Part shown: positions 1 through 64,000 of the stretch, in pieces
Numbering within the stretch: position 1 is the first letter of the stretch
Layout: every line of letters begins with the position of its first letter
Source of the DNA: Burkholderiaceae bacterium
GTDB lineage: Bacteria; Pseudomonadota; Gammaproteobacteria; Burkholderiales; Burkholderiaceae_F
Reading direction: 5' to 3'
DNA: 64,000 bases
Assembly: GCA_022843955.1 (NCBI GenBank)
Contig: JALHMQ010000003.1
Coordinates: forward strand, 186,001 to 250,000
Made by a program: the position numbers and the translations under genes
Notes under the pieces: model-generated
Database searches by the model: none
The model's input: the letters and a program-made list of their open reading frames with translations, nothing else
Told to the model about the DNA's origin: nothing

Positions 1-535
1 GCTGGGCGGCGACAAAGTCGAACTCCGCCAGCAAGTCGACAAACGACTGATCCTGTCTGCCGCAGCCCATGTAGGCCATGCCGCGCAGGTAGCGCAGGTA
101 GAAGCGGTCGAGCTGCGGCAGACGGTAGCCCTCGGTCATGGCCGCGTTCAAACGCGCCAACGCGCTGTCGAAGTCGCGCGCCAGTATGGCCAGCAGCGCG
201 GCCAGCGTGCTCGTACGGGCTTCCAGCAGCATGCGCGCCGCGTGAGTCAGGGTGGCTTGCGCCAGCGCCGCGTCGGCGCGCTGCAGGCAGGCGATCGCGC
301 CCGGCGAGTCCGCGCTGCGGATCAGGGTGTGGCCGCGGATCACCTCGCAGTACGCGCGTCCGAAGACATCGTCATCCGATGCGGTCGCGCGCCAGCGCGC
401 GATGAGCGCAGTTGCATCGTTGGCAGCATGCAGGATCCGCTGCCAGGCGTCGTCCAGCAGGGCCAGCGAATGCGCTGGCTCGAGGATCGGATTAACCCTT
501 GCGCGATGCGGCGGATGCCGGCTGGCGAGGTCCAC
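1..535 (-). CDS. Unknown helical protein, partial (C-terminus beyond left edge)
   Basis: An open minus-strand frame of about 178 codons runs off the left edge just downstream of argF. The only reasonable start I see is GTG at 535, 11 bases after the argF stop, with no clear ribosome binding site. The visible part is rich in Ala, Leu and Arg and looks all-helical, with segments such as AIACLQRADAALAQA and FDSALARLNAAM that resemble TPR-like helix pairs. I do not recognise the family. It could be the N-terminal helical part of a longer sensor or regulatory protein, but no catalytic motif lies inside the window. Its position suggests co-transcription with argD-argF, which is inference only. Confidence 0.5.
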   Translation of the reverse strand, partial: MDLASRHPPHRARVNPILEPAHSLALLDDAWQRILHAANDATALIARWRATASDDDVFGRAYCEVIRGHTLIRSADSPGAIACLQRADAALAQATLTHAARMLLEARTSTLAALLAILARDFDSALARLNAAMTEGYRLPQLDRFYLRYLRGMAYMGCGRQDQSFVDLLAEFDFVAAQ

Positions 536-546
536 TGATCTGCCGA

Positions 547-1467
547 CTATGAGATGGCGCGGCCGAGCAGCAGGTACTCCATCAAAGCTTTCTGCACATG
601 CAGCCGGTTCTCCGCCTCGTCCCACACGGCCGACTGCGGGCCATCGATCACGTCCGCCGTCACTTCCTCACCACGATGCGCCGGCAGGCAGTGCATGAAC
701 AGGGCATCGGGCCGCGCCGCCTGCATGATTTCGGCATCGACGCACCAGTCTTCAAAAGCGGCCAGGCGTGTGGCGTTCTCGGCCTCGAATCCCATGCTGG
801 TCCAGACATCGGTGGTGACGAGGTCGGCACCACGCGCTGCGTCCAGCGGCGAGTCGAACACCTTCAGGTGCGGGCCAGGCGGGGCAAGCTTCGCGTCGAG
901 CGGGTAGGCGGGCGGCGTCGACACCTGCATGGTGAAGCCCAACAGGCGGGCCGCCTGCAGCCACGTGTAGGCCATGTTGTTGGCGTCGCCGATCCAGGCC
1001 ACGGTGCGCCCGGCAATCGAACCGCGCTGCTCGATGAAGGTGAAGATGTCGGCCAGGATCTGGCACGGGTGGTACTCGTTGGTCAGCCCGTTGATGACCG
1101 GCACCCGCGAATGCGCGGCAAAGCGCTCGATCTTGGTGTGCTCGTAGGTCCGGATCATCACGATGTCGACCATGCGCGAGATCACCCGGGCGGTGTCCTC
1201 GATCGGCTCGCTGCGCCCCAGTTGCGAGTCGCCGGTGGTGATGTGGATGACCGATCCGCCCAGCTGATACATGCCCGCTTCGAAGCTGACGCGGGTGCGC
1301 GTACTGGCCTTCTCGAACACCATGGCGAGCGTGCGATCGCGCAGCGGCTGGTAGAACTCGTATCGCTTGAAGCGATCCTTGATGATCGAAGAGCGCGCGA
1401 ACACGTGCTCGATCTCGTCACGCGTGAGATCGGCAAACTGCAGGAAGTGACGTATCGGCGCAGCCAT
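547..1467 (-). CDS. argF: Ornithine carbamoyltransferase
   Basis: Catalyses carbamoyl phosphate plus ornithine to citrulline, the sixth step of arginine biosynthesis, in the cytoplasm. The 306-aa protein has the usual family length. It carries the carbamoyl-phosphate motif STRTR at residues 55-59, HPCQ at 133-136 and the ornithine-binding HCLP motif at 259-262, followed by AHRGEEV. The ATG at 1467 gives the expected N-terminus and lies 11 bases after the argD stop, so argD and argF form an operon. The same-strand gene downstream may be part of it. All catalytic motifs are intact. Confidence 0.97.
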   Translation of the reverse strand: MAAPIRHFLQFADLTRDEIEHVFARSSIIKDRFKRYEFYQPLRDRTLAMVFEKASTRTRVSFEAGMYQLGGSVIHITTGDSQLGRSEPIEDTARVISRMVDIVMIRTYEHTKIERFAAHSRVPVINGLTNEYHPCQILADIFTFIEQRGSIAGRTVAWIGDANNMAYTWLQAARLLGFTMQVSTPPAYPLDAKLAPPGPHLKVFDSPLDAARGADLVTTDVWTSMGFEAENATRLAAFEDWCVDAEIMQAARPDALFMHCLPAHRGEEVTADVIDGPQSAVWDEAENRLHVQKALMEYLLLGRAIS

Positions 1468-1478
1468 GGCAACAGGCC

Positions 1479-2669
1479 TCAGGCAGCCGCCGCAGGCGGT
1501 GCCCCCAAGAATGCCCGAACCAGCGGTGCCAGGCGGCTCACGATCTCGGCCGCCTCGCGCTCGTTGAGGATGAGCGGCGGCAGCAGGCGAATCACGCTGT
1601 CCTGCGTGACGTTGATCAGCAGTTTCGCGGCCAGCGCCTGCTTGACCAGTTCGCCGCAGGGACGATCGAGTTCGACCCCGAGCATGAGCCCCTGCCCGCG
1701 GATCGAGCGCACACCGGTGACTCCGGCAAGCGCCTTCTCCAGCCCGGCGCGGATCTGCGCGCCGCGTTCCGCGGCGTTCTCCATCAGCTTGTCATCCTCG
1801 ATGATCTTGAGCGTCTCAAGCCCCGCGCGACAGGCGAACGGACCGCCGCCGAAGGTCGTGCCGTGGTTGCCGGGGCCAAAAACGCCGGCGGCGCGGCCGC
1901 GCGTCATCACGCAGCCGATCGGCACGCCGGACCCAAGTCCCTTGGCGAGCGTGATCACATCGGGCTGGATGTCAGCCCACTGGTAGCCGAACCACTTGCC
2001 CGTGCGGCCAATGCCGCTTTGCACTTCGTCGACCATCAGCAGCCAGCCGCGCTCGTCGCATAGTTTGCGCAGCGCGCGCACGTAGTCGCGATCGGCGACC
2101 TGGATGCCGCCTTCGCCCTGCAGCACCTCGAGCCAGACGGCCTGCACACGCTTGTCATCCGCGGCCACGCGCTCGATCGCTGCCAGGTCGTTGTACGGCA
2201 CGCGGATGAAACCGGAGGGCAGCGGGTCGAACCCCTTGCGCGCCTTGTCGCTGCCGGTAGCAGCCAGCGTGGCGAGCGTGCGGCCATGCCAGGCGCGCTC
2301 CATCACGAGCGTCTGCGCTTGCGGGTTGCCGTGCTTGTGGCCGTAGAAGCGGACCAGCTTGAGGGCACCCTCGTTGGCCTCGGAACCGGAATTGCCGAAG
2401 AACACCTCGTCCATGCCGGACAGTTCACACAGTCGGTCGGCCAGCGCCTCCTGTTCGCGCACCTGATAGATGTTGGACGTGTGGATCAGTCGCCCAGCCT
2501 GCTCGGCGAGCGCCGCGACCAGACGCGAATGCGCGTGACCCAGGCCGTTGACTGCGATGCCGGCCAGGGCGTCCAAGTATTCTTGACCCTGATCGTCGAA
2601 CAACCAGGCGCCCTTGCCATGCGTAAAGGCGACCGGCAGGCGGGCATACGTGTTCATCAGGTGCGACAT
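1479..2669 (-). CDS. argD: Acetylornithine aminotransferase
   Basis: A class III PLP-dependent aminotransferase that converts N-acetylglutamate semialdehyde to N-acetylornithine; family members often also act in lysine synthesis as succinyl-DAP aminotransferase. The 396-aa protein shows the SGSEANE phosphate-binding loop at residues 94-100, DEVQ at 214-217 binding the PLP pyridine nitrogen, and the Schiff-base lysine K243 in TLAKGLGSG. The ATG at 2669 has a GGAG-type ribosome binding site upstream. It is the first gene of the argD-argF operon and its leader holds a hairpin with a U-tract (see separate entry). Confidence 0.97.
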   Translation of the reverse strand: MSHLMNTYARLPVAFTHGKGAWLFDDQGQEYLDALAGIAVNGLGHAHSRLVAALAEQAGRLIHTSNIYQVREQEALADRLCELSGMDEVFFGNSGSEANEGALKLVRFYGHKHGNPQAQTLVMERAWHGRTLATLAATGSDKARKGFDPLPSGFIRVPYNDLAAIERVAADDKRVQAVWLEVLQGEGGIQVADRDYVRALRKLCDERGWLLMVDEVQSGIGRTGKWFGYQWADIQPDVITLAKGLGSGVPIGCVMTRGRAAGVFGPGNHGTTFGGGPFACRAGLETLKIIEDDKLMENAAERGAQIRAGLEKALAGVTGVRSIRGQGLMLGVELDRPCGELVKQALAAKLLINVTQDSVIRLLPPLILNEREAAEIVSRLAPLVRAFLGAPPAAAA

Positions 2670-2684
2670 CTCGACTCCGCGACA

Positions 2685-2734
2685 GGCAAAAAAACAAACG
2701 CGGCATTGGGGATGCGCCGCGTTGGCGGATTATA
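2685..2734 (-). promoter_or_regulatory. argD promoter -10 and leader hairpin with U-tract
   Basis: On the minus strand a perfect TATAAT lies at 2734-2729; I see no convincing -35. The transcript would begin near 2722, directly with an 8-bp perfect stem (AACGCGGC at 2723-2716, GCCGCGTT at 2704-2697) that is followed on the RNA by a U-rich run (TTTGTTTTTTT). This has the shape of an intrinsic terminator placed in the argD leader, ahead of the start at 2669. No minus-strand gene lies upstream for it to terminate, so attenuation or 5'-end stabilisation is possible. Confidence 0.45.
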
Positions 2735-2775
2735 AGAACAGCCCAAGCGTCAGCTTGGCTATCGGCAAGGTACAG

Positions 2776-4401
2776 ATGACCCGGGACTTCGGCAGTTTCG
2801 ATGTGGTGATCGTGGGCGCAGGTACTGCGGGTTGTCTGCTCGCGAACCGCCTGAGTTCGAATTCCCGCATCAAGGTGGCGTTGCTTGAAGCGGGCGGGGA
2901 CGACGACTACCTGTGGATCCATGTGCCTGTTGGCTACCTGTACTGCATCGGCAATCCGCGCACCGACTGGTGCTTCAGCACGGCACCTGAGGCGGGGCTC
3001 AACGGCACGGCAATCCGCTACCCGCGCGGCAAGGTGCTGGGCGGCTGCTCGTCGATCAACGGCATGATCTACATGCGCGGCCAGCGCGAGGATTATGACG
3101 GCTGGCGTGCCGGCGACGGCCATGGGCCCAATCCGGGCTGGGGCTGGGACGATGTGCTGCCGCTGTTCAAGCAGCATGAGGACTACTACGGCGGCGCCGA
3201 TGACCTGCATGGTGCCGGCAACGAATGGCGCGTGGAAAAACCACGGGTGCGCTGGGAGATCCTCGACGCTTTTCGCGCTGCCGCCGCCGAGCAGGGCATC
3301 CCGGCCATCGACGACTTCAATCGCGGCAACAACTTTGGCTGCGGCTATTTCGATGTGAACCAGCATGCGGGGGTTCGCTGGAACACCGCCAAGGCGTTCC
3401 TGCGGCGGATCCGGCACCGCCGCAACCTGGCCATCCTGACGCACACGCAGGCGCTGCGCCTGGCGTTCGACGGATCTCGATGCACCGGCGTTGAAGTGCA
3501 TCGACGTGGCGAGACCGGCCTGATCCGCGCGCGCGGCGAAGTGCTGCTTGCCGCTGGCGCCGTCGGGTCGCCGCAGTTGCTGCAGTTGTCAGGCATCGGG
3601 CCGAGCGACGTGCTCGCCAGCGCCGGCATTGCGCAGCGTCACGCGCTGGAGGGCGTGGGCGCCAACCTCCAGGATCACCTGCAGCTACGGATGGCGTTCA
3701 AGGTCAGCGGAGTGAAGACACTGAACACGCTGTCGCAGCACTGGCTTGGCAAGGCGAAAATGGGCCTGCAGTACGCGCTCACGCGCAGCGGCCCGTTGTC
3801 GATGAGCCCGAGCCAACTTGGCGCGTTCGCCCACACCAGTTCCGAGGTGGGGCGACCCGACGTCGAGTACCACGTCCAACCGCTGTCGCTCGACCGGTTC
3901 GGCGAGCCGCTGCACCCATTTAATGCGTTCACCGCCTCCGTATGCAACCTGCGGCCTACCTCACGCGGGGCGGTCACCGTCAGTTGCGCCGATCCGCTGG
4001 CGATGCCGATCATCGCGCCGTGTTATCTGAGCACCGACGAAGATCGCGCGACTGCGGTCGCCGCAATGCGCCTGACGCGCCAGATCGTCGCCTCGCCCGC
4101 GCTGGCGCGTTATGCGCCGCTGGAGTTTCGTCCCGGCATCGGAGTCGACAGCGACGAGGATCTCGCGCGCGCCGCGGGCGCGATCGGCACCACTATTTTC
4201 CATCCGGTGGGCACGGCGAAAATGGGGCCGTCTGCCGATCCGCGCGCAGTGGTGGACAGCCAATTGCGCGTGCATGGCCTTGGGGGACTGCGTGTGATCG
4301 ACGCCTCGATCATGCCGACGATCACCTCCGGAAACACCAACGCGCCGACGCTCGCGATTGCCGAGCAAGGGGCCCGTTGCGTGCTCGCCGCGATGCACTG
4401 A
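2776..4401 (+). CDS. GMC family FAD-dependent oxidoreductase (choline dehydrogenase-like)
   Basis: A flavoprotein of the glucose-methanol-choline oxidoreductase family, which oxidises alcohols using FAD. The 541-aa product begins with the dinucleotide-binding motif VIVGAGTAG at residues 11-19, followed by an acidic strand end (LLEAGG). It has the GMC signature around RGKVLGGCSSINGM and ends with HPVGTAKMG and SGNTNAPT, where the family's active-site His and Asn lie. I chose ATG 2776, with AAGG 6 bases upstream, because the FAD motif follows directly. The substrate cannot be read from sequence, and no betaine aldehyde dehydrogenase or BetI sits beside it, so a BetA role is unproven. It appears inserted between the usually neighbouring arg genes and DUF3579. 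Confidence 0.9.
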   Translation: MTRDFGSFDVVIVGAGTAGCLLANRLSSNSRIKVALLEAGGDDDYLWIHVPVGYLYCIGNPRTDWCFSTAPEAGLNGTAIRYPRGKVLGGCSSINGMIYMRGQREDYDGWRAGDGHGPNPGWGWDDVLPLFKQHEDYYGGADDLHGAGNEWRVEKPRVRWEILDAFRAAAAEQGIPAIDDFNRGNNFGCGYFDVNQHAGVRWNTAKAFLRRIRHRRNLAILTHTQALRLAFDGSRCTGVEVHRRGETGLIRARGEVLLAAGAVGSPQLLQLSGIGPSDVLASAGIAQRHALEGVGANLQDHLQLRMAFKVSGVKTLNTLSQHWLGKAKMGLQYALTRSGPLSMSPSQLGAFAHTSSEVGRPDVEYHVQPLSLDRFGEPLHPFNAFTASVCNLRPTSRGAVTVSCADPLAMPIIAPCYLSTDEDRATAVAAMRLTRQIVASPALARYAPLEFRPGIGVDSDEDLARAAGAIGTTIFHPVGTAKMGPSADPRAVVDSQLRVHGLGGLRVIDASIMPTITSGNTNAPTLAIAEQGARCVLAAMH

Positions 4402-4414
4402 GCGGCAGCATCAG

Positions 4415-4434
4415 CAAGTCTTATATAAGACTTG
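4415..4434. promoter_or_regulatory. 20-bp perfect palindrome, probable operator
   Basis: The sequence caagtcttatataagacttg is a perfect 20-bp inverted repeat in the gap between the GMC oxidoreductase stop (4401) and the DUF3579 gene (4594). It is much more AT-rich than its surroundings and has no U-tract, so it looks like a dimeric regulator site (GntR-like half-site spacing) rather than a terminator. A TAGAAT at 4437-4442 could serve as a -10 box, placing the palindrome over the -35 region. The regulator is not identified. Confidence 0.5.
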
Positions 4435-4593
4435 GCTAGAATGGCGCACGCTTGAAAGGCATGGCGCAGTCGCATCCGGGACGCCGCACATCTGGGACGC
4501 ACCTGGTCGAGGTCTTGCTTGAACATGGCAGCGGGCCCGCGATGACCCTCACCAGCACGCCGCAGTCGGCGCGCAGAAACAGAAGCATTCAGC

Positions 4594-4944
4594 GTGGCGG
4601 AACCACTGAAAGCGCGTCAGTTCTTCATTCACGGGGTCACCGTGCATGGCAAGACGTTTCGCCCCAGTGACTGGGCGGAACGTCTTTGTGGCGTCATGTC
4701 GCCTTATCGGCCGGGCGGGATCGCCACGGGCCGCGACGCGTTCATCGGCTACTCGCCGTATGTTCGGCCAGAGACGATCGGCGGCGTCAAATGCGTGGTG
4801 GTAGATGAGCGACTGAAGGATGTCGAACTGATGGCGTTCAACTTCGTGATGAACTTCGCGCGTGACAATGAACTGCCGGTGATGGAGGGGTGTGTCTTAC
4901 CCGACACGCCCAAGGCGCCCGCGGGGTCTCCGCTGGCAGGCTAA
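4594..4944 (+). CDS. DUF3579 family protein
   Basis: A 116-aa cytoplasmic protein matching the betaproteobacterial DUF3579 family, function unknown. Recognisable pieces are QFFIHGVTVHGKTFRPSDWAERL near the N-terminus (residues 9-31), the FIGYSPYVRP segment and a C-terminal VDERLKDVELMAFNFVMNFA helix. The start is GTG at 4594, which gives the family's N-terminal alignment; the nearest purine-rich stretch is AGAAG about 8 bases upstream. In Burkholderiales this gene commonly sits between argF and rpsT/murJ, as here. It ends just before a strong bidirectional terminator shared with rpsT. Confidence 0.85.
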   Translation: MAEPLKARQFFIHGVTVHGKTFRPSDWAERLCGVMSPYRPGGIATGRDAFIGYSPYVRPETIGGVKCVVVDERLKDVELMAFNFVMNFARDNELPVMEGCVLPDTPKAPAGSPLAG

Positions 4945-4955
4945 AAGCGCCAACG

Positions 4956-4980
4956 AAAACAGGCCCGGCGGGCCTGTTTT
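4956..4980. terminator. Bidirectional intrinsic terminator between DUF3579 and rpsT
   Basis: A perfect 11-bp stem (AAAACAGGCCC at 4956-4966 with GGGCCTGTTTT at 4970-4980) closes a 3-nt GGC loop. It has A-tract and T-tract arms, so it can terminate both the plus-strand DUF3579 gene and the minus-strand rpsT gene. Confidence 0.9.
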
Positions 4981-5069
4981 CATTAAGCGAAGGCACGTGG
5001 TGCGTGCCAGGATGATCGTGACGAGGCGCCGCGGGCACCTGACGCCTCGATGTCCTTACGGACCGAGAA

Positions 5070-5333
5070 TCAGCCCATCGCCTTGACCGCGGCAGCGAGG
5101 CGGCTCTTGTTGCGCGCCGCCAGATTCTTGTGGACCACCTTCTTGTCGGCGATCGAGTCGATGATGCTGGTTGCCGTCTGGAACACGCCCATGGCGGCGG
5201 ACTTGTCGCCGGCTGCGACAGCCTTTCGCACCGACTTGATCGCCGTGCGAAGGCGCGAGCGAAGAGAAGAATTGTGGGTATTGCGCAGCGTCGATTGCCG
5301 GGCGCGTTTGCGAGCTTGCTTGCTGTTGGCCAT
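5070..5333 (-). CDS. rpsT: 30S ribosomal protein S20
   Basis: A primary 16S rRNA-binding protein of the small subunit. The 87-aa product starts [13 protein letters not shown], the typical S20 N-terminus, and is rich in Arg, Lys and Ala with two long helices ([15 protein letters not shown] and [17 protein letters not shown]). An upstream in-frame codon would add 23 residues, but only ATG 5333 gives the family start and length. It is transcribed divergently from murJ and ends at the bidirectional terminator at 4956-4980. Confidence 0.97.
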
Positions 5334-5662
5334 GAGATAAGTCCTGTCGGATTTCGGCAGCCGTTGAACCCGACTCCGAATCAATCGGAGATGAGGCCTC
5401 AATCAGCGCTATTCAGCTGGTGTTGGGTCTCAGCCTAGCCAAGACCCAACAACGCATCATTCTTTGTTTTTACGGTTTCTTCGTTCAGTTTCGCGTGCCC
5501 AAGCTCAGCCTACGCAGAGCAACCAAAGCGAAACTAGTTCGACGGAAAAGCCCGATACTATAGCAGAGCGCGACAAGTTATCCACACCCCTGCCTTCGCG
5601 GCAAGCCCTGCGCGGCAATCGTCGGCGCGCCGCGCCCTCCCGCCAGTCCGACCGCACGCCTC
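5334..5662. other. Divergent intergenic region between rpsT and murJ, with a DnaA-box-like site
   Basis: This 329-bp gap must hold both divergent promoters. On the minus strand TGC-TATAGT (5565-5557) looks like an extended -10 for rpsT, which would give a leader of about 220 nt. TTATCCACA at 5578-5586 is a perfect DnaA-box consensus. A single box with no AT-rich unwinding region does not make an origin. No convincing coding sequence is present. Confidence 0.4.
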
Positions 5663-7210
5663 GTGAACCTCCTACGCGCCGCTGCAACTGTCAGCAGCCT
5701 GACACTGGTATCGCGGATCACCGGATTGGTGCGCGACCTGCTGCTTGCGCGCATCTTCGGCGGCGGGGCGGAGATGGACGCCTTTGCCGCGGCCTTTCGC
5801 TTGCCCAATCTGTTGCGGCGCCTGTTCGCCGAAGGGGCTTTTGCGCAGGCGTTTGTTCCCATCCTGTCCGAGGCGCGTGCCCAGCGCGGCGACGATGCCA
5901 CGCGCGTCCTCGCGTCGCATGTGATGTCGGCCCTGTTCTGGGTCGTGCTGGGCGTGTCGATCATCGGCGTGTTGTTCGCCCCCGTGCTGGTCTATGTGAT
6001 CGCCAGTGGCTTTGCGAGCAATCCCGCCACCTTCGACCTGGCCACGCTGCTGACACGCTGGATGTTCCCGTACATCTTCTTCATGTCGCTGGTCGCCTTC
6101 TCGGCCGGCGTTCTGAACACCTTCAGCCGCTTCGCGGTGCCGGCATTCACGCCGGTGCTTTTGAACCTGTCGATGATTACCTTCGGGCTGCTCGCCACAC
6201 GCTGGTTCGATCCGCCGGCGCTGGCGCTGGGCGTGGCGGTATTCGTCGGCGGATTTCTGCAGTTGTCGATTCAACTGCCGGCGCTCGCCCGCATCGGCAT
6301 GCTGCCTCGCCTCTCGGGCGTGCGCACCGCGTTTTCGGATCCGGACGTACGCCGCATCCTGACGCGCATGGCCCCGGCCGTCTTTGCGGTGTCGGTTGCC
6401 CAAGTGAGCCTGGTGATCAACACCAATATCGCGTCGCATCTGGGTGAAGGGTCGAACGCCTGGCTGTACTACGCCGACCGCCTGATGGAGTTTCCGACGG
6501 CGCTGCTGGGCGTCGCCCTGGCGACGGTACTGGTCCCCACGTTGTCACGCGCGTTCGCGGAGAAGCGCACGGCCGACTACTCGCGCATGCTGGACTGGGG
6601 ATTGCGGCTGGTGTGCCTGGTGGCGCTGCCGGCCGCCGTCGGGCTGGGCCTGCTGGCCGAAGGACTGATCGCCGTGCTGTTCCAAGGCGGGAAGTTCAGC
6701 GCACGCGATGTCGCGCAGACCTCGGTGGCGCTGGTTGGCTACGCGGTCGGCCTGCTTGGGCTGATCGGCGTGAAGATCCTCGCACCAGGCTTTTATGCGC
6801 AACAAGACATCAAGACGCCGGTAAAGATCGCCGTCGGCGTGCTTTTCGCCACGCAGCTTGCGAACCTTGCGCTGGTGCCGTGGCTCGCGCACGCCGGGCT
6901 GGCTTGGTCGATCAGCCTCGGCGCGTGGGCCAATGCGGCGCTGCTGTACCTCGGGCTGCGCCGTCGTGGCATCTACCAGCCGGAGCCGGGTTGGCCGGTG
7001 TTCCTGCTCAAATTGGCGGTCGCACTGGCCGCGCTGGTCGCGCTGCTGTTGCTGGTCGATCGCGAAATCGACTGGATCGCCATGCAGACGCAACTTCTGC
7101 TGCGCGGTGGCCTGCTTGCGGCTGTGATGGTGGCTGCGGTGGTGCTGTACTTCGGGGTGCTGTGGATCCTGGGTTTTCGACCACGCGACTTCAGGTTGCG
7201 CACGTCATGA
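5663..7210 (+). CDS. murJ: Lipid II flippase MurJ
   Basis: The MOP-superfamily integral membrane protein that flips undecaprenyl-linked lipid II across the inner membrane for peptidoglycan synthesis. The 515-aa protein has the family length, with about 14 hydrophobic segments and the N-terminal signature SRITGLVRDLLLARIFG followed by DAFAAAFRLPNLLRRLFAEGAFAQAF, where the conserved Arg residues of the cavity lie. The start is GTG at 5663; the leader upstream is not coding-like. It overlaps the next gene by 4 bases (ATGA), so the two are translationally coupled. Position next to rpsT is conserved in Betaproteobacteria. Confidence 0.97.
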   Translation: MNLLRAAATVSSLTLVSRITGLVRDLLLARIFGGGAEMDAFAAAFRLPNLLRRLFAEGAFAQAFVPILSEARAQRGDDATRVLASHVMSALFWVVLGVSIIGVLFAPVLVYVIASGFASNPATFDLATLLTRWMFPYIFFMSLVAFSAGVLNTFSRFAVPAFTPVLLNLSMITFGLLATRWFDPPALALGVAVFVGGFLQLSIQLPALARIGMLPRLSGVRTAFSDPDVRRILTRMAPAVFAVSVAQVSLVINTNIASHLGEGSNAWLYYADRLMEFPTALLGVALATVLVPTLSRAFAEKRTADYSRMLDWGLRLVCLVALPAAVGLGLLAEGLIAVLFQGGKFSARDVAQTSVALVGYAVGLLGLIGVKILAPGFYAQQDIKTPVKIAVGVLFATQLANLALVPWLAHAGLAWSISLGAWANAALLYLGLRRRGIYQPEPGWPVFLLKLAVALAALVALLLLVDREIDWIAMQTQLLLRGGLLAAVMVAAVVLYFGVLWILGFRPRDFRLRTS

Positions 7211-8037
7211 CGACCGAGGCCTTGGCCGACTTCGAGCGGTTGGTGCAGTCAAGTCCGCTGCCGCTGCTTGAAGCCGCGGCACAAGTCGGGCGCTATGCAG
7301 ACGTCACCTGCGATCCGGCCCACATTACGGACACCGTCCAGGGCTGGGGACGACAGCTCGCCGGGCGCATCCCGGCCGACGCATCGGCTGTCGATCGCTG
7401 GCAGCAGCTGAACCATTTCTTTTTCGACGAACTGCGTTTTCAGCCGAATCACGAGAACTACTACGACGCCAGCAACAGCCTGCTCCATCAAGTGCTGGAA
7501 CGGCGCACTGGCATTCCGATCACACTGTCGCTGGTTTACATGGAGATCGGCCGCCACCTTGGCCTGATGTTCAACGGCGTTGGCTTTCCGGGACACTTCC
7601 TGGTGCGCCTGGCGATGGCGGACAAGACGATGTTCGTGGATGTCTTCGCGCGCGGTGTACCGCTGTCGATCGACATGCTGCACAGCCGCCTGCAGGCGGC
7701 GTTAGGCGCCGAGCCGGAGTACCCGCTCGAGGTCTACCTGCGTTCAGCCAGCGAGCGCGAGATCCTCGCGCGCCTGCTGAGCAATCTCAAGCGCCTTAAT
7801 CTTCAGGCAAACGAGCTGGGTGCCTGCCTGGAGATACAGCACCGTCTGGTGGCCGTGCTTCCCGATGACGCGCAGCAGCGGCGCGTGCGCGCCATGCTGT
7901 ACGAGCGCCTGCAATGTCCGCGTGCCGCAGCGCTCGATCTGGCGGCCTACCTGCAGATGAGTGCCAATCCACCGGATGCGGTCGCGGCACGCGATCGACT
8001 GCACCAGTTGCAGCAGGCAGCCGACCGACTGAACTGA
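7207..8037 (+). CDS. SirB1 family protein (transglutaminase-like fold plus TPR)
   Basis: A 276-aa cytoplasmic protein of the SirB1 / transglutaminase-like family. The core carries HENYYDASNSLLHQVLERRTGIPITLSLVYMEIG-type sequence (about residues 81-115), then GVGFPGHFLVR, and a C-terminal helical section with TPR-like repeats (LKRLNLQANELGACLEIQHRLVAVLPDDAQ). The usual active Cys of transglutaminases is not in the expected place, which is normal for SirB1 proteins, whose biochemical role is unclear. ATG 7207 overlaps the murJ stop in ATGA. An intrinsic terminator follows at 8052. Confidence 0.88.
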   Translation: MTTEALADFERLVQSSPLPLLEAAAQVGRYADVTCDPAHITDTVQGWGRQLAGRIPADASAVDRWQQLNHFFFDELRFQPNHENYYDASNSLLHQVLERRTGIPITLSLVYMEIGRHLGLMFNGVGFPGHFLVRLAMADKTMFVDVFARGVPLSIDMLHSRLQAALGAEPEYPLEVYLRSASEREILARLLSNLKRLNLQANELGACLEIQHRLVAVLPDDAQQRRVRAMLYERLQCPRAAALDLAAYLQMSANPPDAVAARDRLHQLQQAADRLN

Positions 8038-8051
8038 AGGCAGGAATAGCG

Positions 8052-8076
8052 AACGCCGCAAAACGCGGCGTTTTCT
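8052..8076 (+). terminator. Intrinsic terminator after the murJ operon
   Basis: An 8-bp stem (AACGCCGC at 8052-8059, GCGGCGTT at 8065-8072) with a 5-nt loop is followed by TTTTC, 14 bases after the stop codon. Because the left arm begins with A residues it may also stop the convergent peroxiredoxin transcript. Confidence 0.85.
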
Positions 8077-8095
8077 GACCGCGGTCCGCCGGGGG

Positions 8096-8599
8096 TCACA
8101 CCTGCTTGAGCAGGGTCTCCGCGTCCGACACCTCGAACTTGCCCGGGCCCTCGATGTTCAGCGACTTGACGACGCCGTTGTCGACCAGCATGGAGAAACG
8201 CTGGCAGCGCACGCCCATGCCGCGCGCGACGAGGTCCAGTTCGAGTCCAAGCTTCTTTGTGTAGTCGGCCGAGCCATCGGCCATCATGCGCACCTTTCCG
8301 GTGGCGTGCTGGTCCCGGCCCCACGCGCCCATCACGAACGCATCGTTGACGCTCAGGCACCAGATCTCATCCACGCCCTTGGCCTTGAGCGCGTCGTAGT
8401 GCTGCAGGTAGCCCGGCACGTGTTTGGCACTGCAGGTGGGCGTGTAGGCGCCCGGCAGGCCGAAGACAACGATCTTCTTGCCACGGGTCAGATCGGCCAC
8501 GCTGAAGTTGTTAGGCCCAAGGGAGCAGCCCGCGGTCTCCACATCGATGAACTCGCTCAACTGCCCGTCGGGCAGCGTGTCGCCAACCTTGATCGTCAT
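8096..8599 (-). CDS. Peroxiredoxin (Prx5 / AhpC-TSA redoxin type)
   Basis: A thiol peroxidase that reduces peroxides with glutathione, glutaredoxin or thioredoxin as donor. The 167-aa protein has the Prx5 layout. It begins MTIKVGDTLPDG, has the peroxidatic cysteine C56 in GAYTPTCS and continues VPGYLQHYDALKAKGVDEIWCLSVND. ATG 8599 was chosen over an upstream in-frame codon at 8662 because it has GGAG upstream and matches the family N-terminus. It is a stand-alone gene convergent with the murJ operon and immediately downstream, on the same strand, of the ggt gene. Confidence 0.93.
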   Translation of the reverse strand: MTIKVGDTLPDGQLSEFIDVETAGCSLGPNNFSVADLTRGKKIVVFGLPGAYTPTCSAKHVPGYLQHYDALKAKGVDEIWCLSVNDAFVMGAWGRDQHATGKVRMMADGSADYTKKLGLELDLVARGMGVRCQRFSMLVDNGVVKSLNIEGPGKFEVSDAETLLKQV

Positions 8600-8664
8600 T
8601 CGTTGTCTCCGGTACGAAAGAACTGGGGCCGCAAAGTCTAGCTCGCGCGCCTGTGGCTTCACCC

Positions 8665-10491
8665 CTAGTCGCCCAGGGCAATACCTTCCCGGCGGGGGTC
8701 GGCACCGCCGCCCCAGCCTGCGGGGTTGCGCAGTCGCACGATGCCCTGCACACCGCTGGTCATCGGGATCACTGTCACCTCATGTCCACGCGCCTTCAAG
8801 CCCTCGATGACGGGTGCCGTCACGCGGTCCGCTTCCACTTCCGTCGGTCCATTGCGACTGCCGAAGTTCGGCAGCGAGATGGCCTCCTGGATGTCCAGCT
8901 TCCAGTCGAGCACGCCGACCACGGTCTTGGCCACGTAGTTGATGATCTGACTGCCCCCGGGCGAGCCCAGCGTGGCGATCAGTTCACCGCTATGGCGATC
9001 AAAGACAAGGGTCGGCGCCATCGACGAGCGCGGCCGCTTGCCGGGCTGCACCCGATTGGCCACCAGCGGGCCGTCGGGCCGTGCCGACCCTTTGCCGTCC
9101 GAGGCGCGAGGAAGGAAAGAAAAGTCGGTGAGCTGATTGTTGAGCAGGAAGCCCCGCACCATGAGGCGCGCGCCGAAGGCGTCCTCGATCGAACTCGTCA
9201 TCGCCACTGCGTTGCCGAACGCGTCGACCGCGGCGATGTGCGTTGTGGCGGATCGGTGCGGTGACTCGTCCGGTGCATACGCAATTGGAGCACTGGTCGG
9301 CACCCCGGCAGCCGCGCGACCCATGCTGCGGTCGCTGATCAACGCGGCGCGCTGGGCGAGGTACGCCGGGCTGGTCAGCGCCGCGACGTCCACCGGCACG
9401 AAGTCCGGGTCGGCAACATGCTGCGCTCGATCGGCGAATGCCAGCCGCCCGACCTCGCTGAACAGGTGGACCGCGTCGGCTTGCGGCTCGAACTGGCCGC
9501 CGACCCTGTAGGGCGGCACCACCGCGATGTTGCGCAGGGCAAACATGCCGAGCATCTGCGCCACGGCGATCCCGCCCGACGATGGCGCACCCATGCCGCA
9601 CACGCGCCACTGCTTGTAGTCGATGCACACCGGCGGCCGCTCCTTGGCTTGGTAGCCGGCGAGATCCGCCTCGGTCAGTTGGCCCGGGTTGCTCGGGTGG
9701 CCCCGTACCGCAGCCACGATGTCGGCGGCGATCCCGCCGCGATGCAAGGCATCGGCGCCGCCTGCAGCGACCGCGCGCAACGTGGCGGCAAGCGCGGGAT
9801 TGCGCAGCATCGTCCCCACGGGTTTGGGCAGCCTGTCGGCGCCATAGAAGTAGTCGCGTGCGGCGGGCGTGCTGGCCAGGTGCCTCTCGGCCGTCAGCAC
9901 CGCATGCAGGCGCGCCGACACCGCGAACCCTTGGTCCGCCAGTCGGATCGCCGGCTCGAACAGGCGCGCCCAGGCGAGCTTGCCATGCTGGCGATGCGCT
10001 ATCTCCAGCATGCGCAGCACCCCGGGTGTGCCGACGGCGCGGCCACCGACCACGGCATCGACGAAGCCCATTGCGCGGCCTTGCGGCGTCATGAACAAGT
10101 TTTCGTCGGCCGCCAACGGCGCAGTCTCGCGTCCGTCATAGCTCTGCACCCGGCTGCCGTTCCAGTGCAACAGAAATGCGCCACCACCGATGCCGGAGCT
10201 TTGCGGCTCCACCAGCGTGAGCACCATCTGCATCGCAATCGCGGCATCCACAGCGCTGCCGCCGGCGGCGAGCGTCTGCCTGCCGGCCTCGGTGGCCAGC
10301 GGGTGGGCGGCAGCGGCCATATAGCGCTTGGCGGTGCGCTGAGTCAGGCCAGCGCGTACGCCAGAGCCGATCTCCGGTGCAGCAGGTGGTTCAACTGGTG
10401 GCGAGCTAGTCGTGGTGCAGCCCGTCGTGAGCGCCGTGGCAAGCCAGGCCGCCAGTAGCGCACCTCGCAGCCACGGAGACGTTCGATGCAT
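8665..10491 (-). CDS. ggt: Gamma-glutamyltranspeptidase, lipoprotein
   Basis: An N-terminal nucleophile hydrolase that transfers or hydrolyses the gamma-glutamyl group of glutathione. The 608-aa precursor starts with a charged n-region, a hydrophobic stretch and a lipobox ending LTTGC at about residue 25, so it is probably membrane-anchored facing the periplasm. Autoprocessing would occur before T416 in TTHIAAVD, giving a large N-terminal and a small C-terminal subunit. GNAVAMTSSIEDAFGARL and a GSPGGSQI glycine motif follow, as in the family. Length fits the GGT family. It sits alone between a peroxiredoxin and an SDR gene. Confidence 0.95.
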   Translation of the reverse strand: MHRTSPWLRGALLAAWLATALTTGCTTTSSPPVEPPAAPEIGSGVRAGLTQRTAKRYMAAAAHPLATEAGRQTLAAGGSAVDAAIAMQMVLTLVEPQSSGIGGGAFLLHWNGSRVQSYDGRETAPLAADENLFMTPQGRAMGFVDAVVGGRAVGTPGVLRMLEIAHRQHGKLAWARLFEPAIRLADQGFAVSARLHAVLTAERHLASTPAARDYFYGADRLPKPVGTMLRNPALAATLRAVAAGGADALHRGGIAADIVAAVRGHPSNPGQLTEADLAGYQAKERPPVCIDYKQWRVCGMGAPSSGGIAVAQMLGMFALRNIAVVPPYRVGGQFEPQADAVHLFSEVGRLAFADRAQHVADPDFVPVDVAALTSPAYLAQRAALISDRSMGRAAAGVPTSAPIAYAPDESPHRSATTHIAAVDAFGNAVAMTSSIEDAFGARLMVRGFLLNNQLTDFSFLPRASDGKGSARPDGPLVANRVQPGKRPRSSMAPTLVFDRHSGELIATLGSPGGSQIINYVAKTVVGVLDWKLDIQEAISLPNFGSRNGPTEVEADRVTAPVIEGLKARGHEVTVIPMTSGVQGIVRLRNPAGWGGGADPRREGIALGD

Positions 10492-10621
10492 GTCCTCTGA
10501 CCTTTGCAGGAGCCTGACGCGTGAAGTTTGCCCGCGGCGCTTGTCATGGCGCGCAGCCGCGAAACCGGCTGCTGGCTGTCACCTGTGAACTCGACCCTCG
10601 GCGGCAGCGTGTTGACAGGCG

Positions 10622-11386
10622 TTACTTCGGCTGCATCCGGATCGCGCCGTCCAGACGAATCGTCTCGCCGTTGAGCATCACGTTGCCGAGGATCACGGTG
10701 ACCAGCTGCGCATACTCGTCCGGGCGGCCCAGGCGCGATGGAAACGGCACTTGCTTGGCAAGCGACGCCTGCAACTCCGCAGGCATGCCGAGCAGCATCG
10801 GTGTCTCGAAGATGCCGGGGGCGATGGTCATCACCCGGATGCCATTGCGCGCCAGGTCTCGTGCGATGGGCAGCGTCATGCCCACCACGCCGCTCTTCGA
10901 GGCGGCGTACGCTGCCTGGCCCATCTGACCGTCGAAGGCCGCCACCGATGCGGTGTTGACGATGACACCGCGCTCGCCTTCCGCGGTCGCCTCCTGCTGC
11001 GCCATCGCTTCGGCGGCGAGGCGGATCATGTTGAAGGTGCCGACCAGGTTGATGTTGACGGCGCGCGCAAAGCTTTCCAGCCGATGCGGCCCATCCTTGC
11101 CGACCGTCTTTTCGCCAGGAGCGACGCCGGCGCAGTTGACCAAGCCGCGCAGCGTGCCCAGGTCGAGTGCAGCGGCGATCGCCGCCTTGCCATCGGCCTC
11201 CGAGGTGACATCGCACTTGACGAAGCGCGTGGCTGCACCGAGCTCACCGGCGAGCGACTGCCCCTTGTCCACGGTCACGTCGGCGATCACGACCTTGCCG
11301 CCCTGGGCGACGAGCAGGCGCACGGTGGCAGCACCCAAGCCGGAGGCCCCACCGGTGACGACGAAGACGTTGTTCTGGATCTGCAT
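10622..11386 (-). CDS. SDR family dehydrogenase (3-hydroxyacyl-CoA dehydrogenase type-2-like)
   Basis: A classical short-chain dehydrogenase/reductase of 254 aa, resembling the type-2 3-hydroxyacyl-CoA dehydrogenase subgroup. The nucleotide-binding motif TGGASGLG lies at residues 11-18, the NNAG equivalent is NCAG at 84-87, and the catalytic Ser147, Tyr160 and Lys164 are intact in NTASVAAF and YAASK. A D after the second strand (VVIADV) suggests NAD rather than NADP. ATG 11386 is preferred over an in-frame codon 9 residues upstream because the family begins directly with the first strand. The true substrate is not evident. Confidence 0.92.
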
Positions 11387-11491
11387 GGCTGGACTCCGGT
11401 TGGAAACCGGCAAGTCTAAGGAGTCGGACCTGGAAGCCGTGGCGCGCGTGGTCGCGTGAGACTGAGTGCGCCAGCCGGGTGCCGTTGCGTA

Positions 11492-12034
11492 TCAGCGCAA
11501 CGAACAACGCGCAAACAGCATCAGGCGACCGCCAGCGTCGCCGTCCTGCGAGAAGTTGACCCGCGCCCGCACCAGCGGGGCGAGGCAGGTGTGGGCATCC
11601 AGGCCGATGCTGTGGGCGAACTTCTTCATGCCGTGCGAACGAAATCCGAGGGCGTATTTCGGTCGCGCGTACTGACCGGGGATGACATCGGCGGGCATTT
11701 CCACCAGGCGCGCCTGTGGCGAGCTGCCGCTGCCGGTCGCAATGAAGCGAGGCGTGTCTGGCGCCGCAGCCGCGCCGGTTTCTCTCGCCGGGGTGAGCGA
11801 GTTGCCAGTGCGACGCATATCGTCGGGGAGCAGCAGGTAGATCGACGGCAGCTCGAACTGCGCCTGGCCGGCCGTAACACTACGGTGTGGCAGTGCGTCA
11901 GCCGGACCGTTCGCTTGCGCGGCACCCAATCCCAGCACAGCCAGACTGGTCACCACGGACGCCCAGCCAGCCAGTCGTCGCGCGGCGTGAGCAGCGATCG
12001 ATGGCGGCAACGTCCCAGGCGGTCTTTGCTTCAT
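11492..12034 (-). CDS. Secreted hypothetical protein
   Basis: A 180-aa protein I do not recognise. It has a likely signal peptide: basic N-terminus, hydrophobic core AGWASVVTSLAVLGLGAAQA and a possible AQA cleavage site near residue 41, followed by a Pro/Ala-rich mature part. The C-terminal half (VIPGQYARPKYALGFRSHGMKKFAHSIG, then ARVNFSQDGDAGGRLMLFARC) looks like a folded beta-rich domain. No catalytic motif stands out. Neighbours do not suggest a pathway. The reading frame is coding-like in third-position GC, so I regard it as real but of unknown function. Confidence 0.6.
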   Translation of the reverse strand: MKQRPPGTLPPSIAAHAARRLAGWASVVTSLAVLGLGAAQANGPADALPHRSVTAGQAQFELPSIYLLLPDDMRRTGNSLTPARETGAAAAPDTPRFIATGSGSSPQARLVEMPADVIPGQYARPKYALGFRSHGMKKFAHSIGLDAHTCLAPLVRARVNFSQDGDAGGRLMLFARCSLR

Positions 12035-12247
12035 GCGAGACCCTCAGCAAACCCGATGCCGAGAAGGTAGCGCCGCACGCTCCCGCGCGACAGCATGCAA
12101 AGGTCTCATCCGGGCAGTTGACGATTCACCTCGATGCCGTGAACTGAACGACGAGCGTGCCGGTGTTCAATCGATCGCCACGAAGGACGATGCTGCGGGT
12201 CAGTCGCACGGCCCCGCAGGACCATGGTCCGACGAGCGCCGCTGCGC

Positions 12248-13396
12248 CTAGAAAAGCGCGCCGCGCGCGTCGACCGGCCAGACGTCCTCGACGATGCCGT
12301 TTCTCACCACAACGATCCAGTCGTGCAGCGCCACGGTTGGGTCGCAGTGACCTGGCACCAGCAGCGCCTTGTCACCGAGGCGGATGGCCGGACCGTCGCC
12401 GGTCTTGTGCAGCACGGTGTGCTCGTCGGACACCGCGTACGGACGCCAGCCGGAAAAAGTGGGCAGTGCCGGGCCGGAGTCGGTAGAGAAGCTCTTCAGT
12501 CCGGCATCGAGCGTGGCGCGCTCGTTGCCGTCGGCGCTGCGCAGGCTCATCACGGTGGTCAGCAGCGCGAGGGCGTGCTCGAAGCGCGGCGCCTCGGGGT
12601 CGACCGCGTTGCGCGCGTAGTCGCTGTCCATCAGCACGTAGGAGCCTGGCTGCACTTCGTTGAAGACCGCGCTCGCTGCCTCGTAGAGAAAGGTGCCGGT
12701 ACCGCCGCCGGTGATGCGCTCGCAAGGCAGGTCGGCAGCGCGCAGCGCCGCGCGCGCGTCATGCGCGCGCTGCGAAGCCGCCTCCACCGCAGCGCGCCGC
12801 TCGGGCACGCCACGGCGATGCTGTGCACTGCCGGCATACGCGTGCAGGCCCATGAAATTCAGGCGCGGGCTGGCCACCACGGCGCGCGCCAGATCGACCA
12901 CATCCTTGTTGCCGACCAACCCGCAGCGGTTCTGCCCGACATCCAGTTCCACGTAGACATCGACGCGTGCGCCGGTCTGCGTGCAAACCTCGGCAAGCTG
13001 GCGCACCACACCGATGTCGTCGGCGCACACGCCCAGGCGCGCACCGGGATGCGCCAGCGCTGTTTCGGCCAGGCGGCGCAGCTTGCGCGCGCCGACCACT
13101 TCGTTGGTGATCAGCACGTCGGTGATGCCGCCTTCGAGAAACACCGCCGCCTCGGACAGCTTCTGCACGCAGATCCCTGCCGCACCCGCCTGCATCTGGC
13201 GGCGCGCGATCTCGATGCACTTGTGGCTTTTGGCATGTGGCCGCACCCGCACGCCGTACGGTTGCACCGCGCGCATCAGGCGGGCGAGGTTCTGCTCGAA
13301 CTTGGCCAGATCGAGAATCAGTGCGGGGGTATCGACGTCCTGCATTCGATCGCCCGGCTGCGCCGGGCGCCACGCGGAGGAGGTTTCTGGGCGCAT
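12248..13396 (-). CDS. D-threonine aldolase / DSD1-family PLP enzyme
   Basis: A fold-type III PLP enzyme of the D-threonine aldolase / D-serine dehydratase-like family, which cleaves or dehydrates D-hydroxy amino acids. The PLP lysine is K56 within RPHAKSHK. Other family features are [14 protein letters not shown], the GGGTGTF phosphate-binding loop, and the C-terminal metal site in [14 protein letters not shown], where His and Cys bind the divalent metal. The 382-aa length from ATG 13396 includes a 17-residue extension; ATG 13345 ([12 protein letters not shown]) is an equally good start. It is divergent from dcd. I cannot distinguish aldolase from dehydratase activity. Confidence 0.88.
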
Positions 13397-13598
13397 GGGA
13401 CGCGAGTCTAGTCCGCGTTGCCCGCCGTGTTGCCGATCCAGCAGCAGAATCAGCGGTGTGTGCCGCAGAGGCGACGGTCGGCAGTCGGTCCGTACAATGA
13501 GTCGACTTCAGCCGGCCCACAGAGAGAGGCGCGGTGCCATGGAGGCCTGCTGCCGGTCGGACCGGCTCGCGGGTTGCCGGTCACCGCGTGTAGAAAAG

Positions 13599-14162
13599 AT
13601 GAGCATCAAGAGCGACAAGTGGATCCGCCGCATGGCGGCGCAGGGCATGATCGAGCCGTTCGAGCCCGGTCAGGTACGCAGCGTCAATGGTCAGAAGATC
13701 GTCAGCTACGGCACCTCGAGCTACGGCTACGACATCCGCTGCTCGCGGGAATTCAAGATCTTCACCAACATCAACAGCACGATCGTCGACCCCAAGGCGT
13801 TCGATCCGGCCAGCTTCGTCGATGTGCATGCCGACGTCTGCATCATCCCGCCCAACTCGTTCGCGCTGGCGCGCACGGTCGAGTACTTCCGCATCCCGCG
13901 CAGCGTGCTGACCATCTGCCTGGGCAAGAGCACCTACGCGCGCTGCGGCATCATCGTCAACGTCACGCCGCTGGAGCCGGAGTGGGAGGGCCATGTGACG
14001 CTGGAGTTTTCCAACACCACGCCGCTGCCGGCCAAGATCTACGCGGGCGAGGGCTGCGCGCAGGTGCTGTTCATCGAGAGCGACGAGGTGTGCGAGACCT
14101 CGTACAAGGACCGCGGCGGCAAGTACCAGGGGCAGACCGGCGTGACCTTGCCCAAGACCTGA
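13599..14162 (+). CDS. dcd: dCTP deaminase
   Basis: Deaminates dCTP to dUTP, feeding dTMP synthesis. The 187-aa protein begins [13 protein letters not shown] and has the homotrimeric dUTPase-like fold signatures: [17 protein letters not shown] near residues 36-52, [19 protein letters not shown], and [10 protein letters not shown] with the conserved Ser-Arg pair, then [22 protein letters not shown] containing the catalytic Glu. The C-terminus [13 protein letters not shown] is typical. ATG 13599 is preceded by AGAAAAG, a weak ribosome binding site. The gene stands alone, 74 bp before the HDOD gene. Confidence 0.97.
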
Positions 14163-14235
14163 GCTGAGGCGCGGGCGCCCGCCATTTCGCCGTATCGGCG
14201 CGGCGGCGGCGCGTTACGGTGTCGGCCGAGAGGTC

Positions 14236-15741
14236 ATGTCCGTGCCCGACGCCGACCAGGTTCCTGTCAAGTCCAAGACACCCGAGCGCGCGCTCGAGGA
14301 GTTGCTCGCCGCCATGCACGCGCATGGCGGACTGCCGTCGGTCGGGCACACGCTGGCGCGGCTGACGCGTCTGCTCGAAAGCGACGGCGACGCCGTCCAG
14401 GTGCTGGCCGACGTTATCCTCTCCGATGTCGGGCTCACCCAGCGCCTGCTGCGCATCGCCAACACCATCCCGTACAGGATGGGGCCGCAGGCCGTCACCA
14501 CCGTGACGCGCGCCATCATGCTGCTCGGGTTCGACCAGGTGCGCGTCACCGCGATGTCGGTGGTGCTGGTCGAGGGCCTGCTCGGCGAGCGCCTGCCGCA
14601 GGTGCGTGACGAGTTCCATCAGTCGCTGCTTGCCGGCAGCCTGGCCCGACAGCTTCTGCCGGACACGGAAGGCGAGGAGGCCTCCATCGCTGCCATGTTC
14701 CGCAGCGTGGGGCGGCTGCTGGTCGCGCTGTTCGCGCCGCAGGCGCATGAGCAGGCGCAGGCCATCGCACAGAAGGAAGGCATCAGCGAATCAATGGCGG
14801 CGCGGCGCGTGCTTGGCCGCAGCCACGATGAACTGACCGACATGGTGCTGCGCGAGTGGCACCTGCCCGACCGCATCCTCACCGCGGTGCAGCCGCTGCC
14901 GGCGCGGATCGACGCGCCGGCCAACGGCAGCGAGCGGGTGCGGGCGGCAGCGCAGTTCGCCGAGGCGGTGGCGGGCGCGCTCGGGGCGCGGCCCACGATG
15001 AAGCTCGACGAGGTTTTGAAACGGTTTCGCCAGGCGCAGGACTACGACAGTACGCAGTTGCTGCCGCTGCTGGAGCGGGCGGCGGATCGCACGCGCGACT
15101 TCGAGGCGGCCTTTGGCATCGCACCGACGGTCTGCCCGGTGGCGCGGCTGCGCGACGTGGTGCCTCAGGAGGTGGCGATCGAGGCGGTTGCCGTTGAGAC
15201 CAGCACGCAGCGCGACGGCGTCGGCCGCCCGTCGAATGCCTGCGCCGTGCTGGCCGCCGGCATCGCTGAGGCCACCGATTGCATCGCGCGCGCAGACAAG
15301 GTGGACATCAACAGCGTGGTCCAGGTCGCGCTCGAGGCGATTTTCAGCGGCCTGGGTTACGCCCGCACCGCGTTTGCGCTGCGCGATCCGGCCAGCGGCG
15401 TGTACCGCACCCGGGCGGGCTTCGGCGAGCCGAAGGCGCAGTTCAGCTTCGCCAGCCAGGGCGCCCCGAACCTGTTCGTCGCCGCGCTGGCGCAGGGCAA
15501 GGATCTGCACATCGCCGACAGCCAGACCGACAAGATGCGCGCCAACCTGCCCGAATGGTTCCTGCGCGACTTCACCGCCGCCCGCAGCTTTCTCTTGATG
15601 CCGCTGGTGGTGTCGGACAAGGTGATCGGCTTTTTCTATGCCGACCGGCCGATGGTCGATGCCGCCGGCCTCAACGGCGAAGAGCTGAACCTGCTGCGCG
15701 CCTTGCGCAGCCAGGTGGTGATGGCGATTCGCAGTCGTTGA
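14236..15741 (+). CDS. HDOD domain protein with C-terminal GAF-like domain
   Basis: A 501-aa signalling protein. Residues about 20-215 form an HDOD domain (LPSVGHTLARLTRLLES, LADVILSDVGLTQRLLRIANT, FRSVGRLLVALFAP), a metal-less relative of HD phosphohydrolases found in bacterial regulators. Residues about 330-500 look like a GAF domain (VALEAIFSGLGYARTAFALRDP ending FFYADRPMVDA). Such proteins are often linked to cyclic-di-GMP or stress signalling, but no partner is encoded next to it. The start at ATG 14236 gives a plausible N-terminus. A decayed copy of the 3' end follows the gene. Confidence 0.85.
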   Translation: MSVPDADQVPVKSKTPERALEELLAAMHAHGGLPSVGHTLARLTRLLESDGDAVQVLADVILSDVGLTQRLLRIANTIPYRMGPQAVTTVTRAIMLLGFDQVRVTAMSVVLVEGLLGERLPQVRDEFHQSLLAGSLARQLLPDTEGEEASIAAMFRSVGRLLVALFAPQAHEQAQAIAQKEGISESMAARRVLGRSHDELTDMVLREWHLPDRILTAVQPLPARIDAPANGSERVRAAAQFAEAVAGALGARPTMKLDEVLKRFRQAQDYDSTQLLPLLERAADRTRDFEAAFGIAPTVCPVARLRDVVPQEVAIEAVAVETSTQRDGVGRPSNACAVLAAGIAEATDCIARADKVDINSVVQVALEAIFSGLGYARTAFALRDPASGVYRTRAGFGEPKAQFSFASQGAPNLFVAALAQGKDLHIADSQTDKMRANLPEWFLRDFTAARSFLLMPLVVSDKVIGFFYADRPMVDAAGLNGEELNLLRALRSQVVMAIRSR

Positions 15742-15965
15742 GCGAGAGGCGCTGCATCAAGGGGTAGTCCAGACCGGGGGGCGCCCCCTCCGCTTGGTCA
15801 TGACCCCTTCCGTTCGAGCCCGCCGACCGGCCGATGGTCGATGCCGCCAGCCACAACGGCGAATAGCAACCAGGCGGTGATGACGATCCGCAGTGGTTGA
15901 GCCTGCGGCGCCGCAAGGGGGAGTTCAGAGGGGGCCCGCCCCCTCTGCATCCTCATGACCCCTTG
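15641..15965. repeat. Decayed tandem duplication of the HDOD gene 3' end
   Basis: The segment 15641-15809 (last codons of the HDOD gene plus downstream DNA) is repeated, with mismatches and a deletion of about 25 bp, at 15823-15965. Shared blocks include ccgaccggccgatggtcga, a GTTGAG stop region, a G/C-rich hairpin and a final catgacccctt. The second copy carries an in-frame TAG and is not coding. Each copy contains a strong hairpin: GGGGGCGCCCCC at 15777-15788, and AGAGGGGG / CCCCCTCT at 15927-15946. Confidence 0.75.
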
Positions 15966-15983
15966 GGGATGTGAGCCCCCGGC

Positions 15984-16751
15984 TCACATCCCCTTGAACA
16001 GGTGCCGGAACGAGCGGCTTACCTTCAGCCGCTCGCGCCGACCCTTGAGGATCAGTTCCAGGCCGCCCAGGCCGTCGCGCACCACGCTCTCGATGCACTC
16101 GGTGTTGACCAGTGTGGCGCGGTGGATCTGCCAGAACTGCTGGCCATCGAGCATGTCGAGCAGTTCGACCAGCGACTTTCGAATCAGCGCCTCGTCGTGC
16201 GCACGCACCACGCGCGTGTACTTGCTGTCGCTCTGGAAGTAGACGACCTCGCGGATCGTGATCAGCTTGGTCTGGTTGCCGACCGTGGCGTGCAGCCAGC
16301 GGGTGGGTTCGCCCCGGCTGGCGCTGCCGGCACCGCCAGCGGCGGCTTCGGGCTCCATGCGGTCGATCACCTCGCGCACGTCGCGTGGCGGCTGCGACAC
16401 CTTGCTCTTGAGCCGCTCGACCGTGGTGGCCAGGCGCGCCAGGTTGACCGGCTTGAGCACGTAGTCGACCGCGCCGCGCTCGAATGCCTCGATCGCAAAA
16501 TCCTGGTGCGCGGTGACGAACACCACGTGCAGCCGCGAGGAGAACCGCCGCGCCAGGTCCAGACCGCTGGTGCCCGGTACGCGGATGTCGAGGAAGGCGA
16601 TATCCGGTGGCGCGCTCAGCAGGCGGGCCAGCGCCTCGTCACCGTCGCCCGTTTCGAAGTCGATCTGCAGTTCGGGCCATAGCTTGTGCAGCGCCGCGCG
16701 CAGGTTCTCGCGCAGCAGGGGTTCGTCTTCAAGCAGCAGGGCGCTGGGCAT
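15984..16751 (-). CDS. LytTR-family response regulator (AlgR-like)
   Basis: A 255-aa two-component response regulator. The receiver domain (residues 1-120) has the acidic pocket EDE at 8-10, the phosphoacceptor D55 in FLDIRVPG, T80 and the conserved K100 in YVLKPVN. A linker follows, then a LytTR DNA-binding domain from about residue 155 (WLHATVGNQTKLITIREVVYFQSDSKYTRV). It overlaps the 3' end of the histidine kinase gene by 23 bases, so the two are translationally coupled. This order, kinase then LytTR regulator, resembles AlgZ-AlgR / LytS-LytR systems. Targets are unknown. Confidence 0.93.
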   Translation of the reverse strand: MPSALLLEDEPLLRENLRAALHKLWPELQIDFETGDGDEALARLLSAPPDIAFLDIRVPGTSGLDLARRFSSRLHVVFVTAHQDFAIEAFERGAVDYVLKPVNLARLATTVERLKSKVSQPPRDVREVIDRMEPEAAAGGAGSASRGEPTRWLHATVGNQTKLITIREVVYFQSDSKYTRVVRAHDEALIRKSLVELLDMLDGQQFWQIHRATLVNTECIESVVRDGLGGLELILKGRRERLKVSRSFRHLFKGM

Positions 16752-17979
16752 CTGGATGCTCCGTCACGCAGGCGGATGGCGGGTCGATCGACGCGGCGCC
16801 AAGTGGCGCCGGCGCGGATTCTGCCCGTACTTGCGCAGCAGTCGGTGGCGAATCTTCGCCAAGTGCGGCTTGCACCAAAGGTGCGCCAGGGCCGCTGGTG
16901 ATCGCGGCACCCGCCGGCAGGGCGGTCGGGATGCTCACGCGCGCCACCACGCCCCCGGCCGGGTTGAGTGTCAGGTCCAGCTCGGCGCGTGGACCGTACA
17001 GCATGACCAGGCGCTCGCGCGCGTTGGCCAGGCCCACGCCGCTGCCGCTGCTGTTGGCGAAGCCGATCCCGGTGTCCGCGACCTCGATCACCAGTGCCAT
17101 GCCGTTGTGCCAGGCCACCACGTCGATCCGGCCGCCCGCGCGCGCCGGCTCCAGCCCGTGCTTGATCGCGTTCTCCAGCAGCGTGCCCACGATGGTCGGC
17201 GGACACTCGCAGTCGAGCAGCTCGGCGGGCGCTTGCACCGTGAAGGCGAGCCGGCGGCCCATGCGGAACTGCATGATCGACAGGAATGCGCGCGCCAGCT
17301 GGAACTCACGTCCCACCGTCGAGTGGCTGCTGCGCATCGCCGGCATCGCGCTGCGCAGGTAGTCGATCAGGTGGGTGAGCATCTGCTCGGCGGCGGCCGG
17401 GCGGGTGGCGGTCAGCGCCTGCACGTTGGCCAGCGTGTTGTAGAGGAAGTGCGGCTCGATCTGCGCCTGCAGTACCGACAACCGCGAGGCCAGCACTTCG
17501 CGCTCCAGCACCAGCGCGCGCTGACGCGCCTCCGCCTGACGGCGCTGGCGCTGCAGCACCAGCCCGAACGACAGCTGCATCAGCGCCAGCGTCAGGGCGA
17601 ACAAAAAGGCCACTCCCATGTGGCCGAGGATGGCGCTGCCGGTGCGCTCTTCCGGCAGCGACGGCAGCAGCGCGATCGGTGCCGCCAATGCGGCGCCGAA
17701 CAGCGGCCCCGCAATGGCCACCAGGATCAGCGGTCGTGCTGGCACCCAGGCGCCACTGCGCCAGCGCAGCCAGGCGAGCAGCAGGAAGGTCACCGCGTAC
17801 GCCACCCACAGCTCGACCGTGTGCTGGACCCACCCCTTCCAGCCGAACGCCAGCCAGCCGAGCGTCACCAGGGCCGCGAAGGCCGGCAGGCCGAAGCGCA
17901 CGCCGGCGGGGCTGAACTCCGCCAGCACGCCGCTTTCGATGTGAGAGGGCAGGTCGGGCCAGAGCCAGGCGGGTTTCAT
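16729..17979 (-). CDS. Sensor histidine kinase, LytS/AlgZ type
   Basis: A 416-aa membrane histidine kinase. The N-terminal half has four to five hydrophobic segments (for example GLPAFAALVTLGWLAFGW and HMGVAFLFALTLALMQLSFG), a cytoplasmic coil follows, then the His_kinase box EPHFLYNTLANVQAL with the phosphoacceptor His. The ATPase part has the N-box LLENAIKHGLEPA and the G-box VADTGIGFAN followed by GLANARERL. ATG 17979 was chosen because translation from further upstream would add an implausible Arg-rich stretch. It lies 16 bp after the secreted-protein gene and overlaps the response regulator. The Ala/Pro-rich tail of about 50 residues is unusual. Confidence 0.92.
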   Translation of the reverse strand: MKPAWLWPDLPSHIESGVLAEFSPAGVRFGLPAFAALVTLGWLAFGWKGWVQHTVELWVAYAVTFLLLAWLRWRSGAWVPARPLILVAIAGPLFGAALAAPIALLPSLPEERTGSAILGHMGVAFLFALTLALMQLSFGLVLQRQRRQAEARQRALVLEREVLASRLSVLQAQIEPHFLYNTLANVQALTATRPAAAEQMLTHLIDYLRSAMPAMRSSHSTVGREFQLARAFLSIMQFRMGRRLAFTVQAPAELLDCECPPTIVGTLLENAIKHGLEPARAGGRIDVVAWHNGMALVIEVADTGIGFANSSGSGVGLANARERLVMLYGPRAELDLTLNPAGGVVARVSIPTALPAGAAITSGPGAPLVQAALGEDSPPTAAQVRAESAPAPLGAASIDPPSACVTEHPDAQRPAA

Positions 17980-17995
17980 GTCGGCCCGCGGCGCG

Positions 17996-18577
17996 CTATT
18001 GCAGACCGAGGTTCTGCGGCTGCGAGGGCAGGGCGGGACGCAGGTTGATCGAGATGCTGGGGTCGTCCGGGCTGACCTCCTCGAAGCGCAGCGCATCGAT
18101 CCAGACCTTGCCCTCGCCGTCGGTCAGCCGCACGCCGAAGCTGATGGCCGAGGCATCGGCCTCCACATCGAGGATCACCTGTGCCTCGCGCCAGTCGACA
18201 TTGCCGCGGACCGGGCGGGTGCTCATGTCGTCGTAGCCGAGTACCCGCTGGTCGTTGCCGACCACCCGCATGAGCAGTCCGGTCCAGCCACGCACCTTCT
18301 CGGCCTTGATGCGCGCCGCGAAGCGCACCCGCTTGCCGCGATAGGCATCGGCGGCGATCGTCTGGCTCACGGTGACATGACCGTCGACGCTGCGCGTGCA
18401 TTCGAGCGCGAGCAGGCGCTTGCCCGGCTCCGCCCAGGTGCTGTCCAGTCCGGCGCTGCAGACACGATCGGCGTCCACCGTGGCCTGGCGCGTCCAGCCG
18501 GCCGGCAGGCGCGGCTCGGCGTTGGCGGCGATCAGCAGGCCGCCGACGGAGGCGGCAACCAGGGCCTTCAGGTTCAT
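17996..18577 (-). CDS. Secreted protein of unknown function, first gene of the two-component operon
   Basis: A 193-aa exported protein with a clear signal peptide (MNLKALVAASVGGLLIAANA, probable cleavage after ANA). The mature part looks like a beta-sandwich carbohydrate-binding-like module: TVSQTIAADAYRGKRVRFAARIKAE, then VDWREAQVILDVEADASAISFGVRL and GKVWIDALRFEEV. Such folds occur in periplasmic ligand-binding proteins. No enzyme motif is present. It is followed after 16 bp by the histidine kinase on the same strand, so it may be a periplasmic accessory or sensor component of that system. That role is inference. Confidence 0.75.
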   Translation of the reverse strand: MNLKALVAASVGGLLIAANAEPRLPAGWTRQATVDADRVCSAGLDSTWAEPGKRLLALECTRSVDGHVTVSQTIAADAYRGKRVRFAARIKAEKVRGWTGLLMRVVGNDQRVLGYDDMSTRPVRGNVDWREAQVILDVEADASAISFGVRLTDGEGKVWIDALRFEEVSPDDPSISINLRPALPSQPQNLGLQ

Positions 18578-19140
18578 CGTAGGCGACAGACGCGGGTGGC
18601 GCGGAAGCGACGGGCGGGACGGATTATTGCCGAAGGTCGCTGCGCGTCCGCGTCAAACCCGCAAGAATCGCGGGGTTCACGGCGTATCGGCCGAGCGACC
18701 ATGGGGGTTCACACGTTGCTCAGACTTCCTGGCGAAGCCGTCGAACTGTCCTGCGAGGTTTTCGTCGACAAGGTCCTGCAGTTGCGCATCCGCCATGCCT
18801 TGCTCCTCGATTGCGGGGTAGCCGTGATGATCGAGGCATCAGAGTTCCGCGCTGTGACGCAGGTGACGTTCACTGACGTCCTGGACGTAGCTGAACGGCG
18901 CCCTGCGCCATAGCGTCCGTCCATGGAAAGGCAGTTTCCACCGGACCGTTGCGATCGCTCGGGCAGCTCACCTTGACACGGGCCGGTCGGAGCCGATAAT
19001 CGCGCCCCTTCCAAGACGCGATTCGCGGCGGCCCGGCTGACCCAGAATCTTGTGCTTGCCCGGCACGACCGCCCACCGCCCCTTTCCTGATCGCTGTCCA
19101 CCCGCGTCGGCTCCGATGCCGGCCGCCTGAGGCCACCCGC
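18578..19140. other. Intergenic region upstream of the decarboxylase
   Basis: A 563-bp divergent gap between the two-component operon and the decarboxylase. It should hold promoters for both directions, but I found no convincing -35/-10 pair or clear operator. The only feature I support inside it is a possible 39-codon gene on the minus strand (listed separately). Confidence 0.4.
18677..18796 (-). CDS. Possible small protein (39 aa)
   Basis: A short minus-strand frame starts at ATG 18796, preceded by GAGGAG with 6 bases of spacing, a good ribosome binding site. The predicted peptide begins MADAQLQDLVDENLAGQFDG and ends GRSADTP; it is acidic then basic, with no hydrophobic segment. I do not recognise it. 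The strong ribosome binding site is the main support, and chance cannot be excluded. Confidence 0.3.
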   Translation of the reverse strand: MADAQLQDLVDENLAGQFDGFARKSEQRVNPHGRSADTP

Positions 19141-21495
19141 ATGCGCTTTCGCTTTCCGATCGTCATCATCGACGAAGACTTCCGCTCCGAGAACACGAGC
19201 GGCCTGGGGATCCGCGCGCTCGCCAAGGCGATCGAGGCCGAGAGCGTGGAGGTGATCGGCGTCACGAGCTACGGCGACCTGGCGAGCTTTGCCCAGCAGC
19301 AAAGCCGCGCCTCCGCCTTCGTGCTGTCGATCGACGACGAGGAGTTCGCCGACACGCCGCAATCGTTCGCCGGCAAGGTCGACAACCCGACCACGCCGGA
19401 GAACGAGGCGGTGGCGGCCCTGCGCAAGTTCGTGCGCGAGATCCGCCGGCGCAACGCCGACATTCCGATCTTCCTCTATGGCGAGACGCGCACGTCACGC
19501 CACCTGCCGAACGACGTGCTGCGCGAACTGCATGGCTTCATCCACATGTTCGAAGACACGCCGGAGTTCGTCGCGCGCTACATCATCCGCGAGGCGCGCG
19601 CCTATCTGGAGACGTTGGCACCGCCGTTCTTCCGCGCGCTCACCCACTACGCGCAGGACGGCTCGTACTCGTGGCACTGCCCCGGCCACTCCGGCGGCGT
19701 GGCGTTCCTCAAGAGCCCGGTCGGGCAGATGTTCCACCAGTTCTTCGGCGAGAACCTGCTGCGCGCTGACGTCTGCAACGCGGTGGAGGAGTTGGGCCAG
19801 CTGCTCGACCACACCGGCCCGGTGGCGGCGAGCGAGCGCAACGCGGCGCGCATCTTCGGTTCAGACCACCTGTTCTTCGTCACCAACGGCACCAGCACTG
19901 CCAACAAGATCGTCTGGCACTACATGGTGGCGCCAGGCGACGTGGTGGTGGTCGATCGCAACTGCCACAAGAGCGTGCTGCACGCGATCATCATGACCGG
20001 CGCGATCCCGGTGTTCCTGACGCCGACCCGCAACCACTACGGGATCATCGGGCCGATCCCGCTGTCCGAGTTCAAGCCGGAGTCGATCCAGAAGAAGATC
20101 GACGAGCATCCGCTGCTCAAGGGGCGCAAGGTCAAGCCGCGCGTGCTCACCATCACGCAGAGCACCTACGACGGCGTGATCTACAACGTCGAGGTGATCA
20201 AGGAGCACCTCGATGGCGTGATCGACTCGCTGCACTTCGACGAGGCCTGGCTGCCGCACGCCGCCTTCCACAGCTTCTACCGCAACATGCACGCGATCGG
20301 TGGCGTGGCCAACGGTCGGACCCGGGCCAAGCACTCGATGGTGTTTGCCACGCAGAGCACGCACAAGATGCTGGCCGGGCTGTCGCAGGCGAGCCAGATC
20401 CTGGTGCAGGACTCCGAGCGCGAGCATCTGGATCGCTTCCAGTTCAACGAGGCGTATCACATGCACGTGTCGACCTCGCCGCAGTACGCGATCATCGCCA
20501 GCTGCGACGTGGCGGCCGCGATGATGGAGCCGCCCGGGGGCACCGCGCTGGTCGAGGAATCCATCGCCGAGGCGCTCGACTTCCGTCGCGCGATGCGCAA
20601 GGTGGAGGCCGAGTTCGGCGTCGACAGCTGGTGGTTCAAGGTGTGGGGGCCGCAGGAGCTGGCCGATGAAGGCATCGGCGAGCGCGACGACTGGATCCTG
20701 CGCGCCGGTGACCGCTGGCACGGCTTCGGCAATCTGGAAAGCGGCTTCAACATGCTCGACCCGATCAAGGCCACGGTGATCACGCCGGGTCTCGATGTCG
20801 ACGGCAACTTCTCCGAGCACGGCATTCCGGCGGCGATCGTCACCAAGTACCTCGCCGAGCACGGCATCATCGTCGAGAAGACCGGTCTCTACTCCTTCTT
20901 CATCATGTTCACCATCGGCATCACCAAGGGCCGCTGGAACACGTTGGTCACCGAGCTGCAGCAGTTCAAGGACGACCACGACAACAACCAGCCGCTGTGG
21001 CGGGTGATGCCCGACTTCCTGCGCGCCAACCCGCAGTACGAGACGATGGGCCTGCGCGAGCTGTGCGACGCGATCCACGCCGAGTACGCGAAGTACGACA
21101 TCGCGCGCCTGACCACCGAGATGTACCTGTCGAACATGGAGCCGATCCTCAAGCCGGCCGACGCCTACGCGCGCATGACGCATTGGGAGGTCGACCGCGT
21201 GCCGGTGGACGAACTCGAAGGCCGCATCTCGGCGGTGCTGCTGACGCCGTACCCGCCGGGCATTCCGCTGTTGGTGCCCGGCGAGCGGGTCAACGCGACG
21301 ATCGTCCGCTTCCTGCGGTTCGCGCGCGAGTTCAACGCACGCTTTCTCGGCTTCGAGACGGATATCCATGGTCTCGTGAAACAGAAGACCAACGGCCGGA
21401 CCGAGTACTACCTCGACTGCGTGCGTGACGTGACGCTGGAAGGGGACGCCGCGGGCTACTCCGGATTCATGGAACGCAACGCGCAGCGACATTGA
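19141..21495 (+). CDS. Orn/Lys/Arg decarboxylase (fold-type I, inducible type)
   Basis: A 784-aa PLP-dependent basic amino acid decarboxylase. It has the N-terminal receiver-like wing domain (PIVIIDEDFRSENTSGLGIRALAKAIE, residues 6-32), the large PLP domain with WHCPGHSGG, and the Schiff-base lysine K409 in STHKMLAGLSQAS. A C-terminal domain contains LTPYPPGIPLLVPGE. This is the architecture of E. coli AdiA, CadA and SpeC-type enzymes. Which of arginine, lysine or ornithine is used cannot be told from motifs, so no symbol is given. The products would be agmatine, cadaverine or putrescine with proton consumption. No antiporter is adjacent. A perfect inverted repeat begins one base after the stop. 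Confidence 0.93.
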   Translation: MRFRFPIVIIDEDFRSENTSGLGIRALAKAIEAESVEVIGVTSYGDLASFAQQQSRASAFVLSIDDEEFADTPQSFAGKVDNPTTPENEAVAALRKFVREIRRRNADIPIFLYGETRTSRHLPNDVLRELHGFIHMFEDTPEFVARYIIREARAYLETLAPPFFRALTHYAQDGSYSWHCPGHSGGVAFLKSPVGQMFHQFFGENLLRADVCNAVEELGQLLDHTGPVAASERNAARIFGSDHLFFVTNGTSTANKIVWHYMVAPGDVVVVDRNCHKSVLHAIIMTGAIPVFLTPTRNHYGIIGPIPLSEFKPESIQKKIDEHPLLKGRKVKPRVLTITQSTYDGVIYNVEVIKEHLDGVIDSLHFDEAWLPHAAFHSFYRNMHAIGGVANGRTRAKHSMVFATQSTHKMLAGLSQASQILVQDSEREHLDRFQFNEAYHMHVSTSPQYAIIASCDVAAAMMEPPGGTALVEESIAEALDFRRAMRKVEAEFGVDSWWFKVWGPQELADEGIGERDDWILRAGDRWHGFGNLESGFNMLDPIKATVITPGLDVDGNFSEHGIPAAIVTKYLAEHGIIVEKTGLYSFFIMFTIGITKGRWNTLVTELQQFKDDHDNNQPLWRVMPDFLRANPQYETMGLRELCDAIHAEYAKYDIARLTTEMYLSNMEPILKPADAYARMTHWEVDRVPVDELEGRISAVLLTPYPPGIPLLVPGERVNATIVRFLRFAREFNARFLGFETDIHGLVKQKTNGRTEYYLDCVRDVTLEGDAAGYSGFMERNAQRH

Positions 21496-21549
21496 GCATG
21501 CGCCCGCTGTAGCTGCGCAGCGGCGGCGTCGCCATCTCCGGGCGCATGC
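21496..21549 (+). terminator. Stem-loop directly after the decarboxylase gene
   Basis: An 11-bp perfect inverted repeat (GCATGCGCCCG at 21496-21506, CGGGCGCATGC at 21539-21549) starts at the base after the stop codon and encloses a 32-nt, G/C-rich loop. There is no T-tract, so it may be a Rho-independent-like pause, an mRNA stabiliser or a protein-binding site rather than a classical terminator. Confidence 0.45.
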
Positions 21550-21714
21550 TGCACGAACGCTGGGCATCGGCGAGCGCCGGACGCTGGCCGATGTGTTGCG
21601 TTGGTGCGTTCCCGCCCCGAGTTGTTGAGCAGTACCGCGCGGCTGCCCAGGGTGACGGGAAGGGGGCTCGTATCGGCGGCCGGCGGTCGCCACCTCGGGT
21701 ATGCTGGCGCCTCG

Positions 21715-21920
21715 CTCAATGCGTGATGCGGGAGAGCGTGACGGGTCATCCACCGTCACCGCCGAAGGCGCAACGCCCGTAATCGCTCAGGTTCAAGAAC
21801 CGCCTCGCGCGAGCGTCTCTGGAGAGACCGGCACCGGATGGTGCCGGCGCCGAAGGTGCAGCGGCAACGGACGCAGGTCCGCGTGCCCAAACTCTCAGGC
21901 AAAAGGACAGAGGGGCGCGA
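21715..21920 (+). promoter_or_regulatory. Tandem glycine riboswitch (two aptamers)
   Basis: Two consecutive glycine aptamers precede gcvT. Aptamer 1 (about 21721-21810) shows GGGAGAGCG, GCCGAAGGCGCAA and CGCTCAGGTTCAAGAACCG. Aptamer 2 (about 21812-21917) shows CTCTGGAGAGACC, GCCGAAGGTGC, GGCAAC and the near-invariant ACTCTCAGGCAAAAGGACAG. This matches the gcvT RNA element, which binds glycine and usually turns on the glycine cleavage genes. The distance to the gcvT start (21989) is about 70 nt, room for an expression platform acting on translation or termination. Confidence 0.95.
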
Positions 21921-21988
21921 GGCCGGTCAAGCGCATGCCATGGGGGCGTGCAGCGTCCGGCCCGACGCCCTGCATGCCCGGTGCCCTG

Positions 21989-23071
21989 ATGAGCCTCAAA
22001 CGCACGCCGCTGTACGACACCCACCTCGCCTGTGGCGCCAAGACCGTCGATTTCGGCGGCTGGGACATGCCCGTCAACTACGGCTCGCAGATCGAGGAGC
22101 ACCATGCGGTGCGCCGCGACGCCGGCATGTTCGATGTCTCCCACATGTGTCCGGTGGACGTGACCGGCGCCGACGCCAAGACCTATCTCAAGCACTTGGT
22201 CGCCAACAACGTCGACAAGCTCACCGTGCCCGGCAAGGCGCTTTACACCGCCATGCTCAACGAGATCGGTGGCTGCATCGACGATCTCATCATCTACTTC
22301 TTCGCTGACGATCGGTATCGCGTCGTCGTCAACGCCGGCACGGCCGACAAGGATCTGGCGTGGATGGACAAGGTGCGTGCTGCCGGCAGCTTCTCGATCA
22401 GGATCGTGCCGCGCCGCGACCTCGCGATGATCGCGGTGCAGGGGCCCAACGCGCGCGCCAAGTTCTGGCAGGTGCGCCCAGACACGCGCGCTGCCACCGA
22501 GTCGCTCGGTGCGTTCTTCGCCGCCGACCTGGGCGATTTGTTCATCGCCCGCACCGGTTACACCGGTGAAGACGGTTTCGAGGTGATGCTGCCGGCCACG
22601 CAGGCGTCGGCGCTGTGGAACGACCTGCGCACGGCCGGCGTGGCGCCCTGCGGCCTGGGTGCGCGCGACACGCTGCGCCTGGAAGCCGGCATGAATCTGT
22701 ATGGCAACGACATGGACGATGCCGTGTCCCCGCTCGACGCCGGGCTGGCGTGGACCGTCGACCTCAAATCGCCGCGCCTGTTCATCGGCCGTGCTGCGCT
22801 GGAGGCAAAGGGCCAGGCGCACGCCTTCGTCGGCTTGAAGATGCTCGACAAGGGCGTGCTGCGCTCGCACCAGAAGGTCATCACCCCGCTGGGTGACGGC
22901 GAGATCACCAGCGGCACGTTCTCACCCACCCTGGGGTTCTCCATCGCGCTGGCGCGTGTGCCGGTGGGTGTTGCGCCCGGCGACACGGTGCAGGTGGATC
23001 TGCGCGGCAAGCCTGTCAACGCGCTGGTGGTGAAGCCGCCGTTCGTGCGCCAGGGCAAGGCACTCATCTAG
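21989..23071 (+). CDS. gcvT: Glycine cleavage system aminomethyltransferase (T protein)
   Basis: The T protein takes the methylamine on lipoyl-H protein and transfers its C1 unit to tetrahydrofolate, releasing ammonia. The 360-aa protein starts [20 protein letters not shown] and shows family blocks [50 protein letters not shown] and [19 protein letters not shown] with the folate-site Asp/Arg residues. ATG 21989 is the family start; the open frame upstream overlaps the riboswitch and is not coding. It heads gcvT-gcvH-x-gcvP and should be induced by glycine through the riboswitch. Confidence 0.97.
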
Positions 23072-23153
23072 TCCAGTTTCCTATGTTCGGGCGGCCGCCG
23101 CGCTGCCCGCGAGATCAACCGGCGACAACCGTCGCCCATCGCGAGAGGTCGCA

Positions 23154-23534
23154 ATGAACGTTCCCGGCAACCTGAAGTACACCGCCTCCCATGAGTGGGT
23201 GCGCACCGAGCCAGATGGCACCGTCACGATCGGCATCACCGACTTCGCCCAGGACGCTCTCGGCGATCTGGTGTTCATCGAACTGCCGGACGTCGGCCGC
23301 ACGCTTGCCGCCGGCGAGTCCTGCGCCGTGGTCGAGTCGGTCAAGGCCGCCAGCGATGTCTACGCGCCGCTGGCGGGCGAAGTGGTGGCCGTCAACGAGT
23401 CGCTCAAGGACGCCCCCGAGGCGCTGAATGCCGACGCCTTCGCCGCCTGGATGTGGAAGATGAAACCCGCCGGCGACACCGCGAGCCTGATGAACGCCGA
23501 GACGTACAAGCAGAACATCGCCGCGCAGAAGTGA
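23154..23534 (+). CDS. gcvH: Glycine cleavage system H protein
   Basis: The lipoylated carrier protein that shuttles the methylamine group between the P, T and L proteins. The 126-aa product has the standard length, the sequence [30 protein letters not shown]-type start and the lipoylation lysine K64 in [11 protein letters not shown] 23154 follows a GAGAGG ribosome binding site. It lies 82 bp after gcvT. The stop codon overlaps the start of the next gene by one base (TGATG). Confidence 0.98.
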
Positions 23535-24073
23535 TGCGAATGTGGTCGATGATCCGTCGCCGCCGGCTGGCCGGCATGCGCGCACTGTGCGTGGTGCTGG
23601 CCGCGTTGGCTGCGGCCGGAGCGACACAGGCGTCGTCGCCGCCGCCGTTGCCGGCCTCGCTGGGCGGCTGCTGGCAGGGCGAGGGCCGCTCCAACGGCAC
23701 CACCGAGGCGTGGACCGATGGCCGCATCGGCCGCATGCTCGGCGTCGGCCAGACGCTGCGCGGATCGGCCAGCAGCTTCGAGTTCATGCAGATCGCCACC
23801 GGTGCGAATGCGGCGCTGGTGTTCATTGCCCAGCCCGAGGGTCGGCCGCCGGTGCAGTTTCGCGCAGTGACGGTCGAGCCCGCGCGCATCGTCTTCGCCA
23901 ACCCGGACCACGACGCGCCCAAGTCGATCGAGTACCGCCGCAGCGGCGATCGATTGCTGGTCTTCCTCGATGCGCGTGCGGCCGACGCATCGCCCAGCTT
24001 CACCTTCCGGCAGACCGGCTGCGACCGCCTGTTCGCCGCACTGCCCGTTTCGAACTCTTCTTCCTCCAAGTGA
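23534..24073 (+). CDS. Secreted DUF6265-like protein within the gcv operon
   Basis: A 179-aa protein with a basic N-terminus and signal peptide ([18 protein letters not shown]). The mature domain starts [21 protein letters not shown], then [21 protein letters not shown] and [17 protein letters not shown]. This pattern fits the DUF6265 beta-barrel family, usually exported and uncharacterised. The start overlaps the gcvH stop (TGATG) and gcvP begins 4 bases after its stop, so it is firmly inside the operon. A periplasmic protein has no obvious role in cytoplasmic glycine cleavage; the start could also lie 14 residues downstream. Confidence 0.75.
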
Positions 24074-24077
24074 CCCC

Positions 24078-26975
24078 ATGTCGACGTTGACCGACCTCGA
24101 GCACCACGACGAATTCATCGGCCGCCACATCGGCCCCGATGCCGCCGAACAGGCCGCCATGCTGGCGACCATCGGCCAGCCCTCCTTGCAGGCGATGACC
24201 GACGCCATCGTGCCGGCCTCGATCAAGCTGGCCGCCGGCCTTGCGCTGCCGCCGGCCATCACCGAAGAAGCTGCGCTCGACAAACTGCGCACCGTGGCCG
24301 GCCGCAATCAGGTGTTCAAGAGCTTCATCGGCCAGGGCTACTACGGCACCCACACGCCCAAGGTCATCCTGCGCAACATCCTGGAGAACCCCGCCTGGTA
24401 CACCGCGTACACGCCGTACCAGGCCGAGATCTCGCAGGGCCGGATGGAGGCGCTGATCAACTTCCAGACCATGGTGTGCGACCTGACCGGGATGCAGATC
24501 AGCAATGCCTCGCTGCTCGATGAGGCCACCGCCGCCGCCGAGGCGATGACCCTGGCCAAGCGCTCATGCAAAAGCAAGAGCAACCTGTTCGCGGTGTCCG
24601 CCGACTGCCACCCGCAGACCATCGCGCTGGTGCGCACGCGCGCCGAGCCGCTCGGCATCGACGTGCAGGTGGTCGACGACGCCCAACTGGCCAGCGTCGA
24701 TGCGTTCGGCGTGCTGATCCAGTACCCGGGTTCGAGCGGCCGCCTGCGCGAGGCCGCCGACTACGCCGCCCTGGCACAGGCGGTGCATGCGCGCGGCGCG
24801 CTGGTGGCGGTGGCGGCCGACGTGCTGGCGCTCACGCTGATCCAGGCGCCGGGAGAATGGGGCGCCGACATGGTGGTCGGCAACACCCAACGCTTCGGCG
24901 TGCCGTTCGGCTTCGGCGGCCCGCACGCGGCGTTTCTCGCGTGCAAGGACGCGTTCAAGCGGTCGATGCCCGGCCGCCTGGTCGGGGTGTCGGTCGATTC
25001 GCAAGGCAAGCCCGCCTACCGCCTGACGCTGCAGACGCGTGAGCAGCACATCCGCCGCGAGAAAGCCACGTCCAACATCTGCACCGCGCAAGTGCTGCTG
25101 GCGGTCATGGCCAGCATGTACGTCGTGTATCACGGCCCGGCGGGCCTGAAGCGGATCGCGCAACGGGTGCACCGGTTCACCACGATCCTTGCCGTCGGCC
25201 TGAAGGGTGCCGGTTTCACCGTCACCGAGCGCTTCTTCGACACCCTCACCGTGTCCGGCGTCGACGCGGCGCGCCTGCATGCCGATGCGCGCCAGCACCG
25301 CATCAACCTGCGGCACGTAGGCGCGACCGCAGTCGGCATCTCGCTCGACGAGACCACCACGCGCGCCGACATCGAGGGCCTGTGGTGCCTGTTCGGTGCC
25401 CCCGCGCAGGTGGCCAGCATCGCCATGCTCGACGCCAAGGCGACCGACGCATTGCCGGCGTCGCTCGCGCGCACCTCGGCCTACCTCACGCACCCGGTGT
25501 TCAACACCCATCATGCCGAGCACGAGATGCTGCGCTACCTGCGCTCGCTCGCCGACAAGGACCTGGCGCTGGATCGCACGATGATCCCGCTCGGCTCGTG
25601 CACGATGAAGCTCAACGCCACCAGCGAGATGATTCCCGTCACCTGGCCGGCGTTCTGCAACATCCACCCGCTGGCGCCGGTCGAGCAGACGCAGGGCTAT
25701 GCCGAGCTGATCAGCACGCTGGAGCAGATGCTGGTCGAATGCACCGGCTACGACGCGGTCAGCTTGCAGCCCAATTCGGGTGCGCAGGGCGAATACGCCG
25801 GGCTGCTGGCGATCCGCGCCTATCACCGCGCGCGCGGCGAAGGCCATCGCGACATCTGCCTGATCCCCGAGTCGGCGCACGGCACCAACCCGGCTAGCGC
25901 ACAGATGTGCGGCATGGAGGTGGTGGTGGTCCGGTGCGATGCCAACGGCAACGTCGACGTCGCGGATCTGAAGGCCAAGGCCGAGCAGCACAGCAAGAAC
26001 CTCGCGGCCCTGATGGTGACCTACCCATCCACGCACGGCGTATTCGAGGAAGCGATCGTCGAGATCTGCGACGTGATTCACGCGCACGGCGGGCAGGTCT
26101 ACACCGACGGCGCCAACCTCAATGCGCTGGTGGGACTGGCCAAGCCCGGCAAGTACGGCTCCGACGTGTCGCACCTGAACCTGCACAAGACCTTCTGCAT
26201 TCCGCACGGCGGCGGCGGGCCGGGGGTGGGACCGGTGGCGGTGCGCGCCCACCTGGCGCCGTTCCTGCCCGGCAAGATCGGCGTCGATGGCACGGTGCAA
26301 GGCGCGGTCGGCATGGTCAGTGCAGCCAATTACGGCAGCGCCGGCATTCTGCCGATTTCGTGGATGTACATCGTGATGATGGGTGGCGAAGGCCTGCGCC
26401 GCGCCACCCAGGTGGCACTGCTCAACGCCAATTACATCGCCAGGCGCCTGGAGCCGCACTACCCGACGCTCTACAAGGGCCGCAACGGCCTGATCGCGCA
26501 CGAGTGCATCCTCGACCTGCGCCCCCTGAAGGAGAACAGCGGCATCGGCGCCGAAGACGTCGCCAAGCGCCTGATGGACTACGGCTTTCATGCGCCGACG
26601 CTGAGCTTCCCGGTGGCGGGCACGCTGATGGTCGAGCCCACCGAGAGCGAGGCCAAGCACGAGCTGGACCGCTTCATCGACGCCATGATCGCGATCCGGG
26701 AAGAGATCCGCGCCGTCGAAGAAGGTCGCGTCGATCGCGAAGACAACCCGCTGAAGAACGCGCCGCACACCGCCGCGATGGTGATGGCGGAGAACTGGGC
26801 GCACGACTACACGCGCGAGCAGGCCGCCTTCCCGCTGCCTGAGCTGAAGCGGCAGAAGTACTGGCCGCCGGTGGGCCGGGTCGACAACGTCTACGGCGAC
26901 CGCAACATCATGTGCTCGTGCGTGCCGCTGTCGGCGTACACCGAAGAGGCGACAGCGACCGCGACGCCGGCCTAG
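24078..26975 (+). CDS. gcvP: Glycine dehydrogenase (decarboxylating), P protein
   Basis: The PLP-dependent P protein decarboxylates glycine and loads the methylamine onto lipoyl-H protein. The 965-aa product is a full-length fused alpha2-type enzyme. It has the FIGRHIGP start near residue 15, QGYYGTHTP, the N-terminal half with [21 protein letters not shown], and the C-terminal half with [19 protein letters not shown] and the PLP lysine K704 in [18 protein letters not shown] 24078 lies 4 bases after the preceding stop. The L protein gene is not in this window. A strong terminator follows. Confidence 0.98.
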
Positions 26976-27020
26976 TGTGGGTCCGCGGGCCTGCGGGCGC
27001 GCGGCGGGCAGAGTGCGATG

Positions 27021-27050
27021 AAAGACGGGCGCCTCGGCGCCCGTTTTTCT
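27021..27050. terminator. Intrinsic terminator after gcvP
   Basis: A 9-bp perfect stem (ACGGGCGCC at 27025-27033, GGCGCCCGT at 27036-27044) is followed by TTTTTC on the plus strand and preceded by GATGAAAGA. It ends the gcv operon and lies just before the convergent EAL-HDOD gene, which it may also terminate. Confidence 0.9.
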
Positions 27051-27067
27051 GGTTGCTGCGCGTCGCT

Positions 27068-28321
27068 TCAGCCGTCGGCCGACAGCGTGTTCGCACGCGT
27101 CAGCGCATCCAGCAGGTGGGCGTTGAACTGGCTTGGTGACAGCAGCAGGCGGCGCAGCTGGGTGCCGGTGGCCTCGGCGTCGGCTTCGGCCGCCTCGCAC
27201 AGCGCCAGCAGCGGCGCCAGCGGGCCGCTGCGCTTGAGCAGTGCGTCGCTCAGGTGGGTCGACAGCGACACCCACTGGAACAGCGTCTCGAACGGAATGC
27301 CGCCGATGCGATCGAGCAGCGAGAAGGCGCCGAGCAGGAACATGTCGTCCTGCAGGTCGCGATCCACGGTCGGCGACAGCGCATCGAGCAGGAACGCCCG
27401 CGTGATCGAGTAGTGCACCAACGGCGCGACGTTCGGATCGCGGTTGGCCGATGACATCAGCAGCACCAGCCAGCGCATGAGCTTGCGATAGCCCAGCAGC
27501 AGCACCGCATGCTGGAAGGACGTGATCTCCATCGGCAGGCCGAACGCTGGCGTATTGACCAGCTTCAGCAGCTTGAACAGCAGGGTCGGATCGCGCTTGA
27601 GCGCCTGCTCGACCTCGGCCGGCGGCGCATCGGCGCGGATCAGGCGCATGACGTCCATCAGCACCGATTGCGTCGACTGCAGCTTGCGCGGTTCGCGCAG
27701 GACCGGATCGTCCATCGGCCAGCCCAGGTAGCCGACCGCGCCGCCAACGAAAGCAGCCTGCGCCTGGATCAGCGTGGGTGCACCGTGCGCGATGAAGCGC
27801 GGGCGGCGACGCGCGTCGGCTTCATCGAGTCGCTGCACATCGCCCGCCTGCACCAGCACATGATCGAAGATCTCATACAGGCTGGACGGCACCTTGGTTC
27901 CCGGCGCCATCGTGAATGCCAGCCGCCAGCGCTTGGCCAGCAGCTTTGCCAGCAGCGACCCTGCACCCGGGCGCGCGACGGCGTCCAGCCCGACTTCGAG
28001 CACCAGATTGGCTGGCGGCGGCAGGTCGAGCATGCGCTCGTCGAGCGCGGCGTCGGGCAGGGCGAGCAGCACGGTCAGCTGGCCCAGTCCGGTAGTGAAT
28101 GGCCGCAAGTCTTGCACCAGTGCGCTGGCAGTGACACCGGGCAGCACGTCCAGCGCCCGCAGCCGCAGGCTGATCGGGCGGCGCGTTGCGTCGAACACCG
28201 TGCCCTGGGTGAGGACGACATGGCTCAGGCCGCCATCGGCGCCGGTGTCATCGGTGCGATCGAGCGCGCGATGGAGGGACGGCACTGACCCAGCCGGGAT
28301 GGGGATCTGGCGAGCGTTCAT
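27068..28321 (-). CDS. EAL-HDOD domain protein (YuxH-like)
   Basis: A 417-aa cytoplasmic signalling protein. Residues about 30-210 form an EAL-like half in which the catalytic EAL motif and metal ligands are missing (LVLEVGLDAVARPGAG stands where ELTE/EAL blocks occur), so it is probably not an active c-di-GMP phosphodiesterase. Residues about 225-415 form an HDOD domain (LIRADAPPAEVEQALKRDPTLLFKLLKLVNTPAFG, SFQHAVLLLGYRKLMRWLVLLM). This order defines the EAL-HDOD family, which may bind c-di-GMP or interact with flagellar or chemosensory regulators. ATG 28321 fits best; a longer frame upstream is not coding-like. A chemoreceptor remnant lies just upstream. Confidence 0.85.
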   Translation of the reverse strand: MNARQIPIPAGSVPSLHRALDRTDDTGADGGLSHVVLTQGTVFDATRRPISLRLRALDVLPGVTASALVQDLRPFTTGLGQLTVLLALPDAALDERMLDLPPPANLVLEVGLDAVARPGAGSLLAKLLAKRWRLAFTMAPGTKVPSSLYEIFDHVLVQAGDVQRLDEADARRRPRFIAHGAPTLIQAQAAFVGGAVGYLGWPMDDPVLREPRKLQSTQSVLMDVMRLIRADAPPAEVEQALKRDPTLLFKLLKLVNTPAFGLPMEITSFQHAVLLLGYRKLMRWLVLLMSSANRDPNVAPLVHYSITRAFLLDALSPTVDRDLQDDMFLLGAFSLLDRIGGIPFETLFQWVSLSTHLSDALLKRSGPLAPLLALCEAAEADAEATGTQLRRLLLSPSQFNAHLLDALTRANTLSADG

Positions 28322-28437
28322 AAGCTTCGCAGCGTACGGCGCCGCGCTGGCGGCGAAAGCCGGTGGATCACCGGCTTTCTCGGCAGTTTTCACGGGTTTG
28401 ACTTTCGTAGTCTCGCCGCGTGTTGCTCCTGGCCGCC

Positions 28438-28712
28438 AGGCGCAGGTTGATACCGCCACCAAAGTTGCGCGGTGCGCGCGACACGATGGAAGAGCTGGTC
28501 AGCAACGCCGGCCGCATGGACACGCTGCTGCGCGAGATCGCCACCGCCGCGCAGGAGCAGCACGCCGGCATCGGTCAGATCAGCCGGTCGATCCGAGAAC
28601 TGGACGACGCCACCCAGCACAACGCGGCGCTGGTCGAGGAGCCGCCGCTGCCGGGTCGATGCGCGACAACGCCCAGCAGCTGGCCGAGCGGGTCGATCGC
28701 TTCCGCCTCTGA
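28438..28712 (+). pseudogene. Methyl-accepting chemotaxis protein, C-terminal remnant with frameshifts
   Basis: The DNA encodes pieces of the C-terminal MCP signalling domain in two alternating frames. AQVDTATKV is in one frame. RDTMEELVSNAGRMDTLLREIATAAQEQ-type sequence through QHNAALVEE is in a second. MRDNAQQLAERVDRFRL with the stop at 28712 is back in the first. At least two frameshifts and the loss of the sensor, HAMP and signalling hairpin show a decayed gene of which only about the last 90 codons remain. No intact start exists. Confidence 0.8.
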
Positions 28713-28824
28713 GGTCGGTACTGCGTCTGAGGCGTGACCGGCCGCACCCCGGCCGATGCACAATCACGCCCGTGGCGCGCGCACCGGGGTCGCGCGCTCG
28801 GTCAGGGGAACGCAGGTCACGATC

Positions 28825-29460
28825 ATGACGTCGCTGTCGCCGCCTTCTGCGCTGCCTTTGCCTGGTGATCGCCGTGCGCTCTACTGGCTGGTGGCGAGCA
28901 ATGCCGTGGTGGTGGTGATCGCGCTGTGGCAGCGCTGGCCGATCGGCCTGTTGCTGTGGCCCTACTGGCTGCAGAGCGTGATCATCGGTGTCTTCAGCTA
29001 CCGCCGCATGATGGGGCTCACGCGGTTCTCCACGGACCGGTTCAGGGTGAATGGTCGCCAGAGCGAGCCAACCGAAGAGACCAAGCGCTCGACCGCCAAC
29101 TTCTTCGCGGTCCACTACGGCTTCTTCCACTTAGGCTATGGCGTCTTTCTGCTCAAGAATCCGCTGCCGCCGCAGGAATGGCTGTGGGTCGGGATTGCCG
29201 CGGTGACCTTCGCCGTCAATCACTGGCAGTCGTTCGCGCGGTTCCGGGAGGCCGACCGGCAGGGCAGTCCGAACATCGGCACGCTGATGTTCCTGCCCTA
29301 CCTGCGCGTGGTGCCGATGCACCTGATGATCATCATCGGCGTCGGCTTTCTTGGTGGCGGCGGGCTGTCGGTGCTCTTCTTCGGCGTGCTCAAGACCGTG
29401 GCGGACTGTGCGATGCACGTGGCCGAGCACCGCATGCTGGCGCGAAGTCCGGCGGCGTGA
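28825..29460 (+). CDS. DUF6498-like integral membrane protein
   Basis: A 211-aa predicted inner-membrane protein with about five to six hydrophobic segments, for example YWLVASNAVVVVIALWQ, WVGIAAVTFAVNHW and HLMIIIGVGFLGGGGLSVLFFGVLKTVAD. The polar loop TKRSTANFFAVHYGFFHLGYG and the C-terminal DCAMHVAEHR are characteristic of DUF6498 proteins, whose function is unknown. ATG 28825 (MTSLSPPS) was preferred over an in-frame ATG 23 codons upstream because the longer N-terminus is Arg-rich and unlike the family. The gene stands alone and ends at a short tandem repeat. Confidence 0.75.
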   Translation: MTSLSPPSALPLPGDRRALYWLVASNAVVVVIALWQRWPIGLLLWPYWLQSVIIGVFSYRRMMGLTRFSTDRFRVNGRQSEPTEETKRSTANFFAVHYGFFHLGYGVFLLKNPLPPQEWLWVGIAAVTFAVNHWQSFARFREADRQGSPNIGTLMFLPYLRVVPMHLMIIIGVGFLGGGGLSVLFFGVLKTVADCAMHVAEHRMLARSPAA

Positions 29461-29525
29461 TCAGCGCGGCGATCGGCGTTAGGCGATCAGCGCAGCGATC
29501 GGCGATCGGCGATCGGCGTTAGGCG

Positions 29526-29531
<6 letters not shown>
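29460..29531. repeat. Short tandem repeat of GATCAGCG / GATCGGCG / GTTAGGC units
   Basis: Between the DUF6498 and DUF808 genes a low-complexity array repeats gatcagcg, gcgatcggc (several copies, three in direct succession) and ggcgttaggc. Two longer units, each starting gatcagcgc and ending ggcgttaggc, are visible. It is non-coding and looks like slippage-derived repeat DNA, possibly length-variable. Confidence 0.7.
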
Positions 29532-30458
<927 letters not shown>

Positions 30459-30686
30459 GGTGTGCGCCGGCGGGCGGCAGGGGAGCGAAAGAGCGCGAAC
30501 GATACTCGCGGCGTGTGTGCGTTGGCTGCCCGCAAAAGCTGTCGTGGCGGCGCGGGCCGCCGCCTTGCTCGTGCCGCCGTGCAATGCCCCCGTGCTGGCG
30601 GCGGCCATGATGCCGCCGGTCACCGACGCACCTATGATGGGCGGTCGCGCCTGAAGACAAGGGCTGCGAACCACGTACACATTGCC

Positions 30687-32072
30687 ATGGCCGTCAGCGT
30701 CTTCGACTTGTTCAAGATCGGCATCGGACCCTCGTCGTCGCACACGGTGGGGCCGATGCGTGCGGCGCGCCTGTTTGCAGCGCGGCTGGCGCACGACGGG
30801 CAGTTGCCGCACGTGATGCGCGTGCGGGCCGAGCTGTACGGCTCGCTCGGTGCCACCGGCAAGGGCCACGGTTCGGACAAGGCGGTGCTGCTCGGGCTGG
30901 AAGGCGAGGAGCCCGACAAGGTCGACATCGAGCGCATCGATGCGCGCCTGGCGGCGATCCGCCAGGATCGCAAGCTGATGTTGTGGGGCACCCATCCGGT
31001 GGCCTTCGACGAGCGCGGCGACCTCGCGTTCTTCACCCGCGCCTTGCCGTTTCACGCCAACGGCCTGCGCTTCGCCGCGTTCGACGCCGGCGGCACCGAG
31101 CTGGCTACGCGCACCTACTACTCGGTGGGCGGCGGCTTTGTCGTCAGTGAAGAACTTGCGGCCGACGGCAGTGCCCAGAAGCGCGTGGCGCCCGACACGG
31201 CGGTGCTGCCGCACCCGTTCCACACCGGCGACCAGCTGCTGCAGCTCACGCGCGACACCGGCATGAGCATCGCGCAGATCATGCGTGCCAACGAAGGCCA
31301 CTGGCGCAGCGAGGCCGAGATCGATGCCGGCCTGCGCGCCATCTGGGCCGCGATGCAGGCCTGCGTCGAGCGAGGCATCCGCACCGACGGCCATCTGCCG
31401 GGACCGTTCAAGGTCAAGCGCCGCGCGCCCGGGTTGCATCGCCGGCTCAGCGCGCCCGCTGCCGGCGTGGTCGATCCGCTGGCGGTGATCGACTGGGTCA
31501 ACCTGTTCGCGCTGGCAGTCAACGAAGAGAACGCCGCCGGCGGCCGCGTGGTCACGGCGCCGACCAATGGGGCGGCCGGCATCGTGCCGGCGGTGCTGCT
31601 GTACTACGCGCGCTTCGTGCCCGGCGCCAATGAACGCAGCATCTTCGACTTCCTGCTGACCGCCGCCGCGATCGGCATCCTCTACAAGGAAAACGCCTCG
31701 ATCAGCGGCGCCGAGGTGGGGTGTCAGGGTGAGGTTGGCGTGGCCTGTTCGATGGCCGCGGGTGCCCTCGCCGCAGTCACTGGCGGCAATGCGGAGCAGG
31801 TGGAAAACGCCGCCGAGATCGGCATGGAACACCATCTGGGTCTGACCTGCGATCCGGTCGGCGGACTGGTGCAGATCCCCTGCATCGAGCGCAACGCGGT
31901 GGCCAGCGTGAAGGCGATCAACGCCTCGCGTCTGGCACTGGCGGGCGACGGCTCGCACGTGGTGTCGCTCGACAACGTGATCAAGACGATGCGCGAGACC
32001 GGCGCCGACATGAAGACCAAGTACAAGGAGACTGCGCGCGGCGGTCTCGCGGTAAACATCATCGAGTGCTGA
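30687..32072 (+). CDS. sdaA: L-serine ammonia-lyase (iron-sulfur type)
   Basis: Deaminates L-serine to pyruvate with an oxygen-labile 4Fe-4S cluster. The 461-aa protein is a fused single-chain form. The beta-like N-terminal domain starts [22 protein letters not shown]. The alpha-like domain has [31 protein letters not shown] and [15 protein letters not shown], in which the cluster cysteines lie. ATG 30687 gives the family start. In many Burkholderiales sdaA sits next to gcvTHP; here four features intervene, but the functional link (glycine to serine to pyruvate) is plain. Confidence 0.96.
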
Positions 32073-32117
32073 GGGCGCCGACCCGTCCGCCGCGCCTGCC
32101 GCGCGGGCCTGGGGCGT

Positions 32118-34169
32118 TCACGCCATGCCGATGCGCTCGGCACCCTTGCGAAAGCGCGCCGCGCCATCGGCATCCAGTCGGAAGGCAGCGAGAAAGTCGG
32201 CCAGCCGGTAGGCGGGGTGCAGGCGGCAAATGGCCTGCGCGTGGGTGCGCGCTTCGTCGAGCCGACCCGCCAGCGCCAGGCTGTAGGCGGCTATGCCGAA
32301 GATGTGCGGGTGCGCGTTGGGCCGACCCGCGGCCTTGACTGCCCAGTCCGCGGCGGTGTCGAACTGTCCCAGGCGCACCAGCGCAATGGCACGCGCCCCA
32401 AGCATGCCGAACAGCAGCGGATCGAACGGGCTCAACATGCGCGAGTGATCCGACGAGGCGATTGCCGCCTGCGCATCTCCCGCCTGTGCCTGCACGAACG
32501 CCAGCGAATAGTGGCCCTGCGCGAAGTTCGGGCTCAGCTCGATCGAGCGTTGCAACTCGGTCACGGCCTCGTCGTGGCGACCGCGCAGCCACAGCGCGCG
32601 TCCCATCGCCCACGAGGCGGCCGGATCGCGCTCGTCGGCCAGCAGGCTCTGGCGGGCGGCTTCCATGGCCTGATCCATGTCCGGCTCGCGCTCGGCCCAG
32701 CCTTGAAAGGCGTTCTGAAAGTGCGTGAACGACAGTCCCGCATAGGCGCGCGCGAACGACGGGTCGAGCCGCACGGCCAGGGCGAAGAAGTGGCGGGCGC
32801 GCTCGTTGTCGGCGGGGTTGAAGCGATACATGTGCCACAAGCCGCGATGGTGGGCTTCCCACGCATCGAGCGAGTTCGGCGGCTTGAGTATGGCGCGGTT
32901 GCGTTCGACCATCTCGATCTCGCTCGCCACGCAGGCGACGATGCGGTTGCCGATCTCGTCGAGCACCTGGAACACGTCGTCGAGCGTCTGCGCGAACACC
33001 TCGGTCCACACGATGCGTGCCGTGCGCGTCTCCACCAACTCGACCGAGACCGTGAGCCGCGCGCCGTCACGCCGCAAGGTACCGCTGATCACGTAGTCGA
33101 CGTCCAGCATGCGCCCGGCCTGCTCGGCACCGATGTGCCGCTGGTGCAGCGCCTGCACCGTGCCCTGGGCGATGACGAACAGGCTGCGCAGCTTGGCCAG
33201 GCGGGTGATGACGTCGTGTGCGAGGGCATCGGCCATGCCGTGGCGCCCCGCCGCGGCATCGGCCGACAGATCGTGCAGCGGCATCATCGCCACCGATGCA
33301 CGGCGCGTCGCTGCGAGTGCTCTGCCCCGGTCAGCTTCAGAAGGGCGTAGCGGATCAGGGCTGAAGCTAGGCGCTGACCCCGCGGCGGGGGCCGTGAACG
33401 CCTGCGCGCGTGCTTCCTGCCAGTCTCGCGGCAGACGCGCAGCCGACAGACCTTCGGCGTCGAACTGCGCAATCGTGCAGGCCAGATGACGCTCGCCATC
33501 GTTGATGCGGCCGAGACCTGCCAGCACGCGCAGCAGCCGTCGGTGCGCCTGCATGTCGAAGGGCGCCAGTTGCAGCCAGGTGTCGATGTACGGCAGCGCC
33601 TGCGCGTCGGGCAGCGTGGTCGACAGATGCTCGAGCAGTGCCGCATGGGCGCTGCGGAACTGGCGCCGCTGGGCAACCAGCCAGCCGGTGAAATTGGCGC
33701 TGCGCTCCACGTCGAGGCCGTCGAGGAAGTCGCCCGCCACCGAGGCCACCAGCGCACGTGCGCGCGTGGCCGATAGCAACGCCACCCCGGTCTGCATTGC
33801 GCGTGCAACCTCGATCGCATCGACCGCGCAATCAGTCAGGTCGAGACTGATCGCGTCGTCATGCGCGATCACGCGGTGCCGCGCGGTGTCATCGATGACG
33901 CCGCGGATCTTGCTCAGGCACCAGCGCAGTTCGCCGCGAGGATCGTGGGGGCCATCCCAGAGCAACTCGCACAGGTGGCCGCGCGAGACCGGCCGTGGCG
34001 CCAGCGCCAGGTAGGCCAACAGCGCGCGCGCCTTGCGCGAGGCCGGAAGGGTGAGCGACTCGCCCTTACGTGAAACTGTCAGTGGACCCAGCAGCCTGAT
34101 CCGAACCCCGGGCTCGGGCGGATCGAGGGGCGCGGAAGTTTCCACGCCGGCTACCACGCGTGCATCCAC
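32118..34169 (-). CDS. SARP/BTAD-type transcriptional regulator with TPR domain
   Basis: A 683-aa regulator. Residues about 20-110 form an OmpR-like winged helix (VRIRLLGPLTVSRKGESLTL, LPASRKARALLAYLAL, LCELLWDG) and residues about 115-255 a bacterial transcriptional activation (BTAD) helical domain. A middle domain (SVAMMPLHDLSADAAAG, ISGTLRRDGARLTVSVELVE) resembles the TolB/FlgO-like module found in CadC-type and adenylyl-cyclase-associated regulators. The C-terminal third has TPR units (HFFALAVRLDPSFARAYAGL, LQRSIELSPNFAQGHYSLAF). It is divergent from a methyltransferase-cupin pair that it probably controls (inference), and converges with sdaA. Confidence 0.88.
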   Translation of the reverse strand: MDARVVAGVETSAPLDPPEPGVRIRLLGPLTVSRKGESLTLPASRKARALLAYLALAPRPVSRGHLCELLWDGPHDPRGELRWCLSKIRGVIDDTARHRVIAHDDAISLDLTDCAVDAIEVARAMQTGVALLSATRARALVASVAGDFLDGLDVERSANFTGWLVAQRRQFRSAHAALLEHLSTTLPDAQALPYIDTWLQLAPFDMQAHRRLLRVLAGLGRINDGERHLACTIAQFDAEGLSAARLPRDWQEARAQAFTAPAAGSAPSFSPDPLRPSEADRGRALAATRRASVAMMPLHDLSADAAAGRHGMADALAHDVITRLAKLRSLFVIAQGTVQALHQRHIGAEQAGRMLDVDYVISGTLRRDGARLTVSVELVETRTARIVWTEVFAQTLDDVFQVLDEIGNRIVACVASEIEMVERNRAILKPPNSLDAWEAHHRGLWHMYRFNPADNERARHFFALAVRLDPSFARAYAGLSFTHFQNAFQGWAEREPDMDQAMEAARQSLLADERDPAASWAMGRALWLRGRHDEAVTELQRSIELSPNFAQGHYSLAFVQAQAGDAQAAIASSDHSRMLSPFDPLLFGMLGARAIALVRLGQFDTAADWAVKAAGRPNAHPHIFGIAAYSLALAGRLDEARTHAQAICRLHPAYRLADFLAAFRLDADGAARFRKGAERIGMA

Positions 34170-34229
34170 GCTCGAGCCTCAAGGTTGCGCTGTCGTCGAT
34201 CACGTGCCGCACATCAGAGGAGACAGCAC

Positions 34230-35081
34230 ATGGACACCGTTGCACACAACACGATTCAAGACCGGCCGCAGGCCAACCCTGTCGATCTGAAGGCGCTGAA
34301 GAGCCGCCAGCAGATGGCCTGGGTCTCGGGCGATTATGCGCTGATAGGCACCACGCTCCAGATCGTTGGAGAGAATCTGTGCGAGGCGCTCGACCTGCAC
34401 GCCGGGCAGAAGGTTCTCGACGTTGCCGCCGGCAACGGCAACGCCTCGCTCGCCGCCGCGCGACGCTGGTGCGACGTCACCTCCACCGACTACGTGCCGG
34501 CGCTGCTCGCGCGCGGCCGCGAGCGGGCCGTGGCCGACCGCTTCGACATCACCTTCCGCGAGGCCGACGCCGAGCAGTTGCCGTTCGAAGACGGCGCGTT
34601 CGACGTGGTGGTGTCCACCTTCGGCGTGATGTTCACGCCGGACCAGGAGCGCGCGGCCAGCGAACTCATGCGCGTGTGCCGGCGCGGCGGCAAGATCGGC
34701 CTGGCCAACTGGACGCCCGATGGCTTCATTGGCCAGGTGTTCAAGACCATCGGCAAGCACCTGCCGCCGCCCGCCGGAGCACGCTCGCCCGCCCTGTGGG
34801 GTACGCGCGCGCGTCTCGATGAATTGTTCGACCCGCGCGCAGCCACGCTCGCCGCCAGCGTGCGCAGCTTCAACTTCCGTTACACGTCGGCGCAGCACTG
34901 GCTGGATATCTTCCGCAGCTACTACGGCCCGGTGCTCAAGACCTTCGCCGCGCTGCCGGCACCGGCGCAGGACGCACTGGCGAACGACCTGATCGCATTG
35001 ATCGGTCGCTTCAACCGCGCCAACGACGGCTCCATGGTGGTGCCCAGCGAGTACCTGGAGATCGTCATCACACGCAATTGA
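34230..35081 (+). CDS. Class I SAM-dependent methyltransferase
   Basis: A 283-aa Rossmann-fold methyltransferase. Motif I is VLDVAAGNGN at residues 62-71, an acidic residue ends strand 2 (TSTDYVPALL), motif II region is FREADAEQLPFEDGAFD and motif III is GGKIGLANW. The blocks resemble the UbiE/MenG-like small-molecule methyltransferase group, but the acceptor cannot be inferred. ATG 34230 follows AGAGGAGA, an excellent ribosome binding site. It is divergent from the BTAD regulator and followed after 71 bp by a cupin gene, likely an operon. Confidence 0.9.
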   Translation: MDTVAHNTIQDRPQANPVDLKALKSRQQMAWVSGDYALIGTTLQIVGENLCEALDLHAGQKVLDVAAGNGNASLAAARRWCDVTSTDYVPALLARGRERAVADRFDITFREADAEQLPFEDGAFDVVVSTFGVMFTPDQERAASELMRVCRRGGKIGLANWTPDGFIGQVFKTIGKHLPPPAGARSPALWGTRARLDELFDPRAATLAASVRSFNFRYTSAQHWLDIFRSYYGPVLKTFAALPAPAQDALANDLIALIGRFNRANDGSMVVPSEYLEIVITRN

Positions 35082-35152
35082 GCACGCCTGGTCGGTACGG
35101 ACCGCAAGCCACAGCTTGGCGCGTTGCCGCTGCACCTTCAACGGAGGTCACG

Positions 35153-35539
35153 ATGCACGTTGCAAGAGAAGACATCCCCGCCAGGATCGACGTTCCCGGC
35201 GCGGTCGCGCGGCAGACCGCGCAGTTCGGCGACGCCACCGGCTTCGCCGCGATGGGCGGCGAGTATTTCTCGCTGGCGGGCGGCACCGACATCGCGCCGC
35301 TGCTCAAGGGGCTGCAGGACGATGCCTGCCAGACGCCGCACTGGGGCTACATGCTGGCAGGTGAACTGGTGGTGACCTACACCGACGGCAGCGCCGAGAC
35401 CTGCCGCGAGAAGGATCTCTTCTACTGGCCGCCCGGACACAGCGTGCGCGTGGTCAGCGATGCCGAGATCATTCTGTTCAGTCCGCTGCACGAGCACGCG
35501 CACGTGATGGATCACATGAAGGCAGTGATGCGGCAGTGA
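35153..35539 (+). CDS. Cupin-domain protein
   Basis: A 128-aa single-domain cupin. The conserved beta-barrel is visible from WGYMLAGELVVTYTDGSAETC to KDLFYWPPGHSVRVVSDAEIILFSP. The first cupin motif is degenerate (HWGYM rather than two spaced His), while PPGH supplies a second-motif His, so metal binding is uncertain. ATG 35153 is preceded by GGAGG. It follows the methyltransferase gene and probably shares its promoter and regulator. The function is unknown; a sensing or small-molecule role is possible. Confidence 0.8.
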   Translation: MHVAREDIPARIDVPGAVARQTAQFGDATGFAAMGGEYFSLAGGTDIAPLLKGLQDDACQTPHWGYMLAGELVVTYTDGSAETCREKDLFYWPPGHSVRVVSDAEIILFSPLHEHAHVMDHMKAVMRQ

Positions 35540-35564
35540 TCGCCACCGCGCTCGCCTGGCCCGC

Positions 35565-36647
35565 TCAGCGATCGATACGTCGGGCGGTCTGATCGGGCGC
35601 AGGCGTGGGGAGCGTCACCGGCACCGGCGGTGGCAGTCGTCGCGCCCAGAACTCGGTCACCAGCACGTGCGCCATGACCGAAAGCGGCGCCGCGAGCAGC
35701 ACGCCCATCACGCCGAACAGCGTGCCGAAGGCCAAAATGGCGAACAACGTCACGGCCGGCGGCACCGCCACGCTGCTGCGGATCACCAGCGGAGAGATGA
35801 CGTTGCCCTCCAACTGCTGCACGCCCAGGTACAACAACGCGGTCCACATCGCCGTCTCCCAGCCGACGGTCATCGCCAGCAGCAGGGCCGGGATCGCAGC
35901 CACCGCCGGTCCAACCACGGGCACGAACTCGGTGAGCCCGGCGAGCAGCCCCAGTGCCAGCGCCGAAGGCAGGCCGAGCAGCGCACAGCCCAATCCCACC
36001 AGCGTGCCCACCAGCACCATCGCGCCAAGCTGCGCCAGAAGCCAGCGGCGCAGCGCGCGGCCGACCTTCGTCAGAACGTCCTTGGCGTCGGTGCGCCAAT
36101 CGGGCGGCAGCATGCCGATCGCGCCACGCCAGTAGACATCGTGCTGGGCGGCGAAATAGACCGCGCCCACCAGCACCAGCACCAGGTCGGTCAAGGTCGA
36201 AGCGAGCGCCGCCATCGCGCGTCCGACCATCGAGGCGAGGTCGCCACCGCCGGCGCCGCCGTCAAAGCTCTCGTAGATGCGTTCGCGCACCTGCGCCCCC
36301 AGACGCGTCGAACCCAGCCGTTCGCTGAACTCGTCCCATGCTTGCGGCAGGCGCTCGCCCAGATCGGCCATCTGGCTGCGCACTTCGGTACCGAACAGCG
36401 CCAGCGCCGATGCACCGCCTGCGAGCAGCGCCAGTACCACCAGCACCAGTGCCAAGCGGTCCGACAAGGGCAGCCGCCGCGACAGAGGTGCAGCCAGACC
36501 GCGCAACAGCAGTGCCAGCAGCAGCGCCGCAAACACCAGCAGCAGCACGTGCGACAGGTACCAGGCGAGCGCGGCCGCGACCAGCCACGCCAGCGGCGCC
36601 ACCCAGGACGCCGCGCTGCGCAGGGGTGGAGGCACCAGGGTCGACAT
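35565..36647 (-). CDS. AI-2E family transporter (PerM-like permease)
   Basis: A 360-aa inner-membrane protein of the AI-2E/PerM exporter family. The N-terminus has two or three hydrophobic segments (WVAPLAWLVAAALAWYLSHVLLLVFAALLLALLLRG-type), then a polar region, and the C-terminal half carries the family blocks GLTEFVPVVGPAVAAIPALLLAM, VQQLEGNVISPLVI and LFGVMGVLLAAPLSVM. Members export varied substrates, including Na+/H+ exchange in some; true AI-2 export is not implied. I chose ATG 36647; a TTG 5 codons upstream (36662) is also possible. It converges with the cupin gene and is divergent from the GH15 gene. Confidence 0.9.
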   Translation of the reverse strand: MSTLVPPPLRSAASWVAPLAWLVAAALAWYLSHVLLLVFAALLLALLLRGLAAPLSRRLPLSDRLALVLVVLALLAGGASALALFGTEVRSQMADLGERLPQAWDEFSERLGSTRLGAQVRERIYESFDGGAGGGDLASMVGRAMAALASTLTDLVLVLVGAVYFAAQHDVYWRGAIGMLPPDWRTDAKDVLTKVGRALRRWLLAQLGAMVLVGTLVGLGCALLGLPSALALGLLAGLTEFVPVVGPAVAAIPALLLAMTVGWETAMWTALLYLGVQQLEGNVISPLVIRSSVAVPPAVTLFAILAFGTLFGVMGVLLAAPLSVMAHVLVTEFWARRLPPPVPVTLPTPAPDQTARRIDR

Positions 36648-36771
36648 GCCCACGTGAGGCAAGCTGCGTGCCGTCGCGAGACGTGGCGACCGACGACGCC
36701 CGGCCCGCTGTGTGCGCTACGTAATGTGCTGTGGCGATGTCCGCATCGCCCACATGACGGCAGACTGCGGC

Positions 36772-38607
36772 ATGAACGAAAAAACTGCAGCGGCCCGCAT
36801 CACACCCTCCCGGCGCACCCAGCTCGACCTCGCCGTCATCGGCAACTCGCGCATCGGTGCCCTGATCGACACCGACGCCAGCGTGGTCTGGATGTGCGTG
36901 CCACGCTTCGACGGCGACCCCGTGTTCTGCGCGCTGGCCGACGACAACGCTGCCAACGGTCGCTTCGACGTTGCGCTCGTGGACGGTGCGGTCGCCGAGC
37001 AGGCTTATGTGCGCAACACCGCGGTGCTGCGCAGCGTGCTGCGCGATGCCGCCGGCGGCGCGGTCGAGGTGATCGATTTTGCGCCGCGCTTCATGCTGCG
37101 CGGTCGCACTTTCGCGCCGGTGACGCTGGTGCGCATCGTGCGCCCACTGTCCGGCCGCCCGCGCATCAAGGTGCGTTTCGCGCCGCGCAGCGACCACGGC
37201 GCACACACGCCGACGATGGCCTGGGGCACCCACCATATCCGCGTGCAGGTGCCAGGCTGTCCGCTGCGCCTGACCACCGATGCGCCGCTCACCCACATCA
37301 TCGAGGAGCGGCCGCTGCTGGTCGACCATGCGCTCACCTTCGTCCTCGGCCCGGACGAGACGCTCGCCGAAAGCCCGCTCGAGACCGGTCGCTGGATGCT
37401 CGAGCAGACCATGACCTACTGGTACCGCTGGGTGCGCAACCTCGCCATTCCGTTCGAGTGGCAGGACGCGGTGATCCGCGCCGCCATCACGCTCAAGCTC
37501 AATACCTTCGACGACACCGGCGCCATCATCGCCGCGCTCACCACCTCGGTCCCAGAGGCCGCCGACAGCGGCCGCAACTGGGATTACCGCTACTGCTGGC
37601 TGCGCGACGCCTACTTCGTCATCAACGCGCTCAACCGGCTCGGCTCCACCGGATCGATGGAGCGCTACCTGCGCTACCTCGAAGGCCTGGTGGCCGACAG
37701 CGGCGATGCGCCGCTGCAGCCGGTGTACTCGCTGTCCGGCGCCACCGAGCTGGCCGAGCACACGATGACCGGGCTCAAGGGCTTTCGCGGCATGGGACCG
37801 GTGCGTACCGGCAACCTTGCCTACGCGCAGCAGCAGCACGACGTCTACGGCGCCGCGATCCTCGGCGTGGCGCATGCGTTCTTCGACACGCGCCTGGTGC
37901 AGCCCGGCGACGAGGCGCTGCTGCGCGATCTGGAGCGGCTCGGTGACCGCGCCTTCACGCTGCACGACAAGGCCGACGCCGGCATCTGGGAGTTTCGCGG
38001 TCGTGCCTCGGTGCACACCTTCTCCTCCCTGATGTGCTGGGCCGCCTGCGACCGGCTCGCCCGCATTTCGCGGCACCTGAACGACGCCCCGCGCGCCACC
38101 CACTGGGAGGGGCGCGCCGCGGTGATCCGCCGCGCGATCGAGGCGCGCGCATGGAATGCGCAGCTGGGTTGCTTCGTCGCCGAGATGAACGCCGACGGTC
38201 CGCGCAGCGACATGCTCGACGCCAGCCTGCTGCTGATGGGTGAGCTGGACTTTCTGCACCGCGACGACCCGCGGCTGGCGGCGACCGTGCACGCGATCGA
38301 GAAGCAATTGCGCCGCGGTGATTACCTGCTGCGCTACGACCGCGCCGACGACTTCGGGCTGCCCGAGACGGCCTTCCTCGTCTGCACCTTCTGGTGGGTA
38401 CAGGCGCTGGCGCTGATCGGCGAGCGCGACAAGGCGCGCGCCGAATTCGAGCGCCTGCTTGCCTGCCGCAATCGCTTCGGCCTGCTGTCGGAGGACATCG
38501 ATGCCGCCACCGGCGAGCTGTGGGGCAACTACCCGCAGACCTACAGCCTGGTCGGCATCATCGTCTGCGCGATGCGGTTGTCAAAGCGGTGGGACGACGC
38601 CTTCTGA
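36772..38607 (+). CDS. Glycoside hydrolase family 15 protein (glucoamylase/trehalase-like)
   Basis: A 611-aa cytoplasmic GH15-type enzyme. The N-terminal beta-sandwich domain opens LDLAVIGNSRIGALIDTDASVVWMCVPRFDG, typical of bacterial GH15 proteins. The alpha/alpha-toroid domain has RNWDYRYCWLRDAYFVINAL, then SLMCWAACDRLARISRHL and LPETAFLVCTFWWVQALALIGE, and ends NYPQTYSLVGIIVCAMRL. Candidate substrates are alpha-glucans or trehalose. Upstream in-frame ATGs at 36712 and 36754 exist, but MNEKTAAARITPS at 36772 fits best. Proximity to otsB suggests trehalose metabolism (inference). Confidence 0.88.
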   Translation: MNEKTAAARITPSRRTQLDLAVIGNSRIGALIDTDASVVWMCVPRFDGDPVFCALADDNAANGRFDVALVDGAVAEQAYVRNTAVLRSVLRDAAGGAVEVIDFAPRFMLRGRTFAPVTLVRIVRPLSGRPRIKVRFAPRSDHGAHTPTMAWGTHHIRVQVPGCPLRLTTDAPLTHIIEERPLLVDHALTFVLGPDETLAESPLETGRWMLEQTMTYWYRWVRNLAIPFEWQDAVIRAAITLKLNTFDDTGAIIAALTTSVPEAADSGRNWDYRYCWLRDAYFVINALNRLGSTGSMERYLRYLEGLVADSGDAPLQPVYSLSGATELAEHTMTGLKGFRGMGPVRTGNLAYAQQQHDVYGAAILGVAHAFFDTRLVQPGDEALLRDLERLGDRAFTLHDKADAGIWEFRGRASVHTFSSLMCWAACDRLARISRHLNDAPRATHWEGRAAVIRRAIEARAWNAQLGCFVAEMNADGPRSDMLDASLLLMGELDFLHRDDPRLAATVHAIEKQLRRGDYLLRYDRADDFGLPETAFLVCTFWWVQALALIGERDKARAEFERLLACRNRFGLLSEDIDAATGELWGNYPQTYSLVGIIVCAMRLSKRWDDAF

Positions 38608-38822
38608 TGCGCATGCGTTCGTGACCAGGCGCCACGATGCCATTGACTCGAGGCCGCTCGCGCAGCGGCCACGTGGCGTGCCGCCGCCTGCGCGCATGCC
38701 CGCTGCGCCACGGCCGCAAGTGGGAACGTCATCGACGGGTCGCGTGATGGCGGCGCCGAGCGGCCGCTCCGCCGCGGCGGTACGCGCCTCGACATTCTGA
38801 CCAAGGCCTCTGGAGCGAGCGG

Positions 38823-39602
38823 ATGGATGCGCTGTTCGAATCTGCCGGTGAAGCCGAGTTGCGGCGCCTGACGCGGGCGCCGACCCTGTTCGCCTTCGAC
38901 TTCGACGGCACGCTGGCGCCGATCGTCACGCGCCCCGAACAGGCCGGGCTGCTGCCGGCGATCGAGCAGTTGCTGCGCCAGCTCGCCCTGCGCGTGCCGG
39001 TGGCACTGGTGTCCGGCCGCAGCTGCGCCGATCTGGCCACCCGCGTGCCGACCGAAGTGCGCTGGCTGATCGGCAATCACGGCAATGAAGGTGAGGGCGC
39101 TGCCGAAGTCTTGGGCAGTCGGGTGGTGGTGGCTGGCTGGCGCGCGCAGCTCGCCGCCCATGCCGGCTTTGTGCAGGCGCTGGCTGAAGGTGCTGAGCTG
39201 GAGGACAAGGAACTGTCGCTGTCGCTGCACTGCCGCCGCATGCGCCAGCCCGATGCCGGCGCGCTGCGTCTGCACGCGGTTGCACGGAGCCTGCAGCCGC
39301 CGCCGATGCTGATCGGCGGCAAGCGCGTCCTGAACCTGATGCCGCCCGGCTCGCGCACCAAGTTCGACGCGGTCGCGGCGCTGGTGCAGGCGCACGGCTT
39401 CGCTTCGGTCCTGTATGTCGGCGACGACGAGACCGACGAGCACGTCTTCGATCGCGCGCCTCCCCACTGGGTCACGGTCCGGGTCGAACTCGACCGCCGC
39501 AGCCGTGCCCGTTACTTCGTCCACCAACAATCGAGCGTAGCGATGATCCTTGACTTTCTTCTGCGTGAACTTGCCAAGCCCGCCGCGGCCGGAGGCGCCT
39601 GA
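38823..39602 (+). CDS. otsB: Trehalose-6-phosphate phosphatase
   Basis: A HAD-superfamily phosphatase that releases trehalose from trehalose 6-phosphate. The 259-aa protein has motif I FDFDGTLAPI with nucleophile D26 and acid/base D28, motif II LVSGRS, a cap region containing WLIGNHGNEGEG, and motif IV GDDETDEHVF. ATG 38823 follows a CTGGAGCGAG region serving as ribosome binding site. It overlaps the MscS gene by one base (TGATG). The expected partner otsA (trehalose-6-phosphate synthase) is not adjacent and not in this window. Trehalose and MscS together point to osmotic adaptation. Confidence 0.92.
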   Translation: MDALFESAGEAELRRLTRAPTLFAFDFDGTLAPIVTRPEQAGLLPAIEQLLRQLALRVPVALVSGRSCADLATRVPTEVRWLIGNHGNEGEGAAEVLGSRVVVAGWRAQLAAHAGFVQALAEGAELEDKELSLSLHCRRMRQPDAGALRLHAVARSLQPPPMLIGGKRVLNLMPPGSRTKFDAVAALVQAHGFASVLYVGDDETDEHVFDRAPPHWVTVRVELDRRSRARYFVHQQSSVAMILDFLLRELAKPAAAGGA

Positions 39603-40489
39603 TGTCGCTCGAGTGGCTCGAACACCTGCGCAACTGGGGCCCCGAGCTGCGTACCGCGCTGCGCATCACGATGATCCTGGCGCTCGCCTGGCTGGTGCAT
39701 GCGATCGCCAGTCGCCTGGTGCGGCGGGTGCGCATCGTGGCGTCGGCGCACGCCAGCGGGCCGGAGAACATGAAGTGGATCGAGACGGTGGGGCGCGCTG
39801 CGCGCTATGCGCTGTCGGTGGTCACGCTGCTGGTGGCCGGCATGCTGGTGCTCAACGAAGTCGGCGTGTCGATCGCGCCGATCCTCGGGGCCGCCGGCGT
39901 GGTCGGTCTGGCGATCGGCTTCGGCGCGCAGAGCCTGATCAAGGACTACTTCACCGGCTTCTTCCTGCTGGTGGAAAACCAGATCCGTGTCGGCGACGTG
40001 GTGGAGATCGCCGGCAAGTCCGGCCTGGTGGAAGAAGTGTCGCTGCGCAAGGTGCGGCTGCGCGACTACGACGGCAGCGTGCACTACGTGTCCAACGGGC
40101 TCATCACCACGGTGACCAACCGGTCCACCGAGTTCGCCTTCGCGCTGATCGACATCGGCATTGCCTACAAGTCGAACATCGACCAGGCGATCGAAGTGCT
40201 GCGGCAGGTGGCGCTCGACCTGCGTCAGGACCCGCTGCTCGGGCCGAAGATCATCGACGACATCGAAGTCGCCGGCGTGGAAAGCCTCGGTGACTCGGCC
40301 GTCGTGCTGCGTAGCCGGATGCGCGTGGTGCCGCTGGCGCAGTGGGAGGTGCGGCGCGCTTTCCTCAAGCGCATCAAGGAGGCATTCGATGCCAGCGATA
40401 TCGAGATCCCGTTTCCGCACCGCACGGTGTACCTGGGCAATCCGCCGCCCTGGCCGGCGGTAACGGAGCCGGCGGCCAAGCTGCGCTGA
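39602..40489 (+). CDS. MscS family mechanosensitive ion channel
   Basis: A 295-aa small-conductance mechanosensitive channel that releases solutes on hypo-osmotic shock. Hydrophobic segments near residues 15-40 and 63-85 are followed by the pore helix LGAAGVVGLAIGFGAQSLIKDYFTGFFLLVE. The beta domain comes next (VGDVVEIAGKSGLVEEVSLRKVRLRDYDGSVHYVSNG), then a C-terminal alpha/beta domain. Start ATG overlaps the otsB stop, so the two are coupled. Pairing with otsB and the GH15 enzyme makes a plausible osmoregulation operon. Confidence 0.93.
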   Translation: MSLEWLEHLRNWGPELRTALRITMILALAWLVHAIASRLVRRVRIVASAHASGPENMKWIETVGRAARYALSVVTLLVAGMLVLNEVGVSIAPILGAAGVVGLAIGFGAQSLIKDYFTGFFLLVENQIRVGDVVEIAGKSGLVEEVSLRKVRLRDYDGSVHYVSNGLITTVTNRSTEFAFALIDIGIAYKSNIDQAIEVLRQVALDLRQDPLLGPKIIDDIEVAGVESLGDSAVVLRSRMRVVPLAQWEVRRAFLKRIKEAFDASDIEIPFPHRTVYLGNPPPWPAVTEPAAKLR

Positions 40490-40622
40490 TCCGCCGGACC
40501 GCTGAGCTGGCTCCCGACGTTGCGAGCAGCGGCCGACGCGTTGACGCGTTGACGCGCCGCGCGTCGCCGACTACCTTGCCGGCGGCGCGTGCCATGCAGC
40601 GCGCGCGATGGAGCCTGCCCCC

Positions 40623-43124
40623 ATGCCGAAAAAGCAGCGACGACCCGCGCCCGTTGTTGGCGCCGCCGGTCAGAAGTCGCAGAACAAGACCAAGATACCG
40701 GCCCGTTCCCCAGCCAAGCCGCCGGCCGCCGCCGCCGTGCGCCGCATGCCGGTGACGCAGCGGCGCGGCCCGCGCAGTCCCGAAGAAGAGATCCGCAACG
40801 CCACGCTCGCGCAGCGGCCGCTCGTCACGCTGCGTGACGCCGACGGTGAGATCGCGCGCGTGCCGGTGTCTGCGCCGTACGACGCGGTGGTCGGCCGCTG
40901 GACCTTCGTGCTGCAGAGCCGGCGCGGTTGGGCCAATCGCGAGGCCACCCGGCTGGCTCAGTCCCAAAACGCCCTGGAGGAACTGCTGCGCCTGGGCCTG
41001 ACCGAGGCGCAGTTGCAGCGCGCTGGCAACGCCGGCCGCTTGGAGGTCGGCATCGAGGACAGCGATCCGACGCCCAGCGAGGGCGATCGTTATCGCCTGC
41101 TGTACGCGCGACGGGTGCCGTGGGAGTACCTGATCAGCGCCGCCACCGGCGTGCTCGGCCGCGAGCAGCCACTGGCGATCACGCGGCAGATGGGGGCGAC
41201 AGCCACCGCCGCCGCGCCGGCCGCGCGCGGCCCGCACACGCTGCTGTTTCTGCAGAGCGCGCCCGGACTGCTCGCCAAGGAATTCGATTTTTCGTCCGAG
41301 CGGCTCGTCGTCACCAGCGCCCTCGGCCTGCCCGAGGCGCAGGTCGTGGCTGCCATCAACACCGATCTCGCCGCACTCGGCAGCGTGGTGGCCACGCGCC
41401 ATCCGGACGTGGTGCACGTGGCCGGGGTGGACGTGCACCAGGCGCGCGCGCTGCTCGGCCCCAAGGCCGATCTGGACGACGCGCGCGACGGCATCGTCTG
41501 CCGCGGCGAGCGCGGCGCCCTGGCGAGCGTGGCGGCACCGGCATTTGCCAGCGCCATCGTCGATCCGGCCCGGCCGCCGCTGCTCATCGGCTTCAACCTG
41601 CATCACTCGTCGGCCGAACTGGCGGCCGAGGCGGTGGCGCGCGGCGCCGGTGCGGCGATCGGCTTCCAGGACGAGATCGACGACCAGACCGCCGAGTACT
41701 TCTTCGCCGCGCTGTATCGGGAGTGGCGGCGCGCCGACTGGAACGTGTTCGAGGCATTTGCCGCCGCCTGGCGCTCCCTGCGCGGCAGCATCACCCACCT
41801 GCACGGCACCGGCATCGTGCTGTGGTCGGCGCGCTCGGCCTTCGATGTGAAGGCATCCGCCGCCGTCGCCGCCGAGACCGGCACGCCGCGCCGCGGCCGC
41901 CCCGCGGCACCGGCAACGCCCTCGACGCCGGCGGCAACGCCACCGCGGCGCGCGCCGGCGCCGGCCGCCGTCGGCGCCGACGACGTGCTGGTCAGCGTGG
42001 AGATCCAGCGCGAGATGAACTACGCGCTGCTTCACAACGAGCTGCCCATATTCCGCAACCTCACGCTGCACAAGCTGGTCGAGGGGCCGCCGTTGCCGGT
42101 CGACGTCATCGTCGAGCTGAATGTCGGCAGCGACAGCTATCCGTTCCGCCAGACGCTCAAGCTCGGCGACGAGCCGGTCGCACTTGCCGACAAGGTCAAG
42201 GTGCCGCTCACCTCGGCGTTGGCGCGCGCCTTGCGCGAGCGGGTGCAGAGCACGCTGTACGTGTGCGTGAAGGCGCGCGACACCGTGGTGCATCAGCAGA
42301 CGGTGCGGGTGACGCTGCTGCCGGTCGATGAATGGCTCGATGATGGCAAGCAGTCGGTGTGGCTGCCCTCGTTCGTGCTGCCGCGCGATCCCGCAGTGGC
42401 GCGCGTGATCGACACCGCGCAGCGCTACCTGATGGCGCTGCAGGACGACCCGGCCGCCGGCTTCGACGGCTACCAGCAGGTCGACCCCAACGACCCGTCG
42501 ACCACCGCCAGCGTCGACACGCAGGTGCGTGCGCTGTGGTGCGCGCTGACCTACGACCTCGGCCTGTCGTACGTCAACCCGCCGCCGTCGTACTCCAGCC
42601 GCACGCAGCGCCTGCGCACGCCGTCGGATGTCATCCAGGGCCGGCGCGGCACCTGCATCGACCTGGCGCTGCTGCTGGCCGCGTGCCTCGAGTACGTCGA
42701 CATCCACCCGGCGATCATCCTGCTCACCGGGCATGCGTTTCCCGCCTACTGGCGCAGCACCGAGGCACACGAGAACTTCGTGCTCGCCAATGCCGCGCCG
42801 CCGACCACCGGCACCGCCGCGACCTCCGGCACCACGCCCGGCGGCAGCCGCGAGGGCACGGTCGGCCGCTACGGCTGGCAGTTCAAGCGCCAGCACTTTG
42901 CGCAGATCATGCAGAGCATCCAGCGCGGCGACCTGGTGCCGCTGGAGACGGTGGGCATCACCAGCCGCAGCAGTTTCGACATGGCGATGCAGGACGGCCT
43001 GGAGAACCTGCGCAGCAAGACCGAGTTCGATTCGCTGCTCGACCTCTTGCAGGCGCGTCGCAACGAGCCGCCGGTGACGCCGCTGCCGATCATCCAGTCC
43101 GAGCACGCGGGAGAGCGGTCATGA
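40623..43124 (+). CDS. Degenerate CHAT-like plus DUF4011-type transglutaminase-like protein
   Basis: An 833-aa multidomain protein. After a basic Pro/Ala-rich N-terminus (1-60), residues about 60-410 resemble a CHAT peptidase, ending ARGAGAAIGFQDEIDDQ and FFAALYREWRRADWNVFEAF. The catalytic HG is replaced (HVAGVD, H265-D270) and the Cys position reads FNLHHS (324-329), so this half looks inactive. A Pro/Ala linker precedes a beta-sandwich (453-580) and a transglutaminase-like domain: YVNPPPSYSSRTQRLRTP, then C678 in RRGTCIDLA and H704 in LTGHAFPAYW. The latter blocks match the N-terminal region of DUF4011 helicases known from anti-phage Hhe-type proteins. ATG 40623 is preferred because GGAG lies 9 bases upstream. 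It overlaps the hydrolase gene in ATGA. Confidence 0.75.
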   Translation: MPKKQRRPAPVVGAAGQKSQNKTKIPARSPAKPPAAAAVRRMPVTQRRGPRSPEEEIRNATLAQRPLVTLRDADGEIARVPVSAPYDAVVGRWTFVLQSRRGWANREATRLAQSQNALEELLRLGLTEAQLQRAGNAGRLEVGIEDSDPTPSEGDRYRLLYARRVPWEYLISAATGVLGREQPLAITRQMGATATAAAPAARGPHTLLFLQSAPGLLAKEFDFSSERLVVTSALGLPEAQVVAAINTDLAALGSVVATRHPDVVHVAGVDVHQARALLGPKADLDDARDGIVCRGERGALASVAAPAFASAIVDPARPPLLIGFNLHHSSAELAAEAVARGAGAAIGFQDEIDDQTAEYFFAALYREWRRADWNVFEAFAAAWRSLRGSITHLHGTGIVLWSARSAFDVKASAAVAAETGTPRRGRPAAPATPSTPAATPPRRAPAPAAVGADDVLVSVEIQREMNYALLHNELPIFRNLTLHKLVEGPPLPVDVIVELNVGSDSYPFRQTLKLGDEPVALADKVKVPLTSALARALRERVQSTLYVCVKARDTVVHQQTVRVTLLPVDEWLDDGKQSVWLPSFVLPRDPAVARVIDTAQRYLMALQDDPAAGFDGYQQVDPNDPSTTASVDTQVRALWCALTYDLGLSYVNPPPSYSSRTQRLRTPSDVIQGRRGTCIDLALLLAACLEYVDIHPAIILLTGHAFPAYWRSTEAHENFVLANAAPPTTGTAATSGTTPGGSREGTVGRYGWQFKRQHFAQIMQSIQRGDLVPLETVGITSRSSFDMAMQDGLENLRSKTEFDSLLDLLQARRNEPPVTPLPIIQSEHAGERS

Positions 43125-44446
43125 GCGCCCGCCCAACCACCGCACCGGCCACCGCCCGCTACAAGCAGCTGGTCAGCGCACTCGACAGCGCGGCCAGCGA
43201 CCTGCAGATGTTCGACCTGGACCACTCGTTCGAGGGCGAGCAACCGATCCGTGACCTGCGTCGACGCGGCCGCCGCGCCGCGCCGGATCACGTGGCCACC
43301 CTCACGCTGGTCGAAGACGACGGCGTGCTTTACTGGCGCGACCGCTCCACGCTGCCGGCGCTGTCGCGCCGCCGCGCGCGCCGCGGCGGTCAGCTGATCA
43401 GCGGCGAGATCGTCACGCAGCGTCGGTTCGAGCTGCTCGAACCCGACCAGGTGAACGCCGCGATCCAGGCGCTCGACGATCGCTTCTCGGCGCCGCGCGG
43501 CCTGCGCAAGCTGGTCAACGGCCAGCTCGTGGCCGCACCGCCCGGCCCGTACACGGGTCGCACGCTGCTCTTGGTGCACGGCACCTTCTCCAACAACGAT
43601 CACTTCATCGAAGAGTTCAAGGCCGCCAAGAGCGGCGCGCAGTTCCTCGCGCGCGTGCAGAAGCACTACACGCAGGTGCTGGCGTTCGATCACCCCACGC
43701 TGGCGGTCGGGCCGCTGCTCAACGCGATCGAGCTGGCGCGGCTGCTGGCCGGCAGCACGCACGACGTCGACGTGGTGGCGCACAGTCGCGGCGGTCTCGT
43801 CACGCGCTGGTGGCTGGAGGCGCTGGGTGGCGGCGTGGGCCAGCACGCGCGCGCGGTGCTGGTCGGTTCACCCATCGCCGGCACCAGTCTCGCGGCCGGG
43901 CCGCGCATCCGCGGCGGGCTGGATCTGCTCACCAACTACGGCACCGTGCTGGAAAAGACGCTCGGGCTGGCCGGCATGGCGGTGCCGCTGCTGACCGCGC
44001 CCGCGGCGATCTTGCGCGTGCTGCTGTCGGTGACCGGCATGGTGGCCAAGCTGCCGATCGCTGATGCCGCCGTGGCGATGGTGCCGGGGCTGTTCGGCCA
44101 GGCGGGCATCCGCAACAACAGCGAGATCCGCCGGCTGCGCGCCGGCCCGGCGGTGCGTGCGGTCGACTACTACGCAGTGCGCGCCAACTTCGAACCGGAC
44201 AGCGAAGGGTGGAAGTTCTGGCGCTACTTCCGCAAGACCACGTTCGCCGACCCGCTCGCCGACATCGTGTTCGACGGCCACAACGACCTCGTGGTCGACA
44301 CCGACTCGATGACCGACTTCGGCACCCCCGGCGCCAAGCTCGTGGCCACCTGGGACTTCGGCACCGGCGGCAACGTGCATCACGTCAACTACTTCCGCCA
44401 GGACGAGACACTCGCCTTCATTGCCGACTCGCTGAAGATTCCCTGA
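43121..44446 (+). CDS. Alpha/beta-hydrolase (PGAP1/lipase-like), partner of the CHAT-TGase protein
   Basis: A 441-aa predicted esterase or lipase. After about 145 variable residues the hydrolase core begins with the oxyanion block LLVHGTFSNNDHF (H153-G154), followed by the nucleophile elbow VVAHSRGG with Ser222. The C-terminal part offers acid candidates in VVDTDSM and the catalytic His in NVHHVNYF (420-421). Hydrophobic stretches near 280-330 (GMAVPLLTAPAAILRVLLSVTGMVAKLP) could contact membranes. There is no signal peptide. The ATGA overlap with the upstream gene implies coordinated production of the two proteins. Family resemblance is to PGAP1-like hydrolases. Acting as effector of the pair is inference. 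Confidence 0.78.
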   Translation: MSARPTTAPATARYKQLVSALDSAASDLQMFDLDHSFEGEQPIRDLRRRGRRAAPDHVATLTLVEDDGVLYWRDRSTLPALSRRRARRGGQLISGEIVTQRRFELLEPDQVNAAIQALDDRFSAPRGLRKLVNGQLVAAPPGPYTGRTLLLVHGTFSNNDHFIEEFKAAKSGAQFLARVQKHYTQVLAFDHPTLAVGPLLNAIELARLLAGSTHDVDVVAHSRGGLVTRWWLEALGGGVGQHARAVLVGSPIAGTSLAAGPRIRGGLDLLTNYGTVLEKTLGLAGMAVPLLTAPAAILRVLLSVTGMVAKLPIADAAVAMVPGLFGQAGIRNNSEIRRLRAGPAVRAVDYYAVRANFEPDSEGWKFWRYFRKTTFADPLADIVFDGHNDLVVDTDSMTDFGTPGAKLVATWDFGTGGNVHHVNYFRQDETLAFIADSLKIP

Positions 44447-44472
44447 CCTGTCCTCGAACGGGGACGGTTGCA

Positions 44473-44511
44473 GGACCGAAGCGGGCGCCTTGGGCCGGCC
44501 CGCTGCGGTCC
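44473..44511 (+). terminator. Stem-loop after the CHAT/hydrolase pair
   Basis: An inverted repeat of 14 bp with one mismatch (GGACCGAAGCGGGC at 44473-44486, GCCCGCTGCGGTCC at 44498-44511) encloses an 11-nt loop between the hydrolase stop and ettA. No T-tract follows, so termination would be weak or factor-assisted. It may separate the pair from ettA. Confidence 0.5.
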
Positions 44512-44571
44512 GGCGCGTTGGGCCTGTAAGCTTCGCGCCTCCTTTTCACGACCGACGCGGAAACTCAAGCG

Positions 44572-46230
<1,659 letters not shown>

Positions 46231-46258
46231 GCGAAGGCCGACCGTTGGCGGCCTTCGC
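46231..46258 (+). terminator. Stem-loop immediately after ettA
   Basis: A 10-bp perfect stem (GCGAAGGCCG at 46231-46240, CGGCCTTCGC at 46249-46258) with an 8-nt loop starts at the base after the ettA stop. It lacks a T-tract but is very stable and is the likely end of the ettA transcript. Confidence 0.6.
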
Positions 46259-46325
46259 GTGCGCGCGTTGAACCGGGCTGCGCCGGTTAACTTGCGCGGG
46301 GGTGGTGAGTGCGACTGTTGGCCGC

Positions 46326-46724
46326 TCACTCGCACTTGCCCGGCGGCGCCGCGGTGATCTGCTGGTACACGGTGCCGTCGAGCGCTACCACCTTGACCCA
46401 CGGGCTGCCCTTGCCGATAACGCACACGTGCAGCTCTGCCGAGCACGCGCCCTGCGCGCTGCAGGTCACCTTGCAGCCCTTGGTGCTGATGCCGCACACG
46501 GTGCCATTGAGCGCGCACTGATTGCCGGTGTTGACCTGGAAGTTGGCGCCGGCGGCGGACTTCCACGTGGCCGTGTAGGTGTAGGTGAACTTCGGCCCGT
46601 CGCACGTGGCCCCACCCTGGGCGAGGCCGAGGTTGCCGGGGCGCAGCACCGCCCACGCGCTGCCCGCGCACAGCAGCCCGATCAGCGCGAGCAACAGCGC
46701 CTGCTTGAAGTTTCGGTGGGTCAT
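46326..46724 (-). CDS. Secreted cysteine-rich hypothetical protein
   Basis: A 132-aa exported protein with a clear signal peptide (FKQALLLALIGLLCAGSAWA, cleavage after AWA). The mature part of about 107 residues contains nine cysteines, in TCDG, NQCAL, TVCGIS, KGCKVTCSAQGAC, HVCV and the terminal GKCE, so it is probably stabilised by disulfide bonds outside the cytoplasm. I do not recognise a family. Its ATG overlaps the stop of the membrane-protein gene upstream (ATGA), and an Ivy-type lysozyme inhibitor lies first in the cluster. A role at the cell envelope is likely but unspecified. Confidence 0.7.
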   Translation of the reverse strand: MTHRNFKQALLLALIGLLCAGSAWAVLRPGNLGLAQGGATCDGPKFTYTYTATWKSAAGANFQVNTGNQCALNGTVCGISTKGCKVTCSAQGACSAELHVCVIGKGSPWVKVVALDGTVYQQITAAPPGKCE

Positions 46725-47356
46725 GTCGTCTCCGGTGCAGAAGTGGACGCCTTGCGGCGCAGGCGAAAACGCGAGAAGAAGCCGGTGGAACTGCCGAAGC
46801 GTGCGTCCAGCCGTCGCGACAGAAAGTGCGCCGCCACCATGATCGCGATCACCAGCAGCACGTGGGTGATCGACAGGCGTTCGAGGAGCGACGAGTTCTT
46901 GTCGAAGCTGCCGGCGCCGCGCAACGAGAAGACGATGGCGTGGCCGACGAAGCCCACCGCGATCACCCGCGCGACGTGCCGCACCTGGCGGTAGACGGCC
47001 CAGCGCTCCAGGCGCCGCTCCAGCGCCAGCGCGAGGATGAAGATGACGATGCACGGCATCATCAGGAACAGCAGCATCCCGAGGTGGTTGACGCCGGTCA
47101 TCAGGTCCGAGATCAGCGCACCGCCCACGATCGTGAGCACGCCGGGCAGCGGATACAGGCAGGTGCCGACTACCAGGGCGATCGGCAACGCGAACAGGAA
47201 CGGGATCAGCAGCAGGCCGCCGCCTCCGCCCGCGCTGTTGCTGCCCTGCGACTGCGCGCCGGCCTGGAACGCCGCCATGTCCTCGGCCGCCACGCCGATC
47301 GGCAAGCCGCCGCGCGCCCCGGCGTTGTAGGCGCTCATCTGGCTTTCGCTGCTCAT
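46721..47356 (-). CDS. Membrane protein of unknown function in the Ivy cluster
   Basis: A 211-aa integral membrane protein. Residues 1-45 are a Gly/Ser/Ala-rich soluble N-terminus (SNSAGGGGG). Four hydrophobic segments follow: LLLIPFLFALPIALVVGTCL, the LTIVGGALISDLMTGV / LLFLMMPCIVIFILALAL region, VARVIAVGFVGHAIVFSL and ITHVLLVIAIMVAAHFL. The C-terminus is basic (SRFRLRRKAS) and should be cytoplasmic. No transporter or enzyme motif is recognised. It is overlapped by the cysteine-rich secreted protein gene and lies 71 bp downstream of the Ivy gene, on the same strand. Confidence 0.7.
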   Translation of the reverse strand: MSSESQMSAYNAGARGGLPIGVAAEDMAAFQAGAQSQGSNSAGGGGGLLLIPFLFALPIALVVGTCLYPLPGVLTIVGGALISDLMTGVNHLGMLLFLMMPCIVIFILALALERRLERWAVYRQVRHVARVIAVGFVGHAIVFSLRGAGSFDKNSSLLERLSITHVLLVIAIMVAAHFLSRRLDARFGSSTGFFSRFRLRRKASTSAPETT

Positions 47357-47427
47357 CGAGAGTCTCCAGGTTCAATTGATCGTGTGTTGGCGGGCGTCGG
47401 CGGTCTCGCTGTCGCCCCTTGCTGCGC

Positions 47428-47835
47428 TCACTGCTGGCGAAACTCCTTCTTCCACAGCTTTTCCAGCTCTGCCGCCAGCGCGGCGTCGGGCGCGCCGAGC
47501 AACGTCGTGCGGCCCTTCTCGTAGAGCTTGCCGACCACCGTGCCCTTGGCCGGCGCGTACAGCACCAGCAGGTTGGTGTCGCCGCAGTCGTGCGGCTTGC
47601 ACGGTGTGGCCACCTGGTAGTCGACGCCGGCGAACGACACGGTGCGCACCAGCGCGCTGTTGCTCATGCCGGCGAGCCAGCGCTCCTTGGCGCGTGGTCC
47701 GATCGCCGCGAAGTAGGCCGTCTTGAACTTCGGGTTCTTCAGCAGGTCGGCGGCGCTGACCATCGCCTCGGCGGCGCCGCCGCGGGTCGAGAACAGGGCC
47801 GCCAGGAGGAACGCAAGAAGCAGGAGCGTGCGCAT
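47428..47835 (-). CDS. Inhibitor of vertebrate lysozyme (Ivy) family protein
   Basis: A 135-aa periplasmic protein with signal peptide (RTLLLLAFLLAALFSTRGGAAEA). The mature domain carries the defining Ivy loop CKPHDC at residues 79-84, which inserts its His into the active site of C-type lysozymes, and ends GAPDAALAAELEKLWKKEF. Family members protect the cell wall from lysozyme or restrain endogenous lytic enzymes. ATG 47835 starts directly with the signal peptide; the in-frame extension upstream is unsupported. It is the first of three same-strand envelope-protein genes and lies just beyond the 3' end of the large BTAD regulator gene. Confidence 0.88.
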   Translation of the reverse strand: MRTLLLLAFLLAALFSTRGGAAEAMVSAADLLKNPKFKTAYFAAIGPRAKERWLAGMSNSALVRTVSFAGVDYQVATPCKPHDCGDTNLLVLYAPAKGTVVGKLYEKGRTTLLGAPDAALAAELEKLWKKEFRQQ

Positions 47836-47929
47836 CAGGGTCGTCCTCTCACAAGGCCTGTCGATCAACCGGAACCGCTCCGGCACAGACAACACATGAG
47901 AAGGTAAGAGCGACCGCGTTACCGCCTTG

Positions 47930-50900
47930 TTACCGGATGCGCCGGCGATCGGCGGCCGCGAGCAGCGCACGGTTGGTGGCGTTGCGTTGCAGGAAGCTGT
48001 CGCGATACTCGGGCGGCACGTTGGGCAGGGCGATCTGCCGCACCCACTGCGCCGCGCGGCCGAGCGCGATCAACGCCTGGTCGCCCTCGCCGGCGGCGTC
48101 GAACACCTGCGCGGCCAGCCACCACGCGTGTCCGAGCATCAGGTCGGCCGGCTGCAACCGCTCCAGCTGCGGCACCACCTCGCGCATCGAGGCGGCGGCG
48201 TCGGTGCTGCGTCCCGCACGGCGCAGTGCATCGGCGCGCAGCAGGCGCGCCTTCATCGCCACGCCGGCGAACTCCAGTTGCAGCGCCTGCTCGAGCACCT
48301 CGTCGCAGCGCGCGACCGCGGCATCGGCCGAATCGGCGGTATCGGCGTCAGCGCCGCCGGTGTCCTCGAGCAGTACGTGCATGCGCACGTGCGGATCGGT
48401 GCGCGGCGTCAGCTCCTGCAACGCGCGCTGCAGCTGGCCGTGACCCGAGTGCCCCTGCGCGCGCGCCAGCCGCGCCGCGATGGTGGCACTGCGTGCGCGC
48501 ACGTGGTCGATCGGCGCCGGTTCGTAGGCGAGCGCCTGCTGCGCGCGCGCGAACTGGCCCAGATCGATGAGGAACTGCGCCTTGTGGTTGGACGCCACCA
48601 CGATCCACAGCACCTGCTTGTCGCGCACGAAGCAGGCCAGGGCGTTGTCCAGGTGCTGCAGCGCCTCGCCGTAGCGGCCCACCATCGCGCAGTACAGGCC
48701 GGCGTAGGTCTGCACCACGGCGCCTTCGGGACCGTCGGTGGCGCCCAGCTGCGCCTGCAGCGCGAGCGAGCGTTGCGCCAGCGCGAGCGCGTCGCTCACC
48801 TGGCCCAGGTTGCCGCGCACCGTGGCGAGGTTCGAGGTGAGCGTGGCCAGTTCGGCGATGTCGCCCACGCTCTGCGCGTTGTCGATCGCCTGCTGCAGCG
48901 CGAAGCCGGTGTCGCGCAGGCGCCGCGCGCCGTTGAGCACGTAGGCGTAGTCGGCCCAGAAGCGGCCGCGCTGCTCGGCGCTCGCCCCGGCCTCGACCAG
49001 CGTCCGGTACGGCTCGATGATCGCCAGTGCCTCGGCCGATCGCCCCGCCTGCGCCAGGCCCACCGCATGCAGCCGCGCCGCCTGGAAGCCGGGCCACGGC
49101 GAATCGAACTGGCGCGTCAGTTCGGCCGCCTGCACCGCGGCCGCGATCCCGGCCTGGTGGTCGCCCGCCATCAGCGCCGCGGTCGCCTGCGCGGTCAGTG
49201 CCGCTGCCCGCTCGTGATCGGACTGCGCGCTGGCGAGCAGCGCCTCGATCACGCCTTTGGCGTGCGTCACGCCATGCACCACGATCAGCGAGTGGATGCT
49301 CTCGCAGCGCGCCTCGAACGCCTGCGCCGGCGCGCCGGCCTGCTCGAACGCCGCCGCGGCCAGGTGCCAGCAGTCGACCTCATGCGTGCGCTGCGACGCG
49401 CTGTGGGCCCGGCGCGCGGCGGCCGCATAGGCATCGCCGGCCTGCTGCCACTGCGCCGCGCCCGCCCAGTGCGGCGCCAGCCGTTCGGGCGGGGCGTCCT
49501 GCGCCTGCAGGTGCCGCGCGATCTGCCGGTGCAGCAGCTGCGCGATCGGCTGCGGCACCGAGGCGCGCGTGGCTTCGAAGATGAGGTCGTGCGCAAAGGC
49601 GCCGTCGCGGATCACCTGCGCTGCTTCCAGCTCGCGCCAAGGCTCGGCGATGTCGATCGGATGCTGGTCGAGCACCGCGGCGGCCAGCTCGGCGCTGAAG
49701 TCGGGGCCGGCCAGCGCCGCCACGCGCGCCAGCCGCAGTGCCGCCGCCGACAGTTGTGCCAGCCGCCGCTCCACCAGCGCGCCCACCGTCACCGGCTGCG
49801 GCAGCCGGCTGCCCGGGTCGAACGTCTCGGCTGTGCCCGACAGCAGCAGGTCCTTCAGCGTTTCCAGCGCGAACATCGGATTGCCGCCGGTGTGCTTGAG
49901 CAGCGCCGGCGCCAGCCGCGCCGGGTCGAGTGTCGGCAGGCCCAGCGAGGCGACGAGCGCCGTCATCTGCGCCAGGTCCAGCGGCTGCATGGCCACGGGC
50001 TCGATGCGTCCGGCCTCTTCCAGCGTGCGCTGCAGCTGCGTGGCGGCGGCGGTGGATTCGGCCGGCCGCATCGCAAAGCCCCAGTAGAGCGCGGCCAGCG
50101 TGTCCGATTGCACCAGCGACTGCAGGAACTCGAGGCTGGCATCGTCGGCGAAGTGCAGGTCGTCGACGATCAGCGCGTGCAGGCCCTGCGCAGCGGCCTC
50201 GCCCAGGCACGCATCCACCGCACGCTGCAGCAGCAGCCGCTGCGCTTCGCCGGCCAGCGCCACCGCATGACCGAGTTCCGGCAGCACCAGCGCCAGCTCC
50301 TGCGCGCGCGCTGCGCTCAGCACGCTGTCCTGCGCTGCGCGCACGGCCCGCAGCAGGCGCGCCAGCAGCGCATAGGCGATGCCGGCATCACCGGGGCGCG
50401 CCTGCACGCTGATCACGCCGCTGCGTCCGCCGACGAACTCCTGCATCAGCCGGCTCTTGCCGATGCCGGCCTCGCCGATCAGCAGGAAGGCGCGCTGCGC
50501 CGACCACGCGTGCTCCAGCGCCGCCAGTTCATGCGCGCGGCCGATCAGGCGCGGCGGACGCAGCAAACTGGCCGGCGCGATCGCTCGCCGCACGGGCAGG
50601 CTGGCCGCGCCCTGCTCGATGGTCGACATCAGCTCGATCGTCTCGGCCGATGGCCGCGTGCCCAGCTCGTCCTTCAGGCGTCGTTCAAAGTTCTCGAACG
50701 CTGCAATCGCCGAGGCGCGGTCGCCGCGCAGGTAGTGCAGCCGCATCAGGCGGCGCTGCGCGTGCTCGGCCAGCGGATCGGCATCGACCAGGCGCTGCGC
50801 GTACGCCAGCGCCTGCGCGAGTGCGCCGCGCTTTTCGCAGTCCGCGGCGGCGGCCGCCAGCGCACCGTCGCGTCGGGTGCGCCAGCTGTGGCGCTCGGCA

Positions 50901-51313
50901 CGCAGCCAGTCGGCCACGTCGGGCAGGTCTTCGAAGGTCAGGTCGCCCAGCAGTTCGGCGTCGCCGGCGCGTGCGTCCGTGTCGATCGCGGCCAGCGTGT
51001 CCGGCAGGTCCAGGTGCAGTTCCGGCGTCAGCTGCAGCAGGCTGCCGCTGGCCACCAGCGTCGCGCCGGTGTCGCGCCGCAGCCGGAACAGCCGCTGGCG
51101 CAGGCTCGTCTCCGCCTGGCGCGCGGTGGCACTCGGCCAGAGCAGCGCCGCCAGCCGCTCGGCGCTGATCGGTCCGGCCAGCGCCACCAGCGCGAGCAGC
51201 ACGGCGTCCTTCGGCCGCAGCACGATCTTGCGGTCGCCGGCGAGCAGCGGTTGGCCGAGCAGGCACAGCCGCCAGGCGGGCACAGACGTGGCAAGGGCAG
51301 GGGAGTGAGGCAT
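47930..51313 (-). CDS. BTAD-AAA-TPR transcriptional regulator (SARP/MalT-like STAND protein)
   Basis: A 1127-aa signal-transduction ATPase with transcription-factor ends. Residues 12-110 form a winged-helix domain (LCLLGQPLLAGDRKIVLRPKDAVLLALVAL, LAALLWPSATARQAETSLRQRLFRLR). A BTAD helical domain follows at about 120-255. The NTPase module has Walker A GEAGIGKS (280-287, K286), Walker B LIVDDLHFAD and KHTGGNPMF further on. The C-terminal half (about 600-1127) is TPR-like helical repeats (TQATAALMAGDHQAGIAAAVQAA, LQHLDNALACF). Such STAND regulators oligomerise on ligand binding. The stop lies 94 bp from the Ivy gene on the same strand. Its targets are unknown. The single upstream ATG at 51313 gives a compact N-terminus. 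Confidence 0.9.
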   Translation of the reverse strand: MPHSPALATSVPAWRLCLLGQPLLAGDRKIVLRPKDAVLLALVALAGPISAERLAALLWPSATARQAETSLRQRLFRLRRDTGATLVASGSLLQLTPELHLDLPDTLAAIDTDARAGDAELLGDLTFEDLPDVADWLRAERHSWRTRRDGALAAAAADCEKRGALAQALAYAQRLVDADPLAEHAQRRLMRLHYLRGDRASAIAAFENFERRLKDELGTRPSAETIELMSTIEQGAASLPVRRAIAPASLLRPPRLIGRAHELAALEHAWSAQRAFLLIGEAGIGKSRLMQEFVGGRSGVISVQARPGDAGIAYALLARLLRAVRAAQDSVLSAARAQELALVLPELGHAVALAGEAQRLLLQRAVDACLGEAAAQGLHALIVDDLHFADDASLEFLQSLVQSDTLAALYWGFAMRPAESTAAATQLQRTLEEAGRIEPVAMQPLDLAQMTALVASLGLPTLDPARLAPALLKHTGGNPMFALETLKDLLLSGTAETFDPGSRLPQPVTVGALVERRLAQLSAAALRLARVAALAGPDFSAELAAAVLDQHPIDIAEPWRELEAAQVIRDGAFAHDLIFEATRASVPQPIAQLLHRQIARHLQAQDAPPERLAPHWAGAAQWQQAGDAYAAAARRAHSASQRTHEVDCWHLAAAAFEQAGAPAQAFEARCESIHSLIVVHGVTHAKGVIEALLASAQSDHERAAALTAQATAALMAGDHQAGIAAAVQAAELTRQFDSPWPGFQAARLHAVGLAQAGRSAEALAIIEPYRTLVEAGASAEQRGRFWADYAYVLNGARRLRDTGFALQQAIDNAQSVGDIAELATLTSNLATVRGNLGQVSDALALAQRSLALQAQLGATDGPEGAVVQTYAGLYCAMVGRYGEALQHLDNALACFVRDKQVLWIVVASNHKAQFLIDLGQFARAQQALAYEPAPIDHVRARSATIAARLARAQGHSGHGQLQRALQELTPRTDPHVRMHVLLEDTGGADADTADSADAAVARCDEVLEQALQLEFAGVAMKARLLRADALRRAGRSTDAAASMREVVPQLERLQPADLMLGHAWWLAAQVFDAAGEGDQALIALGRAAQWVRQIALPNVPPEYRDSFLQRNATNRALLAAADRRRIR

Positions 51314-51576
51314 CCGGTCGGCAGTGTCGGGCCGCCGCGCGATGGCGGCAACCGGGGCGTGGCGGCGATCGAACTGCCCGCGTGGCTGCGGTATAGCGTG
51401 GCGCTGGTTACCGCGGTGTTACCGGGGTGCGTGCAGGCGCAGCGGCCGCTGGGCGGCGTGCCGTTCAACAGTCGTGTCGACGTGCAACTTGACGATCCGC
51501 GTCAAGACGCAAGCGCTTCAAGTGAAGCGCGCGGCAGCACGGATTGCCCGGCTGCCGTCACTCATGGGTTGTGCGC

Positions 51577-51792
51577 CTATCGCACCAGCCGCTTCACGCC
51601 GTCGCGACCGCCCAGCGCCCGCCACAGCAGCGCGGCACCGGCCGCCAGCGTGAGCGCCTTGCCCAGGCGCGATCGCCGGTGGCGGGAGGCGCGCAGAAGG
51701 GCGGTGCCGGCGCCGAAGGTCATCAGGTGTTCGCCCGGCAGGCTGGGGCGGCGTTGGTCGAACTGCTTGAGTGAACTGAGAAGGCGCAGCAT
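51577..51792 (-). CDS. Small basic hypothetical protein
   Basis: A 71-aa protein starting MLRLLSSLKQFDQRR at ATG 51792, with a strong AAGGAGAG ribosome binding site 6-7 bases upstream. It is strongly basic and has one moderately hydrophobic segment (GKALTLAAGAALLWRALGG), which could be a membrane-associated helix. The ending is DGVKRLVR. I do not recognise a family. It stands 263 bp upstream of the BTAD regulator start on the same strand and is divergent from the YedF-like gene. The good ribosome binding site argues that it is real. Confidence 0.6.
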   Translation of the reverse strand: MLRLLSSLKQFDQRRPSLPGEHLMTFGAGTALLRASRHRRSRLGKALTLAAGAALLWRALGGRDGVKRLVR

Positions 51793-51904
51793 GGCGGCTC
51801 TCCTTGATTGAATCCGACGGGTGCAGGCACATTGCGTGCCGTCGGGCCGCGCCGCGCGCGCTGCGCGACAATCCTTGACCTGCCTTTCGCGAGACCTTGC
51901 CACC

Positions 51905-52258
51905 ATGCCTGCTGCCCTCCTCGATAACACCGTTGTCATCGTTTCCAATGCCGGCCTCGGCCACGCCGAGCCCGCGCTCGGCGTGCGCGTGCTCGGCAAC
52001 TACTTCCGCACGCTCACCGAACTAGGCGCCAAGCCACGCGCGATCTGTTTCTACACGGCCGGCGTGAAGATGGTCGCGGACGACTCGCCGCTGCTGGCCG
52101 AGCTGCGCGTGCTGGCGCAGGCGGGCGTGCAGCTCGTGTCGTGCCGAACCTGCCTGGAGCACTACGGCCTGATCGATCGCGTCGCGGTCGGTGAGGTCGG
52201 CAGCATTGCGCAGGTGATCGAGCTGCAGGCGGCTGCCGCCAAGGTCATCACGCTGTAG
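51905..52258 (+). CDS. DsrE/YedF-like sulfurtransferase-family protein
   Basis: A 117-aa protein with a DsrE-like fold. It starts MPAALLDNTVVIVSNAGLGHAEPALGVRVLGNYFRTLTE, characteristic of the YedF C-terminal DsrE domain, and has a conserved Cys in VSCRTCLEHYGL and a VGEVGSIAQVIELQ segment. Related proteins are annotated as selenium-metabolism-associated YedF, but the TusA-like N-terminal domain of full YedF is absent. ATG 51905 is the first codon that aligns. It lies 14 bp before the GNAT gene, with mnmC after that, so a tRNA-modification or sulfur link is possible (mnm5s2U synthesis needs sulfur relay) but unproven. Confidence 0.8.
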   Translation: MPAALLDNTVVIVSNAGLGHAEPALGVRVLGNYFRTLTELGAKPRAICFYTAGVKMVADDSPLLAELRVLAQAGVQLVSCRTCLEHYGLIDRVAVGEVGSIAQVIELQAAAAKVITL

Positions 52259-52272
52259 GCATCTGTCGGCTG

Positions 52273-53226
52273 ATGCGCGTGCGGATCGAGCCGGTTGCGG
52301 CAGCCGACTGGCCCGCGCTCGCGCCGTTCCTGCATGCGTGCAACACAGCGGGTGGCGCGCTGCGCTGCCTGCACAGCCACGGCGGCCCCGATGCCGCGGG
52401 CTATGCCAACGAGTTGCGCTCGCTGCCGGCCGACGAAGCATGCTTTTGCGCGGCGTGGCGCGGTGCGCGCCTGGTGGGCGTGGCCGGCGCAGAGTTCGAC
52501 GTCACGCTGGGCCGCGCCTGGTTGCGCGGACCGCTGGTGGCGGATCAGGAACCAGCGGACGAACCCGCGGACGAAGACGTTGCGGACCTGGGCGCGGCGC
52601 TGCTCGATGCACTCGACCGCGCGCTGCCGGCGGCTGTGACGCAGCAGGCCGCGTTCGTGCCCGCCACCTGCGCGGACGCGCTCGCGCTGTATGCCGCGCG
52701 CGGCTTTACGGCGGCCGGCCGGCATGACGAGTTCGTCCTCACCACGCCGCCGGCGGCGTGGCAGCTGCCAGATTGCGTGCGCGTGGTGGCGGTCGGCGAG
52801 GCGCTGTCCGCGGTGCCATCCGAGCTGAAATGCGACGCACTGCACACGCTGCACGAAGCCGAGTTCCCCAACGCGTACCTGCCCGCCGCCAAGCTCTTCA
52901 GCGCCGACCACGCCGCCGGCGCCGATGCGTTCACCCGCATTGCGCTGCTCCATGGCGCGCCTGCCGGGTACCTGCATGCGCACTTCGATCCGCCGTGGAA
53001 CGAGGGCTACATCGACTTCGTTGCGGTGGACCCCGCGGCGCGCGGCGGCGGCGTGGGCCGCGCGCTGCTGAGCGCGGCGATCGACTGGACCTTCAATCAG
53101 CGCGGCGCCCGGGCGCTCACGCTCACCGTGCGCAGCGACCGCCTGGCGGCGCGCGCGCTGTACCTCGCGGCGGGTTTTCGTCACCAGCGCACCGGCATCG
53201 ATCTGCGCCGCGAGGCGCCCCGGTGA
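52273..53226 (+). CDS. GNAT family N-acetyltransferase (two GNAT-like halves)
   Basis: A 317-aa protein with a C-terminal GNAT acetyl-CoA-binding motif (VAVDPAARGGGVGRALLSAAI, about residues 250-270) followed by LTVRSDRLAARALYLAAGF, the typical end of the fold. The N-terminal half (residues 1-165) also looks like a degenerate GNAT domain (FLHACNTAGGALRCL, LVGVAGAEFDV, LALYAARGFTAAG). Tandem-GNAT proteins act on varied substrates. It begins MRVRIEPVAAADWPALAPF at 52273. Its stop overlaps the mnmC GTG start, so it is co-translated with mnmC. Confidence 0.85.
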   Translation: MRVRIEPVAAADWPALAPFLHACNTAGGALRCLHSHGGPDAAGYANELRSLPADEACFCAAWRGARLVGVAGAEFDVTLGRAWLRGPLVADQEPADEPADEDVADLGAALLDALDRALPAAVTQQAAFVPATCADALALYAARGFTAAGRHDEFVLTTPPAAWQLPDCVRVVAVGEALSAVPSELKCDALHTLHEAEFPNAYLPAAKLFSADHAAGADAFTRIALLHGAPAGYLHAHFDPPWNEGYIDFVAVDPAARGGGVGRALLSAAIDWTFNQRGARALTLTVRSDRLAARALYLAAGFRHQRTGIDLRREAPR

Positions 53227-55154
53227 GCACCGCCGCCCGCGTGACGCCGGCGCACCTGGCCTGGCGCGACGGCGTGCCGTTCAGCGAAGACTATGGCGAC
53301 GTCTACGCCAGCCGCGACGGCGCGCTCGGGCAGGCGCGCCACGTCTTTCTCGGCGGCAACGACCTGCCGGCGCGTTGGCGCGGCCGCACGCAGTTCGTGG
53401 TGCTGGAAACCGGCTTCGGCCTCGGCATCAACTTCCTCGCCACCTGGGCCGCGTGGCGCGCCGACGCGCAGCGGCCGCCGCGCCTGCACATGGTCTCGGT
53501 GGAGCGCCATCCGCTGGCCGCGCAGGCAGTGCGCGAGGCCGCGCCGCCTGAACTCGCGCCGCTGGCGCACCAGCTCGCCGCGCAGTGGCCGCTGCCGCTG
53601 CCCGGCCTGCATCGCCTGGTGTTCGAAGGCGGCGCGGTCGAACTCACGCTCGCGCTGGGCGATGCCGCGGTACTCGTGCCGCAGCTCGCGCTCGGCGCTG
53701 ACGCGATCTACCTCGACGGCTTTTCTCCTGCGCGCAATCCGGACATGTGGGCCGCACCGCTGCTCAAGGCGGTGGCGCGGCTGGCGCGGCCCGGCGCCAC
53801 GCTGGCCACCTGGAGCACGGCGCGCCCGGTGCGCGAGGCACTGGCCGCCGGCGGCTTTGAACTCGACCTGCGGCCCGGCTTCGCCAGCAAGCGCGAGATG
53901 CTCACCGGTCGCTTCGCACCCCGCTACACCGTGCGCCGCCACGAGCCGCCCGCCGCGTATGCCGGGCCGCGCCACGCGGTGGTGATCGGCGCCGGACTGG
54001 CCGGCTGCAGCACCGCGTTGGCACTCGCGCGGCGCGGCTGGGAGGTCGATCTGATCGAGCGCGGCAGCCGCGTGGCGGCCGGTGCCTCCGGCCTGCCGGC
54101 CGGCCTGCTGCACCCGCAGGTGGCCGCCGACGACAGCCGCCTCGCGCGGCTCACGCGCGCGGGGTTCGTTGCCAGCCTGCAGCAACTGCAGCGGCTCGAT
54201 GGCGCAGCTGAGCTGGCGCGGGTGGAAGGCATCTTCCAGCAGGCGGTGTCGGCGCAGGAGGCCGCGGCCTGGCAGTCCGCGCTTGACGCACTGGGTCTGC
54301 CGCCCGCCTACGCGCAGGTGATCAGCGCGCATGCCGCCGCCGCGCACGTGGGTCTGGTGCCGCGCCGGCCGGGCCTGTGGTTTCCGCAGGGCGCGGTGGT
54401 CGCGGCAGGCCCGTGGTGCGCGGCCATGCTGCGTGCGGCCGGTCCGGCGGTGCGGCTGCATGCCGGCACCACCGTGACGCGCGTGGTGCGCGAAGGTGGC
54501 TGGCGCGTCGAACGCGCGCAGGGCGCGCCGTTCAACGCCCCGGTGGTGGTGCACGCCAGCGCGCTCGCCGGGCCGCAACTGGCGTCGCTCACCCAGGCGC
54601 CGGTGCGCGCGGTGCGCGGGCGGCTGTCACTGCTGGCGGCTGACAACCTGGCAGGACTGAAGGCTGCGATCGCCGGTGACGGCTACGCCATGCGCGCCCC
54701 CGGCACCGCCGCCACGCCGATGATCGGCGCGAGCTACGAACTGCCGCTGCCCGAAGGTGGCGCCGATGCCGGCCCGGACGACGACCTCGTGCATGCCGGC
54801 AACGTGGCGCGCCTGTCGCGCCTGCTCGCCGCACCGCCGCCGGTGCGGCGGGTGGGCGTCTTTGACCAGGTGCGCGCCGTGGCCCCCGACCGCCTGCCAC
54901 TGGCCGGTGCGCTCGCGGATGAAGCCGCAGCCCAGGCGGCGCGCGGCAGCCTGCGCGGTGCGCATCTGGCCGACCTGCCGCGCCTGCCGGGGGCGTATGC
55001 GCTGTTCGCGCTCGGCTCCCGCGGCCTGGTGCTGGCGCCGCTGCTGGCGCAACTGGTGGTGGCGCAGATGGAGGGCGAGCCGTGGCCGATCGAGCGTGAC
55101 CTCGCGGCCAGCGTGGACCCCGCGCGCTTTCTGCTGCAGCGCCTGCGTCGATGA
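53223..55154 (+). CDS. mnmC: Bifunctional tRNA (mnm5s2U34) methyltransferase/oxidase MnmC
   Basis: Completes 5-methylaminomethyl-2-thiouridine at the wobble position of several tRNAs. The 643-aa protein has both domains. The N-terminal SAM methyltransferase (MnmC2) has LETGFGLGINFL at residues 61-72 and YLDGFSPARNPDMW. The FAD-dependent oxidase (MnmC1, DAO-like) has VVIGAGLAGCSTALALARRGW from about residue 254 and ends GSRGLVLAPLLAQLV. The start is GTG 53223, overlapping the GNAT stop (GTGA). Length and order match the fused gammaproteobacterial/betaproteobacterial enzyme. It converges with the HAD phosphatase gene. Confidence 0.95.
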   Translation: MSTAARVTPAHLAWRDGVPFSEDYGDVYASRDGALGQARHVFLGGNDLPARWRGRTQFVVLETGFGLGINFLATWAAWRADAQRPPRLHMVSVERHPLAAQAVREAAPPELAPLAHQLAAQWPLPLPGLHRLVFEGGAVELTLALGDAAVLVPQLALGADAIYLDGFSPARNPDMWAAPLLKAVARLARPGATLATWSTARPVREALAAGGFELDLRPGFASKREMLTGRFAPRYTVRRHEPPAAYAGPRHAVVIGAGLAGCSTALALARRGWEVDLIERGSRVAAGASGLPAGLLHPQVAADDSRLARLTRAGFVASLQQLQRLDGAAELARVEGIFQQAVSAQEAAAWQSALDALGLPPAYAQVISAHAAAAHVGLVPRRPGLWFPQGAVVAAGPWCAAMLRAAGPAVRLHAGTTVTRVVREGGWRVERAQGAPFNAPVVVHASALAGPQLASLTQAPVRAVRGRLSLLAADNLAGLKAAIAGDGYAMRAPGTAATPMIGASYELPLPEGGADAGPDDDLVHAGNVARLSRLLAAPPPVRRVGVFDQVRAVAPDRLPLAGALADEAAAQAARGSLRGAHLADLPRLPGAYALFALGSRGLVLAPLLAQLVVAQMEGEPWPIERDLAASVDPARFLLQRLRR

Positions 55155-55181
55155 TCCTGCGCGGGCGTGCCGTGTGCGCGG

Positions 55182-55823
55182 CTACGCAACCAGTTGCAGC
55201 AACTCGCCCGGCGCGCCCAGCAGCAGGTGAGGGTGGGCGGCACGAAGCTCGGCGGCGCTGCCGTGGCCCCACAGCACTCCCACCGCGCGCAAGCCGTTGG
55301 CGTGGGCGGCCAGGATGTCGATGTCACGGTCGCCGATCATGGTCGCGGCCTCACTCAGCGCCCCGGCGGCGCGCAGGCTGCGCAGCTGGTCCGCCTTGCG
55401 CACGCCAATGTCGCCACCGCTCACAAACGCAAAGTGCTCGCGCAGGCTGAACAGCGCGAGGATCTGCTCGGCAAAGTCGACCCGCTTGGTGGTGCACACG
55501 CCGAGCGTCACGCCGCGCTCGCGCAGCCGCTGCAGCACCGGCGGCATGTCCGGGTAGAGCTGATTCTCGGCGTAGCCGACCTGGGCATAGCGCTCGCGGT
55601 AGGCGGCCACCAGGCGCGTGATCAACTCGCTGTCAGCCGCCGGCACAAGTCGCGCAAAGCTCTCGTCCAGCGGCGGGCCGATGCAGCGCGACACCTCATC
55701 CGCGCCAATCGCCGCAAAGCCATGCGCCACCAGCGCATGGTTGATCGAGCGGCCGATGCCGAGCGCCGGATCGCTGATGGTGCCGTCGAGGTCGAAGACC
55801 AGCACCGCAGCGGCGCGCGTCAT
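55182..55823 (-). CDS. HAD-IA hydrolase (phosphoglycolate phosphatase-like)
   Basis: A 213-aa HAD phosphatase of subfamily IA. Motif I is VFDLDGTISDP with D11 as nucleophile and D13 as acid/base. An alpha-helical cap runs about 17-80 (SINHALVAHGFAAIG, IGPPLDESFARLV). Motif II is LGVCTTKR, motif III the Lys in GVRKADQ, and motif IV MIGDRDIDILAA. It resembles phosphoglycolate phosphatases and PpaX-like enzymes, but the exact substrate is uncertain. ATG 55823 begins just before the first strand; translation further upstream would add a low-quality Cys/Arg-rich stretch. It is convergent with mnmC. Confidence 0.88.
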   Translation of the reverse strand: MTRAAAVLVFDLDGTISDPALGIGRSINHALVAHGFAAIGADEVSRCIGPPLDESFARLVPAADSELITRLVAAYRERYAQVGYAENQLYPDMPPVLQRLRERGVTLGVCTTKRVDFAEQILALFSLREHFAFVSGGDIGVRKADQLRSLRAAGALSEAATMIGDRDIDILAAHANGLRAVGVLWGHGSAAELRAAHPHLLLGAPGELLQLVA

Positions 55824-56246
55824 GCACGGCCGATCTGCGCAAACGTCCTTGGAGCGATGCGTGGGCCGACACGCGCACGTACTCGGTCGTTCAAGGGGGC
55901 AGGCAGCAGGGGAGGTGGTCGAACTGTCTTGTTTGCCAATGCTAGCCAACGTGCAGAAATCACCTGCGAGGGCGTGTCAGCCAGGCATCCGCGACGATTA
56001 AGCGAGGCTTTGGTATTTGACCGCCGGACGGCGTTGCGTTGCAGGACAGTCAGATCGTCTAGTTGATTTTTGGGAAACGTGAACTACTGCCACGTCAACG
56101 CAGTTCTACAGCAGTGCGTGACGCAGCTCGATATGCGTTGTTATCCTGCACGGTGGTTCAATACAAAACCTTAGGCGCCACGTGGCACGTATCGCTTCAA
56201 GCGTTGCAGTCTTCGACGTTAGTAGGCTGCCTATCACCATCGTTTC
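55824..56246. other. Intergenic region at the entry to the accessory segment
   Basis: This 423-bp stretch marks a change from very high GC to visibly AT-richer DNA (clear from about 55930 on). No coding sequence is convincing. TTGTTA (56138-56143) and TACAAA (56162-56167) with an 18-bp spacer form a plausible promoter about 80 bp before the RelA/SpoT gene. No tRNA or attachment-site repeat was recognised at this boundary. Confidence 0.4.
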
Positions 56247-57779
56247 ATGAGCGGGACAGAGGCCATGAGCCAAAATTTCGACTTTGAGCAGCATCGGATC
56301 AAGTCCCTCGAGGCCTACGGAGCAGTTCGTGAGCGATACGTTCGCTATGCAAATGCTATTGAAACCATCCTCCGCATGGCTCTGCGTGATATTCCTACTC
56401 ATCACATCAGTGCTCGAGCAAAGGACATAGAGCGATTTGCGGCTAAGGCCGCAAAGCCGGATTCGGACGATCCACTTCGACCCAAGTACGCCGAGCCTTT
56501 GCAGCAGATCGAAGATTTGGCGGGTGCTCGAGTCATCGCTTATGTGCTCCGAACTCTGCCGCTTGTTGAGCAAATGGTTTACCGGGAGTTCGATGTCGTA
56601 GAGCGAAGCGACAAAGGGGACCAACTAATCGAGAAGGCGCTGGTCGGGTACCGGAGCATTCACTTCATCGTTCAGATGAAAGCAGATCGCGTGAAGCTCC
56701 TCGAATACCGCGAGTTTGCCGATCTCCGCGCTGAGGTTCAGATTCGGACAATCCTCCAACACGCTTGGGCTGAGATTGAACACGATATGCGATACAAGCC
56801 AGCGGCCGAGCCGAACAAGACTTTGAGCCAACGCTTCACAGCGCTTGCTGGGTTGATCGAAGTCGGCGATCGGGAGTTCGATCAAATCTACGAGATAGAT
56901 GACAAGCGGCGGAAGGGCCTGCTCGATCTGGCTCAGATCAACGAAGCCGTTCCTGAGCCGACCGAGGCAGGGAAGAAGCCAAGGGGTCCTAACGACAATC
57001 CGCTGCCCACTCTGCGACAACCGGAGCTGATTCTGGGACAGGTACTTGACTTGAGCGCAGCGCAGCCGAGAGAGCTTATGGCACGCGGCCGATACGCTGA
57101 TGCGATTGTCCGTTACAGCAGTCTCATCGAGCGGGAGCCGCGCCAGTTCGGTCACTATCTGGGTCGCGCGAAGGCCCGTTTTTTGTTTGGAGACGTGTCA
57201 GGCGCCGTTGCCGACATAGGTGCCGCTGAGGCAGTGAGCCCCGACCATCCCTTTATTGCCAGCGTACGCAATCTAATCGAGGGCAAGCTTTCCGATCAAC
57301 GACCTGGCAACGACCAAGGCCTCGCGCTGCGACAAGGGCACACCGCGCTACGCGATGGCAACGCAGCGGAGGCGCATCGCAAGTATGAGGAAGCCGAGTC
57401 CCTCGGCTTCAGTCCGGTGCTCTCAGTATTTAACCGAGCGATGGCGCGGTTCCTGGAGCGTAATTTTGAGCTCTGCCGGCGGACACTTGACCGGATCGAC
57501 CCGAACCCGGGTTCCGTTTTGGAGTTCAATGTGATAGTGCTACGGACTCTTTGCTACCTGATGGCGGGAGGAGAGAAGATTGAGGCCGCGCTTGAGCTGA
57601 TTCGCGCACGCTTGCAGATCGCAATAGCGACGTCCGGCTATCAATACAACGCGCGCTCACCCCTGGTGGATCTTGAAACCGGAATGAAGAAGAAGTTTGA
57701 CGCTGAGGAACTGAAGAAGATTGGAGGAGTCTTTGATGTGCTACATGAAGCCGCACCGCATCCAATGCAGGGCGTCTGA
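56247..57779 (+). CDS. RelA/SpoT (p)ppGpp-synthetase-domain protein with C-terminal TPR-like repeats
   Basis: A 510-aa protein. Residues about 20-225 form a RelA/SpoT nucleotide pyrophosphokinase domain with the key residues present: R57, K59 and K67 in ISARAKDIERFAAKA, D90 in EDLAGARV, the G-loop GYRSIH (134-139) and EVQIRT (163-168). It should therefore make (p)ppGpp, ppApp or modify RNA as other small synthetases do. No HD hydrolase, TGS or ACT domain is present. Residues about 275-460 look like TPR repeats (LMARGRYADAIVRYSSLIEREP, DGNAAEAHRKYEEAESLGFS). ATG 56247 and 56265 are both possible starts. Base composition is AT-richer than the core, suggesting transfer. Stand-alone synthetases can be anti-phage effectors (CapRel, ToxSAS). 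Confidence 0.88.
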   Translation: MSGTEAMSQNFDFEQHRIKSLEAYGAVRERYVRYANAIETILRMALRDIPTHHISARAKDIERFAAKAAKPDSDDPLRPKYAEPLQQIEDLAGARVIAYVLRTLPLVEQMVYREFDVVERSDKGDQLIEKALVGYRSIHFIVQMKADRVKLLEYREFADLRAEVQIRTILQHAWAEIEHDMRYKPAAEPNKTLSQRFTALAGLIEVGDREFDQIYEIDDKRRKGLLDLAQINEAVPEPTEAGKKPRGPNDNPLPTLRQPELILGQVLDLSAAQPRELMARGRYADAIVRYSSLIEREPRQFGHYLGRAKARFLFGDVSGAVADIGAAEAVSPDHPFIASVRNLIEGKLSDQRPGNDQGLALRQGHTALRDGNAAEAHRKYEEAESLGFSPVLSVFNRAMARFLERNFELCRRTLDRIDPNPGSVLEFNVIVLRTLCYLMAGGEKIEAALELIRARLQIAIATSGYQYNARSPLVDLETGMKKKFDAEELKKIGGVFDVLHEAAPHPMQGV

Positions 57780-57988
57780 CGCCTCCATCGGGCGGACGCC
57801 CATCTAGGCACGCGCTGAAGTACATGGTTTTTAGGCGAACGATTCCATGCGCACGCGCGGAAGTTGCTTCATCCGTCGAACGATCACGCTTGAAAGCGAT
57901 GGCGCGAACTTTTGCGAAACGCGGCGCGCTGCGTGCTACGTCGGCGAGTGAATCAGCGTGTTCTTAAGCCCGGCAACCGGAGATCTTC

Positions 57989-58462
57989 TTGCAACTAGAG
58001 CCGAAAGACATCGTGGTCACCATCGGTATCGCCGTCACGCTTCTATTGGGACTTTGGAATCTCTGGGTCAACCATAAAGCCAACCGTCGAACGACCTTCG
58101 TCAATACAGTTACCAGCCAGAGAATCAAGTGGGTTGAGCAATTGCGTCAAGATATTGGTTCGTATAGCGGTCTTGCATATCACTGGTCCTGCACGAGCAT
58201 TGAAGACGAAGCGGAAAAGCGGAAGCTCATTGTCGAGCTAGACAGGCTCCGGTATGTGATCCGTCTTCGCCTCAATCCAGAAGGCACACAAGACAAGACG
58301 ATTGAGAGACTTGTCGAGTCGATCTCACGGCTATCTGAGAATCAGGATGCCGTCGCCAAGATCCTGGACGAACTCACTGTCGCATCTCAGGCACTTCTGA
58401 AAGAAGAGTGGGAGAAAGTCAAAGCGGAGTCAGAGTATGGCCCGCTCAGCACTCGGGCCTAG
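57989..58462 (+). CDS. Single-pass membrane protein downstream of the RelA/SpoT-TPR gene
   Basis: A 157-aa protein with one N-terminal transmembrane helix (VVTIGIAVTLLLGLWNLWVN, about residues 9-28) and a cytoplasmic, mostly helical, charged domain (RIKWVEQLRQDIGSYSGLAYHW, EKRKLIVELDRLRYVIRLRL). The start is TTG 57989, supported by GGAG 7 bases upstream; the helix begins right after it. I do not recognise a family with a known function, though similar one-TM helical proteins are common in accessory islands. It shares the AT-richer composition of the RelA/SpoT gene 209 bp upstream, and may be its partner (inference). Confidence 0.65.
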   Translation: MQLEPKDIVVTIGIAVTLLLGLWNLWVNHKANRRTTFVNTVTSQRIKWVEQLRQDIGSYSGLAYHWSCTSIEDEAEKRKLIVELDRLRYVIRLRLNPEGTQDKTIERLVESISRLSENQDAVAKILDELTVASQALLKEEWEKVKAESEYGPLSTRA

Positions 58463-58540
58463 CCCCCCGCTCAAGCGGAGCGCCACGGCGGGCCACCAAA
58501 TCCGGCCTGGTGGTACGCGACGGGTCCTTCGTCTATCGCA

Positions 58541-58693
58541 ATGTCATCAGAATCGACCCTTCACTTCTTCTGCGGCAAGGCGGGCGCTGGCAAGACCACC
58601 GTCGAGCAGACAAAGGGAGCAGACAAACCAGACAAAGGGGCCAGCGTCGATTTTCCCGTCGCATCGGACACGTCGCAAGCAGCGCGCCGTTGA
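58541..58693 (+). pseudogene. Truncated duplicate of the P-loop ATPase gene 5' end
   Basis: A 50-codon frame begins MSSESTLHFFCGKAGAGKTT, matching the start of the intact P-loop gene at 59442. The DNA is identical over 46 bases (58559-58604 versus 59460-59505), continues after a 15-bp in-frame deletion for a few bases, then diverges into short AGACAAA repeats and stops at 58693. Only the Walker A segment remains, so it is a broken copy, not a functional ATPase. Confidence 0.8.
58632..58656. repeat. REP-like repeat, copy 1
   Basis: acaaaggggccagcgt at 58632-58647 followed two bases later by attttcc (58650-58656). The same arrangement recurs at 59377-59401. The two copies are in direct orientation and bracket the LysE-family gene. 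Confidence 0.65.
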
Positions 58694-58727
58694 ACTCTGT
58701 CCTACGCATCAGAACACACCACACCCT

Positions 58728-59360
58728 ATGATCGACGCACACTGGTTCCTGTTCCTCCTTGCCTCCGTAGTCGTCATCGCTACGCCTGGACAAGACATGA
58801 TTCTTGTCATGTCAAAGTCGCTCGCGCATGGAGTCAAGGCGGGCGTCACTACCGCGGCTGGTGTGAGCGTAGGTTTAGTCGGCCACACGCTACTTGCTAC
58901 TCTAGGCCTCGGTGCGCTTCTGCGTACTTCGGAGTGGCTCTTCACGGCGCTGAAGTTCTTCGGCGCGGCATACCTCCTTTACCTCGGCGTTCAACTTCTT
59001 CTCACTCGCGCCGCGCAGCTACGGACTGCGACCGCTTCGCCGCAGTCTCCGATGCGCCTCTTCGTCACCGGTGCGGTTTCGAACATCAGCAACCCCAAGA
59101 TTGCTGTCTTCTACTTCGCCTTTCTGCCTCAGTTCATTGTGTCCGGCGCAACGCATCCCACCCTGACTGTTTTTGTGCTCGGATTTCTCTTCGCGGTGCT
59201 CACCTTCGTCATCAAAGGCCCGGTGGCTTTCTTCGCTGGTCGGCTCTCGTCGTGGTTTCAGTCCCGTCCGGCTGCTCTCGTTTGGCTCTATCGGTGCAGT
59301 GGCTTGGTTATGGTTGGTCTTGCGGTGCGCCTGGCTCTGTCCCGCCGCGCTGATGCCTGA
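58728..59360 (+). CDS. LysE/RhtB family amino-acid exporter
   Basis: A 210-aa inner-membrane protein of the LysE/RhtB superfamily, which exports amino acids such as homoserine, threonine or lysine. It has about six hydrophobic segments, the family start HWFLFLLASVVVIATPGQDMILVMSKSLAHG with the conserved PG motif, AGVSVGLVGHTLLATLGLGALL, and NISNPKIAVFYFAFLPQFI. ATG 58728 is the family start. GC is intermediate between core and the preceding genes. It is flanked by direct repeats and by a broken copy of the following P-loop gene, suggesting insertion as a unit. Confidence 0.92.
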   Translation: MIDAHWFLFLLASVVVIATPGQDMILVMSKSLAHGVKAGVTTAAGVSVGLVGHTLLATLGLGALLRTSEWLFTALKFFGAAYLLYLGVQLLLTRAAQLRTATASPQSPMRLFVTGAVSNISNPKIAVFYFAFLPQFIVSGATHPTLTVFVLGFLFAVLTFVIKGPVAFFAGRLSSWFQSRPAALVWLYRCSGLVMVGLAVRLALSRRADA

Positions 59361-59376
59361 CCCCACTTGAAGCAGC

Positions 59377-59401
59377 ACAAAGGGGCCAGCGTTCATTTTC
59401 C
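59377..59401. repeat. REP-like repeat, copy 2
   Basis: acaaaggggccagcgt at 59377-59392 followed by attttcc at 59395-59401, matching copy 1 at 58632-58656. It lies just after the LysE-type gene and before the intact P-loop gene. A preceding tgaccccact gives it the look of a REP-type palindromic element found at many intergenic sites. Confidence 0.65.
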
Positions 59402-59441
59402 TGACTGAAGGTCGGGCGGTTCGCTACCCACTCCATTAGCT

Positions 59442-59933
59442 ATGCGTGAGACGCCGACTCTTCACTTCTTCTGCGGCAAGGCGGGCGCTGGCAAGACCAC
59501 CGTCGCCGCGCGAGTCGCCGAGCAGCACCGGGCGATCCTGGTGTCGGAAGACATCTGGCTCACGCGGCTCTATGGTGACGAGATGAAGACCTTCGACGAC
59601 TACATCAGGTTTTCGCGCAGGCTCCGGACGGTGGTCGGGCCGTTGGCGGTCGATCTCTTGAAGGCGGGTCATTCGGTCGTACTCGACTTTCAGGCCAATA
59701 CCAGGTCCGGCCGCAGCTGGTTTCGCTCGATCTTCGAGCAGGCGGGTGCGGCGCACGTCCTGCACCACCTCGATACGCCGGACGACCTGTGTCTGGCGCG
59801 GATCGCGCGGCGCAACGTCGAGCGACCTGATGGTTCGCATCACTTGACGGAAGAGGACTTCATGCACGTGTCGTCCTACTTCCAGCCGATCGAAGCGAGC
59901 GAAGGATTCAATGTCGAGGTCCACGCAGCATGA
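59442..59933 (+). CDS. P-loop ATPase/kinase (AAA family, zeta-toxin/CPT-like)
   Basis: A 163-aa stand-alone P-loop protein with Walker A GKAGAGKTT at residues 12-20, an SEDIWLTRLYGDEM segment with an acidic pair, a Walker B-like strand SVVLDFQANTRSGR, and a C-terminal lid with ARIARRNVERPDG. The size and motif order resemble small nucleotide-dependent kinases (chloramphenicol phosphotransferase, zeta-toxin-like or gluconate kinase-like). The phosphoacceptor is unknown. ATG 59442 aligns with the truncated copy at 58541. No antitoxin-like gene is adjacent. Confidence 0.8.
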   Translation: MRETPTLHFFCGKAGAGKTTVAARVAEQHRAILVSEDIWLTRLYGDEMKTFDDYIRFSRRLRTVVGPLAVDLLKAGHSVVLDFQANTRSGRSWFRSIFEQAGAAHVLHHLDTPDDLCLARIARRNVERPDGSHHLTEEDFMHVSSYFQPIEASEGFNVEVHAA

Positions 59934-60050
59934 GTCTTGACCTGGTGCAGGGCCGAGGCGCTTGGTTCGGCGGCCGCGTGTGCCGACTCTCGGTCGCGGC
60001 GGGGCCGGCCCTGTCTCGCTCACAGTGCCGCCGCTTGCCATCGCGACTAG

Positions 60051-60647
60051 ATGACCGAAGCCCCTGATCCGTCCGTGCATCCGCTCAGCCGCGCCGAGTG
60101 GCGCGCGTGGCTGGCGGCCAATCACGGCCGCACGACCGGTGTGTGGCTCGTCTCCTACAAGAAGGCGACCGGCAAGCCGCGGGTGGAGTACGACGCCGCA
60201 GTCGAAGAGGCGCTGTGCTTCGGCTGGGTGGACAGCAAGCCCAACAAGCTCGACGCGGAACGAACGCTGCTGTGGTTTGCGCCACGCAAGCGCGGCACCG
60301 GCTGGTCTCGGCCGAACAAGATTCGTGTTGAACGGATGATCCAGGCGGGCCTGATGGCGGAGGCCGGCCTGCACAAGGTGGAGGAGGCAAAGCGTGACGG
60401 GTCGTGGACGAAGCTCGACGCCGTTGAAGACCTGGTCGTGCCGCCGGACCTGTTGGCAGCACTGAGCCGGTACCCCGAGGCCGGCAAGCATTTCGATGCC
60501 TTTCCGCGCTCGGCCCGGCGGGGCATCCTGGAGTGGATCGCAAACGCTAAGACGGCACCGACCCGAGCCCGGCGGATCGACGAGACTGCGCGGCTGGCGA
60601 GCACGAACGAAAGAGCAAATCAGTGGCGCCCGAAAGCTGCGCCTTGA
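60051..60647 (+). CDS. YdeI/OmpD-associated family protein
   Basis: A 198-aa cytoplasmic protein of the YdeI/OmpD-associated (bacteriocin-protection-like) family. Diagnostic stretches are EWRAWLAANHGRTTGVWLVSYKKATGKPRVEYDAAVEEALCFGWVDSKP-type sequence (residues 16-64), ERTLLWFAPRKRGTGWSRPNKIRVERM, and the C-terminal LEWIANAKTAPTRARRIDETARLA. Members are linked to antimicrobial-peptide and polymyxin tolerance in enterics but their biochemistry is unsettled. ATG 60051 gives the family start. It stands alone among small stress-type genes. Confidence 0.9.
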   Translation: MTEAPDPSVHPLSRAEWRAWLAANHGRTTGVWLVSYKKATGKPRVEYDAAVEEALCFGWVDSKPNKLDAERTLLWFAPRKRGTGWSRPNKIRVERMIQAGLMAEAGLHKVEEAKRDGSWTKLDAVEDLVVPPDLLAALSRYPEAGKHFDAFPRSARRGILEWIANAKTAPTRARRIDETARLASTNERANQWRPKAAP

Positions 60648-60734
60648 TGACTGATCTCTGTGGGCCACCGCGCGGCAGCGGGTGTCGTTCGCTGCCACAC
60701 TCGCGTCGGATTCATCCTTAGGCGACAAGCCTGT

Positions 60735-61466
60735 ATGCCGACAGCCACACCACCCACCCTCATCTCGGCCCGCGTCGCGGGCCTGATGTACCTGGCGATC
60801 ATTGCCCTCGGCCTGTTCGGCGAGGTGTTCGTGCGTGCTGCGCTCGTGGTGGGTGGTGACGTGGCCGCCACGGCGACCAACATCCTCGCCGCCGAGCAAC
60901 TGTGGCGCACCGGCATCGCCACCGATCTGGTCATGCACGTGCTGGACGTGCCGCTGATCGTGTTCTTCTACCTGCTGCTCAAGCCCGTCAGTCAGCCGCT
61001 CGCGCTGCTGGCCACGGCGTTCAACATCGTGCAGACCTGCGTGCTCGCAGCCAACAAGCTCACGCTGGTGGCCGCTCTGTCGCTGCTCAAATCCGCAGGA
61101 ATGTCGGCGAGCCTGGCCGACGCGCAAGCGCTTGCATCGCTCGCGGTCAACCTGCATGGCTACGGCTTCGGGATCGGCCTCATCTTCTTTGGCTTCACCT
61201 GCGTGCTGCGCGGGTACCTGATCGTCAGGTCGGGCTACGTGCCGCGCGTCCTGGGCGTGTTGCTGGTGGTGGCGGGCATCGGTTACCTGGTCAACAGCTT
61301 TGCGTTGCTGGTGGCGCCACGGCTGGCGGCGATGCTGTTTCCGGCGGTGCTGCTGCCTGCGTTGGTGGCCGAACTGGCGCTCTCCGTCTGGCTGCGGTTC
61401 ACCAACGAACGCACGCTGCAGCGGCGGCTTGCCGGGGCCAACACGGCGGCGGCGCCGGGCGGGTAG
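60735..61466 (+). CDS. DUF4386 family membrane protein
   Basis: A 243-aa integral membrane protein with about six hydrophobic segments. The start ISARVAGLMYLAIIALGLFGEVFVRAALVV and LVMHVLDVPLIVFFYLLLKPVSQPLALLATAFNIVQTCVLAANK are characteristic of DUF4386. Also present are GYGFGIGLIFFGFTCVLRGYLI and VLLVVAGIGYLVNSF. The function is unknown. ATG 60735 fits; upstream in-frame sequence is not membrane-like. Neighbours are unrelated small genes on the same strand. Confidence 0.88.
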   Translation: MPTATPPTLISARVAGLMYLAIIALGLFGEVFVRAALVVGGDVAATATNILAAEQLWRTGIATDLVMHVLDVPLIVFFYLLLKPVSQPLALLATAFNIVQTCVLAANKLTLVAALSLLKSAGMSASLADAQALASLAVNLHGYGFGIGLIFFGFTCVLRGYLIVRSGYVPRVLGVLLVVAGIGYLVNSFALLVAPRLAAMLFPAVLLPALVAELALSVWLRFTNERTLQRRLAGANTAAAPGG

Positions 61467-61616
61467 CGCCCTGCATCGGGCGGCGGATGCATTCACCGTT
61501 TGCTCGATGCAGCCCCTCTGGCAAGGTGCTTGGGTGCCGCGGATCGCAAGGCTATTCTCCCGCTCGCGGCCCACGGATGGCGCCGCAGCGACGAACCCTC
61601 GACCCTGCAGGCCATC

Positions 61617-62084
61617 ATGCCGATCATCACGTCCGAGCAGCAGCTTGTCCAAGAGATCACCTACTTCAAGGGCAAGGCGCCGAACCTGGAATGCTGGATC
61701 AGTGAACCCGGTGGGCTGACGCAGTTCGGCGCCTTTGTCCATGTGCTGCAGCCCGACACGCGTTCATCGATCAAGCACTGGCACAGTGACGAAGACGAGC
61801 TGGTGTACGTGCTCGAGGGCGAGTTGACGGTGGTGGAGGGCGCCCAGGAGGTCGTGCTGCACGCGGGGGACGCCGCCACGTTCAAGGCTGGCGTCGCGGT
61901 TGGGCACTTTCTGTGGAACCGCAGTGCGAGCCCCGCCAAGTGCCTGGTCGTCGGCACGCGCGCGGCGACTGATCGCGTGACCTACCCGGACCACGATCGG
62001 CTGTTGCATCGGGATCGTTCGCAACCGGAAGATCTCTGGACCGACCTGCAGGGACGGCCGGCGTCCGATCCCTACGCTGCCTGA
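61617..62084 (+). CDS. Cupin-domain protein
   Basis: A 155-aa cupin. The barrel has motif 1 as KHWHSDEDELVYVLEGELTVV (about residues 49-69), with two His and a Glu able to bind metal, and motif 2 as HAGDAATFKAGVAVGHFLWN. The C-terminal tail YPDHDRLLHRDRSQPEDLW is typical of a widespread family of small stress-related or sugar-binding cupins. ATG 61617 is the first codon that matches the family; the frame upstream is not coding-like. Function unknown. Confidence 0.85.
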   Translation: MPIITSEQQLVQEITYFKGKAPNLECWISEPGGLTQFGAFVHVLQPDTRSSIKHWHSDEDELVYVLEGELTVVEGAQEVVLHAGDAATFKAGVAVGHFLWNRSASPAKCLVVGTRAATDRVTYPDHDRLLHRDRSQPEDLWTDLQGRPASDPYAA

Positions 62085-62170
62085 GGCGGGGCGCAGGTCG
62101 CGCGTCTGCCTTGCCGGCGCCGAACCGCTCTTCGCACAGGGCTGGAACATCGAACAGAACCGGAGGTCCC

Positions 62171-62221
62171 GTGAAGCTGATCGGCATGCTTGACTCGCCC
62201 TACGTGCGCGGAGGCGGTTGA
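62171..62221 (+). pseudogene. Glutathione S-transferase N-terminal remnant
   Basis: GTG 62171, with GGAGG 4 bases upstream, opens a 16-codon frame beginning [13 protein letters not shown]. That is the start of the beta-proteobacterial GST thioredoxin-like domain, where SPYVRRV is the glutathione-binding entry. It then runs into a stop at 62219-62221. The rest of the gene (about 190 codons) is missing; only the ribosome binding site and first strand survive. Confidence 0.6.
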
Positions 62222-62231
62222 AGGCCCGCTG

Positions 62232-62339
62232 ATGCAGTTGATCCGGCAACTGGACAAGCTGGTCGACGAGCTGGCCAAAGGCAAGGCGATGGAGAAGATC
62301 CTGCGCCCAGGAGCACCGCCCGATCAGCGCCGACAATGA
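62232..62339 (+). CDS. Possible small charged peptide or gene fragment (35 aa)
   Basis: Directly after the GST remnant an ATG opens [20 protein letters not shown] and ends PPDQRRQ at 62339. The sequence is a plausible amphipathic helix and the same frame continues upstream without a stop into the GST remnant, so it may be the C-terminal piece of a deleted gene rather than a real small protein. I do not recognise it. Confidence 0.25.
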
Positions 62340-62363
62340 CAGTCACCTCGAAGGAGTGGCAGT

Positions 62364-62762
62364 GTGAGTTCGCTTGATCAGCAGATACAGGCGCAACTCC
62401 AGGCGCAGATACAGGCGCTCGAGGTTGAGCTTCACCATCCGGGCGTGCGCTGCAGCCGCGCGCGGCTCGAGCAATTGCTTCACCCGCAGTTCCACGAAGT
62501 CGGTCGGTCGGGGCGTGCGTACTCGCGCGAGACCGTGATCGAGTTCCTGCTGAGCCAGGCAGCACCGCCTGATGTGCGACCCGAGCACTTCCTGCTGGCG
62601 GAACTGGCGCCGGGTGTCGTGCTGCTTACGTATCGGTCTGCGCAGGGGCAAGCGGACAGTCAGCAGGTGAACCACACGCTGCGCTCATCGGTGTGGCTAC
62701 GATCGGGCGGCTCCTGGCAGCTTCGGTATCACCAAGGGACACCGGCGGCGCAGGCGTGGTGA
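62364..62762 (+). CDS. DUF4440-like / SnoaL-fold protein
   Basis: A 132-aa protein of the NTF2-like DUF4440 type. An N-terminal helix (LDQQIQAQLQAQIQALEVELHHP) is followed by LEQLLHPQFHEVGRSGRAYSRETVIEFL, the usual block of nuclear transport factor 2-like domains that cradles a ligand pocket. The core ends with VVLLTYRSAQGQ and SSVWLRSGGSWQLRYHQGTP. The start is GTG 62364 with AAGGAG 7-8 bases upstream. Function unknown. It follows the GST remnant and precedes a non-coding gap. Confidence 0.85.
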   Translation: MSSLDQQIQAQLQAQIQALEVELHHPGVRCSRARLEQLLHPQFHEVGRSGRAYSRETVIEFLLSQAAPPDVRPEHFLLAELAPGVVLLTYRSAQGQADSQQVNHTLRSSVWLRSGGSWQLRYHQGTPAAQAW

Positions 62763-63067
62763 TCATGGGCTCGATCAGCGCCTTCGATCCAAGCCGCTAT
62801 GCCGCAGTCATCGTCTGGTGCATACGTCTCGGCAAGTGCATCACGACGGCGCGGTGCAAGCGAACCAGGGCCGGCTTGTCCGCCGCGTTGGGCCAGCAGA
62901 CCTTTGCGGCGATCGAAGACCTCCCAACCTTCCGCACAGGCACAGCATCGATCGGGTCATAGGCGCGCAAGCTCGAACCCCCGTGAACAAGGGGTCCGTG
63001 CGGTGTCGTTTTTGCGAGCCTCCATTCGTCGTAGTACGAGCAGCACCCATTCACAGGAGAGACGACG
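62763..63067. other. Non-coding gap between the DUF4440-like and YciI genes
   Basis: A 305-bp stretch with no gene I can support. Short open frames exist on both strands but none has a ribosome binding site or recognisable motif. A small hairpin (CCCC / GGGG arms near 62979-62995) and the AGGAGAG ribosome binding site of the next gene are the only features. Confidence 0.4.
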
Positions 63068-63505
63068 ATGCGATTCATCATCACGGCACAGGCGGGCACG
63101 GACGACACGACATCACGCCCGCAGGCGGCTTTCGACGAGAAGCTCTTCGCGGCTTACATGAAGTTCAACGAGGACATGCACACGGCCGGGGTCCTGATCG
63201 CGTCCGAAGGGTTGAACCCTGCTGCAGCAGGCGCTCGCGTCGCGGTTTTGCAGGGCAGGCGACACGTCGTTGACGGCCCCTTTGCCGAGTCGAAGGAGTT
63301 GATCGGCGGCTTCTACATTATCGATGTGAAGTCGCTCGACGAGGCCATTCAGTGGGCGCTGCGCGCTCCCTGCGGATCGGGCATCGATGACGTGCTGGAG
63401 ATCCGTCAGTTGACGGGAGCAGGTGACCTTCCGGCGGAACTGCTCGGGATCATCAGAGCCGTTGCGCCCACGTGGAGCGCGTCTGTGTGGGAGGCGAAGG
63501 CGTAG
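63068..63505 (+). CDS. YciI/DGPF-domain protein
   Basis: A 145-aa YciI-like (DGPF domain) protein, related to PhnB-type and sigma-factor-associated small proteins. Key segments are MRFIITAQAG at the start, MKFNEDMHTAGVLIASEGL, and the diagnostic VVDGPFAESKELIGGFYIIDVKSLDEAIQWA, which includes the DGPF motif. ATG 63068 is preceded by AGGAGAGACG. In many bacteria such genes pair with an ECF sigma factor; none is seen here. It converges with a second YciI-like gene. Confidence 0.9.
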   Translation: MRFIITAQAGTDDTTSRPQAAFDEKLFAAYMKFNEDMHTAGVLIASEGLNPAAAGARVAVLQGRRHVVDGPFAESKELIGGFYIIDVKSLDEAIQWALRAPCGSGIDDVLEIRQLTGAGDLPAELLGIIRAVAPTWSASVWEAKA

Positions 63506-63604
63506 GTCGTCGAGGTTGGCGCTTCACTGCGTGCCATCTCTGCTTTGCGCTGCACGCGTGCGCATTGCACCAGGCGAGTCCTGCCGCAACAGCGTGACCG
63601 GCGC

Positions 63605-64000
63605 TTACATGCGCTTCTTGGCCAGGCGCTCGTGGATCTCGCGCACGCCCACCAGCGCAGCGCTGCCGTAGTACCGGTGGTACTCGGCGACCATTTCTCC
63701 CTTCACCAGCACCGGGTCGGTGGCGGCGAGCGCCTTGGCTTCATCGATGTCGCGCACCGCGAAGACGAACAGTCCGCGCCAGCCATCCACGCCGTCCAGC
63801 GGCCCGGCCAGCACCAGCTTGCCGTCGTCCGACAGGCGCTTCATGTTGGCAAAGTGGCCGCGGAACATCTCGTCGCGCGCTGGCCCGGCGGGCATCTTGT
63901 TGGGACCGGTCTTCAGGATCACCAGCACATACGGACGCATGCCGTAGTCGTCGGCGCCGAAGCGGGCGGCGAGCGTTTCGTCATAGGTCGCACTGGGCGG
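63605..64000 (-). CDS. YciI-like protein, partial (N-terminus beyond right edge)
   Basis: A minus-strand frame of 132 codons runs off the right edge, ending at 63605. It contains PPSATYDETLAARFGADDYG just inside the edge, then MRPYVLVILKTGPNKMPAG, NMKRLSDDGKLVLAGPLDG and AVRDIDEAKALAATDPVL, matching the YCII-related domain in which an Asp/His pair is implicated in activity. The sequence before the internal ATG at 63940 is clearly coding, so that ATG is not the start. Similar proteins with this N-terminal linker carry signal peptides, but that part is not visible here. Confidence 0.8.
   Translation of the reverse strand, partial: PPSATYDETLAARFGADDYGMRPYVLVILKTGPNKMPAGPARDEMFRGHFANMKRLSDDGKLVLAGPLDGVDGWRGLFVFAVRDIDEAKALAATDPVLVKGEMVAEYHRYYGSAALVGVREIHERLAKKRM

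Follow-up and report, generated by a model that had tools for sequence, protein, structure and literature searches.

In the window analysed here, i.e. the whole stretch of 64,000 nucleotides from a Burkholderiaceae bacterium, the gene of a LysE/RhtB-type exporter lies between two direct copies of a 25-bp element, and a short copy of the start of the following gene stands upstream of the first of them. The reading we favour, and hold with somewhat more confidence than doubt, is that this element is a TIRYT-type terminal repeat, one of the ends of a transposase element of the Y1/HuH kind (IS200/IS605-like, REP-associated), left behind with no transposase; that LysE sits in a low-GC, probably acquired segment between direct ends; that the stub, a short copy of the start of the gene next to it, was joined at the edge of a repeat; and that repeat-mediated joining is the most likely mechanism. 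Our confidence is set slightly lower than it would otherwise be because the transposase ORF found beside a copy of the repeat in another genome of the order (G573) is itself cut short.

On the plus strand the order is a stub ORF (58541-58693, 50 aa), the element, LysE (58728-59360, 210 aa), the element again and an intact P-loop gene (59442-59933, 163 aa), as the initial annotation had described it. The attttcc-type element which it had placed at 58632 and 59377 is indeed there: its two copies, E1 (58632-58656) and E2 (59377-59401), delimited by repeat comparison and family search, have the same orientation and agree at 23 of 25 nt, and the stub ORF continues into and through E1. The other direct pair, 58554-58604 and 59455-59505, is identical at 50 of 51 nt; the unbroken run of 46 identical P-loop bases reported earlier (58559-58604 and 59460-59505) is present as its closing part. 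Chance does not account for either pair: the 51-bp pair has an E value of 1.5e-17 when the window is compared with itself, and the 25-mer pattern, allowing up to 3 mismatches, matches twice in the window vs never in 100 dinucleotide shuffles. Joints beside repeats are classic points of mis-assembly, and this counts, together with the 63 contigs of the genome, in favour of an assembly artefact. Such an artefact is nevertheless very improbable: at 51 and 25 bp the repeats are short, and their copies are not identical; the locus sits some 244 kb from the start of a 387-kb contig; and similar arrangements occur in another genome.

The intact P-loop protein matches the kinase-like AAA_33 family over its whole length (PF13671, 107.1 bits for a cut-off of 27, E 1.2e-30). 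The stub (58541-58604) starts in register with it and comprises the start codon and the codons up to the Walker A motif (MSSESTLHFFCGKAGAGKTTV), 21 codons in total, then changes after GTCG; its 50-aa ORF gave no profile match above any cut-off, and it probably does nothing. The identity between stub and intact gene is sharp-edged: all nine bases of codons 2-4 differ, and so does the sequence past GTCG. We found 16 P-loop homologues, 49-75% identical, 15 of them at 64-75% protein identity; nine of these 15 closer ones we take to be Burkholderiales, and the others further Proteobacteria and cyanobacteria. Over the same 51 bases, 15 of the 16 homologues (the partial L051 was omitted) agree with the intact gene at 35-45 positions and with the stub at 35-46. 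The coding constraint of the Walker A motif, which is strong and had been thought unlikely to account alone for 46 identities out of 46, would on this comparison explain part of the match but not all of it: the agreement between stub and intact gene (50 of 51) exceeds that of every homologue compared, so that the two more probably share a recent origin, or were made alike by conversion, than agree through the constraint by itself.

That the stub is a truncated duplicate with a 15-bp deletion, as previously proposed, did not withstand inspection. Past the shared GTCG, the match at a shift of 15 is just 5 bases (AGCAG) among 60 shifts, a coincidence whose chance is about 6% by our own estimate. 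These 5 bases may equally well be read as the start of the repeat leader, AGCAGACAAAGGG AGCAGACAAACC AGACAAAGGGG. The stub ends at this leader, where truncated heads of the element, read from the sequence as AGCAGACAAAGGG / AGCAGACAAACC / AGAC, occupy 58605-58633 as if the head had stuttered.

The same facts might be accounted for by plain homologous integration: a donor or circle with LysE, the repeat and a P-loop start of diverged sequence would have crossed over within the 46 conserved bases to produce the order stub, LysE and intact gene, with the repeats as passengers. The exact agreement of the core and the difference upstream, at all nine bases of codons 2-4, are expected of 5' parts with different origins, and the start codons are in register. 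On the other hand the P-loop gene of the donor must already have been cut at the repeat, and the stubs and duplicated blocks found at repeat edges on contig C22 and in the genome G779 (see below) would be left unexplained, so that we regard this integration as unlikely.

Around the P-loop genes two further observations can be made. From 59442 to 63940 the window carries a run of small unrelated accessory-type genes (AAA_33, OmdA, DUF4386, cupin, DUF4440 and two YCII). In another Burkholderiales genome (L047, 8050-8892), TIR-like sequences lie 1.6-2.4 kb past the P-loop homologue.

A repeat private to the locus was considered and discarded: the strict pattern, with up to 3 mismatches, finds E1 and E2 alone, and looser patterns reveal a genome-wide family. 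A 22-base pattern occurs at 10 places in the genome (control 0), and the 20-base pattern AAAGGGGYCAGNNTCRATTT, with up to 3 mismatches, at 19 places vs 1 for the reversed-pattern control, so that a small number of the 19, at 3 mismatches, may be chance. The initial annotation had suggested looking for other copies, their absence elsewhere speaking against a recombination event; they are there, on contigs C3, C4, C9, C14, C15, C17, C19, C20, C22 and C26. By eye they form two sub-families, GGGGYCAG-GTCGATTT (C3, C4, C22 and singles) and GGGGTCAGRTTCAATTT (C9, C14, C17 and C20), and dimeric copies are found on C22, C20 and C14. With one mismatch the family is detected in 12 genomes, counting the present one, out of 399 from the order (control 0), and one genome has 37 copies; among 100 nearer relatives searched with a stricter form of the repeat, G021 is the sole other carrier; the exact core was found in none of 368 other genomes of the class, and the exact family pattern in no viral contig.

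E1 and E2 both read GGGGCCAG, which departs from the published GGGGWSAS at its fifth base, C; elsewhere in the genome there are copies with GGGGTCAG, and these fit. The palindrome at E2 consists of CTGACCCC (59357-59364, minus strand) opposite GGGGCCAG; CTGACCCC is the reverse complement of GGGGTCAG and includes the stop codon of LysE. This inverted head and E2 are perhaps a degenerate inverted dimer. Folded alone, E1 and E2 do no better than shuffles on either strand (z -0.36 to 0.74), and a search for RNA elements over 50-64 kb returned no known element, with one unrelated match below its gathering score.

E1 and E2 themselves are not beside a Y1/HuH transposase gene; members of their family are. 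On C22, two copies of the repeat precede truncated transposase frames starting MPRRTRVHLDGLPLHIVQRGHNREPC, each at 24 nt from the ATG; the second of these frames is frame-shifted. The N-terminus of this C22 stub is 53-54% identical, over 38-39 aa (E 1e-3 to 1e-4), to Rhodospirillum and Pseudomonas plasmid genes annotated as transposases. The Pseudomonas plasmid transposase reaches 75.6 bits with NCBIfam REP_Tyr_transpos, below the cut-off of 80, and both copies inspected on the plasmid are placed between AAAGGGGACAGATTTATTTTCCC and an inverted copy of it. In G573 a Y1 transposase ORF has its ATG 23 nt past the repeat. This ORF breaks off after 113 aa, over which it matches PF01797 (47.2 bits, cut-off 23), and at its N-terminus it shares 65% identity with the C22 stub across 37 residues. 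The one Y1_Tnp match of the genome above the Pfam cut-off is on C17; this transposase has the motifs NHVH, WE and YIEMNP and scores 73.5 bits with REP_Tyr_transpos, and the repeat adjoining it differs (GGGGTCAGATTCAATTT). The whole relatives fall just below the NCBIfam RAYT cut-off. No whole transposase was seen with exactly the E1/E2-type repeat, those of C22 and G573 being truncated, and the 141 bp of DNA of the C22 transposase stub had no match in plasmids. As the transposase closest to E1/E2 in sequence survives in this genome as a stub, activity today is doubtful. The Pseudomonas plasmid, from P. aeruginosa (L078, NZ_CP116719.1, 14239-22862), carries three annotated Y1-type transposase copies among small genes, some annotated with domains of toxin type; the two that were checked are both flanked by TIRs.

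One small gene between short repeats, then a row of small accessory-type genes, could also evoke an integron gene cassette. No attC-like pair (RYYYAAC ... GTTRRRY, 40-150 bp apart) starts in 58400-59500, the window having 3 such spans per strand, and on this attC evidence we rejected the cassette; the membership of the repeat in a transposase-end family also speaks against it, and we find it hardly credible.

LysE matches PF01810 over its whole length (120.2 bits for a cut-off of 25.6, E 1e-34) and is probably still functional as an exporter. Its GC content is 58.9% vs 67.7% for the window. It belongs to a low-GC stretch (55801-59400) in which 400-bp windows range from 51 to 62%, vs 64-68% beyond, and which ends near E2. 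Besides LysE and the P-loop stub, this stretch contains a RelA/SpoT-TPR gene, a small hypothetical gene and the relic of an IS5-type end (57893-57968, plus strand). Two copies elsewhere in the genome, on contigs C5 and C9, resemble the relic, with identities of 78% in 73 nt and 83% in 54 nt; the C5 one is directly upstream of an IS5-type transposase ORF with a PF05598 match of 71.6 bits and an NCBIfam IS5 match below its cut-off. An inverted match, 57922-57941 with 58670-58689 (18/20), was tried as a second IS end; the flanks differ, and we left it as chance.

Of 299 other genomes in the order, 8 have relatives of LysE (E<=1e-40). In the flanks examined (E<=1e-5), none of the 16 P-loop homologue loci has LysE and none of the 8 LysE homologue loci has the P-loop gene, so that their pairing is, as far as seen, local to this lineage. 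The low GC on the LysE side and the unpaired neighbourhoods of the homologues fit an acquisition, and LysE probably sits in an acquired segment. In DNA comparisons, 58400-59460 has no match in phages and, in plasmids, three weak Burkholderia matches, all inside LysE. No empty site or sister strain was found among 60 relatives compared with 57800-61500 with few candidates scored per genome (9 gave matches of at most 50 bases and 51 none).

These data are also relevant to another explanation, in which LysE arrived with the low-GC block of 55.8-59.4 kb and was not captured between the repeats, the repeats and the stub being unrelated leftovers in a degenerating acquired region. The low-GC stretch does far exceed the LysE unit, with its other genes and its IS5-type relic, and the repeat is within 1.5 kb of LysE at none of the 8 homologue loci outside this genome. 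At the opposite, the stretch ends near E2, and on contig C4 a dip of GC coincides with a pair of repeats: two mutually inverted copies surround a segment with two ORFs whose GC is 54-58%, against 63-73% in the rest of the region. We judge this explanation unlikely.

The joining at repeats that we prefer finds parallels at other loci of the family, the C4 segment just described being one of them. On C22 (L029, G000:C22, 4827-7700), a 318-bp block made of the repeat, the transposase stub and an inverted repeat occurs twice, at 91.5% identity, flanking one gene with weak zinc-ribbon and HIRAN matches, both below the Pfam cut-off; the paired repeats of the block fold much better than shuffles (z -7.3). 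A neighbouring gene stops at the repeat, its homologue on C19 extending further, to a weaker repeat of its own, and a 251-bp duplication (86.9%) begins 9 bp after the repeat. In G779, contig C104 (L095, 211-1417, minus strand) has four direct repeats, one of them degenerate, and two CCDC90-like small genes, one just above and one just below the Pfam cut-off; directly after the third repeat comes an N-terminal stub that reproduces the beginning of the first CCDC90-like gene, with 86% identity in 37 nt. This array, which lies after a DUF4258-DUF2283 pair, is the closest parallel to the LysE locus, with the difference that its stub follows a repeat whereas that of LysE precedes one. Repeats of the family therefore co-occur elsewhere with stubs and duplicated blocks, which does not imply that the repeats caused them.

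The 5' edges of the TIRs often bear truncated heads that recur together with their flank and give the impression, in 71 copies, of a stuttering head. These are non-identical elements at chosen loci, excluding those less than 50 bp from the end of a locus and the C9/C14/C17/C20 sub-family. Truncated heads with their own flank plus AAAG are found upstream of 16 of the 71, vs a mean of 8.9 and a maximum of 14 when flanks are shuffled within genomes; the count is a guide only, since clustered elements are dependent and, by eye, 4 cases among the 16 (G559, C15 and two of G568) either look weak or represent adjacent whole repeats. With whole upstream repeats kept in, it becomes 22 of 71, vs a mean of 5.2 and a maximum of 13 under a global shuffle of flanks.

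We read the LysE locus as a relic, the scar of a reshuffling around transposase-end repeats. The LysE segment would have been flanked by TIRYT-type ends in direct orientation with no transposase between them. Breakage, strand transfer or short-homology recombination at the repeats, possibly driven by a TIRYT supplied in trans, would most likely have placed this segment in front of the P-loop gene, with a 51-bp P-loop fragment remaining at the junction. REPs can mark the joints of duplications; our search of the literature met no paper clearly about this. TnpA-REP of E. coli is described as processing single-stranded REPs in vitro (PMC8266576). Of the recombination or insertion event first proposed as capturing the exporter, one part is supported, namely an event at a recurring transposase-end repeat; the capture itself, its order and the enzyme we infer. 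The data show the repeats and their family, the association with transposases elsewhere, the GC contrast and the end of the stub at the leader.

A bolder version would make of direct TIRYT-type ends a cassette system working in trans, which excises, copies or joins single accessory genes (LysE, the zinc-ribbon/HIRAN-like and CCDC90-like genes, perhaps those of toxin/immunity type), builds arrays of genes and repeats, and leaves N-terminal stubs and stuttered heads behind. We find this improbable. A puzzling repeat pattern is explained by a known, little studied transposase family, and the combination of direct TIRs with truncated heads and a gene stub that stops at the repeat gives a signature that can be searched for to ask whether these transposases reshuffle accessory genes. 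Such reshuffling, if it occurs, would amount to a way of gaining genes that has gone unrecognised; otherwise the locus is an ordinary scar; the bracketing of a single gene merits a modest look.

How does the locus compare with known systems? LysE matches the LysE/RhtB family (PF01810) over its full length, differing in that no NCBIfam equivalog cut-off is reached, and the P-loop protein matches the small AAA_33 kinase-like proteins (PF13671) likewise, with the difference that 66 other genomes of the bacterial family yield no match to it at E<=1e-20. For the element, the TIRYTs are the closest. As described by Di Nocera 2013 (PMC3733652), and likewise by Quentin 2018 (PMC6006769), their terminal repeats are GGGGWSAS and form dispersed TIR families; the latter paper places 20 of the 26 Di Nocera TIRYTs in TnpA-Y1 subclass 2.1, with motifs NHVH, W[EQ] and YIELNP. 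Our family shares with the TIRYT/TIRtron elements the terminal GGGG-CAG motif (here GGGGYCAG), the fixed short distance to the start codon of a Y1 transposase, and dispersed single and dimeric copies. It departs from them in that E1 and E2 enclose LysE and no transposase, are direct, and are one base off GGGGWSAS. As they are not an inverted pair around a transposase, we do not file E1-LysE-E2 as a TIRtron; the element alone is a likely member of the repeat family. With the REPs, REPINs and BIMEs of RAYTs it has in common short transposase-linked repeats, often in inverted dimers; it differs by about 20 copies instead of hundreds and by E1/E2 folding no better than chance. The element contains no GTAG tag of the kind found at the base of a stable hairpin, and we do not class it among GTAG REPs. 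In Nunvar 2010 (PMC2817692), 3' ends of rayt genes are reported as caught between REPs in four BIMEs; this is the nearest precedent we found for the LysE locus. Searches of the open-licence literature showed no single genes between direct TIRs with gene stubs. The element and its transposase class are already known, and the locus is a fresh occurrence of them.
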